Shown one piece after another: positions 1-64,000 of a stretch of 64,000 bases of DNA. Both the position numbers and the translations under genes were made by a program. Every line of letters begins with the position of its first letter. Position 1 is the stretch's first letter. Origin of the DNA: Pseudomonas sp. DTU_2021_1001937_2_SI_NGA_ILE_001. Lineage in GTDB: Bacteria; Pseudomonadota; Gammaproteobacteria; Pseudomonadales; Pseudomonadaceae. A model generated the notes under the pieces. That model saw only the letters and a list, made by a program, of their open reading frames with translations, ran no database searches and was not told the origin of the DNA. The stretch spans positions 4,583,501 through 4,647,500 of the forward strand of contig NZ_CP135971.1 in the NCBI RefSeq assembly GCF_032463525.1. The letters are read 5' to 3'.

Positions 1-26
1 ATTTGAATCGACGCATGTGTGTGTCC

Positions 27-1226
27 TCAAATGTTACTGGTCAGGCTCATCAGCGGAAGCATGATGGCCAGCATGATCACCGCCACCATGACCGCCATGA
101 CCACGGTCAGGCTGGGTACCAGGGCCGCGAGCATGCGGTCGATGCCACGCTTGGCCTCGACGTCGAAGACGTCGGCGACCTTGAGCAGCATGCTGTCGAG
201 ATTGCCGGCCTGTTCGCCGACCTCGATCATTTGCAGGGCCAGTTCCGGCAGCAGTGGTTGTTCTCCAAAGGCTTGAGCCAGCCTGCCGCCACCCTTGACC
301 CAATCGGTGGCTTGCTCGAACTGGGCGCGCAGGGCGTGGTTGCCGCATACCTCGCGCACGATGGTCATGGCTTGCAGCAGGGCCACGCCGTTGCTCAGCA
401 AGGTGCCCAGGGTGCGGGCCAGTCGCGCGGCCTCGATGCGTTGCAGCAACGGGCCGATGACCTTCAGTGACAACAGGCGCCGGTCGTGCCGTTGCCGACG
501 CTGTGGGTCGCGGCGCAGCACCGCGATGCTCCAGACCGATGCCACGATGGCGGCCAGCAGCACCAGGCCGTAGGCGCTCAGGAACTCGCCCATGCCGAGA
601 ATGGCCTGGGTGATCAACGGCACCGGAACGCCCAGGTCGCGGAAGATCGGCACGAACTGCGGCACCACGTAAGCCAGCAGCAAGGCCAGCGAGCCGAGTA
701 CGCCGACCACCAGGAAAATCGGATAGATCAGCGCGTTGACCACTTCGCCGCGCAGCTTCTGACTGCGCTCCAGGTATTCGCCCAGCTGGCGCAGGGTGTT
801 TTCCAGCGAGCCGCCGGCCTCACCGGCGCGCACCATGCTGATGTACAGGCTGGAAAACTCGCCGTGCTCTTCTTCCAGCGCATGGCTCAGTGGCTTGCCG
901 GCTTTGACCTGTTCGCGCACTCGCTCGAAGACGGCCTGGCGGCGAGGCTCCTGGTTCTGTTTGCCGAGCGTGCCCAAGGCCCGTTCCAATGGTTGGCCAG
1001 CGCCGATCAGGGTTGCCAACTGCTGGGTGAAACTGACCAGCGCCGCGCCGTTGAGCACGCGACGCCGCATGGCCGTCAGCCCTTGATGGGTGCCGGCTTC
1101 CAGGCTGAGCAGCAACAGGTTGCGCTTTTGCAGGATGGCCGCTGCGGCGTTCTCGTCGCTCGCTTCCAGCGTGCCATGGTGCGTGGCCCCCTCGGCGTCC
1201 AGCGCCCGGTACTTGAAATGCGCCAT
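27..1226 (-). CDS. gspF: Type II secretion inner-membrane platform protein GspF
   Basis: This 399-residue protein is full length for GspF, the polytopic inner-membrane platform subunit that couples the GspE ATPase to pseudopilus assembly. Two GspF domains are visible (about residues 60-190 and 265-390). Three hydrophobic segments lie near residues 165-195, 215-235 and 368-394, as expected for the family. The gene follows gspE by one base on the same strand, so the two are translationally coupled. Paralogous PilC of type IV pili has the same fold, but pairing with this GspE favours secretion. The rest of the cluster would lie to the left of the window. Confidence 0.9.
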   Translation of the reverse strand: MAHFKYRALDAEGATHHGTLEASDENAAAAILQKRNLLLLSLEAGTHQGLTAMRRRVLNGAALVSFTQQLATLIGAGQPLERALGTLGKQNQEPRRQAVFERVREQVKAGKPLSHALEEEHGEFSSLYISMVRAGEAGGSLENTLRQLGEYLERSQKLRGEVVNALIYPIFLVVGVLGSLALLLAYVVPQFVPIFRDLGVPVPLITQAILGMGEFLSAYGLVLLAAIVASVWSIAVLRRDPQRRQRHDRRLLSLKVIGPLLQRIEAARLARTLGTLLSNGVALLQAMTIVREVCGNHALRAQFEQATDWVKGGGRLAQAFGEQPLLPELALQMIEVGEQAGNLDSMLLKVADVFDVEAKRGIDRMLAALVPSLTVVMAVMVAVIMLAIMLPLMSLTSNI

Positions 1227-1227
1227 G

Positions 1228-2952
1228 TCAGTCTCCGCGCGTCACGCGCAGCACCTCGTCGAGGGAGGTCACGCCGGCAACGGCCTGGCGCAGGCCGTCT
1301 TCATACAAGGTGCGCAACCCACCCCGTCGGGCAGCCTGTTCGAGTGTCGCGGCATCGGCCTGACGCATCAGCAGGCTACGCAGTTCTTCGTTCATCACCA
1401 GCAGTTCGGTGATTGCGCTACGACCATGGAAGCCACCGCCCGGCAACTCGCTGGCCGGGCGGTAGAGCATGATCGGGCGTTGCTCGGTGAAGCGTTCAAG
1501 ACCGTGCTCGGCCACCAGTTCAGGCGGCGCTTCGAAGGCGATGCGTGTGACCGGGTCAAGGCGACGCACCAGACGCTGGGCCAGGATGCCCTTGACGGTG
1601 GAGGCGATCAGGTAACTCTCCACGCCCATGTCCAGCAGGCGGGTGATACTCGCCGCCGCGCTGTTGGTGTGCAGGGTGGACAACACCAGGTGGCCGGTGA
1701 GGGCGGATTGAATCGCGATGCGGCAGGTTTCCAGGTCGCGCATCTCACCGATCATGATCACGTCGGGGTCCTGCCGCACGATGGAGCGCAGCGCGCCGGC
1801 GAAGTCCAGGCCGATGGAGGGCTTGACCTGAATCTGGTTGATGCCTTCGAGCTGGTATTCCACCGGGTCTTCGACGGTGATGATCTTGCGTTCGGCGGTG
1901 TTCAGGCGTGACAGCGCCGTATATAGGGTGGTGGTCTTGCCTGAGCCGGTAGGGCCGGTGACCAGCAGGATGCCGTTGGGGTTTTCCAGCACGTCGAGAA
2001 AGTTGGCCAGGCGTTCGCCGTCCATGCCCAGGCTGGGAAAATCGAAATTCACCGTTTCGCGATCGAGCAGGCGCATGACCACCGACTCGCCGAAGCTGGT
2101 CGGTACGGTGCTGACCCGTAGGTCCAGCTCCTTGCCTTGTATGCGCAGCATGATCCGGCCGTCCTGCGGCAGGCGCCGCTCGGCGATGTCCAGCCTGGCC
2201 ATGATCTTCAGGCGCGAAATGATCGCTGCCGATGAACTCGAGGGTGGTGCCTCGGCCTCGTGCAGCACCCCGTCGATGCGGTAGCGCACTTTCAGCTGGC
2301 TTTCGAAGGGTTCGATGTGGATGTCCGAAGCGCGTTGTTCGACGGCGCGCTGCAGGATCAGGTTGACCAGGCGGATGACCGGGGCTTCGGAGGCCAGGTC
2401 CTTGAGATGCTCGATGTCTTCTTCGGCTCCGCCGTGCTCATCCATGGTTTCGATCAACGAGCCCATGGCCGAGCGGCCTTGGCCGTAGAAACGCTCGATC
2501 AGGCCATCGACTTCGCTGGCCAGGCCCACCGACACATACACCGGGGTCTGGCAGGCATAGCGCACCGCCTCCAGCCCATAGGCATTGGCGGGATTGGCGG
2601 CCAGCACATGCACGCCATCGGCGTGGCTGCCGATAGGCAGCAACCGGTTGTGACGCATGAAGCGCTCACTCAATACGGGCAGCGTGTCGGTGGGCGGCGG
2701 GACGGCATCGGCAACCAGTAAAGGTGCCTCAAGCGTCGAGGCCCAGGCCCGGGCCAGGTCCATTTCCGAGACCAGGCCGAGGCGTGTCAGCAGTTCGGTC
2801 AGTGAACTGCCGGGTGATTCCTGCGCGAGTCGCTGTGCCCGTTCCAGATCGACTGCTTTGAGCCCGGCGTTTGCCAACAGCCAGGCACACAGCGCCTCGG
2901 CCGAATGCCCGCTCAGGTGCTCAAGATGGACAGGATTCAAAGTATCGGGCAC
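1228..2952 (-). CDS. gspE: Type II secretion ATPase GspE
   Basis: This 574-residue secretion ATPase powers pseudopilus extension from the cytoplasmic face. The N-terminal domain (about 1-150) is followed by the catalytic core: Walker A GPTGSGKTT near residue 334, the Walker B-like segment IMIGEMRD, and the His box LSTLHTN. The start is GTG at 2952; the Shine-Dalgarno is weak. The paired-Cys zinc motif (CxxC...CxxC) that many GspE/XcpR proteins carry after LAQRLVR is absent: the region reads LVRRLDPVTR and contains no Cys. PilB/PulE-type ATPases are the alternative, but the adjacent gspF and the length support GspE. Confidence 0.88.
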   Translation of the reverse strand: MPDTLNPVHLEHLSGHSAEALCAWLLANAGLKAVDLERAQRLAQESPGSSLTELLTRLGLVSEMDLARAWASTLEAPLLVADAVPPPTDTLPVLSERFMRHNRLLPIGSHADGVHVLAANPANAYGLEAVRYACQTPVYVSVGLASEVDGLIERFYGQGRSAMGSLIETMDEHGGAEEDIEHLKDLASEAPVIRLVNLILQRAVEQRASDIHIEPFESQLKVRYRIDGVLHEAEAPPSSSSAAIISRLKIMARLDIAERRLPQDGRIMLRIQGKELDLRVSTVPTSFGESVVMRLLDRETVNFDFPSLGMDGERLANFLDVLENPNGILLVTGPTGSGKTTTLYTALSRLNTAERKIITVEDPVEYQLEGINQIQVKPSIGLDFAGALRSIVRQDPDVIMIGEMRDLETCRIAIQSALTGHLVLSTLHTNSAAASITRLLDMGVESYLIASTVKGILAQRLVRRLDPVTRIAFEAPPELVAEHGLERFTEQRPIMLYRPASELPGGGFHGRSAITELLVMNEELRSLLMRQADAATLEQAARRGGLRTLYEDGLRQAVAGVTSLDEVLRVTRGD

Positions 2953-3024
2953 GAGCTAACTTCAAATACGACAAACAGCAGGTGTAGCGCACCTGGTGTT
3001 CTTTATTAATGGATGAGTGGGATG

Positions 3025-3252
3025 TTAGTTCGAGTTGCTGGAAAACTGTTGGGCGGGGCGGCCACGCTTGTTTTCGTCTGCCTGAACTTGCTTCTGTTTT
3101 TTACTTTCAACTTTCACGTTTTTTGTTTGTGTCATCAGGGTGCTGTCCGGTGCGCCGGATGCCGAATCCTGAGTGCTGGATTCGGCCGCAAAAGTGCTGG
3201 CGGATACGGCAAGCGTCATGGCAGCGATAGCACTAAGCAATGGCAATTTCAT
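3025..3252 (-). CDS. Small secreted hypothetical protein
   Basis: This 75-residue protein begins with a clear Sec signal peptide (MKLPLLSAIAAMTLAVSAS, cleavage probably after TFA). The rest is a short polar, Lys/Gln/Ser-rich tail with no recognisable domain and no Cys. The ATG at 3252 is preferred over an in-frame ATG at 3267 because GGAG lies just upstream of it, inside the longer version. It is transcribed away from the beta-glucosidase gene. I do not recognise a function; a small periplasmic protein is all that can be supported. Confidence 0.6.
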   Translation of the reverse strand: MKLPLLSAIAAMTLAVSASTFAAESSTQDSASGAPDSTLMTQTKNVKVESKKQKQVQADENKRGRPAQQFSSNSN

Positions 3253-3717
3253 ATCGTGGTTCTCCAATGTTTGTGACAGCTTTGAAAGGACTGGGCGTGA
3301 CCGGATCGTCGCTTTCTGCTCACCCTCTGCGGGCTTTTACCCCCTGATTTCATTGGGGATTGGGCGATCCTTGGTCATTTTGCTAAACCTACAGACCTGT
3401 AGGTTTTGTGAGAGTTCACCTTGTGTGTCAAAAAATTTCCGGGTTTTTCTATTTGTATATTTTTGTTTGACTTCAACTAAAAATGTAAGTCTTAATTTAA
3501 AAGACGCGTGGGTCCACCGCGCACTTAGCTGGCGCAGTGCCAGTAACTTTGGTTCTACCTAGTTTGTTGCCCAAGTTCACGGCGAGTCTGTGCTTGTGCC
3601 TTTTTCTGCTCGCAGTTTGCTCTGGAAACTGCGGTATAGGTGTTGTATTGCCATGAATAAAGGCATCCAGCCTGCACGCTGCGACCTTTGCGCACAGGGG
3701 ATATCTGGAGAGTTTTA
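3253..3717. promoter_or_regulatory. Divergent intergenic region with two perfect dyads
   Basis: This 465-bp gene-free stretch separates the small secreted protein (minus) from bglX (plus) and is AT-richer than its surroundings, especially 3420-3500. It holds a perfect 10-bp-arm dyad at 3385-3406 (AAACCTACAG / CTGTAGGTTT, 2-bp centre). A second one is at 3611-3633 (CGCAGTTT / AAACTGCG, 7-bp centre). Both look like operator sites; the bound regulator is unknown. The bglX Shine-Dalgarno GGAGAG is at 3707-3712. Confidence 0.5.
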
Positions 3718-6459
3718 ATGCGAAGCCGTAAAACGATTGGTGCTCACTCGGCATTGGCGCTTTTGAGCCTGGCCATTGGTTATGCCAACGCTGCAACCAC
3801 CACCACCCAGGAGCAGTTGGCGGCCCGTGAAGCCCGCGCCGACAAAGAGGCCGAGAAGACCCTGGCGAAGATGACCCAGGAAGAGAAGCTGACCTACATC
3901 GGTGGGGTCCTGGGTTGGGACGTGAAGCCATTGTCGCAATACGGCATTCCACAGATCCATGGTACAGACGGCGGCGCCGGCGTTCGTTACGTCAGTGAAG
4001 GCAACGATCAAGGTGTGGTTTACCCTGCCGGTCCGAACCTGGCGGCAACCTTCAACCCCCGTCGCGCCATCGACTTCGGTCGTGCCCTGGGCTACGACAC
4101 GGCCACCGGTGGCTACCAATTCGTGACAGGGCCGGGCATGAACCTGTACCGCATGCCATGGAGCGGTCGGGCGTTCGAATACCTCTCGGGTGAAGACCCG
4201 TTCCTGGGCGCCAGCCTCGCTCCTGCGGTGATCAACGGCATCCAGCAGCGCCGGGTCTGGGCTGAAGCCAAGCACTACGCCGCTAACGACCAGGAAACCA
4301 ACCGCTTCATCCTCAACCAGGTGATGCCGGAGCGGGTGCTGCGCGAGATGAGTCTGCCTGCGTTCGAGTCGGCGACCAAGAACAGCACCGTTGCGATGAT
4401 GATGTGTGCGTTCCAGAAGGTGAACGGCGAGTACGCGTGTGAAAACAAACACCTGCTCACGGACATTCTGAAAAAGGAATGGGGCTTCAAAGGCCTGGTG
4501 CAGAGCGACTACAACGCCATCGTCCATGGCCTGCCCGCCGCACAGGCCGGCAGCGACCTGGACATGATGGGCGGCCAGATGAACAGCAAGGTGCTCAAGC
4601 CTTACCTGGACAGCGGTGAGCTGGACATGGCGACCATCGATGACAAGGTTCGTCGCATCCTCAAGAACATCTACCTGTACCAGTTCGACAAAATCGCACC
4701 GCTGACCACCCACAACATGGCCAGCGCCACCAGCAACAAGGTCGCGCTGAACATTGCCCGTGAAGGCATCGTGCTGCTGAAAAACCAGAACGACGTGCTG
4801 CCGCTGGACAAGTCCAAGGTCAAGCGCATCGCCGTGGTCGGCGACCTGGCCAAATACGCTCCACCGACCGGTTTTGGCAGCGCCTATGTCGATGCCAGCC
4901 ACTACATCAGCGAGCTGAGCGGTCTGCAACAAATGGCGCCGGGCGCCAAGGTCGAGTTCCTCGACAGCCTGTCGCTGGACCCGGCGGCTTCGAAGTGGAC
5001 CACCACCGACAGCAAAGGCAACACGGTCGACGGCATGAAGGCCGAGTTCTTCAACAACGCCAACTGGTCCGGCGATCCGTCGAGCGTGCGCATCGACAAC
5101 CATGTCGATATGGACTGGTCCACCGACGATCTGCCGAGCAATGGCGATGTCAACAACACCTCGATTCGCTGGAGCGGCCAGATCAAGCCGACCATCAGCG
5201 GCGACCAGGTGTTCAAGGTCCGCGCCGACGGCGCCGTGCGCCTGTGGGTCAACGGCAAGAAGATCATCGACAACGGCGACGGTGAGAACATCACCTTCGG
5301 CAGCATTCCGCCGACCATCCCGGAGTCGGGCAAGATCAAGCTTGAAGCCGGCAAGACCTATGACGTGAAGCTGGAATACTCGCGTCGCGACGGTTACCTC
5401 TCCACGCTGGGCGGCCTGGTCGGTGTGCAGATGGCCTGGGCGTCGCTGGCCGCCCCGCAGGATCTGTCGCAGTACGATGCGGTTGTGGTCGCTGTGGGCA
5501 ACAGCAACGAATACGAAGGTGAAGGCTTCGACCACAGCTTCGACCTGCCCGAGTACCAGAACGAGCTGATCCAGAGCATCGCCAAGGCCAACCCGAACAC
5601 CATCGTCACCATGCACGGTGGTACCGGGCTGAAGATGAGCGACTGGATCGACCAGGTGCCGGCGGCGCTGCATGCGTTCTATCCGGGCCAGAACGGTGGT
5701 CAGGCACTGGCCGAGATCCTCTTCGGCAAGGTCAACCCATCCGGCAAGCTGCCGATCAGCATCGAGCGCAACGTCGAAGACAACCCGCTGTATAAGGACT
5801 TCCCGAAGTTCGACAGCACCCGCAAGCTGGTCAAGGAACTCAGCTACAAGAACGACCTGACCATGCTCGGCTACCGTGGTTACGACAAGACCGGCACCAA
5901 GCCGCTGTTCGCCTTCGGCCACGGCCTGTCGTACACGCAGTTCACCTACAACAACATCTCGGTCACGCCGGGGGTTGCGGTGGGCAACACGCCAATCAAG
6001 GTGTCCTTCGACCTGACCAACAGCGGCAAGCGCGCCGGTTCCGAAGTCGCCGAGCTGTACGTCGGCCAGAAGAATCCGAAAGTCGAGCGCGCGGTCAAGG
6101 AGCTCAAGGGCTACAAGAAGGTCTTCCTGCAGCCGGGTGAAACCCGCCGGGTCACCATCGAACTCAATGACCGCTCGCTGGCGTACTTCGATGAGGCGAG
6201 CAAGCAGTGGGTCGTCGATGCCGACACCTTCGACATCAGCGTGGGTTCGGCCTCGGATGACATTCGCCTGAACGGCAGCCTGGTCAACCAGTTCCGTCAG
6301 GAGCTGTCGACCACCACCAGCAACCCGCTGCCACGTTCGGCACTGAACTCGACCAAGGCGCTACTGCCTGCGGTCAAGACCGGTGGGGTTTTCGACCAGG
6401 ACGAAAACATCAACGACGGTAACGGCAACGCCGACTATGACGGCAGCACCGACTACTGA
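3718..6459 (+). CDS. bglX: Periplasmic GH3 beta-glucosidase with PA14 insert
   Basis: This 913-residue glycoside hydrolase family 3 enzyme probably releases glucose from beta-glucosides in the periplasm. A Sec signal peptide (about residues 1-25, ending YANA) precedes the GH3 N-terminal barrel. The likely nucleophile is Asp264 in VQSDY. A PA14 carbohydrate-binding insert occupies about residues 437-575 inside the GH3 C-terminal domain, and a fibronectin-III-like domain closes the protein. ATG 3718 is chosen over an upstream in-frame TTG because GGAGAG sits 5 bases before it. The acidic, Asn/Asp-rich C-terminus (NINDGNGNADYDGS) is unusual. The exact sugar specificity cannot be read from sequence. 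Confidence 0.85.
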   Translation: MRSRKTIGAHSALALLSLAIGYANAATTTTQEQLAAREARADKEAEKTLAKMTQEEKLTYIGGVLGWDVKPLSQYGIPQIHGTDGGAGVRYVSEGNDQGVVYPAGPNLAATFNPRRAIDFGRALGYDTATGGYQFVTGPGMNLYRMPWSGRAFEYLSGEDPFLGASLAPAVINGIQQRRVWAEAKHYAANDQETNRFILNQVMPERVLREMSLPAFESATKNSTVAMMMCAFQKVNGEYACENKHLLTDILKKEWGFKGLVQSDYNAIVHGLPAAQAGSDLDMMGGQMNSKVLKPYLDSGELDMATIDDKVRRILKNIYLYQFDKIAPLTTHNMASATSNKVALNIAREGIVLLKNQNDVLPLDKSKVKRIAVVGDLAKYAPPTGFGSAYVDASHYISELSGLQQMAPGAKVEFLDSLSLDPAASKWTTTDSKGNTVDGMKAEFFNNANWSGDPSSVRIDNHVDMDWSTDDLPSNGDVNNTSIRWSGQIKPTISGDQVFKVRADGAVRLWVNGKKIIDNGDGENITFGSIPPTIPESGKIKLEAGKTYDVKLEYSRRDGYLSTLGGLVGVQMAWASLAAPQDLSQYDAVVVAVGNSNEYEGEGFDHSFDLPEYQNELIQSIAKANPNTIVTMHGGTGLKMSDWIDQVPAALHAFYPGQNGGQALAEILFGKVNPSGKLPISIERNVEDNPLYKDFPKFDSTRKLVKELSYKNDLTMLGYRGYDKTGTKPLFAFGHGLSYTQFTYNNISVTPGVAVGNTPIKVSFDLTNSGKRAGSEVAELYVGQKNPKVERAVKELKGYKKVFLQPGETRRVTIELNDRSLAYFDEASKQWVVDADTFDISVGSASDDIRLNGSLVNQFRQELSTTTSNPLPRSALNSTKALLPAVKTGGVFDQDENINDGNGNADYDGSTDY

Positions 6460-6497
6460 TTGACCCACGGGCGCCGACTTCGCTGACGGTGAAACGG

Positions 6498-6531
6498 AAC
6501 GGGGTGATCCAGCCATGGATCACCCCGTTTT
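6498..6531. terminator. Bidirectional terminator between bglX and tetR-family gene
   Basis: A perfect 14-bp stem (AACGGGGTGATCCA, loop GCCA, and its complement) ends in TTTT at 6528-6531. It lies between two convergent genes, and the stop codon of the TetR gene touches the T-run. It should serve bglX best. Confidence 0.85.
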
Positions 6532-7160
6532 CATTTGGCCTGAATATCCCGCCTGACCTGCGCCATATAGCTTTCGAAGGTCTTGACCAGGTCGACCTGC
6601 TCCGGAAAGCGCAGCCATTGCAACTGCAAGCCGTCCATCATCGCCAGGATCTGCCGGATGAGGCTGTCCAGGTCTACGTCTGCACGTACTTCTCCGGTGG
6701 TCACCAGGTGGTCGAGGCGCGCGCGCATGCGCCCGTAGATGGTCTGGTAGCGGGTCTGGAACCACTCCCAGGCCGGGTGGCTGTCTACCAGGCTTTCGGC
6801 ATTGAGAATGCTGAACGCACGAATGACACCAGGCGCCGTTGCATTCGCCCGGTTGATCGCCAGCAGCCCTTCGATGAAGCCGTCCAGGGTCGCTTCGCTC
6901 TGGACCTTGTCAAGGACCTTGCGGTTGACCTCATCGCGCCGGGCCAGCACGCCCATGAGCAGAGCGGCCTTGTTGGGAAAGTGGTGCAGTACCCCGGCCA
7001 CGGAGATGCCGACGTGCTCGGCGATACGGGCGATGGACGCGCCGGCATAACCCTCGAGTGAATACAGCCCAAGCGCCGCATCCAGTAATTCTTCGCGGCG
7101 TTTCTGGCCTTTTGGCGCGCGGCGGGTGCGGGGTGCTGACGCTGGTGGGGTGCCTTCCAT
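6531..7160 (-). CDS. TetR family transcriptional regulator
   Basis: This 209-residue TetR-type repressor has an N-terminal helix-turn-helix at about residues 25-70 (IARIAEHVGISVAGVLHHFPNK). A helical ligand-binding domain fills the remainder. ATG 7160 is preferred over ATG 7187 because AGGA lies 6 bases upstream of the former and nothing resembles a ribosome site before the latter. It converges on bglX and diverges from hrpB, so its target is not obvious. It could act on its own 257-bp upstream region or on distant genes. The ligand is unknown. Confidence 0.85.
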   Translation of the reverse strand: MEGTPPASAPRTRRAPKGQKRREELLDAALGLYSLEGYAGASIARIAEHVGISVAGVLHHFPNKAALLMGVLARRDEVNRKVLDKVQSEATLDGFIEGLLAINRANATAPGVIRAFSILNAESLVDSHPAWEWFQTRYQTIYGRMRARLDHLVTTGEVRADVDLDSLIRQILAMMDGLQLQWLRFPEQVDLVKTFESYMAQVRRDIQAK

Positions 7161-7417
7161 GTGGATCCTGTGGGTAACGGTTTGCATCTTTATGGTGCAA
7201 CTTTACGCGAGCCTTTACCCCGGTCGCCAGCCCGGGATTGTCGGACACAGGCAGCGTAGCCGCTTTTAAGCCTGTGCCAGCGGCGTGGGCCGTCAACCCT
7301 GGCGGGGCTATGGCCGCAAGCCCCTTGGCTTGAACTGCCGCACCACCTGTTGTGCTCAGGTCGGAACGGGTCAGCGGCTCTCCAGGCGTATACTGCCGCT
7401 CTGATTTGGGGGCCTAG

Positions 7418-9940
7418 ATGATTTCTCTACCAATTGACCTCGTACTGCCATCTCTTCGCGAAGCGCTGGCCAAGCGCGACGAGGCTGTCCTGGAAGCGCC
7501 GCCCGGCGCCGGCAAGACCACCCGCGTGCCGCTGGCGCTGCTGGATGAGCCTTGGCTGGCCGGGCAGAGCATTCTGATGCTCGAACCCCGGCGCCTGGCG
7601 GCCCGCGCCGCCGCCGAGCGGCTGGCCAGCGAGCTGGGTGAGAAGGTCGGCGAAACGGTCGGCTACCGTATCCGCCTGGACAGCAAGGTGGGGCCGAAGA
7701 CGCGCATTGAGGTGGTGACCGAGGGTATTCTCACCCGCCGCTTGCAGGACGACCCGGCGCTGGAAGGCGTGGGGCTGTTGATTTTCGATGAGTTCCACGA
7801 GCGCAGCCTGGATGCCGACCTGGCCCTGGCGCTGAGCCTCAATGGTCGTGAGCTGCTGCGCGATGACCCGCCGCTGAAAATCCTGCTGATGTCCGCGACC
7901 CTGGAAGGCGAGCGTCTGTCGACGCTGCTCGATGACGCGCCGGTGGTGCGCAGCGAGGGGCGGATGTTTCCGGTCAGCACGCAATGGGGGCGGCCGTTCC
8001 AGCCTGGTGAGTTCGTCGAGCCCCGGGTGGTGCAGACGGTCCTCGACGCACTGGGCAGCGAAAGCGGCAGCCTGTTGGTGTTCCTGCCTGGCCAGGCGGA
8101 GATTCGCCGGGTGCATCAGCAACTCGCTGAAGCCTTGGGTGAGCGCCGCGACGTGTTGCTGTGCCCCTTGCATGGCGAGCTGGACCTCGACGCCCAGCGC
8201 GCGGCCATCGACCCGGCGCCGGCGGGCAAGCGCAAGGTGGTGTTGGCCACCAACATCGCCGAGACCAGCCTGACCATCGACGGTGTGCGGGTGGTGGTGG
8301 ACGCTGGCCTGGCGCGAGTGCCGCGCTTCGACCCCGGCAGTGGCATGACCCGCCTGGACACCCAGCGTATTTCCCGCGCCAGTGCCACCCAGCGTGCCGG
8401 CCGTGCCGGACGCCTGGAGCCAGGGGTGTGCTACCGCCTGTGGTCCGAAGCCCAGCATGACCAGTTGGCGGCCTATGGCAGCGCCGAGATTCTTCAGGCC
8501 GACCTGGCCGGCCTGGCCCTGCAGCTGGCGCGCTGGGGCGTGGAGCCTGGTCAGTTGCAGTGGCTGGACCAGCCGCCCGCCGCCGCTTTTGCCCAGGCCC
8601 GCGACCTGTTGCAGCGCCTTGGTGCCCTGCAGGATGACGGGCGCCTGAGCCGCCATGGCCAGGCCATGGCCGAGCTGCCGGCGCATCCGCGCATCGCTCA
8701 CCTGCTGTTGCGCGGGCACGACCTCGGCCTGGCAGACATGGCCTGCAATGTGGCGGCCCTGTTGGGCGAACGTGACATTCTGCGCGGCGCCGGTGCCGAC
8801 CTGCACAGCCGCCTGGCCCTGCTGAGCGGCGAGCACAAGGCGCAGCGTGGCGGGCAGGGCGGGGTGCAGCGTGCGCGGCAACTGGCCCGGCAATACCGCA
8901 GCTACCTGCGCGGTACGCCAGGCCAGCCGGTCAGCGATCCGCAGGATAGCCGCTGGCTGGGCGCCCTGCTGGCCCTGGCCTATCCGGACCGCGTGGCACG
9001 CCAGCGCCGCGCTGGCGGCGCGGAATATCGCCTGGCCAATGGCCGGGCAGCGCTGTTCGGCGAAGCCGATGCGTTGATGAAGCACGAATGGCTGGTGGTC
9101 GCCGACCTGGGCAGCCGCCAAGGCCAGCGCGAGGAGCGGATCTACCTGGCCGCCGACCTCGATGAGTCGTTGTTCGACACTGTGCTGAGCGAGCAGGTCC
9201 GTCAGGTGGATGAACTGGACTGGGATGAACGCGAAGGCGTTCTGCGTGCCGAGCGGCAGATCAAGGTGGGCGAGCTGGTGCTGTCCCGTGCACCGCTGAC
9301 GAATCTGGATGACGAGGCGCGTACGCGGGCGCTGATCAACCATGTGCGCCGCAAAGGGCTGGAGCTGCTGCCGTGGACGCCGGAGCTGCGTCAGTGGCAG
9401 GCAAGGGTAGAACTGCTGCGCACGCTCGACGTTGAAGCGGGGGTTGAAAGCCAGTGGCCTGACTTGCGCGACGAGGCTCTGCTGGCGACCCTGGAGCAGT
9501 GGCTGGCGCCTTATCTCGGCAAGGTTTCGCGGCTCAGCCATTTCGCCCAGCTCGACCTGTCTTCCATCCTGCGCAACCTGTTGCCCTGGCCATTGCCCCA
9601 GCACCTCGATGCCCTGGCGCCGCAGACGGTTGCGGTGCCGTCGGGCTCGAACATTCGCGTCGACTACAGCGAGCGGCCTCCGGTGCTTGCCGTTCGTCTT
9701 CAGGAGTTGTTCGGTCAGGTGGATACGCCGCGCATCGCCAATGGGCGGCAGGTGCTGAAGCTGCACCTGTTGTCGCCGGCACGGCGCCCGGTGCAGGTGA
9801 CCCAGGACCTGGCGAATTTCTGGAAGTCGACTTACGGCGAAGTGAAGAAGGACCTCAAAGGCCGCTATCCCAAGCATTTCTGGCCAGACGATCCGCTGGT
9901 GGCGCAGGCGACGGCCCGGGCCAAGCCAAGGGGAACGTAA
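7418..9940 (+). CDS. hrpB: ATP-dependent helicase HrpB (DEAH-box)
   Basis: This 840-residue DEAH/RHA-type helicase has the usual HrpB length. Walker A PPGAGKTT is at residues 28-35 and the DEAH-equivalent box reads DEFHER from residue 124. Motif VI QRAGRAGR is near residue 325, then the helicase-associated domains and the HrpB C-terminal domain follow. HrpB proteins are cytosolic and presumed to act on RNA; their physiological substrate is poorly defined. ATG 7418 follows a GGGGG tract. No operon partner is visible. Confidence 0.92.
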   Translation: MISLPIDLVLPSLREALAKRDEAVLEAPPGAGKTTRVPLALLDEPWLAGQSILMLEPRRLAARAAAERLASELGEKVGETVGYRIRLDSKVGPKTRIEVVTEGILTRRLQDDPALEGVGLLIFDEFHERSLDADLALALSLNGRELLRDDPPLKILLMSATLEGERLSTLLDDAPVVRSEGRMFPVSTQWGRPFQPGEFVEPRVVQTVLDALGSESGSLLVFLPGQAEIRRVHQQLAEALGERRDVLLCPLHGELDLDAQRAAIDPAPAGKRKVVLATNIAETSLTIDGVRVVVDAGLARVPRFDPGSGMTRLDTQRISRASATQRAGRAGRLEPGVCYRLWSEAQHDQLAAYGSAEILQADLAGLALQLARWGVEPGQLQWLDQPPAAAFAQARDLLQRLGALQDDGRLSRHGQAMAELPAHPRIAHLLLRGHDLGLADMACNVAALLGERDILRGAGADLHSRLALLSGEHKAQRGGQGGVQRARQLARQYRSYLRGTPGQPVSDPQDSRWLGALLALAYPDRVARQRRAGGAEYRLANGRAALFGEADALMKHEWLVVADLGSRQGQREERIYLAADLDESLFDTVLSEQVRQVDELDWDEREGVLRAERQIKVGELVLSRAPLTNLDDEARTRALINHVRRKGLELLPWTPELRQWQARVELLRTLDVEAGVESQWPDLRDEALLATLEQWLAPYLGKVSRLSHFAQLDLSSILRNLLPWPLPQHLDALAPQTVAVPSGSNIRVDYSERPPVLAVRLQELFGQVDTPRIANGRQVLKLHLLSPARRPVQVTQDLANFWKSTYGEVKKDLKGRYPKHFWPDDPLVAQATARAKPRGT

Positions 9941-10012
9941 AGCGCCTGGTAAAGGAAAGCTGCCTAGCCCCGGCGATGCCGGGATCCGCCAGCTGCGCCG
10001 TATATCTTTACT

Positions 10013-11017
10013 TCAAGCGAGCCTTTCGAGGTAGCGGGGCGCATTGGGCTCTGGCAGTACGGACAGCACCTTGAGCCGTTGCAGGGTGCGCTCGCGGGCT
10101 TTGGCGATGTGGTCGCGCAGGCACGAGCAGGCCGACTCGACCGTTCCGTACAACAAGGCCTCGAAAATCAGGCGATGCTCGACCAGCATCGCTTCGTCGT
10201 TGCTGGAATGCAGGGCTTCATGCAGTACGCGACCGACGTTCATGGGGATCTGGCACTGGCGAATGACCGCTGCCATGCGCGTGTTGCTCACCCCGGCGAT
10301 GCAGGTGACGTGCAGGTCTTGCTCCAGCTGTTCGATGGCTGCCCGGTGCACGTCGCGGCCCGCGGCCTGGGCTTCGATCACGCGCTGCAACATCGCTTCC
10401 AGGTCGCTGCGAGACACCTGTTCGACACCTTGGCGAAGAGCATCGGGTTCCAGCAGCATTCGCAGTTCGTAGTCTTGCTTGACGGCCTGGGCCGTCAGTG
10501 GCCCGGCCAGCCATTGCGAGTAGGGCTCTTTTTCCACCAGGCCCTTGTCGCGCAGGCGCATCAAGGCTTCTCTGATGACCGCTCGGCTGACGTTCAGCTC
10601 TTCGGCGGCGCTCTGTTCGTCGATGCGATAGTGACCGAAGACCATGAAACGGATGACTGTCTGCGCGAGGTGGTCATAGATCCGCTCGCCCAGGGGGCGG
10701 TAATCGATGAGGTCGTCCTGTGGCTCCAGGCCCAGCAGCTTGCGGGTCAGGGGTACGCGGAGCGGGGTTTGCGTGGTGCCCTCGGGGTCGATCATGAAGC
10801 CCCGGCCATCGAAACGGCGAATGAGCCCTTCTTCATGGAGCAGATTCAGGGCCTGGCGAACCGGTACGCGGCTGGTACCGAAAAGCTCGGCCAGCGGGCC
10901 CTCGACCAGCACCAGGCCAGGAACCGTCTGACCGCCGAGAATCGCATCGCGCAACGTGTTGCGAATGGTCTCGTAGCGAGAAGACGGACGCTCTTCCAGG
11001 GAGGGTGTGGCAGACAT
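10013..11017 (-). CDS. GntR-family regulator with two tandem winged-helix domains and an FCD domain
   Basis: This regulator of about 334 residues is roughly 100 residues longer than a normal FadR-subfamily GntR protein. The excess is a second winged helix. The first DNA-binding domain covers about residues 12-75 (LAELFGTSRVPVRQALNLL). The second covers about residues 105-165 (AAEELNVSRAVIREALMRL). An FCD-type ligand/metal domain follows (about 175-315). It diverges from the amidase operon and probably controls it. Start candidates are TTG 11035, ATG 11032 and ATG 11017; the last has a weak GAGAG upstream. Whether both HTH units bind DNA is unknown. Confidence 0.82.
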   Translation of the reverse strand: MSATPSLEERPSSRYETIRNTLRDAILGGQTVPGLVLVEGPLAELFGTSRVPVRQALNLLHEEGLIRRFDGRGFMIDPEGTTQTPLRVPLTRKLLGLEPQDDLIDYRPLGERIYDHLAQTVIRFMVFGHYRIDEQSAAEELNVSRAVIREALMRLRDKGLVEKEPYSQWLAGPLTAQAVKQDYELRMLLEPDALRQGVEQVSRSDLEAMLQRVIEAQAAGRDVHRAAIEQLEQDLHVTCIAGVSNTRMAAVIRQCQIPMNVGRVLHEALHSSNDEAMLVEHRLIFEALLYGTVESACSCLRDHIAKARERTLQRLKVLSVLPEPNAPRYLERLA

Positions 11018-11319
11018 CAGGACGGCTCTCATCAAGCGTGGCGGGGAAGTTTCTCACAAGCAGGGGGGAGATGTGAGCGAACGCCGGTAACACTTCCATG
11101 AGCGATCTTGGGGCGAGCTGTTACTGAAAAGCCCAAAATGGATCATTTATTTAAAAATACATTTTTCGAGCCAGGCGCGTTGCGCAAACCCATTACCGCA
11201 TTCATCTGCCTGTCATAGAGCCTCCCAATCCAGTATGGGACCTAAGGTTCAAAACTTGGCACGCTCAATGCTTCTATAAATGTACTTATTTTTAAAATGT
11301 ACATTTTGTAGGGTGTGCC
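11018..11319. promoter_or_regulatory. Divergent control region of the amide-catabolism operon
   Basis: This 302-bp region separates the double-HTH regulator from the amidase. It contains AT-rich dyads against a GC-rich background: AAATG-GAT-CATTT at 11136-11148, AAAAAT-AC-ATTTTT at 11153-11166, and the 14-bp palindrome AAAATGTACATTTT at 11294-11307. AAATGTAC also occurs alone at 11278-11285, 17 bp before its copy in the palindrome. These are candidate operators for the GntR protein. Confidence 0.5.
11256..11272 (+). promoter_or_regulatory. Sigma54-like -24/-12 promoter of the amidase operon
   Basis: TTGGCACG (11256-11263) is followed after 4 bases by ATGCT (11268-11272). The GG and GC dinucleotides are 10 bases apart, as required for RpoN. 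The predicted start is near 11283, giving a 35-40 base leader that would contain the AAAATGTACATTTT palindrome. No clear activator site was identified upstream. Confidence 0.55.
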
Positions 11320-12678
11320 ATGCGTGTCGATGCTCATTCCCTGGCCCAGCGATTCGCCGAGGGCACGACCGACCCTGTCGAGGTGCTCGACCACGCGCTG
11401 CTGGGCGCGGCGCAAAGTCCCGCGGCGTTCATTAGCCTCACCGAACAGCGCGCCCGGCGTGAGGCGCTTGCCGCCCAGGCGCGCTGGCAGGCCGGTCAAC
11501 CGTTGTCGCCCTTCGATGGCGTACCTGTGGTGTGGAAAGACCTTTACGACCTGGCCGGCTGCGTTACCACGGCCGGGGCCAAAGTGCGCATGGGCAACCC
11601 CCCTGCATCACGCGATTGCTCACTGGCCGTGGCGCTCAGCCGTGCCGGCATGGTGTGCGTCGGCAAGACCAACCTCAGTGAGCTGGCGTACTCCGGGCTG
11701 GGCTTGAATCCGCATTTCGGAACCCCGGCCAATCTGCGCTTCAACGGTGAGCTGCGTGCCCCGGGTGGGTCGTCTTCGGGTTCGGCCATCGCCGTTGCCC
11801 ATGGCATCGCGCCTGTGGGCATGTCTACGGATACTGCAGGTTCGATCCGAGTGCCTGCCGCGTTCAACGGCCTGGTGGGCTATCGAAGCAGCGCGAAGCG
11901 TTATTCGTTCGACGGCGTGGCACCGCTGGCCAGCTCGCTCGACTCGCTGGGGCCGATTACCCACAGCGTTCGCGACGCCATCGTGGTGGATAACCTTTTG
12001 CTGGGCAACCGCACTGGCATGCCGCTGGAGGTGCCGGGCCTGCCCATCGCCGGGGTCCGGCTGTGTGTGGATGTCGAGCTGCTGCGTGATGTGCGCATCC
12101 AGGCTGAAGTCAGTGCCAATCTTCTTGCTGCGCTGGAGCGCCTGGCCTCGGCAGGCGCCGTGATCGAGCGCCGGAAGGTGCAGGCTTTTCAACAGGCACT
12201 GGAGGTCATCGAGCAGGTTGGCTGGCTTGGCAGTGCCGAAGCCTTTGCTCTGCACCAGGCGCTGCTCGACAGCCCGGATGCCGAGCAGCTCGACCCCCGC
12301 GTGCGCCAACGGCTTGAGGCTGCGCGAGCCTACCCGGCCAGTAAACAGGTGCGCTTGTACCAGGCTGCCCAGGCCCTCAAGGCACAGATGGCCCGAGAGC
12401 TGGATGGGGCGTTCCTGGTGACCCCTACGGTCGGTCATGTTGCGCCGCTTCTGGCGCCTCTCGAAGAGGACAACGAGCTTTTTGTGCGCACCAACCTGGC
12501 GACGCTCAGGCTGACCATGCCCGGCAGCATGCTGGACATGCCCGGCGTGGCGATCCCCAGCGGTATCGGAGAGGCAGGGCTTCCCACCAGTTTCCTTCTT
12601 TCAAGTTTCAGCGGAAATGACCCGCAACTGCTGCGTGCCGCCCTGGCGATCGAGCCTTTGGTGCGAGGTTGGAGCTGA
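11320..12678 (+). CDS. Amidase-signature family amidohydrolase
   Basis: This 452-residue amidase belongs to the GatA/AtzE/FAAH signature family, which hydrolyses a linear amide to acid and ammonia in the cytosol. The Ser-cisSer-Lys triad is complete: Lys73 in VWKDLYD, Ser151 in the Gly/Ser-rich loop GGSSSGSA, and Ser175 in DTAGSIR, with spacing as in FAAH. It is first in the plus-strand operon, just after a sigma54-like promoter. With the PuuE-like hydrolase next to it, a ring-opening then deamidation sequence is plausible. The gatCAB amidotransferase role is unlikely because no gatB or gatC is nearby. Confidence 0.85.
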   Translation: MRVDAHSLAQRFAEGTTDPVEVLDHALLGAAQSPAAFISLTEQRARREALAAQARWQAGQPLSPFDGVPVVWKDLYDLAGCVTTAGAKVRMGNPPASRDCSLAVALSRAGMVCVGKTNLSELAYSGLGLNPHFGTPANLRFNGELRAPGGSSSGSAIAVAHGIAPVGMSTDTAGSIRVPAAFNGLVGYRSSAKRYSFDGVAPLASSLDSLGPITHSVRDAIVVDNLLLGNRTGMPLEVPGLPIAGVRLCVDVELLRDVRIQAEVSANLLAALERLASAGAVIERRKVQAFQQALEVIEQVGWLGSAEAFALHQALLDSPDAEQLDPRVRQRLEAARAYPASKQVRLYQAAQALKAQMARELDGAFLVTPTVGHVAPLLAPLEEDNELFVRTNLATLRLTMPGSMLDMPGVAIPSGIGEAGLPTSFLLSSFSGNDPQLLRAALAIEPLVRGWS

Positions 12679-12741
12679 AGGCCGCCCGGCGGGCAGGCCA
12701 TTGCGGTGCGCGTTTATTTGAATGAAAACGAGGTATGCGTC

Positions 12742-13623
12742 ATGGCAAAAGAAATCTTTGTATCGATTGGTGTGGATGTCGATGCGGTAGCGGGTTGGCT
12801 CGGCTCTTACGGTGGCGAGGACTCGCCGGACGACATCTCTCGCGGGCTTTTTGCGGGTGAGGTCGGCTCTTTGCGCCTGCTCAAGCTGTTTGCCAAGTAC
12901 GAGCTGCGCACCACCTGGTTCATCCCCGGCCATTCGGTGGAAACCTTTCCTGAGCAAATGAAGGCGGTGGTGCAGGCCGGTCATGAGGTGGGGATTCATG
13001 GTTACAGCCATGAAAACCCGATTGCGATGACCCCCGAGCAGGAAGAGATCGTGCTGGACAAGTCGATCGAGATCATCACCCAGCTTTCGGGCAAGCGGCC
13101 CACCGGTTATGTGGCGCCGTGGTGGGAATTCAGCAACGTCACCAACGAGCTGTTGCTGAAGAAGGGCATCAAGTACGACCACAGCCTGATGCACAACGAC
13201 TTCCATCCCTACTACGTAAGGGTCAAGGACAGCTGGAGCAAGATCGACTACAGCCAGCACCCCGATACCTGGATGAAGCCCCTGGTGCGCGGTGAAGAAA
13301 CCGATCTGGTCGAGATTCCGGCGAACTGGTACCTCGACGACCTGCCACCCATGATGTTCATCAAGAAGTCTCCGAACAGCCACGGTTTCGTCAATCCTCG
13401 CCACCTGGAGGAGATGTGGCGTGATCAGTTCGACTGGGTTTACCGCGAACACGACTACGCCGTATTCCCCATCACCATTCACCCGGACGTTTCGGGTCGA
13501 CCTCAAGTGCTGCTCATGCTTGAGCGCTTCATCGAGCACATGAAAAGCCATGAAGGCGTGCAGTTCGTAACCATGGACGAGATCGCTGACGACTTTATTC
13601 GGCGGCAACCCCGCAAACGTTGA
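12742..13623 (+). CDS. PuuE-like polysaccharide deacetylase family hydrolase
   Basis: This 293-residue NodB-fold metallohydrolase is close in layout to PuuE-type allantoinases and cyclic imidases rather than to secreted chitin deacetylases, and it has no signal peptide. Visible metal-site residues are Asp12 and Asp14 (VDVDA) and His86 and His90 (GIHGYSH). A later HPD segment lies near residue 252. ATG 12742 has GAGG 8 bases upstream and is preferred over the upstream GTG at 12706. The gene lies 63 bp after the amidase. I infer hydrolysis of a cyclic amide or imide, giving the amidase its substrate; the actual compound is unknown. Confidence 0.75.
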
Positions 13624-13678
13624 GAGACGTTTGGGTTGACCCATTCATAGGCGCAACAGAAACAAGAGAAATGCCGAT

Positions 13679-15040
13679 ATGACCACTACACAAGCCACCA
13701 CGGCGACGTCAGTCACTGAGTCCGCTGGGGCATGGAAGCCGGTACAACTGCAATCAGGAGACGTCAAATACGCAACCTGGATTGCCTTCTTCGCGTGGGT
13801 TTTCGCGGTATACGACTTCATCCTGTTTGGCACACTGCTACCGGTCATGGGTGGGCATTTCACTTGGAGCGAAGCGGAACAGGCCGAAATCGCCACTTGG
13901 GTGGCGGTGGGCGGCGCGGTCATCGCCTTCGTCGTCGGTCCACTGGTGGACAAGATCGGCCGACGTGGCGGGATCATGTTCACCATCGGCGGCACTGCCC
14001 TTTGTTCTGCGCTCACGGCCATATGCGCCGGGATGGGCAAGGGGCCGCTGATTGCGGTTCGTTCGGTCGCAGGCCTGGGGTATGCCGAGGAAGCGGTAAA
14101 CGCGACCTACCTGACCGAGGTCTACGCAGCGTCCACCGATCCGAAACTGATCAAGCGCCGGGGGTTCGTCTACAGCCTGGTGCAAAGTGGCTGGCCGGTG
14201 GGGGCGTTGATCGCGGCAGGCCTCACGGCGCTGTTGCTGCCGCACATCGGTTGGCAGGGTTGCTTCGTGTTCGCCGCGGTGCCTGCCCTGGTCGTCGCGA
14301 TCCTGGCGCGCAAGCTCAAGGAAAGCCCGCAGTTCCAGGTGCTGCAGCGTATCAACCAGCTGCGCAAGGCCGGTGACGAATCTGCCGCCCGCAGCCTTGC
14401 GCACGAGTATCACGTCGATTACGACGAGCATGCGAAGGCGGGTGTGGCCGCCGCATTCCGAGGCGCTGCGCTGCGCCCGACCCTGGTGCTGAGCCTGGCG
14501 ATTCTCCTCAACTGGTCGGCCATTCAGGTGTTCAGCGTGCTGGGAACCTCAGTGATCGTCAGTGTGCACAAGCTGTCGTTCGAGAATTCACTGTGGATCC
14601 TCGTGCTGTCCAACCTGGTGGGCTTCATCGGCTACCTGGTCCACGGTTGGCTGGGGGATCGTATCGGTCGCCGCAACACCGTCGCGCTGGGCTGGATGTC
14701 GGGTGGGCTGGCGTTCTTCGCCATGATCCAGGGCCCCAGTGACCTGGTGACCGTGGTGGCGCTGTACAGCCTGGGTCTGTTCTTCCTGACCGGCCCGTAC
14801 TCCGCCCTGTTGTTTTTCATGGGCGAAAGCTTCCCCACCAGTATCCGTGCAACGGGCGGGGCCATCGTGCATGCCATGGGTCCTATCGGCGCCATCGTCG
14901 CCGGCCTGGGCATCACCAGCGTGTTGACGGCCGGTGGCCAGTGGCACAGCGCGGCGCTCTGGTTCGGCGCGCTGCCTTGCTTCCTGTCGGGCCTGGTGAT
15001 GTTGGCGGCCCGTCACGTCGAACCCCGCTCAGTCAAATGA
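13679..15040 (+). CDS. MFS transporter, metabolite:H+ symporter type
   Basis: This 453-residue major facilitator has about 12 hydrophobic segments. The conserved loop-2 motif is present (GPLVDKIGRRGG, near residues 82-93) and repeats in the second half as GWLGDRIGRRN. The layout matches the sugar/aromatic-acid symporter families that import small organic acids in the inner membrane. It sits 55 bp behind the PuuE-like gene, so it is the likely importer of the pathway substrate. The substrate cannot be deduced. Confidence 0.82.
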   Translation: MTTTQATTATSVTESAGAWKPVQLQSGDVKYATWIAFFAWVFAVYDFILFGTLLPVMGGHFTWSEAEQAEIATWVAVGGAVIAFVVGPLVDKIGRRGGIMFTIGGTALCSALTAICAGMGKGPLIAVRSVAGLGYAEEAVNATYLTEVYAASTDPKLIKRRGFVYSLVQSGWPVGALIAAGLTALLLPHIGWQGCFVFAAVPALVVAILARKLKESPQFQVLQRINQLRKAGDESAARSLAHEYHVDYDEHAKAGVAAAFRGAALRPTLVLSLAILLNWSAIQVFSVLGTSVIVSVHKLSFENSLWILVLSNLVGFIGYLVHGWLGDRIGRRNTVALGWMSGGLAFFAMIQGPSDLVTVVALYSLGLFFLTGPYSALLFFMGESFPTSIRATGGAIVHAMGPIGAIVAGLGITSVLTAGGQWHSAALWFGALPCFLSGLVMLAARHVEPRSVK

Positions 15041-15067
15041 TTCATTCAAATAACCGGGAGCGTAATC

Positions 15068-15829
15068 ATGTCTCAACCCGTGGCCTTGATCACCGGAGCG
15101 GCCAGCGGTATTGGCCAGGCGGTGGCAGTCGCCTATGCGAAGAAAGGTGTGCGTGTCGTCGGCGGCTATCTGGCGGGTGACCCACATGACCCTGCGCAGA
15201 CACAGCAGCTCGTCGAAGACGCTGGCGGCGAGTGCTTGATGATGCCCATGGACGTTACCGACAGCGCGTCGCTGGAGGCCATTGCCGCAGCAGCCGTCGA
15301 GCGTTTCGGGCGGCTCGACTATGCCGTCGCCAACGCCGGGCTGTTGCGCAAGGCGCCCCTGCTGGACATGTCGGACGAGCAATGGGACGCCATGCTCAAC
15401 GTCGACCTGACGGGCGTCATGCGTACGTTCCGCAGCGCCAGCCGCCATATCGGCGAAGGCGGCGCCCTGGTGGCGATCTCCTCGATCGCCGGCGGCGTGT
15501 ATGGCTGGCAGGAGCACGCGCATTACGCCGCCGCCAAGGCGGGCGTTCCAGGCCTGTGCCGCTCCTTGGCCGTAGAGCTTGCGCCCAGGGGCATTCGCTG
15601 CAACACCATCATCCCGGGGCTGATCGAAACCCCGCAGTCGCTGGATGGCAAGAACTCGCTGGGGGCCGACGGCCTGGCCAAGGCCGCCAAGGGCATTCCC
15701 CTGGGGCGCGTTGGGTGGGCCAGCGAAGTGGCCGATCTGGTCTGCTACCTGACCGGGCCTGAGTCGAGCTATATCACCGGGCAGAGCATCATCATCGATG
15801 GCGGCCTGACGGTGCGTTGGCCTGAGTGA
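15068..15829 (+). CDS. Short-chain dehydrogenase/reductase
   Basis: This 253-residue classical SDR has the nucleotide motif TGAASGIG (about residues 10-17), NAG near residue 90, a catalytic Ser in the AISSIAGG segment, and YxxxK in YAAAKAG. It should oxidise or reduce a hydroxyl/keto group with NAD(P). It follows the MFS gene by 27 bp and is only a distant relative of the next gene, so the two probably act on different steps or substrates. Confidence 0.85.
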
Positions 15830-15840
15830 AACGACACTAC

Positions 15841-15860
15841 GCCGCATGACGCCATGCGGC
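15841..15860 (+). other. Intra-operon hairpin between the two SDR genes
   Basis: GCCGCATG and CATGCGGC form a perfect 8-bp stem with a 4-base loop in the 48-bp gap between the two dehydrogenase genes. It has no T-run, so a processing or mRNA-stabilising role is more likely than termination. Confidence 0.45.
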
Positions 15861-15877
15861 TTGGAGGGCATTGAAAA

Positions 15878-16627
15878 ATGAAGCCATTGCAAGATCGACG
15901 TGCGGTCATCACCGGTGCCGGCAGCGGTATCGGTGCGGCGATTGCTGTTGCCTATGCCGATGCCGGTGCAAGGCTGGTGTTATGTGACCGCGACGCGGAG
16001 CGTCTGGCGGTGATCGCCGGGCACTGCCGTGCCCGTGGCGCCCCAGTGACGCCATGCGTGGCGGACGTGGGCAGCAGGGAAGGGGCTCAGGCAGGAGTGG
16101 ATGCCTGCATCGAGGCCTACGGTGGCATCGATATTCTGGTGAACAACGCCGGCATGTTGACCCAGGCGCCTTGCGTGGATCTCACCCAGGCGATGTGGGA
16201 CGAGATGCTGCGTGTCGACCTGACCAGCGTCTTCGTCGCCAGTCAGCGGGCACTGCCGCACATGCTGGAGCAGAAATGGGGCCGCATCATCAACATCGCT
16301 TCCCAGCTGGGTATCAAGGGCGGCGCGCAACTGACTCACTACGCCGCAGCCAAAGCAGGGGTGATCGGTTTCACCAAGTCCCTGGCGCTGGAGGTGAGCA
16401 AGGACAATGTGCTGGTCAACGCCGTCGCGCCGGGGCCTATCGAGACGCCGCTGGTCGATGGCCTCAGCCAGGAGTGGAAGGCGGCCAAGTCCAGGGAACT
16501 GCCGCTGGGTCGATTCGGCAGGGCCGAAGAGGTGGCGCCGATCGTGGTGCTGCTCGCCTCCGAGCCTGGTGGCAACCTGTTCGTCGGCCAGACCCTCAAC
16601 CCGAATTCGGGCGATGTCATGCCGTGA
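15878..16627 (+). CDS. Short-chain dehydrogenase/reductase (FabG-like)
   Basis: This 249-residue classical SDR has TGAGSGIG at about residues 12-19, NNAGML near residue 90, and YAAAKAG for the YxxxK pair. Overall it resembles FabG-type 3-oxoacyl reductases, but the setting in a catabolic operon argues for a dedicated alcohol or hydroxyacid dehydrogenase. It ends 8 bases before the 99-residue protein gene. Two different SDRs in one operon suggest two redox steps or oxidation of two stereoisomers; this is inference. Confidence 0.83.
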   Translation: MKPLQDRRAVITGAGSGIGAAIAVAYADAGARLVLCDRDAERLAVIAGHCRARGAPVTPCVADVGSREGAQAGVDACIEAYGGIDILVNNAGMLTQAPCVDLTQAMWDEMLRVDLTSVFVASQRALPHMLEQKWGRIINIASQLGIKGGAQLTHYAAAKAGVIGFTKSLALEVSKDNVLVNAVAPGPIETPLVDGLSQEWKAAKSRELPLGRFGRAEEVAPIVVLLASEPGGNLFVGQTLNPNSGDVMP

Positions 16628-16635
16628 GGTGAGCG

Positions 16636-16935
16636 ATGTGTGGATTGTGTGGCCTGATCGGCGAAGACACGCACTGGAGCGACCCTATCGACACCAGCCT
16701 GCCCGGCCGACGCGAGCGGTTGCGTCGTATCGCGGCGATCAACCAGGTGGTCGCCCCTTTCCGGCTCAAGGTCAGCGATGTTCAGGGCGCGTCTTACCTG
16801 GTACAGGGGGCGACCGGCAAACAAGGTGTCGCCTCGGGCCTGGAACAGCTCTGGCAGACAGCCGAAGAAATTCTTGGGCGTCGCCTCGACCCCCTTGACC
16901 CGCGAATTCTCGAACATCTGGAAATGCCCGCATGA
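16636..16935 (+). CDS. 99-residue Cys-rich hypothetical protein, CobW partner
   Basis: This short protein starts MCGLCGLIGED, giving a Cys2/Cys5 CxxC pair at the extreme N-terminus followed by His and Asp/Glu residues. The rest is an Arg-rich helix and a Gly/Leu-rich tail. It overlaps the CobW gene by the tetranucleotide ATGA, so the two are translationally coupled. Close coupling to a metal-chaperone GTPase makes a metal-binding or acceptor role plausible. The MCG start superficially recalls class II glutamine amidotransferases, but the protein is far too short for that fold. No firm function can be assigned. Confidence 0.7.
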   Translation: MCGLCGLIGEDTHWSDPIDTSLPGRRERLRRIAAINQVVAPFRLKVSDVQGASYLVQGATGKQGVASGLEQLWQTAEEILGRRLDPLDPRILEHLEMPA

Positions 16936-17921
16936 GTCTGCAGATCAACGTACTGACCGGTTTTCTGGGCAGCGGCAAGACCACCTTGCTGCAGCGGGTC
17001 CTGGCCCATGAAGAGATGGGCGAGACGGCCCTGCTGATCAATGAGTTCGGCGAGGTCGGGATCGATGATCTGCTCGTGCAGGAAATCGCGCCCAATACGG
17101 TGTTGCTGCCGAGTGGCTGTGTCTGCTGCTCGATCAGGGGCGATCTGAAGCAGGCGCTCATCGACCTGCACGACAAGCGCAGCCGTGGCCTGATACCGCC
17201 GTTTCGCCGAGTGCTGCTTGAGACCACAGGCCTTGCCGACCCGGCGCCGATTCTTTCTACCTTGCAGCGTGACCCGCAATTGCGTGGCCGCTATCACTTG
17301 GGACTGATCGTCACCGTCGTGGATGCTCAGCATGCTGCGCTCCACGAGCGCATCCACCCCGAATGGCTGGGCCAGGTGACGGCGGCCGATCGACTGCTGG
17401 TGAGCAAGGCCGATCGGGTATCGGTTGAGGTGCTCGAGCAGGTCACTGCCCATCTTCAATCGCTCAACCCATCCGCCTCGGTGGCGCTGGCCAGTGGCGT
17501 CGGTGAGGGTGACGAGCAGCTTCTGGGTGAAGGACTCAGGAGCCCTGAGCCTGATGACGAGGTCGCCAGGTGGCAGCTGTTCGCACCCACCCGACAGCCG
17601 CAGCATGGCGGGGCCCAAGTCTGTGCCCTGGAGTACGACCAGGCACTGGACTGGCTGGCCTTCGGGGTTTGGCTGTCGATGCTGTTAAGATGCCACGGCG
17701 AACGCATTCTCCGGGTCAAAGGGATTTTGGATGTAATGGACTGCGAACAACCTATCGTCATTCACGGTGTCCAGCACTGCCTGCACACGCCGGTGCATCT
17801 GAAGGCGTGGCCCGGCGGTGAGCGGCGCTCGCGCCTGGTCATCATCGTGCGCGATCTGGACACCCGGCTGCTGCGTCGATCATTCGAAGCTTTTGTGCAG
17901 CGTCTGGGGCGAGCGGCATGA
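16932..17921 (+). CDS. CobW/COG0523 family GTPase, putative metallochaperone
   Basis: This 329-residue G3E GTPase has Walker A GFLGSGKTT (residues 10-18), the metal-binding CxCC motif at residues 63-66 (SGCVCCS), the LLETTGLADP switch region, and a C-terminal CobW domain. Such proteins load Zn, Co or Fe into client enzymes in the cytosol. Start and stop codons overlap both neighbours (ATGA at each end). It may metallate the PuuE-like hydrolase of the same operon, much as P47K proteins serve nitrile hydratases; that client is inference. Confidence 0.85.
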   Translation: MSLQINVLTGFLGSGKTTLLQRVLAHEEMGETALLINEFGEVGIDDLLVQEIAPNTVLLPSGCVCCSIRGDLKQALIDLHDKRSRGLIPPFRRVLLETTGLADPAPILSTLQRDPQLRGRYHLGLIVTVVDAQHAALHERIHPEWLGQVTAADRLLVSKADRVSVEVLEQVTAHLQSLNPSASVALASGVGEGDEQLLGEGLRSPEPDDEVARWQLFAPTRQPQHGGAQVCALEYDQALDWLAFGVWLSMLLRCHGERILRVKGILDVMDCEQPIVIHGVQHCLHTPVHLKAWPGGERRSRLVIIVRDLDTRLLRRSFEAFVQRLGRAA

Positions 17922-19102
17922 GCGGTCCCGTGACCTTGAGGGTATTGGGCACCTCCGTGACCCTGCTCGAGTCGATTCGCCTGCGCGCCGAGCGAGAGCT
18001 GGGCATTCGTATCGACTATCAGGTGCATGACGTACAGACGGTGCAGCGCATTGCCTTGATGCATCCGGAAAGCTACGACCTCTACGATCAATGGTTCCAC
18101 AGCATGGACTTCGTCTGGCCTGCCGGTGCCATACAGCCCATTGATATCCGGCGCGTCGCCCTATGGGATGAGATCAATGACCTGGCCAAACGTGGCAGGC
18201 TGCATGCCCACGACACTCTGGGCGGTGGCAGCCTGCCCTGCGATCGCCTGTTCGTTCAGCACGATCGCAGCCTGGCCAACCGCCCCAGCGACTTCATCAG
18301 CATGTTGCCGCTGACCCACAATGCGGACAGCTTCGCCTACCGACCCGACCTGCTACCCCCTGGATTTTCAATCGATAACGAAAGCTGGTCCTGGCTGGTC
18401 GACCCCGCCTGGTGTGGCCATGTGGCCTTGCAGAGCGATGCGGCAATCGGTGCGCTCGATGCGGCGCTGGCCGTGCAGGCGAAAGGCCTGGCGAGGTTCG
18501 ACGTCTTGGCCAACCTGCGCCTGGAAGAGATCGACGAGCTTGCCGAGGTGCTCATCAAGCTGCAGCGCCAGGGCCATTTCGCGGCCTTCTGGTCGGATGA
18601 CCGTGACGCGGGCAAGCTCATGCTCGGCCCCAAGGTGCACATCGAAAGCCTGTGGTCGCCGGCGCTGATGCAACTGCATCGCGAGGGCATTCAATATCGC
18701 CAGGCGGTGCCCAAGGAAGGCTACCGGGGCTGGTTCGGCGGCCTGTCGCTGTCTCGTGCTGTCGAGGGGCCCGTGAAGGATGCAGCCTATGCCTACCTCA
18801 ACTGGTGGCTGGCCGGCTGGGCGGGGGCAATGATGGCACGGCAGGGGTTCTACATTTCCAATCCATTGCGTGCTCGCGATCATTTGTCGGCCGCAGAATG
18901 GGATTACTGGTACGAGGGCAAGCCTGCCAGGGAGCAACTGCTCGGCAGTGATGGCGAGCCGCTCATCGAGCCAGGGCAGATCCGAGAGGGCGGCTCGTAT
19001 GCCGAGCGAGTGAGCCGAATCAGCGTCTGGAACTCGGTGATGGACGAGCATAACTACCTGGTCCGCAAATGGGCGGATTTTCTCAGGGCCGGGCGATGCT
19101 AG
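17918..19102 (+). CDS. PotD-like solute-binding protein without signal peptide
   Basis: This 394-residue protein resembles extracellular solute-binding proteins of polyamine ABC systems, with an early LRVLGTS segment and a Trp-rich C-terminal half. It starts MSGPVTLRVL with no signal peptide, lipobox or twin-arginine motif, so it should stay in the cytoplasm. No ABC permease or ATPase gene is nearby. Its start overlaps the CobW stop (ATGA). It may have become a cytosolic ligand- or substrate-binding partner of the CobW/99-residue pair. An unseen upstream start is ruled out by the overlap with cobW. Confidence 0.72.
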   Translation: MSGPVTLRVLGTSVTLLESIRLRAERELGIRIDYQVHDVQTVQRIALMHPESYDLYDQWFHSMDFVWPAGAIQPIDIRRVALWDEINDLAKRGRLHAHDTLGGGSLPCDRLFVQHDRSLANRPSDFISMLPLTHNADSFAYRPDLLPPGFSIDNESWSWLVDPAWCGHVALQSDAAIGALDAALAVQAKGLARFDVLANLRLEEIDELAEVLIKLQRQGHFAAFWSDDRDAGKLMLGPKVHIESLWSPALMQLHREGIQYRQAVPKEGYRGWFGGLSLSRAVEGPVKDAAYAYLNWWLAGWAGAMMARQGFYISNPLRARDHLSAAEWDYWYEGKPAREQLLGSDGEPLIEPGQIREGGSYAERVSRISVWNSVMDEHNYLVRKWADFLRAGRC

Positions 19103-19119
19103 CCTGGTGATTCACCACG

Positions 19120-20085
19120 TTAGTCTTGCCTGACCAGCTCGACCCGACGGTTTTGCGCTTTACCCGCTTCGCTGGCGTTATCGGCCACTGGAGCGCTTTC
19201 ACCAAAGCCGGTGGCTGATAAGCGGGTCGCGTCGATCCCCTGGGCGACGATGGCAGCTACCACGGCCTCTGCGCGTTGGGCTGAAAGCGTCTTGTTATGC
19301 GCAGCGTCGCCGGTGTCGTCGGTATAGCCGTTCACTGCCAGTTTCAACACTGAGTCTTGCCTGAGTAACTGCACGACTTGCTGCAGTTGTGCTTGCGAAT
19401 CAGGCAGGATGCGGCTCTGGTCACTGGCGAAATTGACGTGCAAGACCGCCTTGCCCGATTGCTCCAGCTGCGCGCCGAGTTCCTGTGCCGATAACAGGCT
19501 GGCGGTGATTTGCAATGGTTTGCTTTCGGCGATCAGCATCCCGGCGCCAAACGCGTAGCTGCACAGGTGAATCCATATGTCGCGGTCGCCACGGTGAATG
19601 ACGAACACCTGTGTCGCGTTGTTCCAGATATCGCCCAGGCCGCTGTTGTATTTCATCGCGAAGTCGCGCGGCCATTCCTTGATGCGTTGGCTGGCCTCTT
19701 CCGGGATTTTGCCGTCGAAGATCTTCTTACCGCCCAGCGACGACACCACGGACTCGACATTGCGCTGCAGTTCGAGGTCAGAGAACGCCTTGCCCTGTGC
19801 GGCGTCGATATGCGCCGACCAGACTTTGCCTTCGACAGCCTCCAGGCGGTCGCCTGTCCAGAAGGGAATCTGATCGAAGTCCGAGGTATCAGGCGTGGTC
19901 GCCACGACATAGCCCTTGGGAAGCGCAAGGTAGGGAAATGCCCCCAAGGGGGTGGTCGATACCGGCAGGCTGGCGGCCTCGAATGCTCGATTGTTGCTTG
20001 CCTGCGCGCCAGGCGAGGACAGCACCGCCAAGCCCAGCACAATGGAAAGTATGGGTATCACTACAGTGGTTTTTTTAAAGTTCAT
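19120..20085 (-). CDS. OmpA-domain outer-membrane/periplasmic protein
   Basis: This 321-residue protein has an N-terminal signal peptide (residues 1-29, ending AQA). A unique region of about 170 residues follows. The C-terminal OmpA/MotB peptidoglycan-binding domain (about 210-320) shows the pattern VNGYTDDTGDAAHNKTLSAQ and ends in NRRVELV. It should anchor non-covalently to peptidoglycan in the periplasm. It is convergent with the amide operon and divergent from the response regulator at 20367. The intergenic region carries two copies of the locus dyad, which suggests control by the neighbouring LuxR-type regulators. Confidence 0.8.
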   Translation of the reverse strand: MNFKKTTVVIPILSIVLGLAVLSSPGAQASNNRAFEAASLPVSTTPLGAFPYLALPKGYVVATTPDTSDFDQIPFWTGDRLEAVEGKVWSAHIDAAQGKAFSDLELQRNVESVVSSLGGKKIFDGKIPEEASQRIKEWPRDFAMKYNSGLGDIWNNATQVFVIHRGDRDIWIHLCSYAFGAGMLIAESKPLQITASLLSAQELGAQLEQSGKAVLHVNFASDQSRILPDSQAQLQQVVQLLRQDSVLKLAVNGYTDDTGDAAHNKTLSAQRAEAVVAAIVAQGIDATRLSATGFGESAPVADNASEAGKAQNRRVELVRQD

Positions 20086-20179
20086 CGTTCCGAAACTCTC
20101 GGCTGCAAGACGTCATGCATGACCCGCTGAATAACAGGTCGGCGGTGGCGGTTATAAAACCGGCGAGAATGAAACCCCG

Positions 20180-20201
20180 CAATAGTACAACTGCCCTATT
20201 G
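20180..20201. promoter_or_regulatory. Locus dyad copy 1
   Basis: Arms CAATAGTACA and TGCCCTATTG (8 of 10 paired) flank a 2-bp centre. It lies 95 bp upstream of the OmpA-like gene. The core matches the other two dyads at 20265 and 23420. Confidence 0.5.
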
Positions 20202-20264
20202 CAGGGTTCGTGATGTTGCAACAGGGTCAGCCTATTCACCCTGCATGGCTGATATCGAAAGGTA

Positions 20265-20280
20265 TAGTGCAGATGTACTA
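20265..20280. promoter_or_regulatory. Locus dyad copy 2
   Basis: Arms TAGTGCA and TGTACTA (6 of 7 paired) flank GA. It lies about 87 bp before the start of the response regulator gene at 20367 and is the best core match to the consensus TAGTACA-NN-TGTACTA. Confidence 0.5.
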
Positions 20281-20366
20281 GTTCATGTGTTCTATATCTT
20301 AAGTCGCCTGGGTCAGAGATGATCGAGCCGTGTTCTCATCGATCTGAACAGGCTGTACTTGCTGAT

Positions 20367-20987
20367 ATGAGTTGTCGAATTGTGGTGGCGGATGAGCACC
20401 CGCTCTATCGGGAAGGAATGATAGGGCTATTGGAATGCCTGTTGCCGGGCGCAGAAATAAGGCAGGCGGGAACACTGGAGGATGTCTACACACTTATGGC
20501 CGGCTGGAAGCCAGTCGCTCTGTTGTTTATCGAAGTGCGTCTGCCAGGGCTATGCTCTCTTAAAGGGCTGGAAAAACTGTGTCAGGAAAAAGGCGCTACC
20601 CGAATTATTGTTGTTTCTGCCGTTGATGATAGCCTGGTGGTCGCACGAGTGATGGAAACGGGCGTCAATGGATTCATTGGCAAGAACATGGCGCCTAAAG
20701 ACGTGCGTAAAGCGATCAGGGATATAAATAGTGGCCAAGTAGTGGCGTGCTATGAGCCGAGTGATACACCGCTGCTCGAAAGCGATGAAGTTCCTCGCAA
20801 GCTGACGTCAAGGCAGCGAGAAGTCTGGCACCTGATCGCGCAAGGAAAGACCAACAAGGAAATTGCCGCCGAACTGGCCATTTCTCCCTACACCGTGCGT
20901 ATTCATGTCTCCTCGTTGATTCGCGCCTTGAATGTGCCCAACCGCGCAGTCGCCGCAGTGCGTTTTGCGGACCGCGACGCCTGTTAG
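20367..20987 (+). CDS. LuxR/NarL-type response regulator with Glu at the phosphosite
   Basis: The receiver domain (1-120) keeps the acidic pocket Asp9/Glu10 and the Lys in GFIGKN. The position equivalent to the phospho-accepting Asp is Glu56 (FIEVRLPG, codon GAA at 20532-20534), whereas the paralogue at 24018-24656 has Asp56 (ILDLRFPG). The C-terminal LuxR HTH (about 145-205) is intact: LTSRQREVW, NKEIAAEL, YTVRIHVS. It may be locked in an active-like state. ATG 20367 is chosen to match the paralogue; an ATG at 20319 would add 16 residues. It converges on the kinase gene with a 4-base overlap. Confidence 0.83.
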   Translation: MSCRIVVADEHPLYREGMIGLLECLLPGAEIRQAGTLEDVYTLMAGWKPVALLFIEVRLPGLCSLKGLEKLCQEKGATRIIVVSAVDDSLVVARVMETGVNGFIGKNMAPKDVRKAIRDINSGQVVACYEPSDTPLLESDEVPRKLTSRQREVWHLIAQGKTNKEIAAELAISPYTVRIHVSSLIRALNVPNRAVAAVRFADRDAC

Positions 20988-22603
20988 ACCTCGTACGAAA
21001 ACCGGCTGCGTTCGATGGATTTGGCCTGCTCGAGCAACACACTGCGCAATTCAGGTGGACGCACGGGCTTGGCCAGCACCGAAATGTTCAGGCTGTGCAG
21101 CGATTGGCGAATACGTTCGATCTCGTGTCCGGTAATCACCAGGGCAGGTACTTCCCGGCCGCGTCGCTCACGGATCGTCGCGATGCATTCGGCCCCCGAG
21201 GCTTTGGTGCCCAGGTCGAAGTCGGCAATGATGATGTCGCAGTCGGCGTCCAGGATATCCGCATCCGTGTGGACTTCGACCACGCAACCCCATTTCTCCA
21301 GCAGGGCCTTGGTCGCCATGGAAACGTTGGCATCGTCTTCGATCAGGCATATGCGTAGACCATGGAGGCGTTCTTGCGGGCTCTTGACGCGCGGGGCCAG
21401 CGGCTGGGCAGCGACCTGCTTCAATCCCGTGATGGCCACCCGGGTACCCCGCTCGGGCGTGGAGCGGATATGCACGTTCACATCGAGCAACTGGCTGATC
21501 CGCTTGACGATGGACAGCCCCAAACCCAACCCTTCGACATCCTTGTCGCGCGTGCGGCGCACTCGATAGAACTCCTTGAAGACCTCGGGCAGGTGCTCGG
21601 CGGCGATGCCGCAGCCTTTGTCATAAACCACCACGGCCAGGCCGTTGGCCTGGCGCCGGGCGCCGATCAATACCGGTTTGCCGGGGGCGTACTTGATCGC
21701 GTTGGACACCAGGTTCTGCACCATGGTGGTCAACAGACCGGCATTGGCATCGACCCAGTGTTGGCAAGGACGCAGGCGCATCTCGACACCTGCCCAGCGT
21801 GCGGCTTCGGTGTTCTGCTTGACCACATCGCGCAACAGCTCATCCAGACTCAGCGGTTCAGACTGTGGTTCCAGCTTGCCGTTGTCGAGGGTGTAGATGT
21901 CCAGGATCGAGCGGAACAGCTGCGAGACGGTGTGCAGCGAACGGTCGATGTTATCCACCAGACGCAGTTCCTCGCTGCCGAGCCTGGCGTCGCGCAGGCA
22001 GGCCGTGAACAGGCCGATGGAATGGATCGGCTGGCGCAGGTCGTGGCTGGCCTGGGCGAGAAAACGGGATTTCTCCTGGTTGGCAGCGATGGCTTCTTCC
22101 GAGGCGAGACGTGTGCGTTTGAGCAGGATATGCGCGTAGGCCGGCACCACGACGGTGGTCACGATCAGCATCAGGAACAGGTAGGGCTGAGAGCGCCAGA
22201 AGGGGTTGAAGAGGAAAATCACCACCAGGGTGGCAAGTGCGATCGCCGTGGCCAGGGCCAGATAATGCGAGCCGAAACGCATGCCATTGCCCAGCGTCAC
22301 CCACAGCAGGGCGGCGTAGATGGGCAACGCGCCTTCGCCGCCCAGCACCATGGCGAAGGCGATGCCGGTGTAGTCATGCAGCATGGAGAACAGGCGGCGC
22401 CAGAAAAAATGCCCGGGCCAGCGCTTGATCGCCATGCGCAGGAATATCGAGGCAATGATGAAGGTCGAAATATACAGAATGATGGGAAGGTACGTCGCCG
22501 CATCAGCAGGGCGCAGACCGCTCAGCACCACCATGTATAGCAAGGCGCTGGCACTGACGGTCAGTCGCAGGCTGGCCTGATTGAGTTCGCTGTTCTGTTC
22601 CAC
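20984..22603 (-). CDS. Membrane hybrid sensor histidine kinase
   Basis: This kinase of about 539 residues has an N-terminal block of roughly six hydrophobic segments (to about residue 165). The HisKA H-box is QASHDLRQP, HATPase boxes include NLVSNAIKY and GLGLGLSIV, and a C-terminal receiver carries Asp in IIIADFDLG. GTG 22603 is preferred because GAGG lies 8 bases upstream and the product then aligns with the paralogue (EQNSELNQ against EKNSELDQ). ATG 22633 and TTG 22663 are alternatives. It follows the lipoprotein gene at 22720 on the same strand. No sensor domain outside the membrane is visible, so the signal may be membrane-borne. Confidence 0.87.
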   Translation of the reverse strand: MEQNSELNQASLRLTVSASALLYMVVLSGLRPADAATYLPIILYISTFIIASIFLRMAIKRWPGHFFWRRLFSMLHDYTGIAFAMVLGGEGALPIYAALLWVTLGNGMRFGSHYLALATAIALATLVVIFLFNPFWRSQPYLFLMLIVTTVVVPAYAHILLKRTRLASEEAIAANQEKSRFLAQASHDLRQPIHSIGLFTACLRDARLGSEELRLVDNIDRSLHTVSQLFRSILDIYTLDNGKLEPQSEPLSLDELLRDVVKQNTEAARWAGVEMRLRPCQHWVDANAGLLTTMVQNLVSNAIKYAPGKPVLIGARRQANGLAVVVYDKGCGIAAEHLPEVFKEFYRVRRTRDKDVEGLGLGLSIVKRISQLLDVNVHIRSTPERGTRVAITGLKQVAAQPLAPRVKSPQERLHGLRICLIEDDANVSMATKALLEKWGCVVEVHTDADILDADCDIIIADFDLGTKASGAECIATIRERRGREVPALVITGHEIERIRQSLHSLNISVLAKPVRPPELRSVLLEQAKSIERSRFSYEV

Positions 22604-22719
22604 GCTTACGACCTCAGGGTCATGGGGAGGCATCGCCGGATGTTGCTCCCTTGAGCGCGGCAAGTGAACTTTGGCCGCCGGGCTCTAGGGACCCTGGCGG
22701 CCGGGTGGGAGGGAGCGCA

Positions 22720-23208
22720 TCAATACAGCCGGTAGTAGTCCACCACATCGTCGATGAAGTAAATGATCAGCGTCGACCCGGTGGCCTGGTTCGGTGCTTT
22801 TTTCGTTCCCGTCACGCTGCTGACGTCCTCGGCGACACCCTGTGCCTTGGACACCTGCGCGGAGGCGTCGTACATCTTCAGGCTCGTCTCGGTCGACACA
22901 TACTTGTGCGCCAGAGTCATGTATTTCTCCAGCCCTTCTTCTTTTTTCTCATAAGTCCAATTGGAACCGTTACTGCGACTGGTCGAGTTAAGTTCTTCTT
23001 GGGAGGGCGCGCCGAACAGTTGCATCACCTGATTCTTGGTGGTTTTTCCCGGAATCAGGGTTTTCTTCAAATAAGTGATCTCGTACTTTTGTGCACCTGG
23101 ATTCAATGAATTCATCAAGCCGTCCGTATTGGCGCAGCCCGACAAACCGACGGCCAGCCAGCACAGCATGAATCCGATGCCGAGTATTTTTCCATGATTG
23201 ACGTGCAT
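22720..23208 (-). CDS. BamE/SmpA-like small lipoprotein
   Basis: This 162-residue protein has a type II signal peptide with lipobox LSGC (Cys25). The mature part contains a BamE/SmpA-like segment, TLIPGKTTKNQVMQLFGAP, in which a short helix is followed by a glycine turn. ATG 23208 has AAGG 8 bases upstream. It precedes the hybrid kinase gene and probably shares its transcript. It may be a sensory or envelope partner of that kinase; this rests only on position. Confidence 0.72.
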   Translation of the reverse strand: MHVNHGKILGIGFMLCWLAVGLSGCANTDGLMNSLNPGAQKYEITYLKKTLIPGKTTKNQVMQLFGAPSQEELNSTSRSNGSNWTYEKKEEGLEKYMTLAHKYVSTETSLKMYDASAQVSKAQGVAEDVSSVTGTKKAPNQATGSTLIIYFIDDVVDYYRLY

Positions 23209-23558
23209 AGACTTACCTTGATGTGTATTCAGGGGCGTTGTTATTGGCCCGCATTCAGGCAGCAGGCCTTCGAGATGAGCGCTGTATGTTTATCGCCGGC
23301 AACAGCCACGCGTGTGCCTGTTCACTGAGGTAATGAACAGGCGCCGGGTTACTGCGCGAGCTGGATAAAACAGCGTGTTCGGACCGTTGTGAGTTTATGA
23401 GCGGTACAGGGAGGGGCGCCATAGTACAGGTGTGCTATGGACGGTCATTTAAGGGCTTTCTAGCATGGCGTGATAACTAAGCATTGCCTCCCGGGTTCGA
23501 TAAGTTGTCGAGTTGTGGTGGTGGCATTTTAATATTTAATAATGATTGGAGTTGTAGC
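23209..23558. promoter_or_regulatory. Divergent region between the two lipoprotein genes
   Basis: This 350-bp gene-free stretch holds dyad copy 3 (23420-23439). It also contains a perfect 9-bp inverted repeat at 23316-23342 (GCCTGTTCA / TGAACAGGC, 9-bp spacer). GGAG at about 23546 serves the plus-strand lipoprotein. No other structure was recognised. Confidence 0.5.
23420..23439. promoter_or_regulatory. Locus dyad copy 3
   Basis: Arms CATAGTACA and TGTGCTATG (8 of 9 paired) flank GG. It lies between the two divergent lipoprotein genes and shares its core with the copies at 20180 and 20265. Confidence 0.55.
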
Positions 23559-23966
23559 ATGAAGCCCTGGGTCGTCCTTTTCCCCGTCCTGTTGTTGTCT
23601 GGGTGCGCCGGTTCGCCCTTGGGTAATCTGCTCACGAACCAGCGTTACCAGACCACATCGGACATCACCGCCTCATGGGTAGGCGCCTCAGAGGATGACC
23701 TGGTGACTTCATGGGGCGCGCCAAAGAACAGCTATGCCTTGAGCGATGGGTATTCGAAGATCATCGGCTACGACTATGTCTGGCTGACCAACGCCAGTCG
23801 TTCGGCAGAGTGGGGTTATGTGCCTGACTACGCCCGTTGTGAACAGCGCTTCATGATCGAGCGGGGGATGGTTACCCGTTGGTATTCGTCCGGCGACTGC
23901 CCGAAACGACCCTCGGGAGCCAAGTTGATTCCCGCGAGCACGCCGGTGCCCAAGCCCACGCTGTAA
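23559..23966 (+). CDS. Small lipoprotein of unknown function
   Basis: This 135-residue protein has a short type II signal peptide with lipobox LLSGC (Cys16). A compact domain follows, with a segment DDLVTSWGAPKNSYAL that again recalls the BamE/SmpA pattern, and two Cys near the C-terminus (ARCEQ, GDCPK) that could pair. ATG 23559 follows GGAG; an upstream start would place 25 residues before the signal peptide. Divergent transcription from the other lipoprotein, around a shared dyad, suggests co-regulation. Confidence 0.7.
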   Translation: MKPWVVLFPVLLLSGCAGSPLGNLLTNQRYQTTSDITASWVGASEDDLVTSWGAPKNSYALSDGYSKIIGYDYVWLTNASRSAEWGYVPDYARCEQRFMIERGMVTRWYSSGDCPKRPSGAKLIPASTPVPKPTL

Positions 23967-24017
23967 CCCTCGCTGCCAGGTCTTTGCGGCGTCATCGACT
24001 GTCAGCGCAGGTAAGTT

Positions 24018-24656
24018 TCAGGTATCGGTTTTTTCCGGCCAGCCATTGCCGCTGGGAAAAATCCCGAACTGCGCCGCCGCGGCCGCACGCGTGGGGACCC
24101 CCAGGGACTTGAGCAGCGTGGAAACATGGATGCGTACGGTAAAGGGCGAAATACCCAGCAGCTTGGCGATTTCCTTGTTGGTCTTGCCAGCGGCAACCAG
24201 GCTCAGCACTTGCTTCTGACGCGCAGTCAGTGATGAGAGGCTAGGGTCCAACAGCGGATTTTCAGGGTTGTACTTGACCACCACCTCGCCTTCCCGGATG
24301 GCCTGAATGGCGTCGGCAATACCCGTCGGGTCGACATTCTTGCCGATGAAGCCGTCAGCTCCCTGGTCGATGACCTGCGAGATGATCTCCGGGTCGTCGA
24401 CCATCGAGACGACGATGATCGATGTGCGTTTGAACTCGCTGCGCAACTGACCAATGACCTGCATGGAGGTGAGCCCGGGAAAGCGCAGATCCAGAATCAG
24501 CGAATCGACTTCCGGGCCCGAACGCGCGAGTGCCAGGACTTCATCCAGGTTGCCCGCCTGCTCGATCAGCGCGTTGGGTATGAGCCGCTCCAGGGTCTTG
24601 AGCATCCCTTCGCGAAACAGAGGGTGGTCATCTGCCACTATGATTCTGTGCGTCAT
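24018..24656 (-). CDS. LuxR/NarL-type response regulator
   Basis: This 212-residue regulator has a receiver with Asp9/Asp10, phosphosite Asp56 (ILDLRFPG), Lys in GFIGKN, and a C-terminal LuxR HTH (LTARQKQVL, NKEIAKLLGISPFTVRIHVS). It is a paralogue of the protein at 20367-20987. The start at 24656 puts MTHRIIVADDHP at the N-terminus; the longer open frame to 24869 runs into the divergent kinase gene and is rejected. It diverges from its likely cognate hybrid kinase at 24751, with 94 bp between starts. Confidence 0.88.
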   Translation of the reverse strand: MTHRIIVADDHPLFREGMLKTLERLIPNALIEQAGNLDEVLALARSGPEVDSLILDLRFPGLTSMQVIGQLRSEFKRTSIIVVSMVDDPEIISQVIDQGADGFIGKNVDPTGIADAIQAIREGEVVVKYNPENPLLDPSLSSLTARQKQVLSLVAAGKTNKEIAKLLGISPFTVRIHVSTLLKSLGVPTRAAAAAQFGIFPSGNGWPEKTDT

Positions 24657-24750
24657 GCTCAAGGCCAATTCACCGCAGGGTGGGCGTATCGTACCGCAAC
24701 TGTAACATCCGGTTTCAGATTTGAAGCGGCTTGTGCCTCGGAGACTTGCC

Positions 24751-26367
24751 ATGCCCCTGATGGAAAAGAACAGCGAGCTTGACCAAGCCACCTTAAGGCT
24801 GACGGTCAGCACCTGTGCTTCGCTGTACATCTTCGTGGTGGCTTGCCTGCCTTCCAGTGACTTCGCCACTTATGCGCCCATCCTGTGGTACATGGCGTTT
24901 TTCGTCAGCGTGGCGGTGCCCCTGCGCATGGCGATCAAGCGTTGGCCTGGGCATTTCTTCTGGCGCCGCCTGTTCGCCATGGCCCACGACTACAGCGGTA
25001 TCTCGTTTGCCATGGTCGTGGGTGGGGAGGGCGCCTTGCCCGTGTATGCCGCCTTGCTGTGGGTCACCCTGGGCAATGGCATGCGCTTTGGTTCTCGCTA
25101 CCTGGCCGCCGCGACACTCATCGCGCTGGGCATGCTGGTGATGATCTTTATCCTGACCCCGTTCTGGCGTGGCCAGCCTTTCATGTTCCTGATGCTGATC
25201 GTGACCACCATCGTGGTACCGGCCTATGCGCACATTCTGCTCGAACGAACCCGTGTCGCGTCGGAAGAGGCAATGGCCGCGAATCAGGAGAAGTCCCGCT
25301 TTCTTGCCCAGGCCAGCCACGACCTGCGCCAGCCGATCCATTCCATTGGCCTGTTTACGGCCTGCCTGCGCGACGCCAGGCTGGGCAGCGAAGAGCTTCG
25401 CCTGGTGGACAACATTGACCGCTCGCTGCACACCGTCTCGCAGCTGTTCCGTTCGATCCTCGACATCTACACCCTCGACAACGGCAAGCTGGAGCCACAG
25501 GCGGAGCCCGTCAACCTCGATGCGCTTCTGCGTGATGTGGTCAAGCAGAACACCGAGGCGGCACGCTGGGCGGGGGTCGAGTTACGCCTGCGTCCGTGTC
25601 GACAGTGGGTCAACGTCAATGCCGGCTTGTTGACCACCATGGTGCAGAACCTGGTCTCCAATACGCTCAAGTACGCCGCCGGACAACCGGTGCTGATAGG
25701 TGTTCGACCCCGGGGCAAAGGGCTGGCCATTGTTATCTACGACAAGGGGCGCGGCATTGCCGCCGAGCATCTGCCGGAGGTGTTCAAGGAGTTCTACCGG
25801 GTACGCCACGTCCGTGACAAGGATGTCGAAGGCCTGGGGCTGGGGTTGTCCATCGTCAAGCGAATCAGCCAGTTGATTGGCCTGGATATCCGCCTGGACT
25901 CGCGACCCGGTCGGGGTACTTGCGCGACCATCCAGGGCCTGGAGCGCATGGTGCCTGGCATCGAGGCCCAACGGCCGGTGATCATGCAGCGGCGCTTGCA
26001 GGGCCTGCGCGTATGCCTGGTGGAAGACGATGCCAATGTGCTGATGGCAACCTCGGCCCTGCTCGAAAAGTGGGGGTGCGAGGTGGAAACCCACAGCGAT
26101 GGACTGGACGTGGTGACCGACTGCGACATCATCATTGCCGATTTCGATCTGGGGCCGAAGATCTCGGGCGCCGAGTGCATCGCCGCGATACGCGAGCGGC
26201 GCGGCTGGGAGGTTCCGGCGATGATCATGACCGGACATGACATCGAGCGCATCCGCAGTGGCCTGATGCATATGAACATTTCCATTCTGTCCAAGCCTGT
26301 GCGTCCGCCCGAATTGCGAGCGACCCTGCTCGAATTGACCAAGGATTTTTTCAAAGAGGCCACGTAG
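24751..26367 (+). CDS. Membrane hybrid sensor histidine kinase (paralogue)
   Basis: This 538-residue hybrid kinase is colinear with the kinase at 20984-22603: a six-segment membrane block, H-box QASHDLRQP, HATPase boxes NLVSNTLKY and GLGLGLSIV, and a receiver with Asp in IIIADFDLG. The H-box region is nearly identical between the two, so cross-phosphorylation is possible, whereas the linker before the receiver differs. ATG 24751 has GGAG 8 bases upstream; ATG 24760 is also possible. It ends directly against the cupin gene stop. Confidence 0.88.
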   Translation: MPLMEKNSELDQATLRLTVSTCASLYIFVVACLPSSDFATYAPILWYMAFFVSVAVPLRMAIKRWPGHFFWRRLFAMAHDYSGISFAMVVGGEGALPVYAALLWVTLGNGMRFGSRYLAAATLIALGMLVMIFILTPFWRGQPFMFLMLIVTTIVVPAYAHILLERTRVASEEAMAANQEKSRFLAQASHDLRQPIHSIGLFTACLRDARLGSEELRLVDNIDRSLHTVSQLFRSILDIYTLDNGKLEPQAEPVNLDALLRDVVKQNTEAARWAGVELRLRPCRQWVNVNAGLLTTMVQNLVSNTLKYAAGQPVLIGVRPRGKGLAIVIYDKGRGIAAEHLPEVFKEFYRVRHVRDKDVEGLGLGLSIVKRISQLIGLDIRLDSRPGRGTCATIQGLERMVPGIEAQRPVIMQRRLQGLRVCLVEDDANVLMATSALLEKWGCEVETHSDGLDVVTDCDIIIADFDLGPKISGAECIAAIRERRGWEVPAMIMTGHDIERIRSGLMHMNISILSKPVRPPELRATLLELTKDFFKEAT

Positions 26368-26697
26368 TCAATCGACGATGAACAGCGTCGCGCCACTTGC
26401 CGTGGAGGAACGATGCGCCTCGGCGTTGTCGGCCACCTGGTAGCTCATGCCGGGCAGCAGGGTGAAGCGACGGCCGTCTTCCAGCTCGGTGTCCAGTTGG
26501 CCCTTCAGGCACAGCAGCACGTGGCCTTTGCTGCACCAGTGGTCGGCCAGGTAGCCCGGCGTGTATTCCACCATGCGCACGCGGATGGCGCCGAACTGGC
26601 AGGTGCGCCAGTAGGCGATGCCGGTCTCTCCGGGATGGGTTGTGGCCTCGATGGCCGACCAGTCGGTGATGCCGAAGGGAATGTCGTGGATGTGCAT
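26368..26697 (-). CDS. DHCW-motif cupin-fold protein
   Basis: This 109-residue single-domain cupin starts MHIHDIPFGITDW and contains ADHWCSKGHVLLCLKG, the segment that names the DHCW-motif cupin family. Family members are small cytosolic beta-barrels without a settled function. ATG 26697 gives the usual family start; the upstream extension to 26793 lacks support. A long imperfect hairpin (26722-26753, outer arms CCGGCA / TGCCGG) lies between it and the TonB receptor gene upstream. Confidence 0.75.
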   Translation of the reverse strand: MHIHDIPFGITDWSAIEATTHPGETGIAYWRTCQFGAIRVRMVEYTPGYLADHWCSKGHVLLCLKGQLDTELEDGRRFTLLPGMSYQVADNAEAHRSSTASGATLFIVD

Positions 26698-26804
26698 GGC
26701 GCGCTCGTTCGGATGATCCAGCCGGCAACCTACCTGTGGCGACAGGCTGCCGGTAGATACAGATCCTTGCGAAACCCGCCATACATCGGCCACGCGGCAA
26801 GCGA

Positions 26805-28841
26805 TCAGAACGTCATCTTGACCCCCGCCTGTACGCTGCGTCCGGCGGCCGGTACTTCGTCACGCAGGATCGAACTGGCGTAGCGGATGGTCTGGTTGTT
26901 CAGGTTGTCGCCCTTAAGGAAGGCCAGCCACTGGCTCTGCCCGATATCGAAGTGGTAACCGAGGCTGGCATTGAGGGTGGTGTAGCCATCGGTGCTGGTC
27001 TCGGCTTCCGGCACCCGGTGCTGGGCACTGGCGTGTTCCGCGCCGAGGCTGGCCTGCCATTTCTGGTAGGTCCACAACAGCGCGGTGTTCAGGCGCAGCG
27101 GCGCGATGCGCGGCAGCGGCTCGCCGGTTTCGCGGTTCCTGGCGCGGGTGTAGTCTGCCGAGCTTTGCAGGGCGAACTCACCGTACGGGGTTTGCGCCAG
27201 ACGCCAGTGGTCCTGGGCTTCGATACCCCAGAAATCGGCTTTCACCCCGCTGTACAGGTATTCCGGCAGTGCGCCGTCGTCGCTGGCGGCCACCTGTTCG
27301 CCGTCATCGTTCAGGTAGCGCCCGCTGCCCAGCAGACCGATGTAGTTGGAGAAACGGCTGTAGAACACCCCAACGCTGCCCTTGTGGGTGCCATTGTCGA
27401 AGCGCAGGGCCAGGTCGCTGGACCAGGACTTTTCCTTCTCGGCGTTGGCGTCGCCCACTTCATAGGTGCCGGTGGCTTCGTGCGGGCCATTGGCGTACAG
27501 CTCATAGAAGGTCGGTGCCCGCTCGGTGTAGCTGAGGGTGCTGGCCAGCGACCAGACCTTGTCCAGGCTGTAGATGGCACCGAACGACAGGCTGCCGGCG
27601 GTGAAGCTGTGATTGGCCGCGGCGCCCTCGAAGCGCTCGTTGCCGCCGGCGTCCGGGCTCAGGCGTGTATGTTCCAGGCGACCGCCCAGCGACAGGTCGA
27701 GGCGCTCGGTGGCTTTCCAGTCTTCCAGGACGAACAGCGCGGCGCTGTCGGTGTCGGTCTTGGGCACGAAGGCTTCTTCGCCCAGGGCCTGGAACTGGCT
27801 GCTGGACACCTGGGCACCGATCACCCCTTGCAGCGGGCCGATGGGCTGGTGGCGGGCTTCGATGCGGGCCTCGTAGCCGTCGTTCTTGAACACCGTACCG
27901 GTGGCACCGTCTTCGATCTCGCGATGTTCGTACTGGGTGTGGCCGACGTTCAGTTTCACCGAGCTGAACGGCCCTTCCAGGTCGCGGACTTCGGCGGCCA
28001 TGGCGGCGTGACGCTGCTCCATGTCGATGCGCACGTCTTTCTCGGCGGGGGAGCCGTAGTTGCTGTCGTACTCGTCGTAGGACAGACCGACATAACCGTG
28101 ATCCCAATGGTAGGCACCGCCGATGGCACCACCGTCCTGGCGGCCGTCGCTGTTGGCCACCCGGTGTTTGCTGTCGTCGCCATCGAGGGCGCGCTGGTCG
28201 CGGGAGTGGGCATAGCCGGGGATGCGCAGGTCGTTGAACTCGCGGGAACTGGCGTCCAGATGCAGGGCGAAGGTGCCGTCGCCGGCTTCCAGTTTGCCGG
28301 CGCTGCTGCGCGTGGTGTCGGCGCCGCCGTAACGCAGCTCACCGCCGCCGTGCACGCCGTCAACCGGCTCGGTAGGAATGCGGTTGTCGATGGTGTTCAC
28401 CACGCCGCCCACCGCGCTGCCGCCATACAGCAGCGCGGCGGGGCCACGCACCACTTCGACGCGCTCGGCGTTGGCCGCATCGAAGGGTACGGCGTGATCG
28501 TAGGACAGCGACGAGGCGTCCAGCGCGCCGACGCCGTTGCGCAGCACGCGAATGCGGTCACCGTCGAAGCCGCGGATCACCGGGCGACTGGCCACCGGGC
28601 CGAAGTAGGTGGACGACACACCGGGCAGGCCGTTCAGGGTTTCGCCCAGCTGCGCCGCCTGGCGCAGGGTCAGGTCATCGCCCTCCACCACGCTGGTGGG
28701 GGAGGCCAGCGCGTCGGCACCGAGCGGGTTGGCGGTAATGATCTGTGGCTCGAGGGTCATCGTCTGATCGGCGAGCGCCGGCTGGGCGGCCAGCAGGGCG
28801 ACCGTCAGGGACGAGAGGGCAGGGAAGACGCGCGTGAACAT
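26805..28841 (-). CDS. znuD: TonB-dependent outer-membrane receptor, ZnuD-like (zinc)
   Basis: This 678-residue TonB-dependent receptor has a signal peptide (1-24, ending ALA), a plug domain (about 45-150) with the RPVIRGFDGDRIRVL segment and VVRGPAALLYGGSAVGG, and a 22-strand-type barrel ending in Phe. The plug sequence and overall length fit ZnuD-type zinc receptors. A Zur-like palindrome just upstream supports zinc-starvation control. AAGGAAA precedes ATG 28841. Haem or siderophore uptake is less likely because no associated genes are present. Confidence 0.82.
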   Translation of the reverse strand: MFTRVFPALSSLTVALLAAQPALADQTMTLEPQIITANPLGADALASPTSVVEGDDLTLRQAAQLGETLNGLPGVSSTYFGPVASRPVIRGFDGDRIRVLRNGVGALDASSLSYDHAVPFDAANAERVEVVRGPAALLYGGSAVGGVVNTIDNRIPTEPVDGVHGGGELRYGGADTTRSSAGKLEAGDGTFALHLDASSREFNDLRIPGYAHSRDQRALDGDDSKHRVANSDGRQDGGAIGGAYHWDHGYVGLSYDEYDSNYGSPAEKDVRIDMEQRHAAMAAEVRDLEGPFSSVKLNVGHTQYEHREIEDGATGTVFKNDGYEARIEARHQPIGPLQGVIGAQVSSSQFQALGEEAFVPKTDTDSAALFVLEDWKATERLDLSLGGRLEHTRLSPDAGGNERFEGAAANHSFTAGSLSFGAIYSLDKVWSLASTLSYTERAPTFYELYANGPHEATGTYEVGDANAEKEKSWSSDLALRFDNGTHKGSVGVFYSRFSNYIGLLGSGRYLNDDGEQVAASDDGALPEYLYSGVKADFWGIEAQDHWRLAQTPYGEFALQSSADYTRARNRETGEPLPRIAPLRLNTALLWTYQKWQASLGAEHASAQHRVPEAETSTDGYTTLNASLGYHFDIGQSQWLAFLKGDNLNNQTIRYASSILRDEVPAAGRSVQAGVKMTF

Positions 28842-28871
28842 TGAAAGCTTTCCTTACAATTGGAAATGCAA

Positions 28872-28886
28872 TGTTACAACATAACA
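28872..28886. promoter_or_regulatory. Zur-box-like palindrome upstream of the ZnuD-like gene
   Basis: TGTTA and TAACA half-sites are separated by 5 bases (28872-28886), extended by GAAATGC on the left. This matches the core of gammaproteobacterial Zur boxes (TGTTATANNATAACA-like) and lies 31 bp before the receptor start codon. Zur would repress the gene when zinc is sufficient. Confidence 0.6.
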
Positions 28887-28959
28887 ATGTCGTCGCCAGG
28901 ATAAATTTCCCACGCGCTCGCCCGCGCTCCAGGCGGGAGGGGCGCGTGCCGGCGGGGTA

Positions 28960-30051
28960 TCAAGGATGTGCAGGCAGTTGCAGGCGTGCCAGCAGCGGCA
29001 GATGGTCGGAAATCTGCAAGGTATCGCCCTGGCGCACCCCGGCCTCCAGGCGGCGCAGAGACGGGCTGTGGATCAGGTAGTCGAGGGTGCGGTCGGGCCC
29101 GCTGATCTGCGGGTCGTTGGGCCAGTAGGTCAGCCACAGGCTGCGTTCGATACCACCGGCTTCGGCATTGGAGGGGATCATCGGGTATTTGTCCCAGAGC
29201 AGGTGCAGCGGGCTGTCGGGCAGATAGCCGACGCGCTGTTGCTCGTCCAGGCGCGGGTACTGGCCCAGCGGCAACAGGCTGAAGTCGCCGCCGATCAGCC
29301 AGGGCGTGCCACTGCGCTCCAGGCGGTCGAGCAGGGCGGCGGTGGCTGCGGTCTGCTGGCGCAGCGTCTCGGGGTCTGGCTCCGGGGTGTATTGCTGGGT
29401 ATTGATCAATGCCAGACGTCCGCCGCCTTGCAGTGGCAGGTAGCTGACCAGCAGCGCCGGCCTGGGCTGGAACAGGCGCACCAGGGGGGTGCTTGGGTGC
29501 AGGGGAAGTTGCAGGCGCTCGGCACTGTCGATGCGGTAACGGCTCAGGGTCGCCAGCTTGAGGCCGACGCTGCCCCAGATACGCGGGTGGGGCACGAATT
29601 CGGCCTTCCAGTTGAACGCCTGGGTGCTGCACGGGTAGAGGTCGGCCAGGCGTTCCTGAAGCAGGGCCAGCTGGTTCTGGTAACCGGTGTCGCGGGCGCC
29701 GTCGCCGAGTTCCTGGAGCAGTACCAGATCGGGCTGTTCGTCGCGGATCACCCGCACCACTTCATCGAGGTTGAAGGCCAGGTCCTCGGCGCTCGGGCGT
29801 TCGTCCGGGCCGCTGCCATCGAGGCGCTCGTACCAGAACACGTAGCGCTTGCCGGCCAGGTACTGGACATTCCAGGTCATCACCTTCACGGCCTGGCCGG
29901 GCTTCAGCAGGGCGGGGCGGTCGGTGGTGCTGCACAGGGGCTCGACCGCTTCACGGTCGGCGGGCCGCCAGGTCGATTGATACAGTGCCCCCCAGAGGGC
30001 GGCGGCCAGCAGCAGGATGAACAGGATCAGGCGTGGCAGCAGGCGGTTCAT
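28960..30051 (-). CDS. Endonuclease/exonuclease/phosphatase-fold protein, atypical active site
   Basis: This 363-residue protein has an N-terminal membrane anchor (about residues 5-25) and an EEP-fold domain (about 55-360). Visible are MTWNVQYL, LLQELG and the C-terminal SDHLPLL. Two usual catalytic positions are changed: the NTH motif reads INTQQYT (His to Gln), and GDFN reads GGDFSLL (Asn to Ser). Activity may therefore be weak or different. ATG 30051 is chosen so that the protein begins just before the membrane segment. It lies 45 bp after the YciC-like gene and probably shares its transcript. Confidence 0.75.
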   Translation of the reverse strand: MNRLLPRLILFILLLAAALWGALYQSTWRPADREAVEPLCSTTDRPALLKPGQAVKVMTWNVQYLAGKRYVFWYERLDGSGPDERPSAEDLAFNLDEVVRVIRDEQPDLVLLQELGDGARDTGYQNQLALLQERLADLYPCSTQAFNWKAEFVPHPRIWGSVGLKLATLSRYRIDSAERLQLPLHPSTPLVRLFQPRPALLVSYLPLQGGGRLALINTQQYTPEPDPETLRQQTAATAALLDRLERSGTPWLIGGDFSLLPLGQYPRLDEQQRVGYLPDSPLHLLWDKYPMIPSNAEAGGIERSLWLTYWPNDPQISGPDRTLDYLIHSPSLRRLEAGVRQGDTLQISDHLPLLARLQLPAHP

Positions 30052-30096
30052 CGGACGGTCAGGATTCCTGAACGGGATGCCCGCAGCATAGCCCAA

Positions 30097-30759
30097 TCAG
30101 CCGGCAGGGCGCTCCTGCTCGATCAGCATGAACAGGCGGAACAGGGTCACGCCCATGAACAGCTGCAGAAAGCTGGTCAGGCTGTTGAGCAGCACCTCCA
30201 CGCTCGGGCTTTGTGGGGTCGGCAGCAGGTACATGCCGGCCGCTTCGAACAGCGAAATGGGAATGTAGATGATCAGCAGGCACACCAGGATGCGCGTGAA
30301 GTGCCCGGTGGTCATCAGCATGCTTTCACGCATGGCCATGAACGGCGTGCGCTGGCGCAGTACCAGCAGGTACTCGCTGAACGCCAGTTTGATCATCACC
30401 CACAGGCCGGGCAGCACGAACAGTGACAGGCCGAACATGATCAGCAGCGTGCTGATCGCCGACAGCAGGGCGAAGGACGGCCACAGGCGCAGGGTCTGGC
30501 CCCACAGCTCGGTGATGGGCGGGTTTTCGCCACGGGTGCGGGCGTCCATGAACAGGATCAGCGCGCCACTGTACAGCGGGTAGAACAGCAGGCCGACGAT
30601 CAGCTCGTAGGCGGTGGATGCCTGGGCCTGGGCGCTGGCCTGCACGGCCTGCTTGACGACGCCTTCGAGGATGACCGGCGGCAGGCACAACAGCAGGATG
30701 GCGAGCAGGTTGTGGCGGAAGAAGTACAGCGAGTCCTGGATGATGTTCAGCGGGTTCAT
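30097..30759 (-). CDS. YciC/UPF0259-family membrane protein
   Basis: This 220-residue inner-membrane protein has about five hydrophobic segments and the family start MNPLNIIQDSLYFFRHN. YciC family proteins are widespread in gammaproteobacteria and have no defined biochemical role. ATG 30759 fits the family N-terminus better than GTG 30771; neither has a strong Shine-Dalgarno. Despite the name, it is unrelated to the zinc-chaperone YciC of Bacillus. Confidence 0.75.
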   Translation of the reverse strand: MNPLNIIQDSLYFFRHNLLAILLLCLPPVILEGVVKQAVQASAQAQASTAYELIVGLLFYPLYSGALILFMDARTRGENPPITELWGQTLRLWPSFALLSAISTLLIMFGLSLFVLPGLWVMIKLAFSEYLLVLRQRTPFMAMRESMLMTTGHFTRILVCLLIIYIPISLFEAAGMYLLPTPQSPSVEVLLNSLTSFLQLFMGVTLFRLFMLIEQERPAG

Positions 30760-30938
30760 GAGGGTCGTCACGGGTAAAGTCGGCGGACACTGTAGCCGAT
30801 GGCCTGCGACGAACCAAGCGCACGGGTTCGACGGGGCTTTCTTAACTTTTTCGTCATGTGCTTGAACTGCCGCACAGCAGCCCCATTCTGTTTCGCAGGG
30901 CCATTGTTCGGCCTTCTGACGATCCGTGCGAGGTCACC

Positions 30939-31637
30939 ATGAACACCCAAGAGCAAACCCTGATCGATGAACTGTTCGGCAAGCTGAAGACCGCCGAGGG
31001 GCAATCCGGCGTGCGGGATGCTGCGGTCGAGGCGTACATCAACGACCATCTGCGCCGTCAGCCGGCCGCGCCTTACTACATGGCGCAGGCGATCGTGGTG
31101 CAGGAGGCGGCGGTCAATCAGCTCAACCAGCAACTGCGTGAACGTGACGAGCAGATTCGCCAACTGCAGGCCGAACTGCAACAGGCCCGCAGTGGCAGTG
31201 CGCCTTCGTCGGGCGGCGGCTTTTTGTCCGGGCTGTTCGGTGGTGGCGCTTCGCGACCAGCGCCTGCACCGGCACCCGCACCGGCTTCTTCTGGCGGTGG
31301 CTGGCGCGACCCCGGCTACGCTGCGCCTGCCGCGCAGCCGGCGCCGGCTCCAGCCGCCGCGCCCAAGGGCAGCGGCTTTCTGGGTGGGGCCTTGCAGACC
31401 GCTGCCGGTGTGGCGGGCGGGGTGATGCTGGCGCAAGGCATCAGCAGCCTGTTTGGCCATCACAGTGCGCCGCAGGAAATCGTCGAAGTCATTCACGATT
31501 CGCCGACCCAGGGCCTGCAGTCGGATGACTGGGGCGGGCGTGACCAGGGCCTGCAGGCCGATGACTGGTCGGCCCGTGACCAGGATTACAGCGCCGGCGA
31601 TGGCGGCTTTTTCGACGACGACGACAGTTTCGTCTGA
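30939..31637 (+). CDS. DUF2076 domain protein
   Basis: This 232-residue protein has the DUF2076 layout: an N-terminal helical region (MNTQEQTLIDELFGKL) with a Gln-rich coiled coil at about residues 60-95. A Pro/Ala/Gly-rich low-complexity middle, a glycine-rich hydrophobic segment (GGALQTAAGVAGGVMLAQG) and an acidic Asp-rich tail follow. DUF2076 proteins are periplasmic ligand-binding candidates, but no signal peptide is visible here. ATG 30939 has GAGG 5 bases upstream; the longer frame is rejected. Confidence 0.8.
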   Translation: MNTQEQTLIDELFGKLKTAEGQSGVRDAAVEAYINDHLRRQPAAPYYMAQAIVVQEAAVNQLNQQLRERDEQIRQLQAELQQARSGSAPSSGGGFLSGLFGGGASRPAPAPAPAPASSGGGWRDPGYAAPAAQPAPAPAAAPKGSGFLGGALQTAAGVAGGVMLAQGISSLFGHHSAPQEIVEVIHDSPTQGLQSDDWGGRDQGLQADDWSARDQDYSAGDGGFFDDDDSFV

Positions 31638-31714
31638 CGCCCGCGGCTCTGCGCTGCGCGGCGGCCGCATGGAAGTGGCATACTGCGCGCTGCCAGCAGC
31701 GCAGGGGAGGCGCG

Positions 31715-32194
31715 GTGAGAAAGATCGCAGTGTTCGCCGATGTGCAGAACCTTTACTACACCGTGCGCCAAGCGCACGGTTGTCATTTCAACTACGGTGC
31801 CTTGTGGGCCGAGGTCAGCCAGCGCGGCACCATCGTGCAGGCCTTCGCCTACGCCATCGACCGCGGTGACGCCCGCCAGCAGCAGTTTCAGCAGATCCTG
31901 CGCAACCTGGGCTTCACCGTGCGCCTCAAGCCCTACATCCAGCGCAGCGACGGCTCGGCCAAAGGTGACTGGGACGTGGGCATCACCCTGGATGTGATGG
32001 AATTCGCGCCCCAGGTCGACGAGGTGGTGCTGGCTTCCGGCGACGGCGACTTCGATCTGCTGCTCGAGCGCATCATCCAACGCTATGGCGTGGAGGCCGT
32101 GGCCTATGGCGTGCCAGGCCTGACCGCGAACTCGCTGATTCGCGCCGCCAGCCGCTACGTGCCCATTGAAGGCGCGCTGCTGCTCAAGAACTGA
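31715..32194 (+). CDS. NYN domain (LabA-like) nuclease
   Basis: This 159-residue protein is essentially a single PIN-like NYN domain. Conserved acidic positions appear in VFADVQNLY, GDWDVGITLD and SGDGDFD, consistent with metal-dependent RNA cleavage in the cytosol. The start is GTG at 31715 behind GGGGAGG. It is followed after 15 bases by a DEDDh exonuclease gene, which suggests a nucleic-acid processing pair. RNA as substrate is inferred from the family. Confidence 0.82.
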   Translation: MRKIAVFADVQNLYYTVRQAHGCHFNYGALWAEVSQRGTIVQAFAYAIDRGDARQQQFQQILRNLGFTVRLKPYIQRSDGSAKGDWDVGITLDVMEFAPQVDEVVLASGDGDFDLLLERIIQRYGVEAVAYGVPGLTANSLIRAASRYVPIEGALLLKN

Positions 32195-32209
32195 TACGAG
32201 GAACGACCT

Positions 32210-32821
32210 TTGGAACCTGTTGCCGTCATCGACTTCGAAACCACTGGCATCGCCCCCGGCCCCGGTTGCCGGGCCACGGAAGTGGCAGTGGTGATCCTCG
32301 AGGACGGACGCATCGTCGACCGCTACCAGAGCCTGATGAACGCCGGGGTGCGCATTCCGCCGTTCATCGAGGCATTGACCGGCATCAGCAACGCGATGAT
32401 TCGCAGCGCGCCCAGCGCCGATGAAGTGATGGGCGAGGTAGCGGATTTCGTCGGGCGTACGCCACTGGTGGCGCACAACGCCTCGTTCGACCAGAAGTTC
32501 TGGGACTTCGAGCTGGCACGGCTGCAGCGCACCCGCGAGCAATCCTTTGCCTGCTCCTTGCTGCTGGCCCGGCGGCTGTTGCCCCAGGCACCCAACCACA
32601 AGCTCGGCACCCTGACCCGCTACGCCCGGCTGCCCGACACCGGCCAGGCTCACCGGGCCATGGCTGACGCAGAGATGGCCGCCAACCTGCTGGGCTACAT
32701 GACTGCGCAGTTGCGCGATACCCACGGCATCACCCAGATCTCCCACCAATGGTTGTGCAGCCTGCAGAAGGTCCCGGCGGCGCGGATTCTGGAAACCCTC
32801 AGGCGTCAGCGCGGCCTTTGA
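32210..32821 (+). CDS. DEDDh 3'-5' exonuclease (DnaQ-like)
   Basis: This 203-residue exonuclease resembles the epsilon subunit of DNA polymerase III. The DEDDh residues are visible: Asp8 and Glu10 in IDFETT, Asp in HNASFDQKF, and His/Asp in HRAMADAEM. The start is TTG at 32210, supported by GAGGA 8 bases upstream; no ATG or GTG fits. The length equals a stand-alone exonuclease domain, so it is not the replicative dnaQ, which is longer. Its 3' end overlaps the convergent Lrp-type gene by 23 bp. Confidence 0.82.
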   Translation: MEPVAVIDFETTGIAPGPGCRATEVAVVILEDGRIVDRYQSLMNAGVRIPPFIEALTGISNAMIRSAPSADEVMGEVADFVGRTPLVAHNASFDQKFWDFELARLQRTREQSFACSLLLARRLLPQAPNHKLGTLTRYARLPDTGQAHRAMADAEMAANLLGYMTAQLRDTHGITQISHQWLCSLQKVPAARILETLRRQRGL

Positions 32822-33293
32822 CCGGGGCTTTGTCCAGGCGTACGCCGATGCCCAGGTGGCCGGCCGGCAGGCGCCGATCCACCGGGGTGGAGAGCACCAT
32901 CGAGGTCTTGCTGAAACCGTAGCGGGTGATGCGGTCGAGCAGGTCTTCCAGATGCTCCATGGAGCCCACTGCAGCGCGCATGATCACGCAGGGGTCGCCC
33001 GTTACGCGGTGGCACTGGATCAGCTCGGGCAGTTTGTAGAGTTCCTGCTGGGCATTCTGGTTACCATGGCTACCCAGGCGCAGTTCGATGATGCACTGGA
33101 TGGGCAGCCCGACCTTCGCCAGGTTGACCTTGGCTTCATAACCGGTGATGACACCGCTGGCCTCCAGCTTGGCCACCCGCTCGGCCACGGCGGGGGCTGA
33201 CAGGTTGACCTGGCGGGCCAGTTGCGCGAAGGAGGCGCGGCCATTTTCCAGCAGCGCGCCGAGCAGCATGCGATCGTATTTGTCCAGTTCCAA
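32799..33293 (-). CDS. Lrp/AsnC family transcriptional regulator
   Basis: This 164-residue regulator has an N-terminal winged helix (about 3-60, QLARQVNLSAPAVAERVAKLE) and a RAM/AsnC ligand domain (about 65-145). The start is TTG at 33293 with GGGAG 8 bases upstream; a later ATG would remove the first helix. It diverges from the EamA exporter gene at 33461. By analogy with many Lrp-exporter pairs it could sense an amino acid exported by that transporter; this is inference. Confidence 0.87.
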   Translation of the reverse strand: MELDKYDRMLLGALLENGRASFAQLARQVNLSAPAVAERVAKLEASGVITGYEAKVNLAKVGLPIQCIIELRLGSHGNQNAQQELYKLPELIQCHRVTGDPCVIMRAAVGSMEHLEDLLDRITRYGFSKTSMVLSTPVDRRLPAGHLGIGVRLDKAPVKGRADA

Positions 33294-33460
33294 GACGGTG
33301 CTCCCGCAAGGCTAAAGAGTTGCTTTTCGAATGCAAGGCAAGACCTGATGATTACCGTTGAATCATAGGTCGGTGGCGTATTTAAACAGCTTTTCTGGCT
33401 TATTGTTCGGCGCATGCCTTCTTAGAATGGCTGAACCTTATGAAAGGATGCGTGCCTGCC

Positions 33461-34363
33461 ATGTCTGATTCACGTCGCGTTCCCCTGGTGCTGATCGGCG
33501 CCTTCCTGGCCCTCTACCTGATCTGGGGCTCCACCTACCTGATGATCCGCATTGGCGTGGCTTCCTGGCCGCCGATGATGATGGCCGGGGTGCGCTTCCT
33601 GATTGCCGGTCTGCTGATGTACGGCTTTCTGCGCTGGCGCGGGGTGCCCACGCCGACCCGCGAGCAATGGAAGGCCAGTACGCTGATCGGCTTTTTGCTG
33701 CTGGCCTGCGGCAATGGCGGGGTGACCCTGGCCGAGCACGCCGATGTCTCGTCGGGCGTTGCTGCCCTGGCGGTGGCCACCGTGCCGCTGTTCACGCTGT
33801 TGTTCAGCCTGCTGCTGGGCAACCGCACCACGCGTCTGGAATGGGCCGGCATCGCCCTGGGCATGACCGGTATCGGCCTGCTCAATCTGGGCTCCAACCT
33901 GCAGGCCAGCCCATTGGGCGCGGCGTTGCTGATCTTCGCGGCGGCGTCCTGGGCCTTCGGGTCGGTATGGAGCCGACGCCTGTCACTGCCGGACGGCCCG
34001 ATGGCCAGTGCCGCGCAGATGCTCGTCGCCGGCGCCATGTTGCTGCTGGGCAGCCAGATCAGTGGCGAGCGCCTGGAGCAGATGCCCAGCGCTGCGGGTT
34101 GGGCGGCGTTGGCGTACCTGGTGGTGTTCGGCTCGATCGTCGCATTCAGTGCCTACCTGTACCTGCTCAAGCATGTGCGCCCGGCAGCGGCCACCAGCTA
34201 CGCCTACGTCAATCCGGTGGTGGCAGTGGTGCTCGGCATGCTCTTCGCCGGTGAGCGTATTGGTGCGGAAGAGACCCTGGCGATGCTGGTGATCATCAGC
34301 GCGGTGATCCTCATTGGCCTGCCCCAGTGGCGGCGCCCGGTGGTCAGGGAGTCGGCGGCCTAA
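33461..34363 (+). CDS. EamA/DMT-family transporter (YedA-like)
   Basis: This 300-residue inner-membrane protein has ten predicted membrane segments in two EamA repeats; the first repeat starts with the LIWGSTYLMIRIG motif. The family exports amino acids and related metabolites. ATG 33461 follows an AAAGGA at somewhat long spacing; ATG 33440 has no ribosome site. It is divergent from the Lrp-type gene. The substrate is not evident. Confidence 0.82.
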   Translation: MSDSRRVPLVLIGAFLALYLIWGSTYLMIRIGVASWPPMMMAGVRFLIAGLLMYGFLRWRGVPTPTREQWKASTLIGFLLLACGNGGVTLAEHADVSSGVAALAVATVPLFTLLFSLLLGNRTTRLEWAGIALGMTGIGLLNLGSNLQASPLGAALLIFAAASWAFGSVWSRRLSLPDGPMASAAQMLVAGAMLLLGSQISGERLEQMPSAAGWAALAYLVVFGSIVAFSAYLYLLKHVRPAAATSYAYVNPVVAVVLGMLFAGERIGAEETLAMLVIISAVILIGLPQWRRPVVRESAA

Positions 34364-34427
34364 CCCAAGGGCGGGGGGACAGGGTAAACTGCGCGCCTTG
34401 CGCTGAATCATTACCAACGGTACCCCC

Positions 34428-35759
34428 ATGACTTTCGCTTCCCTCGGTCTGATCGAACCCCTGCTGCGCGCCCTCGAAGCGCTGGACTACCAGACGCCGA
34501 CGCCGGTGCAGGCCAAGGCGATCCCCGCCGTGTTGGACGGCCGCGACCTGATGGCCGCGGCGCAGACCGGCACCGGCAAGACCGCCGGTTTCGCCTTGCC
34601 GCTGCTGCAGCGCCTGACCATGGAGGGCCCCAAGGTGGCCGCCAACTCGGTGCGCGCCCTGGTGCTGGCGCCAACCCGCGAACTGGCCGAGCAGGTCCAT
34701 GAGAGCTTTCGCCAGTACGCCGAGCACCTGCCACTGAGCACCTACGCGGTGTATGGCGGGGTGAGCATCAACCCGCAGATGATGCGCCTGCGCCGTGGCG
34801 TCGACGTGCTGGTCGCCACCCCGGGCCGCCTGCTCGACCTGCATCGCCAGAACGCAGTGAAATTCAACCAGGTACAGATCCTGGTGCTCGACGAAGCCGA
34901 TCGCATGCTCGACCTGGGCTTTGCCGAAGAGTTGCGGGGGCTCTATGCGGCCCTGCCGAAACGCCGCCAGACCCTGTTGTTCTCGGCGACCTTCTCCGAC
35001 CCCATCCGCCTGCTGGCCGGGCAGATGCTCGACAACCCGCTGAGCATCGAGGTCAGCCCGCGTAACGCCGCGGCCACCACGGTCAAGCAGTGGGTGGTGC
35101 CGGTGGACAAGAAGCGCAAGACCGAGCTGTTCATCCACCTGCTGAAAAAGCTGCGCTGGGGCCAAGTGCTGGTGTTCGCCAAGACCAAGGTCGGCGTCGA
35201 CCAGTTGGCCGAGCGTCTGCAGGGCCTGGGCATCAAGGCCGACGGCATCCATGGCGATCGCCCGCAGGCCACCCGCCAGCGCGCGCTGGACAGTTTCAAG
35301 ACCGGAGACATCCAGGTGCTGGTGGCCACTGATGTGGCAGCGCGTGGCCTGGATATCGACGACCTGCCAACCGTCGTCAACCTCGACCTGCCGATCGTTG
35401 CCGAGGACTACGTGCATCGCATCGGCCGCACCGGACGCGCCGGGCAGACTGGCGAGGCGATTTCGCTGGTGTGTGCCGATGAAGTGGAACAGCTGGCGGC
35501 CATCGAGGTGCTGATCCGCCAGGTGCTGCAGCGCAAGGAAGAGCCGGACTTCGAGCCCGACCACCGGGTGCCGGCCACCGATGCCAGCGGGCAGATCCTG
35601 AAGAAACCCAAGAAGCCGAAGAAACCCAAGACCACCGGCGCCAAGGGCAACCTGGGCAAGTGGATCGACAGCGGTGACTTCGATGCGCCAGCACCGAGCG
35701 TCAAGCCCGTGCGCAAGGTCCCGGCTTTCAATACCGGACCGCGTAAACGCAAGCCATGA
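34428..35759 (+). CDS. rhlE: DEAD-box RNA helicase, RhlE type
   Basis: This 443-residue RNA helicase carries all core motifs: AQTGTGKT (about 44-51), PTRELA, TPGR, DEAD at residues 155-158, SAT, ARGLDI and HRIGRTGR. The C-terminus is a short Lys/Pro-rich basic tail (about 385-443), typical of RhlE. It should remodel rRNA or mRNA structures in the cytosol. The gene stands alone and ends in a terminator shared with pgi. Confidence 0.88.
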
Positions 35760-35763
35760 AAAA

Positions 35764-35788
35764 AGGCCGGGTGTGATACCCGGCCTTC
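35764..35788. terminator. Bidirectional terminator between rhlE and pgi
   Basis: AAGGCCGGGT and ACCCGGCCTT form a 10-bp stem with loop GTGAT, flanked by an A-run and by TTCTTGTTT. It can end transcription from both convergent genes. Confidence 0.85.
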
Positions 35789-35841
35789 TTGTTTGGCCCG
35801 AGGGGAAAGGCCGCGCCCGGTGGGCGTGAGGCCCGTACCGA

Positions 35842-37506
35842 TCAGCCGCGGTGACGACCGCGGAAGTAGTTGATCAGGCCTTGGGTCGAGGCGTCTTCGG
35901 CCGGCTCTTCGTTGCCGCCGGTCAGGCGCTGGTAGACACCCTTGCCCAGCTCCTTGCCCAGTTCCACGCCCCATTGGTCGAAGGCATTGATGCCCCAGAT
36001 CACGCTCTGCACGAACACCTTGTGCTCGTACATCGCCACCAGCGCGCCCAGGCGGCGTGGGCTGATGCGCTCGACCACCAAGGTGTTGCTCGGCCGGTTG
36101 CCCGGGATCACCTTGTGCGGCGCCAGGCGCTGCACCTGGTCTTCCGGCAGACCCTTGTCGCGCAGTTCGGCCTCGGCCTCGGCGCGGGTCTTGCCGAGCA
36201 TCAGTGCCTGGCTCTGCGACAGGCAGTTGGCGTACAGCCACTGGTGATGGTCGGCTACCGGGTTGAAGCTGACGATCGGCACGATGAAGTCGGCCGGGAT
36301 CAGCTGCGAGCCCTGGTGCAGCAACTGGTGATACGCGTGCTGGCCGTTACAGCCCACGCCACCCCAGATGACCGGGCCAGTGTCGGTGGACACCGGCGTG
36401 CCGTCCTGGCGCACGCTCTTGCCGTTGGACTCCATGTCCAGCTGTTGCAGGTGCTTGGTGATGTTACGCAGGTAGTGGTCGTACGGCAGGATCGCGTGGC
36501 TCTGCGCGCCCCAGAAGTTGCCGTACCACACGCCCAGCAGGCCCAGCAGCACCGGCATGTTCTGTTCGAACGGCGCGCTCTGGAAATGCTGGTCCATGGT
36601 GTAGGCGCCGGACAGCAGTTCCTTGAAGTTGGACATGCCGATGGCCAGGGCGATCGGCAGGCCGATGGCCGACCACAGCGAATAACGGCCGCCGACCCAG
36701 TCCCACATCGGGAAAATGTTTTCTTCACGGATACCGAAGGCCACGGCAGCGGCATTGTTGCTCGACACGGCGATGAAGTGACGATGCAGCTCGGCTTCCG
36801 ACCCACCCTGAGCCAGGTACCAGGCACGTGCGGCCTGGGCGTTTTTCAGGGTTTCCAGGGTGCTGAAGGACTTCGACGAGACGATGAACAGTGTGGTCTC
36901 GGCGCGGATGTTCATCGACAGCTCGTGGAACTCGCTGCCGTCGATATTGGCCAGGTAATGGCAGCGTACGCCCTTGTGGGTGTAGGCCAGCAGGGCTTCG
37001 GAGACCAGTTCGGGGCCCAGGTAGGAGCCGCCGATGCCGATGTTGACCACGTCGGTGATGGGCTTTTCGGTATAGCCACGCCACAGGCCGTCGTGGATGC
37101 GCCCGACCAGCTCGGTCATCTGGCTCAGCACCCGGTGCACTTCCGGCATGATGTTGGTGCCGTTGACCAGCAGCTTGTCGCCTACCGGGCGACGCAGGGC
37201 GGTGTGCAGTGCCGGGCGGCCTTCCGACGCGTTGATGGTCTCGCCATCGTACTGGGCCTTGATCGCTTCCTTGAGGCCGACGTCCTTGGCCAGGCGTACC
37301 AGCAGGTCGCGGGTTTCGGTGGTGATCAGGTTCTTGGAATAGTCGAGGAACAGGCCGCAGCTGCTGAGGGTGAACTGGTTGAAACGCTGCGGGTCGGCAG
37401 CGAACGCCTCGCGCATGCTGAAGTCCTGCATGGCCTGGCGGTGTTCGCTCAATGCCTGCCAGGCGGGCAGAGCGGTCACATCGGAAGGATTGCGGTAGTA
37501 CGCCAT
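35842..37506 (-). CDS. pgi: Glucose-6-phosphate isomerase
   Basis: This 554-residue enzyme interconverts glucose-6-phosphate and fructose-6-phosphate. PGI signatures are visible: [11 protein letters not shown] near residue 160, [11 protein letters not shown] near 210, and [12 protein letters not shown] near 275. In Pseudomonas, which lacks phosphofructokinase, it works mainly in the gluconeogenic direction and feeds the cyclic Entner-Doudoroff route. It follows panC on the same strand after a 230-bp gap, so it probably has its own promoter. Length and motifs are normal. Confidence 0.96.
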
Positions 37507-37736
37507 CGCTTGGGGTTTCCTTTAACTTTAACTGCCTGTGGACATTTCGACGCCGCCTGTTCGGCGGCAGGTTGTGCTGCGGTGAACTGCCAGGCGCCTT
37601 CGGGGCCCAGGCTCGTCAGGGTCGTGCGCATCGATGTCCGGGCATTCACTCCAGGGTGTCATGCAGACCACGTTGGATCTGTAGGAATAGGCACTGTCGC
37701 ACCAGCTTAGTTCATTGCCAAGCGGCCTGGCCGCCG

Positions 37737-38585
37737 TCAGCGCTTGAGGTGCAGGTTGTCGATCAATCGGGTCTTGCCCAGGAATGCCGCAGCGATCACC
37801 ACCAGGTCACGGTCGTCGGCCGTGGCCGGACGCAGACTGGTCGCTTCGCGAACCTCCAGATAATCCACCCGCAAGCCGGCGCTTTCAAGCTGGCGAGCGC
37901 TTTCGTTCAGCAACGGCTCGAAGGCGTTGTCACCGCCCTGCAGGGCTGCGGCGACACGCTGCAGCTCGCGGTACAGGGCCGGAGCGACGGCACGCTGCTC
38001 GTCGCTCAGGTAGCCGTTGCGCGACGACAGCGCCAGGCCGTCGGCGGCGCGCACCGTGGGCTCGCCGATGATCTGGATAGGCATGTTCAGGTCGCGGACC
38101 ATGGCGCGGATCACCGCCAGCTGCTGGAAGTCCTTCTCGCCGAACACCGCGACGTCTGGCTGGGCCATGTTGAACAGCTTGCTGACCACCGTGGCCACGC
38201 CTTCGAAATGCCCGGGGCGGCTGGAGCCGCACAGACCTTCTGAAACGCCCGGCACGCTGACCCGGGTCTGCTCGCCCATGCCGTTGGGGTACATTTCCTC
38301 GACCGTGGGGGTGAACAGCAGATGGCAGCCGGCCTGCTGGAGCTTTTCCTGGTCGGCGGTGAGGGTGCGCGGGTAGCTGGCCAGGTCTTCGTTGGCGCCG
38401 AACTGCAGCGGGTTGACGAAGATGGTCGCGACGATGAAGTCGGCGTGCTCGGCGGCGCGGGTCACCAGTTGAATGTGGCCGCTGTGCAGGTTGCCCATGG
38501 TCGGCACCAGGCCGATACGCTTGCCGGCGCGGCGCGCCTCGGCGACGGCCGCACGCAGGGCCTGGACGCTGTTGACGGTGTTCAT
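37737..38585 (-). CDS. panC: Pantothenate synthetase
   Basis: This 282-residue enzyme joins pantoate and beta-alanine with ATP, giving pantothenate for coenzyme A. The HIGH-like motif [10 protein letters not shown] and the KMSKS-like LSSRNGYL are present. The start ATG 38585 overlaps the panB stop (ATGA), so the two genes are coupled. A longer open frame extends upstream but only covers panB and is rejected. No panD lies between panC and pgi. Confidence 0.95.
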
Positions 38586-39382
38586 GCCTGGAATCCGTGT
38601 TCTGGGGCTGGGAAACTGACGTCTTTGACGGCCGCGACGTAGGCCTGGATGGCCGACGGGATGTCGGGCTGACCGATCATGAAATTCTTCACGAAACGCG
38701 CCACCCGACCGGTGATCGACAGCCCGAGCATGTCGTGCAGGACCAGCACCTGGCCATCGGTGGCGCTGCCGGCGCCGATCCCGATCACCGGGATTTTCAC
38801 CGCATGGGTGATTTCCTCGGCCAGGTCGGTGGGCACGCATTCGAGCAGGATCATCGCCGCACCGGCCTGCTCCAGCGCAATGGCATCGGCGCGCAGCTGG
38901 CGGGCCTGGGCTTCCAGGCGGCCCTGGACCTTGTAGCCGCCCATCACGTTGACGGTCTGCGGGGTCAGGCCGAGGTGCGCGCACACCGGAATGCCGCGGT
39001 CGGTCAGCTGACGAATGGAATCGGCCAGCCAGGCCGCGCCTTCGACCTTGACCATGTGCGCACCGGCACGCATCAGTGCGGCGCTGTTGAGCAGGGTCTG
39101 TTCGAGGCTGGCATTGGCCATGAACGGCAGGTCGGCGAGGATCAGCGAGCCCTGGTTGCCGCGGCGCACGCAGGCGACGTGGTAGGCCATGTCCTCGACA
39201 GTGACTGGCAGGGTGCTGTCATGGCCCTGCAGGACCATGCCCAGCGAGTCGCCGACCAGCAGCACTTCGACGCCTGCGCCACTGGCAGTGTGGGCGAACG
39301 TCGCGTCGTAGCAGGTCAGCATGGTGATTTTTTCGCCCTTCTGCTTGAGAGCCTGCAGCGACGTAACGGTTGTAACCGGCAT
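38582..39382 (-). CDS. panB: 3-methyl-2-oxobutanoate hydroxymethyltransferase
   Basis: This 266-residue enzyme makes ketopantoate from 2-oxoisovalerate and 5,10-methylene-THF. Conserved parts include [20 protein letters not shown] with metal-binding Asp, and [17 protein letters not shown] 39382 has GGAGGAAA upstream and gives the normal length; the upstream extension to 39493 is rejected. It is followed by panC with a 4-base overlap. The 2-oxoisovalerate comes from the same branched-chain pathway encoded by ilvIHC at 58-61 kb. Confidence 0.95.
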
Positions 39383-39551
39383 GTAATTTCCTCCATCACC
39401 AGGCGCTGTGAATACTACAGATTCATCCTGGAAAGCAGGCACACCGTCGTACCGCGGTGTTTTGCAAAGGCCTGTCTTGCGCCCATTCACCAAGGGGTTG
39501 GCGGCGGGAGGCCTATCTTCGTGAGGCGCGGACTTGAAGTCAAATGCAGGT

Positions 39552-39577
39552 GTTACCGGTCACGGACGACCGGTAAC
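39552..39577. other. Perfect hairpin between folK and panB
   Basis: GTTACCGGTC and GACCGGTAAC form a perfect 10-bp stem with a 6-base loop, 17 bp after the folK stop on the minus strand. There is no T-run, so simple termination is doubtful. The GTTACC/GGTAAC half-sites resemble those near the crcZ promoter. Confidence 0.5.
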
Positions 39578-39593
39578 GCAGGGGCGGGGTGGC

Positions 39594-40082
39594 TCACTCG
39601 GGAGCGGGCAGACGTTCCAGGCCGACGAATGGGCAATCGCCCAGCATCTGGCTGAGCAGACGTCCGTCCGGCAGTTGCAGGTCGGGCGCAAGGTCGGCCA
39701 GCGGGTAGAGCACGAAGGCCCTGGCGTGCATGTGGTAGTGCGGCACTTGCAGGCGTGGCACGTCGATGGCCTGGCTGCCGAACAGCAGAATGTCCAGGTC
39801 CAGGGTCCGTGGGCCCCAGCGCTCCAGGCGTTCACGGCCCTGGTCCAGCTCGATGGCCTGCAGGGCGTCGAGCAGCGCCAGCGGGGCGAGATCGGTGTCC
39901 AGCGCCGCCACGGCGTTGGTGTAGCGGGGCTGGCCGGGTAGCAGCGAATCGCTCACATAGAACGGCGAGACGCCGGCCAGCTGGCTGCCGGGCAGTGCGG
40001 CCATGGCTTCCAGGGCCGCATGCAGTTGGGCGGCAGGGTCTGCCAGGTTACTGCCCAGGCCGATGTAGGCCCGTTCAGTCAT
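39594..40082 (-). CDS. folK: HPPK, 2-amino-4-hydroxy-6-hydroxymethyldihydropteridine pyrophosphokinase
   Basis: This 162-residue enzyme transfers pyrophosphate from ATP to hydroxymethyldihydropterin in folate synthesis. The start MTERAYIGLGSNL and the signature GPRTLDLDILLFG (metal-binding Asp pair) are characteristic. ATG 40082 overlaps the pcnB stop by 8 bases, so translation is coupled to pcnB. The pcnB-folK-panB-panC order is common in Pseudomonas. Confidence 0.95.
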   Translation of the reverse strand: MTERAYIGLGSNLADPAAQLHAALEAMAALPGSQLAGVSPFYVSDSLLPGQPRYTNAVAALDTDLAPLALLDALQAIELDQGRERLERWGPRTLDLDILLFGSQAIDVPRLQVPHYHMHARAFVLYPLADLAPDLQLPDGRLLSQMLGDCPFVGLERLPAPE

Positions 40083-41478
40083 CGTAGCCGCCGGTGTCGG
40101 CCCCGGCGCGCTTGCGCTTGCCACCGCTTCGCCGACGCTTGCGCGGACCGCTGCCAGTGTCGTCGGCCTTGCTGCCCAGCTCGCGGATCATGTCGCGGCG
40201 TTCGCTTTCGTTGGCGTCCTGATAGTCGGTCCACCATTGGCCCAGGCCGTCGGTCTGCTCGCCGGCGCTCTCGCGCAACAGCAGGAAGTCATAGGCGGCG
40301 CGGAAGCGCGGGTGATCGAGCAACTGGTCGGCGCGTTTGCCCGAGCGGCGCGGCAGGCGCTCCTGCATGTCCCAGATTTCCCGGATCGGCAGGGTGAAGC
40401 GTTTGGGAATCGCGATGCTGCGGCACTGTTCCATGATCAGGTCATGGGCAGCGTCCTGCATGGCGGTGATCGGCGGAACGCCACGCTCCTGCAGGCGCAG
40501 CACGCGGTGCGGCAGGGCTGGCCAGAGCAGCGCGGCGAACATGAAGGCCGGGGTGACCGGCTTGTCCTGGCGCACGCGCAGGTCGGTATTGGCCAACGCC
40601 TGGCTGACCAGTGTGTGGGTGTAGGTCGGGTTGTGTTCCAGGGCCTTGGCGGTAGCCGGGAACAAAGGATCGAACAGCTCCAGGTCGACGAGCATTTCGA
40701 AGGTGATCTCGCCGTGCCCGGACAGGAACAGCTTCAGCGACTCTTCGAACAGCCGTGCCGCCGGAATGTCGCGCAGCATCGGCGCCAGCGGACGGATCGG
40801 CAGCATGCTGTGCTTCTCGATGCCGAAGTTCAGCTTGGCGGCGAAGCGCACCGCACGCAGCATGCGCACCGGGTCTTCCTTGTAGCGCTGCTCCGGGTCG
40901 CCGATCAGGCGGATCAGGCGATTGCGGATGTCGTGTACGCCGTTGGCGTAGTCGAGGATGCGTTCGGTGACCGGGTCGTAATACAGCGCGTTGATGGTGA
41001 AGTCGCGGCGCTGGGCGTCGTCTTCCAGCGTGCCGTAGACGTTGTCGCGCAGGATGCGACCGCTGGAGTTGCGCGAAGACTGGTTGGTGTCTTCGTCGTC
41101 CTCTTCTTCCGGGTGATTGGCGCGGAAGGTCGCCACTTCGATGATTTCCCGTCCGAAATGGATATGTACCAGCTTGAACCGCCGGCCGATGATTCGGGCG
41201 TTGCGGAACTCGGCGCGGATCTGCTCGGGTGTGGCGCTGGTGGCGACGTCGAAGTCCTTGGGATCGAGCTGCAGCATCAGGTCGCGGACACAGCCGCCCA
41301 CCAGGTAGGCCTGGTAACCGGCGTTCTGCAATCGCTCGACGATGCTCACCGCATGGCGGCTGAATTGCGAGCGCTGTAGCGAATGCTGGTTGCTATTGAG
41401 CACGACGGGCGTAGAGCGCGTGTGTTGCCGTGGGGTGCGCAGTGGAGAGCGAAATGACTGGAACAGCTTCTTCAGCAT
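40075..41478 (-). CDS. pcnB: Poly(A) polymerase I
   Basis: This 467-residue enzyme adds 3' poly(A) tails that promote RNA decay. The nucleotidyltransferase signature GGCVRDLML and the catalytic Asp pair in PKDFDVATSA are present, followed by the RNA-binding helical domain and a Lys/Arg-rich C-terminus (about 445-467). ATG 41478 gives the usual start MLKKLFQSFRSP; a 114-residue upstream extension in frame only translates the crcZ RNA and is rejected. It lies downstream of crcZ on the same strand. Confidence 0.94.
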   Translation of the reverse strand: MLKKLFQSFRSPLRTPRQHTRSTPVVLNSNQHSLQRSQFSRHAVSIVERLQNAGYQAYLVGGCVRDLMLQLDPKDFDVATSATPEQIRAEFRNARIIGRRFKLVHIHFGREIIEVATFRANHPEEEDDEDTNQSSRNSSGRILRDNVYGTLEDDAQRRDFTINALYYDPVTERILDYANGVHDIRNRLIRLIGDPEQRYKEDPVRMLRAVRFAAKLNFGIEKHSMLPIRPLAPMLRDIPAARLFEESLKLFLSGHGEITFEMLVDLELFDPLFPATAKALEHNPTYTHTLVSQALANTDLRVRQDKPVTPAFMFAALLWPALPHRVLRLQERGVPPITAMQDAAHDLIMEQCRSIAIPKRFTLPIREIWDMQERLPRRSGKRADQLLDHPRFRAAYDFLLLRESAGEQTDGLGQWWTDYQDANESERRDMIRELGSKADDTGSGPRKRRRSGGKRKRAGADTGGYDD

Positions 41479-41690
41479 GGGATGCACTGTTTGAAGGAAT
41501 ATTCGACCAAAAATGGAGAATGGCCGCACGATGGGCGGGGATTCTAGCATTTGATCGGGCGATGGTGTAGGAAGCCGTCGATCGGCGAGGCTAGGCAGGT
41601 CTGGAGATGGGGCTGTGCGGGGGCTCTGTGCGCAGAACGGCGTGCTTGCAGAAGCCTGGCGGGCGGGGGCTGCCGGGTGGTAGAAGCTAC

Positions 41691-42050
41691 TAGGGGAGCC
41701 GAAGCTCCCCCAAAGTGTGTGCTCTTTATTTTTATTGTCGTTTCGGGCTTCTTGTTTTTGTTGAGTGCCCGTTCGCCGGTCTTTGCCTGCGAAACCTCTC
41801 AAATCGAGAGTGAAGAGCAAACGGATTGCTTTGGACGCTGTATTGCGATGATCGGTGATCCAACCAGTTCAGGCGCTACCTTGAGGTAGTTTTTTGTTGT
41901 TCTCGGCCTGGTCGCGGGGCAAGCCCCAAATACAACACCTCTCCAAAAGAATCAGTTAGCTGCGCCTCCGCCGTGTTGTTCTTGTTATGCGTGAGTCGTT
42001 TCATCTTGTTCTTGTTGTGGGGGTGACACGTGTTTTTTGTTTTTCTTGTA
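41691..42050 (-). ncRNA. crcZ: CrcZ carbon catabolite control sRNA
   Basis: CrcZ sequesters the Hfq/Crc complex and so relieves catabolite repression. On the minus strand this region is A-rich with at least five CA motifs (for example AACAAGAACAAC, AAAAACAAAAAAC, CAACAAAAACAAG), the Hfq/Crc target pattern. It sits between cbrB and pcnB, the conserved crcZ position. A sigma54 promoter ends near 42062, predicting a start near 42050. The 3' end is set at the GGGGAGC / GCTCCCC hairpin (41693-41710, UUCG loop on the RNA). Exact ends are inferred; the length of about 360 nt fits the family. Confidence 0.88.
41693..41710 (-). terminator. Putative 3' hairpin of crcZ
   Basis: GGGGAGC, loop TTCG, GCTCCCC on the minus strand. 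The stem is strong but no U-run follows, so some read-through into pcnB is possible. Confidence 0.55.
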
Positions 42051-42061
42051 CCGAGCATATA

Positions 42062-42077
42062 GCAGGTGCTGTGCCAA
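42062..42077 (-). promoter_or_regulatory. Sigma54 promoter of crcZ
   Basis: On the minus strand, TTGGCAC (42071-42077) is followed by CTGCT, with GG and GC 10 bases apart. This is the RpoN -24/-12 element activated by CbrB. The transcript should start near 42050. Confidence 0.85.
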
Positions 42078-42136
42078 CTTTTGAAAATCCTTGAAAATCA
42101 ATGGCTTGAGATGGCTGGCTATTTTCGTGGAGCGAA

Positions 42137-42173
42137 AAAAACCGGGATTCCGTTACCGTACCTCCCGGTTTTT
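42137..42173 (-). terminator. cbrB terminator overlapping the CbrB control region
   Basis: AAAAACCGGGA and TCCCGGTTTTT form an 11-bp stem around a GTTACC half-site. On the minus strand it follows cbrB and ends in a T-run. Confidence 0.75.
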
Positions 42174-42229
42174 GTTACGTCTGCAAAGGCTTCGGTAACA
42201 GTTTCGGCCTGAGAAGGACAACTGTTACC
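42152..42229. promoter_or_regulatory. Candidate CbrB upstream activating sequence
   Basis: Four copies of a GTTAC/GTAAC-type half-site occur at 42152-42157, 42173-42178, 42194-42200 and 42223-42229, about 75-155 bp upstream of the crcZ sigma54 promoter. TGTTAC/GTAACA repeats are the reported CbrB-binding pattern. This is where an NtrC-type activator should bind. Confidence 0.65.
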
Positions 42230-42240
42230 GAGGGCCAGGG

Positions 42241-43686
<1,446 letters not shown>

Positions 43687-43708
43687 TGATTCGGTTCTCT
43701 CGACGGTC

Positions 43709-46657
43709 TCAGTTCACGGCGGACGTCGCGTCGACATGGCGCGGCAGTGTCACCCGGATACGGGTACCACGCTGCCGTTCGATATCGGCCGGGCTGTCGA
43801 TGGTGATCTGTCCATAATGCTCTTCAACGATTGAATAGACCAGAGCCAGGCCCAGTCCTGTCCCCTCGCCGGGGTCCTTGGTCGTGAAGAATGGCTCGAA
43901 CAATCGGTCCATGATTGCTTTTGGAATACCGCTTCCTTCGTCTTCGACGATCAGATCCACGGTGTGTTCAGACGCTTCGCTCATGACCCGTACCGCGCTG
44001 CCCGGCGGCGAGGCGTCGCGCGCATTGGACAGCAGGTTGATCAGTACCTGGGCCAGGCGCTGCGGGTCGCCGTCGGCCCAGTGGTCCGGGTTGCAGAGGT
44101 TGTAGAACTGAATCTCGAAATTGCGCCGGTTGAGCGCCAGCAGACCGATGGCGTCCTGGGCGACTTCGGCCAGGCATACCGGCTCGTCACTGTTCTGGTG
44201 CGCGCCGGCATGGGCGAAGCTCATCAGCGACTGCACGATGCGCGACACGCGCTTGGTCTGTTCGATGATCTGGCTGCTGATTTCCGCCAGCTCCGGCTCG
44301 TCTTCGCGTTCTTCGCGCAGGTTCTGCGCCAGGCAGGCGATGCCGGTGATGGGGTTGCCGATTTCGTGGGCCACACCGGCGGCCAGGCGGCCGATACTGG
44401 CCAGGCGTTCGGAATGCACCAGCTTGTCTTCGAGCATCTGGGTATCGGTAAGGTCCTCGACCAGCAGCACCAGGCCGCTGTTGCCCGGTGCCAGGGGCTC
44501 GTCGATGGCAGCCTTGTGCAGGTTCAGCCAGCGGATCTGCCCGTCCAGTGACAGGCGCTGCTTGTGCAGGTGCTCGTCGGGCACGCTGATGAAACTGGTC
44601 AGCAGGCCCTTCCAGGGTTCGGCGATGGTGCCCAGCCGCGAGCCGACCACGCGTTGCGCGGGCACCCCGGTGAGTTCTTCCATGGCCTTGTTCCACATGA
44701 GGATTTCCTGGTCCTTGGCCAGCGAGCAGACGCCCATCGGCAGCTCCTGCAGGGTCTGCCGGTGGTAGCGGCGCAAGGCGTCGAGTTCGGCGGCCAGGCC
44801 GGTGAGGCGCGAGTGGTAGTCCTCCAGGCGGCTCTCGATGAAGTGGATGTCTTCGGTGACGTATTTTTCGCTGCCCGACTTGTAGGGCAGGAAGGTCTCG
44901 ACCATGTCCTGGGCCACGCTGGGGCCCATCAGGCCCGACAGGTTGGCTTCGATGCGGTCGCGCAGGCGCCGCAGGGCATAGGGTCGCCGTTCGTCGAAGG
45001 GCAGGTACAGGTCATGCAGGGCCTGTTCGACTTCCTTCTGCGCGGCCTTGGGGCCTAATGGCTTGGCCAGCTGGGTGGCGAACTCCTGGGGCGAGGCGAC
45101 GAACAGTTCACGGCGCTGCGGGCGGCGTACGTTGTCCACTGCACAGGCCTCGGCGGCGCTGGCTTCTTCGGCGCTGGCATTGGTGAACAACGACACCAGG
45201 GTGAACACCAGGACGTTGGCGGCCAGCGAGGCGATCGCCGCCATGTGCCAGCTGGTGTCGTCCAGCACATAGATCATGTTCAGCATCGGAATGTAGATGC
45301 CTTCCATGTTGCCGAGCAGCGGTAACAGCATGCTGAACAGCCAGACGGTGATGCCGGCCAGGATGCCGGCGATGAAGCCGCGACGGTTGGCGGTCGGCCA
45401 GTACAGCACCGAGAGCACGCCGGGCAGGAACTGCAGGGTGGCGACGAAGGCGACGATGCCCATGTTGGCCAGGTCCTGCTGAGCGCCGAGCATCAGGTAG
45501 AAGCAGTAGCCGGCAGCGATGATGGCGATGATCAGCGCGCGGCGGGTCCATTTCAGCCAGCGGTAGATGTTGCCTTCGGCCGGGGGCTGGTAGAGCGGCA
45601 GCACCAGGTGGTTCAGTGCCATGCCCGACAATGCCAGGGTGGTGACGATGATCAGGCCGCTGGCTGCCGACAGCCCGCCCACGTAGGCCAGCAGGGCCAG
45701 GGAGGGACTGTGCGCGGCCATGCCGATGCCCAGGGTGAAGTATTCCGGGCTGGTCGGTGCACCGAGCTTGAGACCCGACCAGAGGATCAGCGGCACTGCC
45801 AGGCTGATCAGCAGCAGATAGAAAGGCAGGCCCCAGCTGGCGCTGACCAGCGAGCGCGGGCTGAGGTTTTCGGTGAAGGTCATGTGATACATGTGCGGCA
45901 TCACGATGGCTGAGGCGAAGAACACCAGCAGCAAGGTCCGCCACGGGCCTTCCTGCAGCGGCGTGTGCAGCGAGGCCAGCGCGGTCTGGTTCTGCAGCAG
46001 CCACATCTCCAGCTGCTGTGGGCCGCCGAACACGCCATACAGCGCATAAATGCCCAGGCCGCCGAGGGCGACCAGCTTGATGATGGACTCGAAGGCGATG
46101 GCGAACACCAGGCCCTGGTGCTTTTCCCGCGTGGCGATGTGGCGTGAGCCGAAGAAGATGGTGAACAGGCTGATCAGCGCGCAGAACGCCACGGCCACAC
46201 GATTGCGCACCGGCTCGCCGGTGAGGATGCCGATGGAGTCGGCCACCGCCTGGATCTGCAGGGCCAGCAGCGGCAGAACGCCGATGAGCATGAAAATGGT
46301 GGTCAGGGCGCCGGCCCAGGTGCTGCGGAAGCGGAAGGCGAACAGGTCGGCCAGTGACGACAGCTGATAGGTGCGGGTGATGCGCAGAATCGGGTAAAGC
46401 AGCACCGGCGCCAGCAGGAACGCCCCGGACACCCCGAGGTAGCTGGACAGGAAGCCGTAGCCGTACTGGTAGGCCAGGCCGACCGTGCCGTAGAAGGCCC
46501 ACGAGCTGGCATAGACGCCCAGCGACAGGGTGTAGGTCAGCGGGTGGCGAATGAACCGGCGCGGGATCAGGCCGCGCTCGCTGATCCAGGCCACCGCGAA
46601 CAGCACCAGCAGGTAGGCGGCGCTGACCAGCAGCATCTGGGTGAGGCTAAAGCTCAT
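43709..46657 (-). CDS. cbrA: Sensor kinase CbrA with SLC5 transporter domain
   Basis: This 982-residue kinase fuses a sodium/solute symporter (SLC5-like) domain with about 13 membrane segments (residues 1-510) to a linker, a PAS domain (about 625-730), HisKA with [10 protein letters not shown] near residue 763, and HATPase ending in [13 protein letters not shown]. It transports histidine in studied pseudomonads and phosphorylates CbrB. The start ATG 46657 lies inside the end of cbrX, so translation is coupled. All catalytic boxes are intact. Confidence 0.96.
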
Positions 46658-46823
46658 CGGCGTCTCGCTGGCTCTGCAGGATGAAAGTCACCACGATGAG
46701 AATCAGCCACAGCATGTAGGGCCGGTACCAGGCCCCCGTGGCGTCGATCCACCAATCCATGATGGCCGGGGAAAACAGGTAGATGCCTACCACCAGGAGC
46801 AGGACCAACCGATAGATGTACAT
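46647..46823 (-). CDS. cbrX: CbrX, small membrane protein upstream of cbrA
   Basis: This 58-residue protein starts MYIYRLVLLLVVGIYLF and has two hydrophobic segments (about 4-20 and 36-50) joined by a Trp/Tyr-rich turn. GGGAGG lies upstream of ATG 46823. Its last codons overlap the cbrA start (ATG at 46657, stop at 46647-46649), so it probably couples translation of cbrA. It matches the position and nature of the cbrX gene described in P. putida; it is too short to be found by size-limited gene calling. Confidence 0.85.
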   Translation of the reverse strand: MYIYRLVLLLVVGIYLFSPAIMDWWIDATGAWYRPYMLWLILIVVTFILQSQRDADEL

Positions 46824-46926
46824 GGTGCCTCCCGGAACTCTGCGAGCGGTCGCGGCGTACGGCGTTGGCCGACGTGCAAGCGCTGATCCCTGCGGGTTGC
46901 CTGCCCGGTGATGGGGCAGGTAAGGA

Positions 46927-46948
46927 GCGGCATGTTAACCAATGCCGC
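46927..46948 (-). other. Hairpin downstream of gluQ
   Basis: GCGGCAT and ATGCCGC arms are separated by 8 bases (46927-46948), just after the gluQ stop on the minus strand. A weak T-rich stretch follows. It may be a weak terminator before cbrX. Confidence 0.4.
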
Positions 46949-46995
46949 ATAACCTGCAAGCAGCGATTGTGGGCAATTTCGCCAGCCGCTCTGGA

Positions 46996-47883
46996 TCAGT
47001 CTATTCCAGCTTCCGGCAGGCTGGGTACCCGGGCAATGGCCTCGGCGTTCCAGTGCTGCACGCCCCACTTGAGCAGTTCCTCGGGCGTGGCGTAGCGCAG
47101 CTGTGGGTCCGGGTTCTGGCCCAGGGCCCGCAGTGCGCGCAACAGCAGTGGCGTGGCCTGGTCGGCCGGGAGCGGCGGTGAGCGATAGGACTTGCCCAGC
47201 TTGTGGCCGTCGGGCTGGGTGATCAGGGGCACGTGCAGGTAGCGCGGCTGGGCGATGCCGAGCAGCTCCTGCAGATACAGTTGGCGAGGCGTGGAGTCCA
47301 GCAGGTCGGCACCGCGCACGATGTGGTTGATACCCTGCCAGGCGTCATCGATCACCACCGCCAATTGGTAAGCGTAAAGGCCGTCACGGCGGCGAATCAC
47401 GAAGTCGCCGGACTCCCGCCCCAGATGCTGGCGGTACTCGCCCTGCACGCGGTCAGTGAAACGGTACTCGACTTCCGGTACGCGCACGCGAATCGCCGCG
47501 CCTTCAGGAACATGGCCCAGGTTGCGGCAGGTGCCGGGGTAGATGCCGCCGAAGGGCTCCAGCTGCTTGCGCGAACAAGTGCAGGCGTAGGCCAGACCCT
47601 GGCTGAACCAGCGCTGCAGAACCTGGGCGTAGGCTGCGTGGCGCTCGCTCTGGCGCACGCAAGGGCCGTCCCATTCGAAGCCGTAGGTTTCCAGGGTATG
47701 CAGGATCGCGGCCTGGGCGCCCGGCACCTCACGGGGCGGGTCCAGGTCTTCCATGCGCATCAGCCACTGGCCGCCAGCGGCCCGGGCGTCAAGGTAAGAG
47801 GCCAGGGCGGCGACCAGCGAACCGAAATGCAGGTAACCGCTGGGGGTGGGCGCGAAGCGCCCGACATAAGAAGAGCTGTTCAT
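46996..47883 (-). CDS. gluQ: Glutamyl-Q tRNA(Asp) synthetase
   Basis: This 295-residue truncated paralogue of glutamyl-tRNA synthetase attaches glutamate to queuosine in tRNA(Asp). The HIGH-like motif SGYLHFGSL is near residues 15-23, a Cys pair CTCSRKQL with a later GTCR suggests the zinc site, and the KMSKS-like element is HKLGKSYRS. The anticodon-binding domain is missing, as the family requires. It follows dksA, separated by a terminator. ATG 47883 gives the family start; the longer frame overlaps dksA. Confidence 0.94.
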   Translation of the reverse strand: MNSSSYVGRFAPTPSGYLHFGSLVAALASYLDARAAGGQWLMRMEDLDPPREVPGAQAAILHTLETYGFEWDGPCVRQSERHAAYAQVLQRWFSQGLAYACTCSRKQLEPFGGIYPGTCRNLGHVPEGAAIRVRVPEVEYRFTDRVQGEYRQHLGRESGDFVIRRRDGLYAYQLAVVIDDAWQGINHIVRGADLLDSTPRQLYLQELLGIAQPRYLHVPLITQPDGHKLGKSYRSPPLPADQATPLLLRALRALGQNPDPQLRYATPEELLKWGVQHWNAEAIARVPSLPEAGID

Positions 47884-47906
47884 CAACTGAAGTGTCCCGC
47901 CAACAA

Positions 47907-47928
47907 AAAAGACGCCGAAGCGTCTTTT
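47907..47928 (-). terminator. dksA terminator
   Basis: GACGC, loop (CGAA on the plus strand), GCGTC with flanking AAAA/TTTT forms a 9-bp stem. On the minus strand it is followed by a T-run, 18 bp after the dksA stop. It separates dksA from gluQ. Confidence 0.8.
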
Positions 47929-47945
47929 CAGTCGAGTCGTCGCTG

Positions 47946-48383
47946 TTACTTGCCGACTTGCTTTTCCTTGATTTCTGCCAGGGTCTTGCAGTCGATGCAC
48001 AGGTCGGCGGTCGGACGGGCTTCGAGGCGGCGGATACCGATCTCGACGCCGCAGGATTCGCACCAGCCATATTCTTCATCGAGAATGAGTTGCAGAGTCT
48101 TGTCGATCTTCTTGATCAACTTGCGTTCACGGTCACGGGCGCGAAGTTCGAGGCTGAACTCTTCTTCCTGGGTGGCACGGTCTGCCGGGTCCGGAAAGTT
48201 GGCTGCTTCATCCTTCATGTGGTCAACCGTACGGTCGACCTCCTGCATCAAGTCGTGCTTCCACTTGTTGAGGATCTTGGTGAAATGCGCGCGCATCCGC
48301 TCGCCCATATACTCTTCGCCCGGTGTTTCCACATAAGGCTCGAAGCCGCTGATTAGATTCTGTTGCTTTTCTTGCGTGGGCAT
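47946..48383 (-). CDS. dksA: RNA polymerase-binding transcription factor DksA
   Basis: This 145-residue protein enters the RNA polymerase secondary channel and, with ppGpp, mediates the stringent response. The coiled-coil tip motif DxxDxA is at Asp65/Asp68/Ala70, and the zinc finger Cys are 108, 111, 129 and 132. All four Cys are present, so this is the classical rather than the Cys-free DksA2 form. ATG 48383 has GAGG upstream. Length matches orthologues. Confidence 0.95.
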   Translation of the reverse strand: MPTQEKQQNLISGFEPYVETPGEEYMGERMRAHFTKILNKWKHDLMQEVDRTVDHMKDEAANFPDPADRATQEEEFSLELRARDRERKLIKKIDKTLQLILDEEYGWCESCGVEIGIRRLEARPTADLCIDCKTLAEIKEKQVGK

Positions 48384-48737
48384 GTATGGACCGCCTCTCA
48401 CTCTTCTAATCTATTGCGCAGGATGTTCCATCACCGACACCCGTCGGCCCTGCAGGTGCAAGCCGGCGAACTTACCAGATCGATTCGTCGTCCGCTACTC
48501 CCGGTTGTCGAGCATGGTGGCGGGGTGTGAACGGGTTTTCGAAAGTCGGCTGGCCGGCCTTCAACTCTAGACATTAAAGCGCGGCGGAGTTTCTTTTTTT
48601 ATTTTCTTGCCGACCGATTTTTTACCCCGCGTCAATCGACCCTGTTCGAGTCGGTGTTGGGTAGAATCGTGCCGGACTGTCTTGCCGGCATGGCCGCTGG
48701 ACAAGCCGATACTTTCCGAAGCCTATAGGAATGCCCC
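48384..48737. other. Gene-free region between dksA and aminotransferase
   Basis: This 354-bp divergent region must hold both promoters. A T-rich tract (about 48591-48606) is visible. No open frame of interest, operator-like palindrome or RNA structure was recognised. Confidence 0.5.
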
Positions 48738-49910
48738 ATGGTCCAGCACTACAGTGCGCGCAGTCGCGCCATCGAACCCTTCCATGTCATGGCGCTGTTA
48801 TCACGAGCCAATGAACTGCAGGCGGCCGGCCACGATGTCATCCACCTGGAAATCGGCGAGCCCGACTTCACCACCGCTCACCCCATCGTCGAAGCCGGCC
48901 AGGCCGCCCTGGCACAGGGCAAGACCCGCTACACCGCCGCGCGCGGGCTGCCCGAGCTGCGTGCGGCGATTGCCGGCTTCTATGCGCGGCGCTATGGCCT
49001 GGACGTCGATCCGCAACGCATCCTGGTCACGCCGGGCGGCTCGGGGGCGCTGTTGCTGGCCAGCAGTCTGCTGGTCGATCCTGGCAAGCACTGGCTGCTG
49101 GCCGACCCTGGCTATCCCTGCAACCGCCACTTCCTGCGTCTGGTCGAAGGCGGCGCGCAGCTGGTGCCGGTTGGTCCCGAGGAGCGTTACCAGCTGACGC
49201 CCGACCTGGTGGAGCGCTTCTGGAACCAGGACAGCGTCGGAGCGCTGGTGGCCTCGCCCGCCAACCCGACCGGCACCTTGCTGCACCGCGACGAACTGCT
49301 CGGGCTGTCCGATGCGCTCAAGGCCCGGCGGGGGCATCTGGTGGTCGACGAGATCTATCACGGCCTTACCTATGGCACCGACGCTGCCAGTGTGCTGGAA
49401 GTGGACAATGACGCCTTCGTGCTCAACAGCTTCTCCAAGTACTTCGGTATGACCGGCTGGCGGCTGGGCTGGCTGGTAGCGCCCACGGCGGCGGTGGGCG
49501 AGCTGGAAAAGCTCGCGCAGAACCTCTACATCAGTGCGCCGAGCGTGGCCCAGTATGCTGCACTGGCGTGTTTCGAAGAGCCGACCCTGGAGATCCTCGA
49601 GCAGCGCCGCAGCGAGTTCGCCCGGCGCCGTGACTACCTGTTGCCAGCCCTGCGTGAGCTGGGCTTCGGTATCGCCGTGGAGCCGGAAGGGGCGTTCTAC
49701 CTGTATGCCGATATCAATGCGTTTGGCGGTGACGCCTTCGCCTTCTGCCAGCACTTTCTGGAAACCCAGCACGTGGCGTTCACTCCGGGGCTGGACTTTG
49801 GTCGCCACAAGGCCGGGCACCACGTGCGGTTCGCCTACACCCAAAGCCTGGAGCGCCTGGAGCAGGCGGTCGAGCGCATTGCCCGTGGCCTGCAGAGCTG
49901 GCAAGGCTGA
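48738..49910 (+). CDS. Class I/II PLP-dependent aminotransferase
   Basis: This 390-residue fold-type I aminotransferase has the Schiff-base Lys in [16 protein letters not shown] (about 236-251), IGEPDF near the N-terminus, and SPANPTGT for PLP binding. It is likely an alanine/aspartate-type enzyme, but the amino acid preference cannot be read from sequence. It overlaps sfsA in a TGATG junction, so the two are coupled. Confidence 0.88.
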
Positions 49911-50620
49911 TGCGTTTTTCTCCTGCACTGGAAACCGGTCGCCTGTTGCTGCGTTACAAGCGCTTTCTGGCCGATATCGAGACCGACAGCGGCGAGCGTC
50001 TGACCATCCACTGCCCCAACACCGGCTCGATGCTCAATTGCATGCTGCCCGGCGGGCGGGTGTGGTTCAGCCGTTCCAACGACCCGAAGCGCAAGCTGCC
50101 CGGCACCTGGGAAATCAGCGAAACACCGCAGGGGCGACTGGCCTGCATCAATACCGGGCGGGCCAATACCCTGGTCGAGGAAGCGCTGCGGGCCGGGGTC
50201 ATCGAAGAGCTGGCCGGGTTCACCGCGCTTAAACGCGAAGTGCCCTATGGCGTGGAAAACAGCCGGGTGGATTTCCGCCTGCAGTATCCCGAGGGTGACC
50301 TGTACCTGGAGGTCAAGAGCGTGACCCTGGGATACGACGATTCGCCGGTGGCGGCGTTTCCGGATGCGGTCACCCAGCGTGGTGCGCGGCACCTGCGCGA
50401 GTTGGCAGCGCTGGCCCGGCAAGGGGTTCGGGCGGCGCTGCTGTATTGCGTGAACCTTTCCGGCATCGTCGCGGTGCGTCCGGCGCGGGAAATCGATCCG
50501 GCCTATACGGCGGCCCTGCATGAGGCGATCGTCGCCGGTGTTCAGGTGCTGGCCTACGGCGCGGACATCAGCGCAGAAGAGGTACGCCTGGTCAGACGCC
50601 TTGAGGTCGTCGATACCTGA
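49910..50620 (+). CDS. sfsA: Sugar fermentation stimulation protein SfsA
   Basis: This 236-residue SfsA-family protein has the conserved segments ENSRVDF and YLEVKSVTL, which resemble a PD-(D/E)XK nuclease core. The family name comes from a maltose-related phenotype in E. coli; its biochemical role is unsettled, with nucleic-acid binding suggested. Its ATG overlaps the aminotransferase stop. Length and motifs are normal. Confidence 0.92.
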
Positions 50621-50745
50621 GCCCGGTAATCGGCACGAAAAGTTTGATTTACGCGTAGTCCTTTTCTCTGATTCCTGGGTAACCCATTCAGACGAGTGTG
50701 GCTGGTTTATTGTCCTGCTTCATTTGCGAAGTGGATGGGCAGGAC

Positions 50746-51513
50746 ATGGCAGCAGACACCGAGCCGCTGGCGTTTCAGGCGTTGGGCCTGGTGGAGTTGC
50801 TGGCGAGGGCTCACGACAGCAGCGAGCAACGTATCGTCAGCCTGTGCCGACGGGGCGTGACCTCGCTAGGACCGGTGGCGGCCGTGGGGGTGCCGGCGGC
50901 GTTCGCGGGCCTGGCGCGAACGACGCTGGATCAGCTGGGCGCGCAGCAGGCGGCGGTGGTGGCACAGATCAGGTTTCCGGCTGGAGGTACGGCCATCGAG
51001 GCGATTGCCGGGGAGGTGCGCGGCGCGCTGCTGGCCGGAGCCGACGAGATCGATGTGGTATTTCCGTTTCGCGCACTGTTGTCGGGCAACGCCGACGTCG
51101 GCCACGACCTGGTGAGCGCCTGCAAGGCCGAGTGCCGACTGCAAGGCCGGCTTGTGGTGACGCTGGAAACCGGTGAGTTGCGTGACCCGCAGTTGATTCG
51201 CAGTGCCTGTCGCATCGCCATCGGGGCGGGGGCGGACTTCATCAAGAGCTGCACGGACCGGCTGCTCACACCGTTGAGCGACCAGGCAGCGCGCATCATG
51301 CTCGAATGCATCGCCGAGGCCGGAGGCCAGGTGGGCTTCAAGGCTGCCGGAGGATTGCGCAGCCTGGAGGATGTTCGGCCTGTGCTGCGGCTGGTCACAG
51401 AGCGTTTCGCACCTTCGTGGGTGGCGGGGCAGCGCCTGCGTCTGGGGGGCTCGGTCTTGCTGGACGACCTGCTAGGCCGGCTCGGGCTGATCGAGACAGG
51501 AATGTTTTATTGA
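50746..51513 (+). CDS. deoC: DeoC-like deoxyribose-phosphate aldolase, divergent
   Basis: This 255-residue aldolase of the DeoC/FbaB family aligns well with the E. coli enzyme. The Schiff-base Lys in ADFIKS, the second Lys in VGFKAAGG and the Asp in EIDVVFP are conserved. Residues that hold the substrate phosphate are changed: the TGK segment is TDR, and the GASSLL segment is GGSVLL. It may use a substrate other than 2-deoxyribose-5-phosphate. The start is uncertain: ATG 50746 or GTG 50698. No other nucleoside catabolic genes are nearby. Confidence 0.78.
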   Translation: MAADTEPLAFQALGLVELLARAHDSSEQRIVSLCRRGVTSLGPVAAVGVPAAFAGLARTTLDQLGAQQAAVVAQIRFPAGGTAIEAIAGEVRGALLAGADEIDVVFPFRALLSGNADVGHDLVSACKAECRLQGRLVVTLETGELRDPQLIRSACRIAIGAGADFIKSCTDRLLTPLSDQAARIMLECIAEAGGQVGFKAAGGLRSLEDVRPVLRLVTERFAPSWVAGQRLRLGGSVLLDDLLGRLGLIETGMFY

Positions 51514-51517
51514 AGGC

Positions 51518-51631
51518 AAAAAAAGACCCGGCAAAAATGCCGGGTCAAAAACCGTGATTAGCCTGATGAGGAGATAATCTGAGAGTCCGAACCAAGGTCT
51601 TTCAGGTTACCGACCAGTCTCGCGACCGGAT
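51518..51631 (-). ncRNA. prrF: PrrF-type iron-responsive sRNA
   Basis: On the minus strand this contains the conserved PrrF core (CAGATTATCTCCTCATC followed by AGGCTAATCACGG), the antisense region for iron-sparing targets such as sodB, acn and sdh mRNAs. It ends in a strong Rho-independent terminator with a 7-T run (51518-51524). A promoter with TTGACT (51660-51665) and TATGAT (51638-51643), 16-bp spacer, predicts a start near 51631. A Fur box overlaps the -10. Length is about 114 nt. It cannot be said which genomic PrrF copy this is. Confidence 0.9.
51525..51546 (-). terminator. prrF terminator
   Basis: GACCCGGCA and TGCCGGGTC form a perfect 9-bp stem with a 4-base loop. The T-run lies on the minus strand, so it belongs to prrF rather than to the plus-strand deoC. 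Confidence 0.9.
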
Positions 51632-51633
51632 GC

Positions 51634-51652
51634 GATAATCATAACGATTCTC
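51634..51652. promoter_or_regulatory. Fur box of prrF
   Basis: GATAATCATAACGATTCTC matches 15 of 19 positions of the consensus Fur box. It overlaps the TATGAT -10 element of the minus-strand prrF promoter, so iron-loaded Fur should block it. Confidence 0.85.
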
Positions 51653-51747
51653 ATTTCTAAGTCAACATCTGCTCATCGAAGTTTTTCTGCGCCCGTGCAA
51701 GAGCCTGGCGCTCGTGCGTCGTGGAGGCGAAAACGGATGAGAAGAAA

Positions 51748-51778
51748 AGCCACCCGCAGCAGGTGTGCGCAGGTGGCT
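51748..51778 (-). terminator. Terminator of the pentapeptide-repeat gene
   Basis: AGCCACC and GGTGGCT arms close a GC-rich loop, and on the minus strand TTTTCTTCT follows. It lies 10 bp after the stop codon at 51788. Confidence 0.65.
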
Positions 51779-51787
51779 GTGGGAGTC

Positions 51788-52132
51788 TCAGCGGGTGTTG
51801 TAGCGCAGGCGGGTGCCGAAATTGACCGACATCAGGATCTCGTCTGCGGTGAGTTCCCGCGGGAAGTAGGCTCCGGAGATCTGCGCGTGGGCGATGCTGG
51901 CACCTTCCATCGGCGTGTTGCGCAGGTCGAGCCCGCGCAGGTCGGCGGAGCGGAAGTAGGCATCGGTGAAGTCGATGCCGGTAATGTCCAGGTTGCGCAG
52001 GTCAAGACCACGGAAATCGCCGCCACGCATGTCGATCACGCCACTCTTTGGCTTTTCCTGATTGAAGCCTGCAACGTCATCCTTACGCAGTAACAGATAC
52101 AGCGGCGAGTCGATCTGTTTAGGCTGGCTCAT
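51788..52132 (-). CDS. Pentapeptide-repeat protein
   Basis: This 114-residue protein carries about seven pentapeptide repeats of the A(D/N)LXX type between residues 34 and 75 (DFRGLDLRNLDITGIDF), predicting a small right-handed beta-helix. There is no signal peptide. Some pentapeptide proteins mimic DNA and protect gyrase, but that role is not supported here by length or context. It stands upstream of prrF on the same strand with its own terminator. Confidence 0.8.
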   Translation of the reverse strand: MSQPKQIDSPLYLLLRKDDVAGFNQEKPKSGVIDMRGGDFRGLDLRNLDITGIDFTDAYFRSADLRGLDLRNTPMEGASIAHAQISGAYFPRELTADEILMSVNFGTRLRYNTR

Positions 52133-52182
52133 AGCGGTTCTCGATTTCGTTGGAATTATGGCGCCATTATATCGCCACTAAT

Positions 52183-52219
52183 GGCGCGCCGTGAAGCGGC
52201 AACCGCTCAACGGCGCGCC
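52183..52219. other. Long nested hairpin between pentapeptide and kinase genes
   Basis: GGCGCGCCGT and ACGGCGCGCC form a 10-bp outer stem, and AGCGG / CCGCT an inner stem. A TTTT run follows on the plus strand, opposite to both flanking genes. On the minus strand it lies just after the kinase stop. Confidence 0.55.
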
Positions 52220-52224
52220 TTTTA

Positions 52225-53760
52225 TCAGAGCCCAGGGAGGCGTCGACGGAGGTCGTCGGTCAGGCTGTCGAGTTCGCTGGCGACGTGGGTTTGCACCCGC
52301 TTGCTCGACAGCACTTCCTCGGCGCTCAGTGGCTCGCGGTTCGCCTGTTGGGCCTTGACGACCTCCAGAGTGGCCTGCGAAGGATCGCCGCCTTCGGCCT
52401 GGCGCTGTTGCAACCACTGCTCGATGATTTCCTGCGGCGCCTCGCAGTCCAGAATCAGGAAAGGTACGCCGCTGTTTTCGGCGACCTGAGCAGCGGCCTG
52501 ACGCTGCGCCTGCTTGAGGTATGTGGCATCCAGCACTACGGAGAAACCGGCATGCAGCACGTGGCCGGCCAGATCGTTGAGGCGCTGGTAGGTCGCCTCG
52601 CTGGCCTGGCTGGCATAGCGACTGGCGTCATCGGCATACAGGCGCTGGCGCTCGACGTCGGAGCGAATGCGGATGGCGCCCAGGTCCTCGACCAGGCGTT
52701 GGGCCACGTGGCTCTTGCCGCTGGCCGAGACACCATGGGTGATTGCCAGAAAGCGTGATGGTACGGCGCTGTAGCTTTCGGCCAGGTTGGCGTAGTTGCG
52801 GTACTGGGCCAGTACGCTGGCGCGGCGCTCGGCATCGGCATCTGCACCCAGGCCGAACAGTGCGACCTTGGCGCGCACCATGGCGCGGTAGGCCTTGTAG
52901 AAATTCAGCAGCTCCAGGCCCTGGTAGTCGCCGGTCAGCTCCAGGTAGCGGCTGATCAGGCGGTTCGACAGCGCCTTGAGGCCGCGGTCTTCGAGGTCCA
53001 TGGCCAGGAAGCCGATGTCGGCATAGACGTCGGTCTTGCGGAATGGCTCGTTGAATTCGATGCAGTCGAACAGCACCACTTTGCCGTCGATGAGCGCGGC
53101 GTTGCCCAGGTGGATGTCGCCATGGCACTCACGGATGAAACCATCGGCCTTGCGTTGAACCAACAGGGGGCGCAGCCGCTCAAAGCTCGACTGTGCCCAG
53201 GCCTCCAGAGCATCGAGCTGCTGCAGGTCGGGTTTTTCACTGATGAGGGGGCGAATCTGCTCGAAGTTCTGCGCGACCGGGGCCATGACGGACTCTGGCG
53301 AGCCCAGCTCGGTTTCCGTGCCGACCTTGGGCGCGCTGAGGTGGAACTGGGCGATCTGCTCGGCCAGCTCGTCGATCTGCGCGCTGTTCAGATCGCCATT
53401 GGCCTGCACGGTGCTGAGCAGGCCGCTTTGCGGGAACTGGCGCATTTTCAGAGCGAATTCGATGGGTTCGCCAACGCCACCGAGCTGGGGCGCTTCGGCG
53501 CTGCCGGTCAGGGGGATGACTTCCAGGTACAGGTCTTGGGTCAGTCGCTGGTTCAGGCGCAGCTCTTCATGGCAGAAATGTTCGCGGGCCGCCAGGGTGG
53601 TGAAATCCAGGAAGCCGAAGTTCATCGGCTTCTTGATCTTGTAAACGTAGGGCCCAGTGAGCAGCACCCAGGAAATATGCGTTTCGATGACCTGGAACCC
53701 CTCCACCGGATGGGGGAACAGAGCAGGGTTCTGCAAGGCTGCGATCAGTGACTGGCTCAC
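52225..53760 (-). CDS. Two-domain phosphotransferase/ATP-binding protein
   Basis: This 511-residue protein joins an N-terminal aminoglycoside-phosphotransferase-like kinase domain (CHGDIHLGN and LFDCIEFN near residues 218-245) to a C-terminal P-loop domain (THGVSASGKSHVAQ near residues 340-353) of the gluconate-kinase/zeta-toxin type. Both are probably cytosolic; the substrate is unknown. The start is GTG 53760 with AAGGA 7 bases upstream, giving VSQSLIAAL; the longer frame runs into the mrcB promoter. The fusion is a known architecture in proteobacteria. Confidence 0.82.
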   Translation of the reverse strand: MSQSLIAALQNPALFPHPVEGFQVIETHISWVLLTGPYVYKIKKPMNFGFLDFTTLAAREHFCHEELRLNQRLTQDLYLEVIPLTGSAEAPQLGGVGEPIEFALKMRQFPQSGLLSTVQANGDLNSAQIDELAEQIAQFHLSAPKVGTETELGSPESVMAPVAQNFEQIRPLISEKPDLQQLDALEAWAQSSFERLRPLLVQRKADGFIRECHGDIHLGNAALIDGKVVLFDCIEFNEPFRKTDVYADIGFLAMDLEDRGLKALSNRLISRYLELTGDYQGLELLNFYKAYRAMVRAKVALFGLGADADAERRASVLAQYRNYANLAESYSAVPSRFLAITHGVSASGKSHVAQRLVEDLGAIRIRSDVERQRLYADDASRYASQASEATYQRLNDLAGHVLHAGFSVVLDATYLKQAQRQAAAQVAENSGVPFLILDCEAPQEIIEQWLQQRQAEGGDPSQATLEVVKAQQANREPLSAEEVLSSKRVQTHVASELDSLTDDLRRRLPGL

Positions 53761-53876
53761 GGGCGGTCCTTCAATGATGATGTGGAAAATATATGCCTCA
53801 AGCCGGCCATTATGGCGACTCCGAACCGTGCTGCAAACCGCTGTCCGGGGCGTCTGTCGATCCTTTTCAAAGTGCG

Positions 53877-53882
53877 TATAAT
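53877..53882 (+). promoter_or_regulatory. -10 element directly upstream of mrcB
   Basis: A perfect TATAAT ends 8 bases before the mrcB ATG, predicting a start at about 53889. No Shine-Dalgarno precedes the ATG and the -35 region (about 53854) is weak. A leaderless or nearly leaderless transcript is possible. Confidence 0.5.
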
Positions 53883-53890
53883 CCGCGCCC

Positions 53891-56215
53891 ATGACTCGAT
53901 CCCGCTCTTCCCGTACTCCCAAGAAACGCCCACCTTCCAACCGTCTGCGGACCATACTGGGGTGGGGGCTGAAACTCGGTATCGTCGGCCTGGTGATCCT
54001 CGCCGGCTTCGCGGTCTACCTCGACGCCGTGGTGCAGGAGAAATTCTCCGGCAAGCGCTGGACGATTCCTGCCAAGGTCTATGCCCGCCCGCTGGAACTG
54101 TTCGTCGGCCAGAAACTGAGCCGTGACGACTTCCTGCTCGAACTCGACGCCCTGGGCTATCGCCGTGAAAGCGTGGCCAATGGCCCCGGGGCTGCTGCGG
54201 TGAACGGCAATACCGTGGACCTCAACACTCGCGGGTTCCAGTTCTATGAGGGCACCGACCCGGCGCAGCAGATCCGGGTGCGCTTTGCCGGAGATTCGGT
54301 GGCCGACCTGACCTCGGCCAAGGGTGACAAGCTTGCCGTGGCACGCATGGAGCCGCTGTTGATCGGCGGCCTGTACCCCAAGAATCTCGAAGACCGCATC
54401 CTGATCAAGCTCGATCAGGCGCCGCCCTACCTGCTCGACGGTCTGGTGGCTGTCGAGGACCGCGACTTCTACAGCCACTTCGGTGTTTCGCCCAAGTCCA
54501 TCGCCCGCGCCATCTGGGTGAACGCCACGGCCGGGCATATGCGCCAGGGCGGCAGTACGCTGACCCAGCAGTTGGTCAAGAACTTCTACCTGACCAACGA
54601 GCGCAGCCTGTCGCGCAAGCTCACCGAGGCGATGATGTCGGTGCTGCTGGAGCTGCATTACAGCAAGCAGGAAATCCTCGAGGCCTACCTGAACGAAGTG
54701 TTCGTCGGCCAGGATGGCCAGCGTGCAGTGCACGGCTTCGGCCTGGCCAGCCAGTATTTCTTCAGCCAGCCGCTGTCGGAGTTGAAGCTGCATCAGGTGG
54801 CCTTGCTGATCGGCATGGTCAAGGGGCCTTCCTACTACAACCCGCGACGTAACCCGGAGCGTGCGCTTGAGCGCCGCAACCTGGTGCTCGACCTGCTGGA
54901 ACAGCAAGGGGTGGCTTCTGCCGAGGCGGTGGCCGCCGCCAAGCAGATGCCGCTGGGCGTGACCCGCACTGGCAGCCTGGCAGACAGCTCGTTCCCGGCG
55001 TTCCTCGATCTGGTCAAGCGCCAGTTGCGTGAGGATTACCGCGACGAGGACTTGACCGAGGAGGGGCTGCGGATCTTCACCAGTTTCGATCCGATCCTGC
55101 AAATGAAGTCCCAGGCGGCGATGGACGAGACCTTCAAGAAGTTCACCGGACGCAAGGGGGCCGATGAGGTCGAGGCGGCCATGGTGGTCACCAACCCCGA
55201 GACTGGCGAGGTGCAGGCCCTGCTGGGCAGCCGTCAGGCCGGTTTCGCCGGGTTCAACCGCGCCATCGATGCAGTACGGCCGATCGGCTCGCTGGTCAAG
55301 CCGGCGATCTACCTGACCGCTCTGGAGCAGCCCAACAAGTACACCCTCACCAGTTGGGTGGCCGACGAGCCGTTCCAGGTCAAAGGGGCCGATGGACAGG
55401 TCTGGAAACCGCAGAACTACGATCGCAAGGCCCATGGCAATATTTTCCTGTACCAGGGGCTGGCGCATTCCTACAACCTGTCCACGGCCAAGCTGGGCCT
55501 GGAAGTCGGCGTGCCGGCCGTATTCAAGACACTCAACAAGTTGGGCGTGAACCGCGAGTGGCCGGTCTATCCTTCGATGTTGCTGGGGGCCGGTGGCCTC
55601 AGCCCGATGGAAGTGGCCACCATGTACCAGACCATCGCCAGCGGCGGCTTCAATACGCCGATGCGCGGTATCCGCAGCGTGCTGACCGCCGAGGGCGAGC
55701 CGCTCAAGCGCTATCCGTTCCAGATTCAGCAGCGCTTCGATCCGGGTGCCATCTATCTGGTGCAGAACGCCATGCAGCGGGTGATGCGCGAAGGCACCGG
55801 TAAATCGGTCTACAACGTACTGCCCAGCTCGCTGAACCTGGCGGGCAAGACCGGTACCAGTAACGACTCGCGTGACAGCTGGTTCGCCGGCTTCAGCCAG
55901 GACACTCTGGCGGTGGTGTGGATGGGCCGTGACGACAACGGCAAGACACCGTTCACCGGTGCCACCGGCGCGCTGCAGGTCTGGACCAGCTTCATGCGCA
56001 AGGCCGATCCTTTGCCGCTGGACATGGCCATGCCCGACAACGTGGTGCAGGCCTGGGTGGATGCCGCCACCGGGCAGGGCTCCGATGCGAGTTGCCCGAA
56101 TGCCGTGCAGATGCCGTATATTCGCGGCAGCGAACCGGTGCCAGGCCCCAGCTGCGGCAGCGGCCCCGCCCCGGCCGAGTCCGTGATGGACTGGGTCAAG
56201 GGATGGTTGAATTAA
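53891..56215 (+). CDS. mrcB: Penicillin-binding protein 1B
   Basis: This 774-residue bifunctional peptidoglycan synthase has a cytosolic Arg-rich tail, one membrane anchor (about 22-45), and a GT51 glycosyltransferase domain with catalytic Glu189 (AVEDRDF). The transpeptidase domain has Ser467-x-x-Lys470 (GSLVKP), SYN in SYNLSTAKLG and KTGT at 653-656. The GT51 motif QGGSTLTQQLVKN is intact. It is followed after 16 bp by its lipoprotein activator lpoP. Length equals that of the P. aeruginosa protein. Confidence 0.95.
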   Translation: MTRSRSSRTPKKRPPSNRLRTILGWGLKLGIVGLVILAGFAVYLDAVVQEKFSGKRWTIPAKVYARPLELFVGQKLSRDDFLLELDALGYRRESVANGPGAAAVNGNTVDLNTRGFQFYEGTDPAQQIRVRFAGDSVADLTSAKGDKLAVARMEPLLIGGLYPKNLEDRILIKLDQAPPYLLDGLVAVEDRDFYSHFGVSPKSIARAIWVNATAGHMRQGGSTLTQQLVKNFYLTNERSLSRKLTEAMMSVLLELHYSKQEILEAYLNEVFVGQDGQRAVHGFGLASQYFFSQPLSELKLHQVALLIGMVKGPSYYNPRRNPERALERRNLVLDLLEQQGVASAEAVAAAKQMPLGVTRTGSLADSSFPAFLDLVKRQLREDYRDEDLTEEGLRIFTSFDPILQMKSQAAMDETFKKFTGRKGADEVEAAMVVTNPETGEVQALLGSRQAGFAGFNRAIDAVRPIGSLVKPAIYLTALEQPNKYTLTSWVADEPFQVKGADGQVWKPQNYDRKAHGNIFLYQGLAHSYNLSTAKLGLEVGVPAVFKTLNKLGVNREWPVYPSMLLGAGGLSPMEVATMYQTIASGGFNTPMRGIRSVLTAEGEPLKRYPFQIQQRFDPGAIYLVQNAMQRVMREGTGKSVYNVLPSSLNLAGKTGTSNDSRDSWFAGFSQDTLAVVWMGRDDNGKTPFTGATGALQVWTSFMRKADPLPLDMAMPDNVVQAWVDAATGQGSDASCPNAVQMPYIRGSEPVPGPSCGSGPAPAESVMDWVKGWLN

Positions 56216-56231
56216 GCGAAGAGGGTTTGAC

Positions 56232-56987
56232 GTGAATAAATGGTGGATTCCGGCTGTAACAGCGCTGACCGTGCTCAGTGGTTGCGCCAGTGTTCCGCAA
56301 GGCTCGATCCCGGTGGTGGATTCGGGCTCCAAGGTGTCCAACAGCGAGCGGGTCAATGCTTCGCGCAACACCGGCTACCGTCCAGGCGCCGCGCAGCCCC
56401 AGCAACCGCAGGCGCAGTCGATTCCCGAAGACTCGGGCGTGACCGTCATGGTGCCGGCCGGTGGCAGTGGCGGCGCGATCCAGACCTATTCGGCCCCGAC
56501 AGGCCAGGCGCCGATCAGTGTTGATTCGCCACCCATCGACACCTCGGGCAGTTATCAGATGCCACCGGCCTCCGCGCCTGCCGCAGGGGGCTATAACCCT
56601 GCCTCCGCACCGACGGGTATTCCGTCCAGCAGCAATAGCGGTGGCTTGTCCGCCGACGAACAGCTCGATGGCCCGGTGCTGGCGCTGCTGACCACTGCTC
56701 AGCAACAGCAAAGCGGTGGCGACCTCAATGGCGCCTCTTCGAGCCTGGAGCGCGCCCAGCGTGTCGCCCCACGCGAGCCTCAGGTGCTGTACCGCCTGGC
56801 TCAGGTGCGCCTGGCCCAGGGGGATGCGGCCCAGGCCGAGCAGTTGTCGCGGCGCGCCCTGACCTATGCCAACGGTCGCCCGAGCCTGCAGGCCAGCCTG
56901 TGGGAACTGATCGCCCAGTCGCGTGAGAAACAGGGTGATGCTGCCGGTGCAGCTCTGGCGCGCCAGAAAGCCAAGGTCAACCTGTGA
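56232..56987 (+). CDS. lpoP: LpoP, lipoprotein activator of PBP1B
   Basis: This 251-residue lipoprotein has a type II signal peptide with lipobox LSGC (Cys19). A long Pro/Gln/Ser-rich linker (about 45-145) follows, then a C-terminal TPR-like domain (about 150-245; ALLTTAQQQQSGGDLNGA). This is the layout of LpoP, the outer-membrane activator of PBP1B in P. aeruginosa, and it sits in the same place after mrcB. The unstructured linker can reach through the peptidoglycan layer. Its stop overlaps the next gene (TGATG). Confidence 0.87.
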   Translation: MNKWWIPAVTALTVLSGCASVPQGSIPVVDSGSKVSNSERVNASRNTGYRPGAAQPQQPQAQSIPEDSGVTVMVPAGGSGGAIQTYSAPTGQAPISVDSPPIDTSGSYQMPPASAPAAGGYNPASAPTGIPSSSNSGGLSADEQLDGPVLALLTTAQQQQSGGDLNGASSSLERAQRVAPREPQVLYRLAQVRLAQGDAAQAEQLSRRALTYANGRPSLQASLWELIAQSREKQGDAAGAALARQKAKVNL

Positions 56988-57316
56988 TGGACAAGCGGGT
57001 TCCCGCACTGGCTGACCAGTTGCTGTCGATCGAACAGGCCCTGCGTGAGCTGGGCTGGTGGGAAAGCAGTGCACCGGCACCGCAGGCGCTGGCCAGCCAG
57101 CAGCCGTTCTGCGTCGACACCCTGTCGTTCGAGCAGTGGCTGCAGTGGATCTTCCTGCCGCGCATGAAGGCCATCGTCGAGCAGTCGCTGCCGTTGCCCA
57201 GTGTGTCCGGCATTCGTGAGATGGCAGAGATGGTCTATGTCGAGCGTCCCGAGCAGGTGCGAAACCTGCTGGCGTCGCTCAGCCGTTTCGACCAGTTGAT
57301 CGGTAAGGCCGGCTGA
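56987..57316 (+). CDS. YqcC family protein
   Basis: This 109-residue all-helical protein matches the YqcC family, with segments LRELGWWES and FEQWLQWIFLPRM. The family is uncharacterised and usually stands near tRNA pseudouridine synthase truC; here it is the last gene of the mrcB-lpoP unit. ATG 56987 overlaps the lpoP stop in a TGATG junction. No function in cell-wall synthesis is established. Confidence 0.85.
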   Translation: MDKRVPALADQLLSIEQALRELGWWESSAPAPQALASQQPFCVDTLSFEQWLQWIFLPRMKAIVEQSLPLPSVSGIREMAEMVYVERPEQVRNLLASLSRFDQLIGKAG

Positions 57317-57337
57317 GGGAAGCGCGGTTTCCCTCAG
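57313..57337. terminator. Hairpin shared by yqcC and the DUF4124 gene
   Basis: CTGAGGGAA and TTCCCTCAG form a perfect 9-bp stem with a 7-base loop. It overlaps the stop codons of both convergent genes. T-runs are weak, so termination may be partial. Confidence 0.6.
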
Positions 57338-57771
57338 TTGCAGTACTCGGCAATCATCTTTTCGGTTTCATCGATGCGCGCCTGACGCTCTTCCTGGGTC
57401 AGGCGTTTGTATCCGTCTTCCACCGGCTCGCGAATGCGCGAGTAGGTCTTCAGCTTGGCCAGGTTGGTGCGGATGATTTCGCAGTTGGCCTGGCGCTTCT
57501 TTTCTTCTGCGGCGGCCTGCTTCTTGACCTTGGCGTCGATGGCGCGCTGCTGCGCTGCCGGGTCGGGCTCCGTATTGCGCGGCGCGCTGCTGCCGCTGCT
57601 GGGTGGCGGTGATGCCTGCAGGTCGACCTGCTCGGCGGGGGCGCCGGCCGGTGGTGTCGCGTCGTAGTGGGTCACGCCCTGGGCGTCGACCCATTTGTAG
57701 ATCTGCGCCGCCTGTACGCTGGCGCCCGTGGCCAGCCATAACAACACCGCTGAAACGATCATTGCGCGCAT
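57334..57771 (-). CDS. DUF4124 domain periplasmic protein
   Basis: This 145-residue protein has a signal peptide (1-21, ending VQA) and an immediate DUF4124 motif (AQIYKWVDAQGVTHYDATPP). A Pro/Ser-rich linker and a Lys/Glu/Ala-rich coiled coil (about 70-110) follow. DUF4124 proteins are small periplasmic proteins without known function. It converges on yqcC and is divergent from ilvI. Confidence 0.8.
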   Translation of the reverse strand: MRAMIVSAVLLWLATGASVQAAQIYKWVDAQGVTHYDATPPAGAPAEQVDLQASPPPSSGSSAPRNTEPDPAAQQRAIDAKVKKQAAAEEKKRQANCEIIRTNLAKLKTYSRIREPVEDGYKRLTQEERQARIDETEKMIAEYCN

Positions 57772-58168
57772 CGTGCTTCCTTGAAGTGCTCGTCAGTGGC
57801 GCACGCTATCACATCGGCCGCATGACGTCCGTGACTGGCGGTTTCAGGGGATTCATGGAAGAAAGCTTACGGATGACTTGACTTGCAGGGGGCGAATCAC
57901 AACAATTCAAAGTTCGCTGTAGGGGGACTGCCAGAAGCAGACCGTCTCGGTAGATCATGAGGCGCACATCCGCGTCGACCTGTAACACCCGCAACGCGTT
58001 ACCTCGCGCTGGGTGGGACCGTTCCGCAACACTCAGGGACATCCCAATACTTGCTCAGTCAGTGCTGACGTAGTCGGCGACCACCGTCGCTCATGCTCTG
58101 CTAGGCAGTAAACCTATTAAGACCCGTCCGCCCATGGACGGTATTCTGGCGTTTTAGAGGTGAACAAC
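57772..58168. promoter_or_regulatory. ilvIHC upstream region
   Basis: This 397-bp stretch has no convincing gene. A possible promoter is TTGACT (57878-57883) with AACAAT at 57901-57906, 17-bp spacer, which would leave a leader of about 255 bases. A small hairpin CCGTCC / GGACGG (58124-58141) stands 16 bp before the AGAGG ribosome site of ilvI. No branched-chain-codon leader peptide or convincing attenuator pair was recognised. Confidence 0.4.
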
Positions 58169-59893
58169 GTGGAGCTTTTATCTGGCGCTGAAATGGTCGT
58201 CCGCTTCCTGCGTGACGAAGGCGTTAAGCACATCTATGGCTACCCGGGCGGCGCGCTCCTGCACGTATACGATGCGCTGTTCAAGGAACCCGAGGTCAGT
58301 CATATCCTGGTCCGCCACGAGCAGGCCGCTACCCACATGGCCGATGGCTATGCCCGTGCGACCGGCAAGGCCGGCGTGGTGCTGGTGACTTCCGGCCCAG
58401 GTGCAACCAACGCCATCACCGGTATCGCCACTGCCTACATGGACTCGATCCCCATGGTAGTCATCTCTGGCCAGGTGCCCAGCACCCTGGTCGGTACCGA
58501 TGCCTTCCAGGAAACCGACATGATCGGTATCTCCCGTCCGATCGTGAAGCACAGCTTCATGATCAAGCATCCGACGGAGATTCCAGAAGTCCTGAAGAAA
58601 GCCTTCTATCTCGCACAATCCGGCCGTCCCGGCCCGGTGGTGGTCGACCTGCCGAAGGACATGACCAACCCGGCCGAGAAGTTCGAATACGTTTACCCGA
58701 AAAAGATCAAGCTGCGCTCCTACAGCCCGGCGGTCCGCGGCCACTCCGGCCAGATCCGCAAGGCCGTGGAGATGCTGCTGGCTGCCAAGCGTCCGGTCAT
58801 CTATTCCGGTGGCGGCGTGGTCATGGGCAATGGTGCCGCTGCGCTGACCGAGCTGGCTCGCCTGCTCAACGCGCCGGTGACCAACACGCTGATGGGCCTG
58901 GGTGGCTACCCGGGTACCGATCGCCAGTTCATCGGCATGCTGGGCATGCACGGCAGCTACACCGCCAACGTCGCCATGCACCACACCGACGTGATCCTCG
59001 CCGTGGGCGCGCGTTTCGATGACCGTGTCATCAACGGCGCTGCCAAGTTCTGCCCGAACGCCAAGATCATCCACATCGACATCGACCCGGCGTCGATCTC
59101 CAAGACCATCAAGGCCGACGTGCCGATCGTGGGGCCGGTGGAGAGCGTGCTGACCGACATGGTCGCGACCTTCAAGGAAATCGGCCAGACTCCCGACAAG
59201 GAAGCGGTCGCCGCCTGGTGGAAGCAGATCGACGAATGGCGCGCCAGTGGCGACCTGTTCCCGTACGACCGTGGCGATGGCAGCGTGATCAAGCCGCAGA
59301 AGGTCATCGAGACCCTGCACGAAGTGACCAAGGGCGATGCCTACATCACCTCGGACGTCGGCCAGCACCAGATGTTCGCCGCGCAGTACTACCGTTTCGA
59401 CAAGCCGAACCGCTGGATCAACTCCGGTGGCCTGGGCACCATGGGCTTCGGTTTCCCGGCAGCCATGGGCATCAAGCTGAACTTCCCGGATGCCGATGTG
59501 GCGTGCGTGACCGGTGAAGGCAGTATCCAGATGAACATCCAGGAGCTGTCCACCTGCCTGCAGTACGACCTGCCGGTGAAGATCATCCTGCTCAACAACG
59601 GCGTGCTCGGCATGGTCCGTCAGTGGCAGGACATGAGCTACGGCGGCCGTCACTCGCACTCCTACGTCGAGTCGCTGCCTGACTTCGTCAAGCTGGTCGA
59701 GGCCTATGGTCACGTGGGCGTACGCATCACCGACCTCAAGGACCTGAAGCCGAAGCTGGAAGAAGTCTTCGCCATGAAGGATCGCCTGGTCTTCGTCGAC
59801 ATCCAGGTCGATGTGAGCGAGCACGTCTACCCGATGCAGATCAAGGACGGCTCGATGCGCGATATGTGGTTGAGCAAGACGGAGCGGACATAA
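58169..59893 (+). CDS. ilvI: Acetolactate synthase large subunit
   Basis: This 574-residue TPP enzyme condenses pyruvate (or pyruvate with 2-oxobutyrate) in valine, leucine and isoleucine synthesis. [10 protein letters not shown] near the N-terminus holds the catalytic Glu region ([13 protein letters not shown]), and [12 protein letters not shown] is the TPP/Mg motif. GTG 58169 has AGAGG upstream and gives the family start [15 protein letters not shown] 58160 would put the ribosome site inside the gene. It is followed by ilvH after 2 bases. Confidence 0.95.
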
Positions 59894-59895
59894 TC

Positions 59896-61451
<1,556 letters not shown>

Positions 61452-61467
61452 GTTCGCGGTGATTGCG

Positions 61468-61494
61468 AAGAACGCGGCCAGGTGCCGCGTTCTT
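61468..61494 (+). terminator. ilvC terminator
   Basis: AAGAACGCGGC and GCCGCGTTCTT form a perfect 11-bp stem with loop CAGGT, followed by TCGTTTC. It lies 17 bp after the ilvC stop. Confidence 0.85.
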
Positions 61495-61649
61495 TCGTTT
61501 CAGGGGTATGGATATTTTCCGCTGTTCAGCTTTGCGACAAGTGCCGGAACGTCAAGCGCGGCGAGTTCTGGTATAAAGCTGCATCGTTTGCCGGCAACGT
61601 GCCCGGCAGACAACCTGTCAACATTTCAAACCGCTGCAAGGTAATCTTC

Positions 61650-62489
61650 ATGAGCGAACGTCCTGAAGAACCCCGCCAGGGTTCCGACGCCGAAAGCCTG
61701 CTACCGATCGATGAACACGTTGAAGAAGGACATGACGCCGAAGGGCGCAAGGTCCGCCATCGCGGCATCTACCTGCTGCCCAACCTGTTCACCACCGCGA
61801 ACCTGTTCGCCGGCTTCTATTCCATCATCAGTTCGATGAGTGCCATGAGCGCCGGCGATGCCGCCAGCGCCAGCAAGTACTTCGCCTTCTCGGCCATCGC
61901 CATTTTCGTTGCCATGGTGCTCGACGGCCTTGATGGCCGCGTGGCGCGCATGACCAATACCCAGAGCGCCTTCGGCGCAGAGTACGACTCGCTGTCCGAC
62001 ATGGTCGCCTTCGGGGTCGCGCCTGCCTTGCTGGCCTTCGGTTGGGCGCTGGGCGACATGGGCAAAGTCGGCTGGATGGTCGCCTTCATCTATGTCGCGG
62101 GCGCTGCGTTGCGCCTGGCGCGCTTCAATACCCAGGTGGGCAAGGCCGACAAGCGTTATTTCATCGGCCTGGCCAGCCCGGCGGCCGCCGGCGTCGTGGC
62201 TGGTACCGTCTGGGCGTTCAGCGACTACGGTATCCAGGGGTCGAAGCTGTCGTTCCTGGTGGCGCTTCTGGTGGCGGCCGCCGGCATGCTGATGGTCAGC
62301 AACATCAAGTACAACAGCTTCAAGGACCTGGACTTGAAAGGCCGTGTGCCCTTTGTTGCCATTCTTGTCGTGGTGCTGATCTTCGCCGTGGTCTTCAGCG
62401 ACCCGCCACGCATTCTGCTGCTGATTTTCCTGGCTTACGCCTTGTCAGGTCCCGTTCAGCATCTGTTACGTTCGCAGCGTCGCAAGTGA
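61650..62489 (+). CDS. pssA: CDP-diacylglycerol-serine O-phosphatidyltransferase
   Basis: This 279-residue inner-membrane enzyme makes phosphatidylserine, the precursor of phosphatidylethanolamine. The CDP-alcohol signature is complete: DGLDGRVAR (about 94-102), then G, D and D in GAEYDSLSDMV. About eight hydrophobic segments follow. AAGG precedes ATG 61650. It is the membrane-embedded (Bacillus-type) PssA, not the E. coli phospholipase-D-like form. Confidence 0.92.
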   Translation: MSERPEEPRQGSDAESLLPIDEHVEEGHDAEGRKVRHRGIYLLPNLFTTANLFAGFYSIISSMSAMSAGDAASASKYFAFSAIAIFVAMVLDGLDGRVARMTNTQSAFGAEYDSLSDMVAFGVAPALLAFGWALGDMGKVGWMVAFIYVAGAALRLARFNTQVGKADKRYFIGLASPAAAGVVAGTVWAFSDYGIQGSKLSFLVALLVAAAGMLMVSNIKYNSFKDLDLKGRVPFVAILVVVLIFAVVFSDPPRILLLIFLAYALSGPVQHLLRSQRRK

Positions 62490-62551
62490 GTTGATTTTGG
62501 GCATACTCCGTAGTCTAACGGTGCGTCAGCACTCAAGCCTGTGGAGTTGTC

Positions 62552-63565
62552 ATGCTCATCAAGCGCCCCTCGGCTTCCGACTCGCGTGAGTCGGAAGTCA
62601 CGTCTGAATCCATTTACCTTTCCCGTCGTACATTGCTGGGTGGCTCGCTGGCCGGACTGGCCGTGAGCGCCATGCCGTCCTGGGCTCATGCTGCCGAGCC
62701 GTCCCGCTACGCGGATGTCGAGCCCGGCAAGCCGCCTGCATGGTTCACCGACAAACTTGGCGCAACCCGCTGGCAGGCCGTCACGGCCGGCAGCGAGGCC
62801 ATAACGCCTTTCAAGGACGCCACCCATTACAACAACTTCTATGAGTTCGGTACCGGCAAAGGGGATCCGGCGCAAAACGCCGGCTCCTTGAAGACCGAGC
62901 CATGGAGCGTGGTGATCGATGGTGAGGTTGGCAAGCCCGGGCGCTACGCGCTCGAAGACTTCATCAAGCCTTATCAGCTCGAAGAACGTATCTACCGGCT
63001 GCGCTGCGTGGAGGCCTGGTCCATGGTCATTCCGTGGATCGGCTTTCCGCTGGCCGCCTTGCTCAAGCAGGTCGAGCCCACCTCGAAAGCGCGCTATATA
63101 CGCTTCGAAACCCTCAAGGATCCGGAGTCGATGCCGGGCCAGCGCTCCGGTTTCGCCTTGATCGACTGGCCTTATGTAGAAGGGCTGCGCCTGGATGAAG
63201 CCATGCACCCGCTGACCATTCTGGCAGTCGGTATGTATGGCCGCGAGCTGCCCAACCAGAACGGTGCTCCGCTGCGGCTGGTCGTGCCTTGGAAGTACGG
63301 CTTCAAGGGTGTGAAGTCCATCGTGCGTATCAGCCTGGTCAGCGAGCAGCCGAAGACCACCTGGCAGAGTATCGCGTCGGACGAGTACGGTTTCTACGCC
63401 AACGTCAATCCGACGGTGGATCACCCGCGCTGGAGCCAGGCCAGGGAGCGTCGCTTGCCCAGTGGGCTGTTCAGCCCCAATCTGCGGCAGACCGAGATGT
63501 TCAATGGCTATGCAGAGGAAGTGGCCTCCCTCTATACCGGTATGGATCTGCGCAAGGACTATTGA
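62552..63565 (+). CDS. msrP: Periplasmic methionine sulfoxide reductase, molybdopterin subunit
   Basis: This 337-residue Mo-enzyme repairs oxidised methionine in periplasmic proteins. A twin-arginine signal (SRRTLLGG, Arg25-Arg26; cleavage after about residue 48) directs export of the folded, cofactor-loaded protein. Cys152 in [10 protein letters not shown] is the expected molybdenum ligand. The stop overlaps the ATG of msrQ in TGATG, so the two subunits are coupled. Confidence 0.94.
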
Positions 63566-64000
63566 TGCGACATGCTTATTGGCGGGTAGGAGTGTTTCTC
63601 GCGGCGCTGGCCTTTCCGGTGTGGTGGGTGTACCAGGCGTGGATTTTTGCCCTGGGGCCGGATCCGGGAAAGGTGCTGGTGGATCGTCTCGGCCTGGGTA
63701 CGCTGATCATTCTATTGATTACCCTGAGCATCACGCCTATGGCGAAACTGACCGGCTGGTCTGGCTGGATGGCAGTGCGTCGGCAACTGGGGTTGTGGAG
63801 CTTCGCGTATGCCGTGCTGCACCTGAGTTTCTATGCCTTGTTCATTCTGGGGCTGGATTGGAGGCAGTTGGGCGTGGAGCTGGTGAAGCGGCCCTACATC
63901 ATCGTCGGTGCCGTGGCCTGGGTCGGACTGCTGGCGCTGGCGCTGACCTCCAATCGATACAGTCAGCGTAGGCTGGGTCGGCGCTGGAAGCGCCTGCACC
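63565..64000 (+). CDS. msrQ: Haem-binding membrane subunit MsrQ (partial)
   Basis: The first 145 codons of msrQ are in the window; the 3' end is cut off. Four hydrophobic segments are visible (about 8-28, 44-60, 75-95 and 112-130). One holds a possible haem ligand His in YAVLHLSFY. MsrQ passes electrons from quinones or the cytosol to MsrP. The overlap with msrP supports the call. Confidence 0.9.

Follow-up and report, generated by a model that had tools for sequence, protein, structure and literature searches.

A likely cyclic-imide operon of Pseudomonas in which an HpPgdA/HxnM-type hydrolase gene is linked to genes for a small cysteine protein and a CobW-type GTPase

In the window, the whole 64,000-nucleotide stretch of Pseudomonas DNA that was analysed, we found an operon of eight genes (A to H, all on the plus strand, positions 11320-19102). 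Our strongest new result is the linkage of three of them: the gene for a hydrolase of the HpPgdA/HxnM type (B) is accompanied across lineages by genes for a small protein (F) and a CobW-type GTPase (G). We consider it likely that the operon is a transferable catabolic unit that obtains nitrogen, and probably carbon too, by breaking down a small cyclic imide, or a hydroxylated lactam after its oxidation to an imide. The eight genes are:

11320-12678, plus strand: A, amidase-signature hydrolase with amidase motifs, proposed half-amide hydrolase
12742-13623, plus strand: B, HpPgdA/HxnM-type metal-dependent hydrolase (CE4 fold), proposed cyclic imidase; an in-frame GTG at 12706 is an alternative start
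13679-15040, plus strand: C, MFS transporter, proposed importer
15068-15829, plus strand: D, short-chain dehydrogenase (SDR) with TGxxxGxG and YxxxK motifs
15878-16627, plus strand: E, short-chain dehydrogenase with TGxxxGxG and YxxxK motifs
16636-16935, plus strand: F, protein of 99 aa beginning MCGLCG, proposed partner of G
16932-17921, plus strand: G, COG0523/CobW-type GTPase with YjiA as nearest solved relative, proposed metal-insertion GTPase for B
17918-19102, plus strand: H, binding protein of the PotD/PotF fold with no export leader

From A to H the genes are separated by 63, 55, 27, 48, 8, -4 and -4 bases, confirming the coordinates and the range of gaps, down to 4-base overlaps, given in a preliminary description of this DNA. 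The Pfam domain order is amidase, polysaccharide deacetylase, MFS, SDR, SDR, none (F), CobW and a weak SBP_bac_8. Together with a divergent regulator gene (R) the complete nine-gene set was present in 71 of 80 named loci, with A alone missing in five and the set cut by contig ends in four, so that the earlier reading of the genes as one operon holds; these loci are the best 80 of 569 confirmed matches to H, and the sample therefore leans to close relatives. About 25 different flanks surround the nine-gene set. The preliminary description had proposed a search for the gene set, and among 99 Pseudomonas genomes the same 22 matched H, B and F strongly (23 in an alternative count, because of one weak match in G023 with 25% identity and an E value of 1.1e-4). 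One gammaproteobacterial locus (L149) carried the operon genes in order, as judged by eye. This gene set is far beyond chance, and R and the operon behave as one transferable unit that is likely mobile.

The regulator and the regulatory sites lie upstream of A:

10013-11035, minus strand: R, divergent regulator with two GntR helix-turn-helix stretches and an FCD ligand domain (Pfam)
11136-11164, no strand assigned: two operator-like sites of the GntR type, upstream on the R side (AAATGTACATTT-like, 17 bp from step to step), from sequence scoring and by eye
11257-11272, plus strand: sigma54-type promoter TGGCACGCTCAATGCT, GG-N10-GC (-24/-12 element)
11278-11306, no strand assigned: downstream operator-like pair AAATGTACTTAT / AAATGTACATTT, 17 bp apart, covering the expected transcription start

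Both the divergent regulator and the sigma54-like promoter of the preliminary description were recovered. R was present beside the operon in all named loci in which the contig extends far enough. The intergenic regions of the window and of 76 named loci all (77 of 77) contain a sigma54-type site in which four or more of the six flanking consensus positions match, whereas shuffled sequences gave a mean of 5.65 of 77; the loci are related, however, and these sites do not represent 77 independent events. The site is flanked on both sides by operator-like pairs. Two or more operator-like sites occurred in 76 of the 77 regions, most commonly spaced by 17 bp; in the upstream pair AAAAATACATTT at 11153-11164 scores 10/12, and the half at 11136 is weaker by eye. 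At least 9/12 of the NtrC consensus was reached in 35 of 77 regions against about 12.7 in shuffled sequences, with one repeated lineage motif accounting for most of the 25 listed, and 10/12 was reached in three. R is likely a repressor of the operon, and may hold the sigma54 promoter silent until its FCD domain binds a pathway compound.

The preliminary description had named B a PuuE-like hydrolase. As a PuuE allantoinase, B scored 86.3 bits with TIGR03212 against a curated cut-off of 424.6, and PuuE binds no metal, unlike the HpPgdA/HxnM group (PMC3084791). By its sequence B belongs to this metal-binding group rather than to PuuE: its match to HpPgdA (3qbu; HP0310 of Helicobacter pylori) reached 538.8 bits over residues 9-305 of the 305-aa reading, and all five metal-site and catalytic residues (D12, D14, H86, H90, H247) are found in B at the same positions as in HP0310. 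Since B is closest to the HpPgdA/HxnM group, its likely substrate class is a cyclic imide, and we propose that B is a cyclic imidase by analogy with a fungal and a Pseudomonas putida imidase, which are linked to B by family and not by direct alignment. The earlier suggestion of nitrogen scavenging from a cyclic amide thus stands as far as a cyclic C-N ring and probable nitrogen release are concerned, while the likely class is corrected to cyclic imide.

The fungal enzyme is HxnM of the Aspergillus nidulans nicotinate (hxn) pathway, in the lower half of which the SDR HxnW, the imidase HxnM and the amidase HxnN are reported to act in succession. HxnM is described as opening 3-hydroxypiperidine-2,6-dione, and loss of hxnN as leaky. 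The P. putida YZ-26 imidase AAY98498 (Shi 2007), described as a cyclic imide hydrolase (homolog), is reported to be 64.2% identical to HxnM (PMC9304392). The hxn pathway shares with the operon an SDR, an HpPgdA-type cyclic imidase, an amidase-family hydrolase, transporters within the regulon and a tolerance of amidase loss. It differs in that a CobW GTPase, an F-type protein and a binding protein are not named in the regulon in the accessible part of the source, and the fungal upstream oxygenases are absent from the operon, which is a bacterial single unit with a sigma54-type promoter. The preliminary description knew of no pathway with this set, and the exact set was indeed not found in the literature searched, but HxnW, HxnM and HxnN constitute a described chemical parallel.

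The substrate of HpPgdA itself is disputed between two groups (PMC3688963, PMC3084791). Acetylesterase and deacetylase activity of HP0310 on acetylated xylan, chitin, chitosan and p-nitrophenyl acetate, together with a role in lysozyme resistance, was reported by one (PMC3688963), and B might accordingly be a small-molecule deacetylase or esterase in an operon whose target, a polyol or amino compound acylated at N or O, is broken down with the help of two polyol-type SDRs; D and E do match polyol/3-oxoacyl-type SDR models, although below their cut-offs. We consider this quite improbable, as the other group found HP0310 inactive on GlcNAc compounds, acetylated polyamines and acetylated dipeptides and described a closed small-molecule site (PMC3084791), an imide is reported to accumulate in the fungal hxnM deletion strain, and the genes around B in different lineages encode amide hydrolases, asparaginase and an NCS1 transporter or are of the hydantoinase type. 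By name only, three of 120 listed homologues of B (P0269, P0339, P0346) are cyclic imide hydrolases, and most named ones are polysaccharide deacetylases, with P0283 and P0301 called peptidoglycan deacetylase.

The neighbourhood of B in other genomes also bears on the kind of ring. L-asparaginase genes adjoin B in other loci (one archaeon) or sit in its cluster. Genes with checked Hydantoinase_A and Hydantoinase_B domains, an isochorismatase-fold hydrolase and an Asp/Glu/hydantoin racemase lie near B in other bacteria, as does an annotated dihydropyrimidinase in another bacterium (by eye, L141 and L191 likewise). NCS1 transporters, a family that includes hydantoin and allantoin carriers, take the place of C in some loci (PF02133: permease for cytosine/purines, uracil, thiamine, allantoin), and ABC transporters do so in others. 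The ring could therefore be a hydantoin, a dihydropyrimidine or another ureide, with A acting on a carbamoyl or ureido product. This appears improbable to us, since the loci concerned already have hydantoinase-type genes, which would make B redundant there, a half-amide suits the amidase and asparaginase partners better than a carbamoyl product would, and HP0310 does not use allantoin (PMC3084791). A cyclic imide remains our preferred substrate class.

A reached 649.1 bits with NF004766 (cut-off 559). It is dispensable, being missing from six otherwise complete loci (L043, L064, L068, L104, L118, L120). The Leisingera version has neither SDR, and H is missing from most of the sampled alphaproteobacterial loci with B, F and G, so that neither the SDRs nor H are obligatory.

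F and G are regular companions of B. G has the P-loop GFLGSGKT, the CXCC motif GCVCC and the domains CobW (PF02492) and CobW_C (PF07683), and F gave zero Pfam or NCBIfam matches. Among 24 sampled loci with B in genome assemblies outside Pseudomonas, F was present in 24 and G in 23; on plasmids, 15 of 19 loci with B had both, these 19 stretches having been taken for organism spread from 87 records matching B, one of them from the search with H. The counts leave out the gammaproteobacterial loci L148, L149 and L150, and B stood without F and G in four of the 19 plasmid loci (L203, L207, L208, L215) and in L197, which is reported apart (B 41% identical). The host genome has six CobW-domain matches in 5.66 Mb, so that chance adjacency of G to B should be rare. 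We regard it as unlikely that F and G serve H, the SDRs or general metal stress instead of B: G and H do overlap by 4 bases here, and H follows G in the named loci, but in L206, L209 and L214, and in 13 of the 16 loci L175-L190, B had F and G beside it and A, C, D, E and H went unmatched at the thresholds applied (the other three, L180, L181 and L186, carry SDR relatives at a greater distance). That F and G accompany B across lineages, often in the absence of the other operon genes, suggests a metal-insertion pair dedicated to the imidase family of B. The metal supply to an enzyme foreseen in the preliminary description thus gains B as the accompanied gene. A known counterpart is the COG0523 activator Nha3 of Fe-type nitrile hydratase, where a CobW-family GTPase gene likewise adjoins the gene of the metalloenzyme it activates, although enzyme and metal centre differ and a second small protein, F, is found here. 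HP0310 made in E. coli already contained metal (PMC3084791), so a chaperone is not required by every family member.

The function of H is the least certain part of our model. Its predicted fold is that of ABC-transporter solute-binding proteins (PotD/PotF type). It differs from the polyamine-binding proteins PotD/PotF and from YdcS in being leaderless and only 16% identical, and in the alignment the Asp of the PotF WFD motif is Gly in H. No signal peptide was seen: the first fold strand starts at residue 6, and the most hydrophobic 12-residue stretch among residues 1-45 has a hydropathy of 1.45, measures used here instead of a dedicated signal predictor. Exported relatives have a twin-arginine leader. 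No ABC permeases lie beside H in this operon. In the four annotated clusters that combine ABC permeases with a leaderless H (L199, L200, L202, L205), a second protein, which bears a leader, is encoded as well, and H is retained in rhizobial clusters that code for an ABC transporter together with a separate binding protein that is exported. The describers of HpPgdA noted polyamine-importer genes beside its homologues (PMC3084791), which probably reflect H-type and ABC genes. A cytoplasmic PotD-fold protein with a role in an operon is unusual in our judgement, and our literature search found no title on one.

In the proposed pathway C would take up the ring compound, D and E would oxidise ring or side-chain hydroxyls, B would hydrolyse the imide ring to a half-amide at a mononuclear metal site, and A would convert the half-amide to a dicarboxylate and ammonia, a step for which L-asparaginase may substitute in other lineages. 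F and G would load metal into B, and H would bind a pathway compound in the cytoplasm. We tentatively advance as one joint proposal, plausible though short of probable, that the pair F and G is a new metallocentre-insertion system dedicated to HpPgdA/HxnM-type imidases, with F founding a family and its N-terminal Cys and CxxC (CGLCG once the Met is removed) passing metal between GTPase and enzyme, and that H has lost its leader to become a cytoplasmic protein that carries, buffers or senses the imide or half-amide.

If this model is true, bacterial cyclic-imide catabolism would gain a complete genetic unit with uptake, oxidation, ring opening, ammonia release and regulation, and F would be a new accessory protein. 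The COG0523 GTPases mostly lack known clients, and one branch of them would now have a likely one; the finding would also bear on the real role of H. pylori HP0310, which is called a peptidoglycan deacetylase.

The eight operon genes A to H follow one another on one strand with gaps of 63, 55, 27, 48, 8, -4 and -4 bases and lie divergent from the regulator gene R, so that the tight same-strand layout of the preliminary description was borne out and the earlier observation of an operon holds:

10013-11035, minus strand, regulator gene R, divergent from A-H
11257-11272, sigma54-type site, conserved in related intergenic regions
11278-11306, pair of AAATGTACATTT-like sites spanning the expected transcription start
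11320-19102, one strand, the eight genes A-H

Pfam and NCBIfam searches identified A as an amidase (score above the NCBIfam NF004766 cut-off), C as an MFS transporter, and D and E as SDRs. B carried a polysaccharide deacetylase domain, G a CobW plus a CobW_C domain, H a weak solute-binding match, and R two GntR stretches with one FCD domain. The small protein F matched neither Pfam nor NCBIfam. It starts with MCGLCG, of which M1, C2, C5 and G6 were among the invariant positions in 52 aligned sequences; its N-terminus was poorly modelled in the predicted structure, and no structural relatives of F were found.

The gene set was conserved as a single unit. Strong matches to H, B and F fell in the same 22 of 99 Pseudomonas genomes, and 20 of 21 whole-genome loci held all nine genes in identical order, the remaining one (L043) lacking A. 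One of the complete loci, L046, matched B, D and H in pieces, owing to decay or sequencing error. Among the best 80 of 569 confirmed H relatives, 71 loci showed the full nine-gene set (with a single gene matching in two pieces in a few of them), five lacked only A, and four were truncated by contig ends. Hosts beyond Pseudomonas included Halotalea, Prodigiosinella, Brenneria, Mangrovibacter, Pantoea and Enterobacter. Since the flanking genes vary between loci (70 upstream flanks in 25 groups, 72 downstream flanks in 26), the whole stretch between R and H, both included, behaves like a cassette. Complete sets were also encoded on a Paraburkholderia plasmid, there with R after H, and on a Klebsiella plasmid. 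The Klebsiella pneumoniae plasmid locus L204 carries annotations including deacetylase, hypothetical protein and "signal peptide prediction".

The sigma54-like promoter noted before was likewise conserved: GG-N10-GC with at least 4/6 flanking consensus bases occurred in 77/77 intergenic regions, and with at least 5/6 in 57/77 (single-base shuffle means 5.65/77 and 0.4/77). Sites resembling AAATGTACATTT (at least 9/12 matches) were present at least twice in 76/77 regions, compared with about 1.2/77 in shuffles. Their commonest spacing was 17 bp, other spacings being mostly 150-190 bp, i.e. two pairs. A natural reading is that these pairs form a putative double operator, to which a GntR protein with two DNA-binding heads would bind. 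R itself has two GntR helix-turn-helix stretches fused to one FCD domain, matching operator-like sites paired at a 17-bp spacing. Matches to the NtrC consensus did not amount to an established NtrC site.

The proposal that B is a PuuE-like hydrolase was rejected, as B scored far below the PuuE model cut-off and much closer to Helicobacter pylori HP0310 (3qbu; 538.8 bits versus 70 bits for PuuE). All five active-site residues named for HP0310 are present in B. Excerpts of the HP0310 description (PMC3084791) report a metal-binding tetramer without a polysaccharide groove that showed no activity towards GlcNAc compounds, allantoin, or acetylated polyamines and dipeptides, with a small molecule as presumed substrate and polyamine-importer genes adjoining its homologues. 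The fungal relative HxnM, which shares 64.2% identity with a cyclic imide hydrolase from P. putida, opens the ring of 3-hydroxypiperidine-2,6-dione, an imide produced by the SDR HxnW; the amidase HxnN then frees the nitrogen, its loss being only partly felt (PMC9304392, PMC8478523, in part). There is, however, contrary evidence in an excerpt reporting esterase and deacetylase activity of HP0310 (PMC3688963). Among the matches listed, most named B homologues were called deacetylases and 3/120 "cyclic imide hydrolase".

An imide pathway would predict that amide hydrolases are swapped after ring opening. Six loci lacked A while keeping all the other genes of the operon. In other lineages, including one archaeon, an L-asparaginase gene adjoins B or sits within the B cluster, and Pfam confirmed this identity for two such genes. 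The dispensability of A and the asparaginase in its stead match the expectation for imides. The preliminary interpretation of nitrogen scavenging from a cyclic amide stands in outline and should be sharpened to cyclic imides.

We also followed B outside Pseudomonas. In 24 genome-assembly loci with B at least 60% identical (four of them from two genomes that each carry two copies), F was found in 24/24 and G in 23/24, the exception, L195, lying on a contig of 7 kb. L197, kept apart from the 24 for its B of 41% identity, had neither. Among 19 plasmid loci picked for spread, 15 held both F and G, and L203, L208 and the two haloarchaeal loci L207 and L215 held neither. In the combined 43 loci, where L195 thus lacks G and four loci lack both, B, F and G clustered on one strand in 30 (B-F at most 200 bases, F-G at most 700). 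Elsewhere F and G lay about 5 kb from B (L192, L193, L194, L210) or faced it (L196), C-E intervened (L198, L204), or the order was rearranged (L216). At the thresholds used, 13 of the 16 loci L175-L190 gave no match to A, C, D, E or H, and L151, L206, L209 and L214 gave none to the other operon genes. The host genome showed six CobW-domain matches in 5.66 Mb. This linkage makes B the likely client of G, a pairing we liken to nitrile hydratase, activated by its COG0523 activator (PMC2770081, in part), and it would tie the previously suggested dedicated metal supply to B. By eye, thiO-, thiG- and thiE-like genes follow B-F-G in L151 (9667-15480). Near the B-F-G-H cluster of L213, a second, distant polysaccharide deacetylase lies beside an amidase and a urea-carboxylase-associated gene (17130-18876).

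H was modelled with a PotD/PotF fold (pLDDT 93.2). Neither H nor its close relatives carry a leader, while those more distant relatives that adjoin permeases bear twin-arginine ones. The annotated plasmid clusters L199, L200, L202 and L205, from Rhizobium, Shinella and Thioclava, encode an ABC transporter with a leader-bearing binding protein and still have a leaderless H downstream of G. Both kinds are also encoded in the unannotated Sinorhizobium locus L212. In Leisingera an NCS1-type permease replaces the MFS transporter and the SDRs are absent, with leaderless H retained. H is missing altogether from many of the B-F-G loci in alphaproteobacteria, and beta-type loci have a single H-type protein adjoining permeases. 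The leaderless H alongside a separate exported binder, and its absence from many loci, argue that H in the window operon is not the transporter's receptor, nor always required. Our best guess, with low confidence, is that H works in the cytoplasm by binding the substrate, an intermediate or the inducer. By eye, leader-bearing H relatives (46% identity) in L135 (9248-10534) and L136 (8707-9957) adjoin long signalling-type genes with no permeases seen nearby, as if sensors, and L140 combines a leader-bearing H-type protein and permeases with hydantoin-racemase-, hydantoinase- and 5-oxoprolinase-like genes.

New here is that F and G are linked to B, that H has no leader, that transporters are exchanged between loci, and that the control region, with its sigma54-type site and paired putative operators, is conserved.
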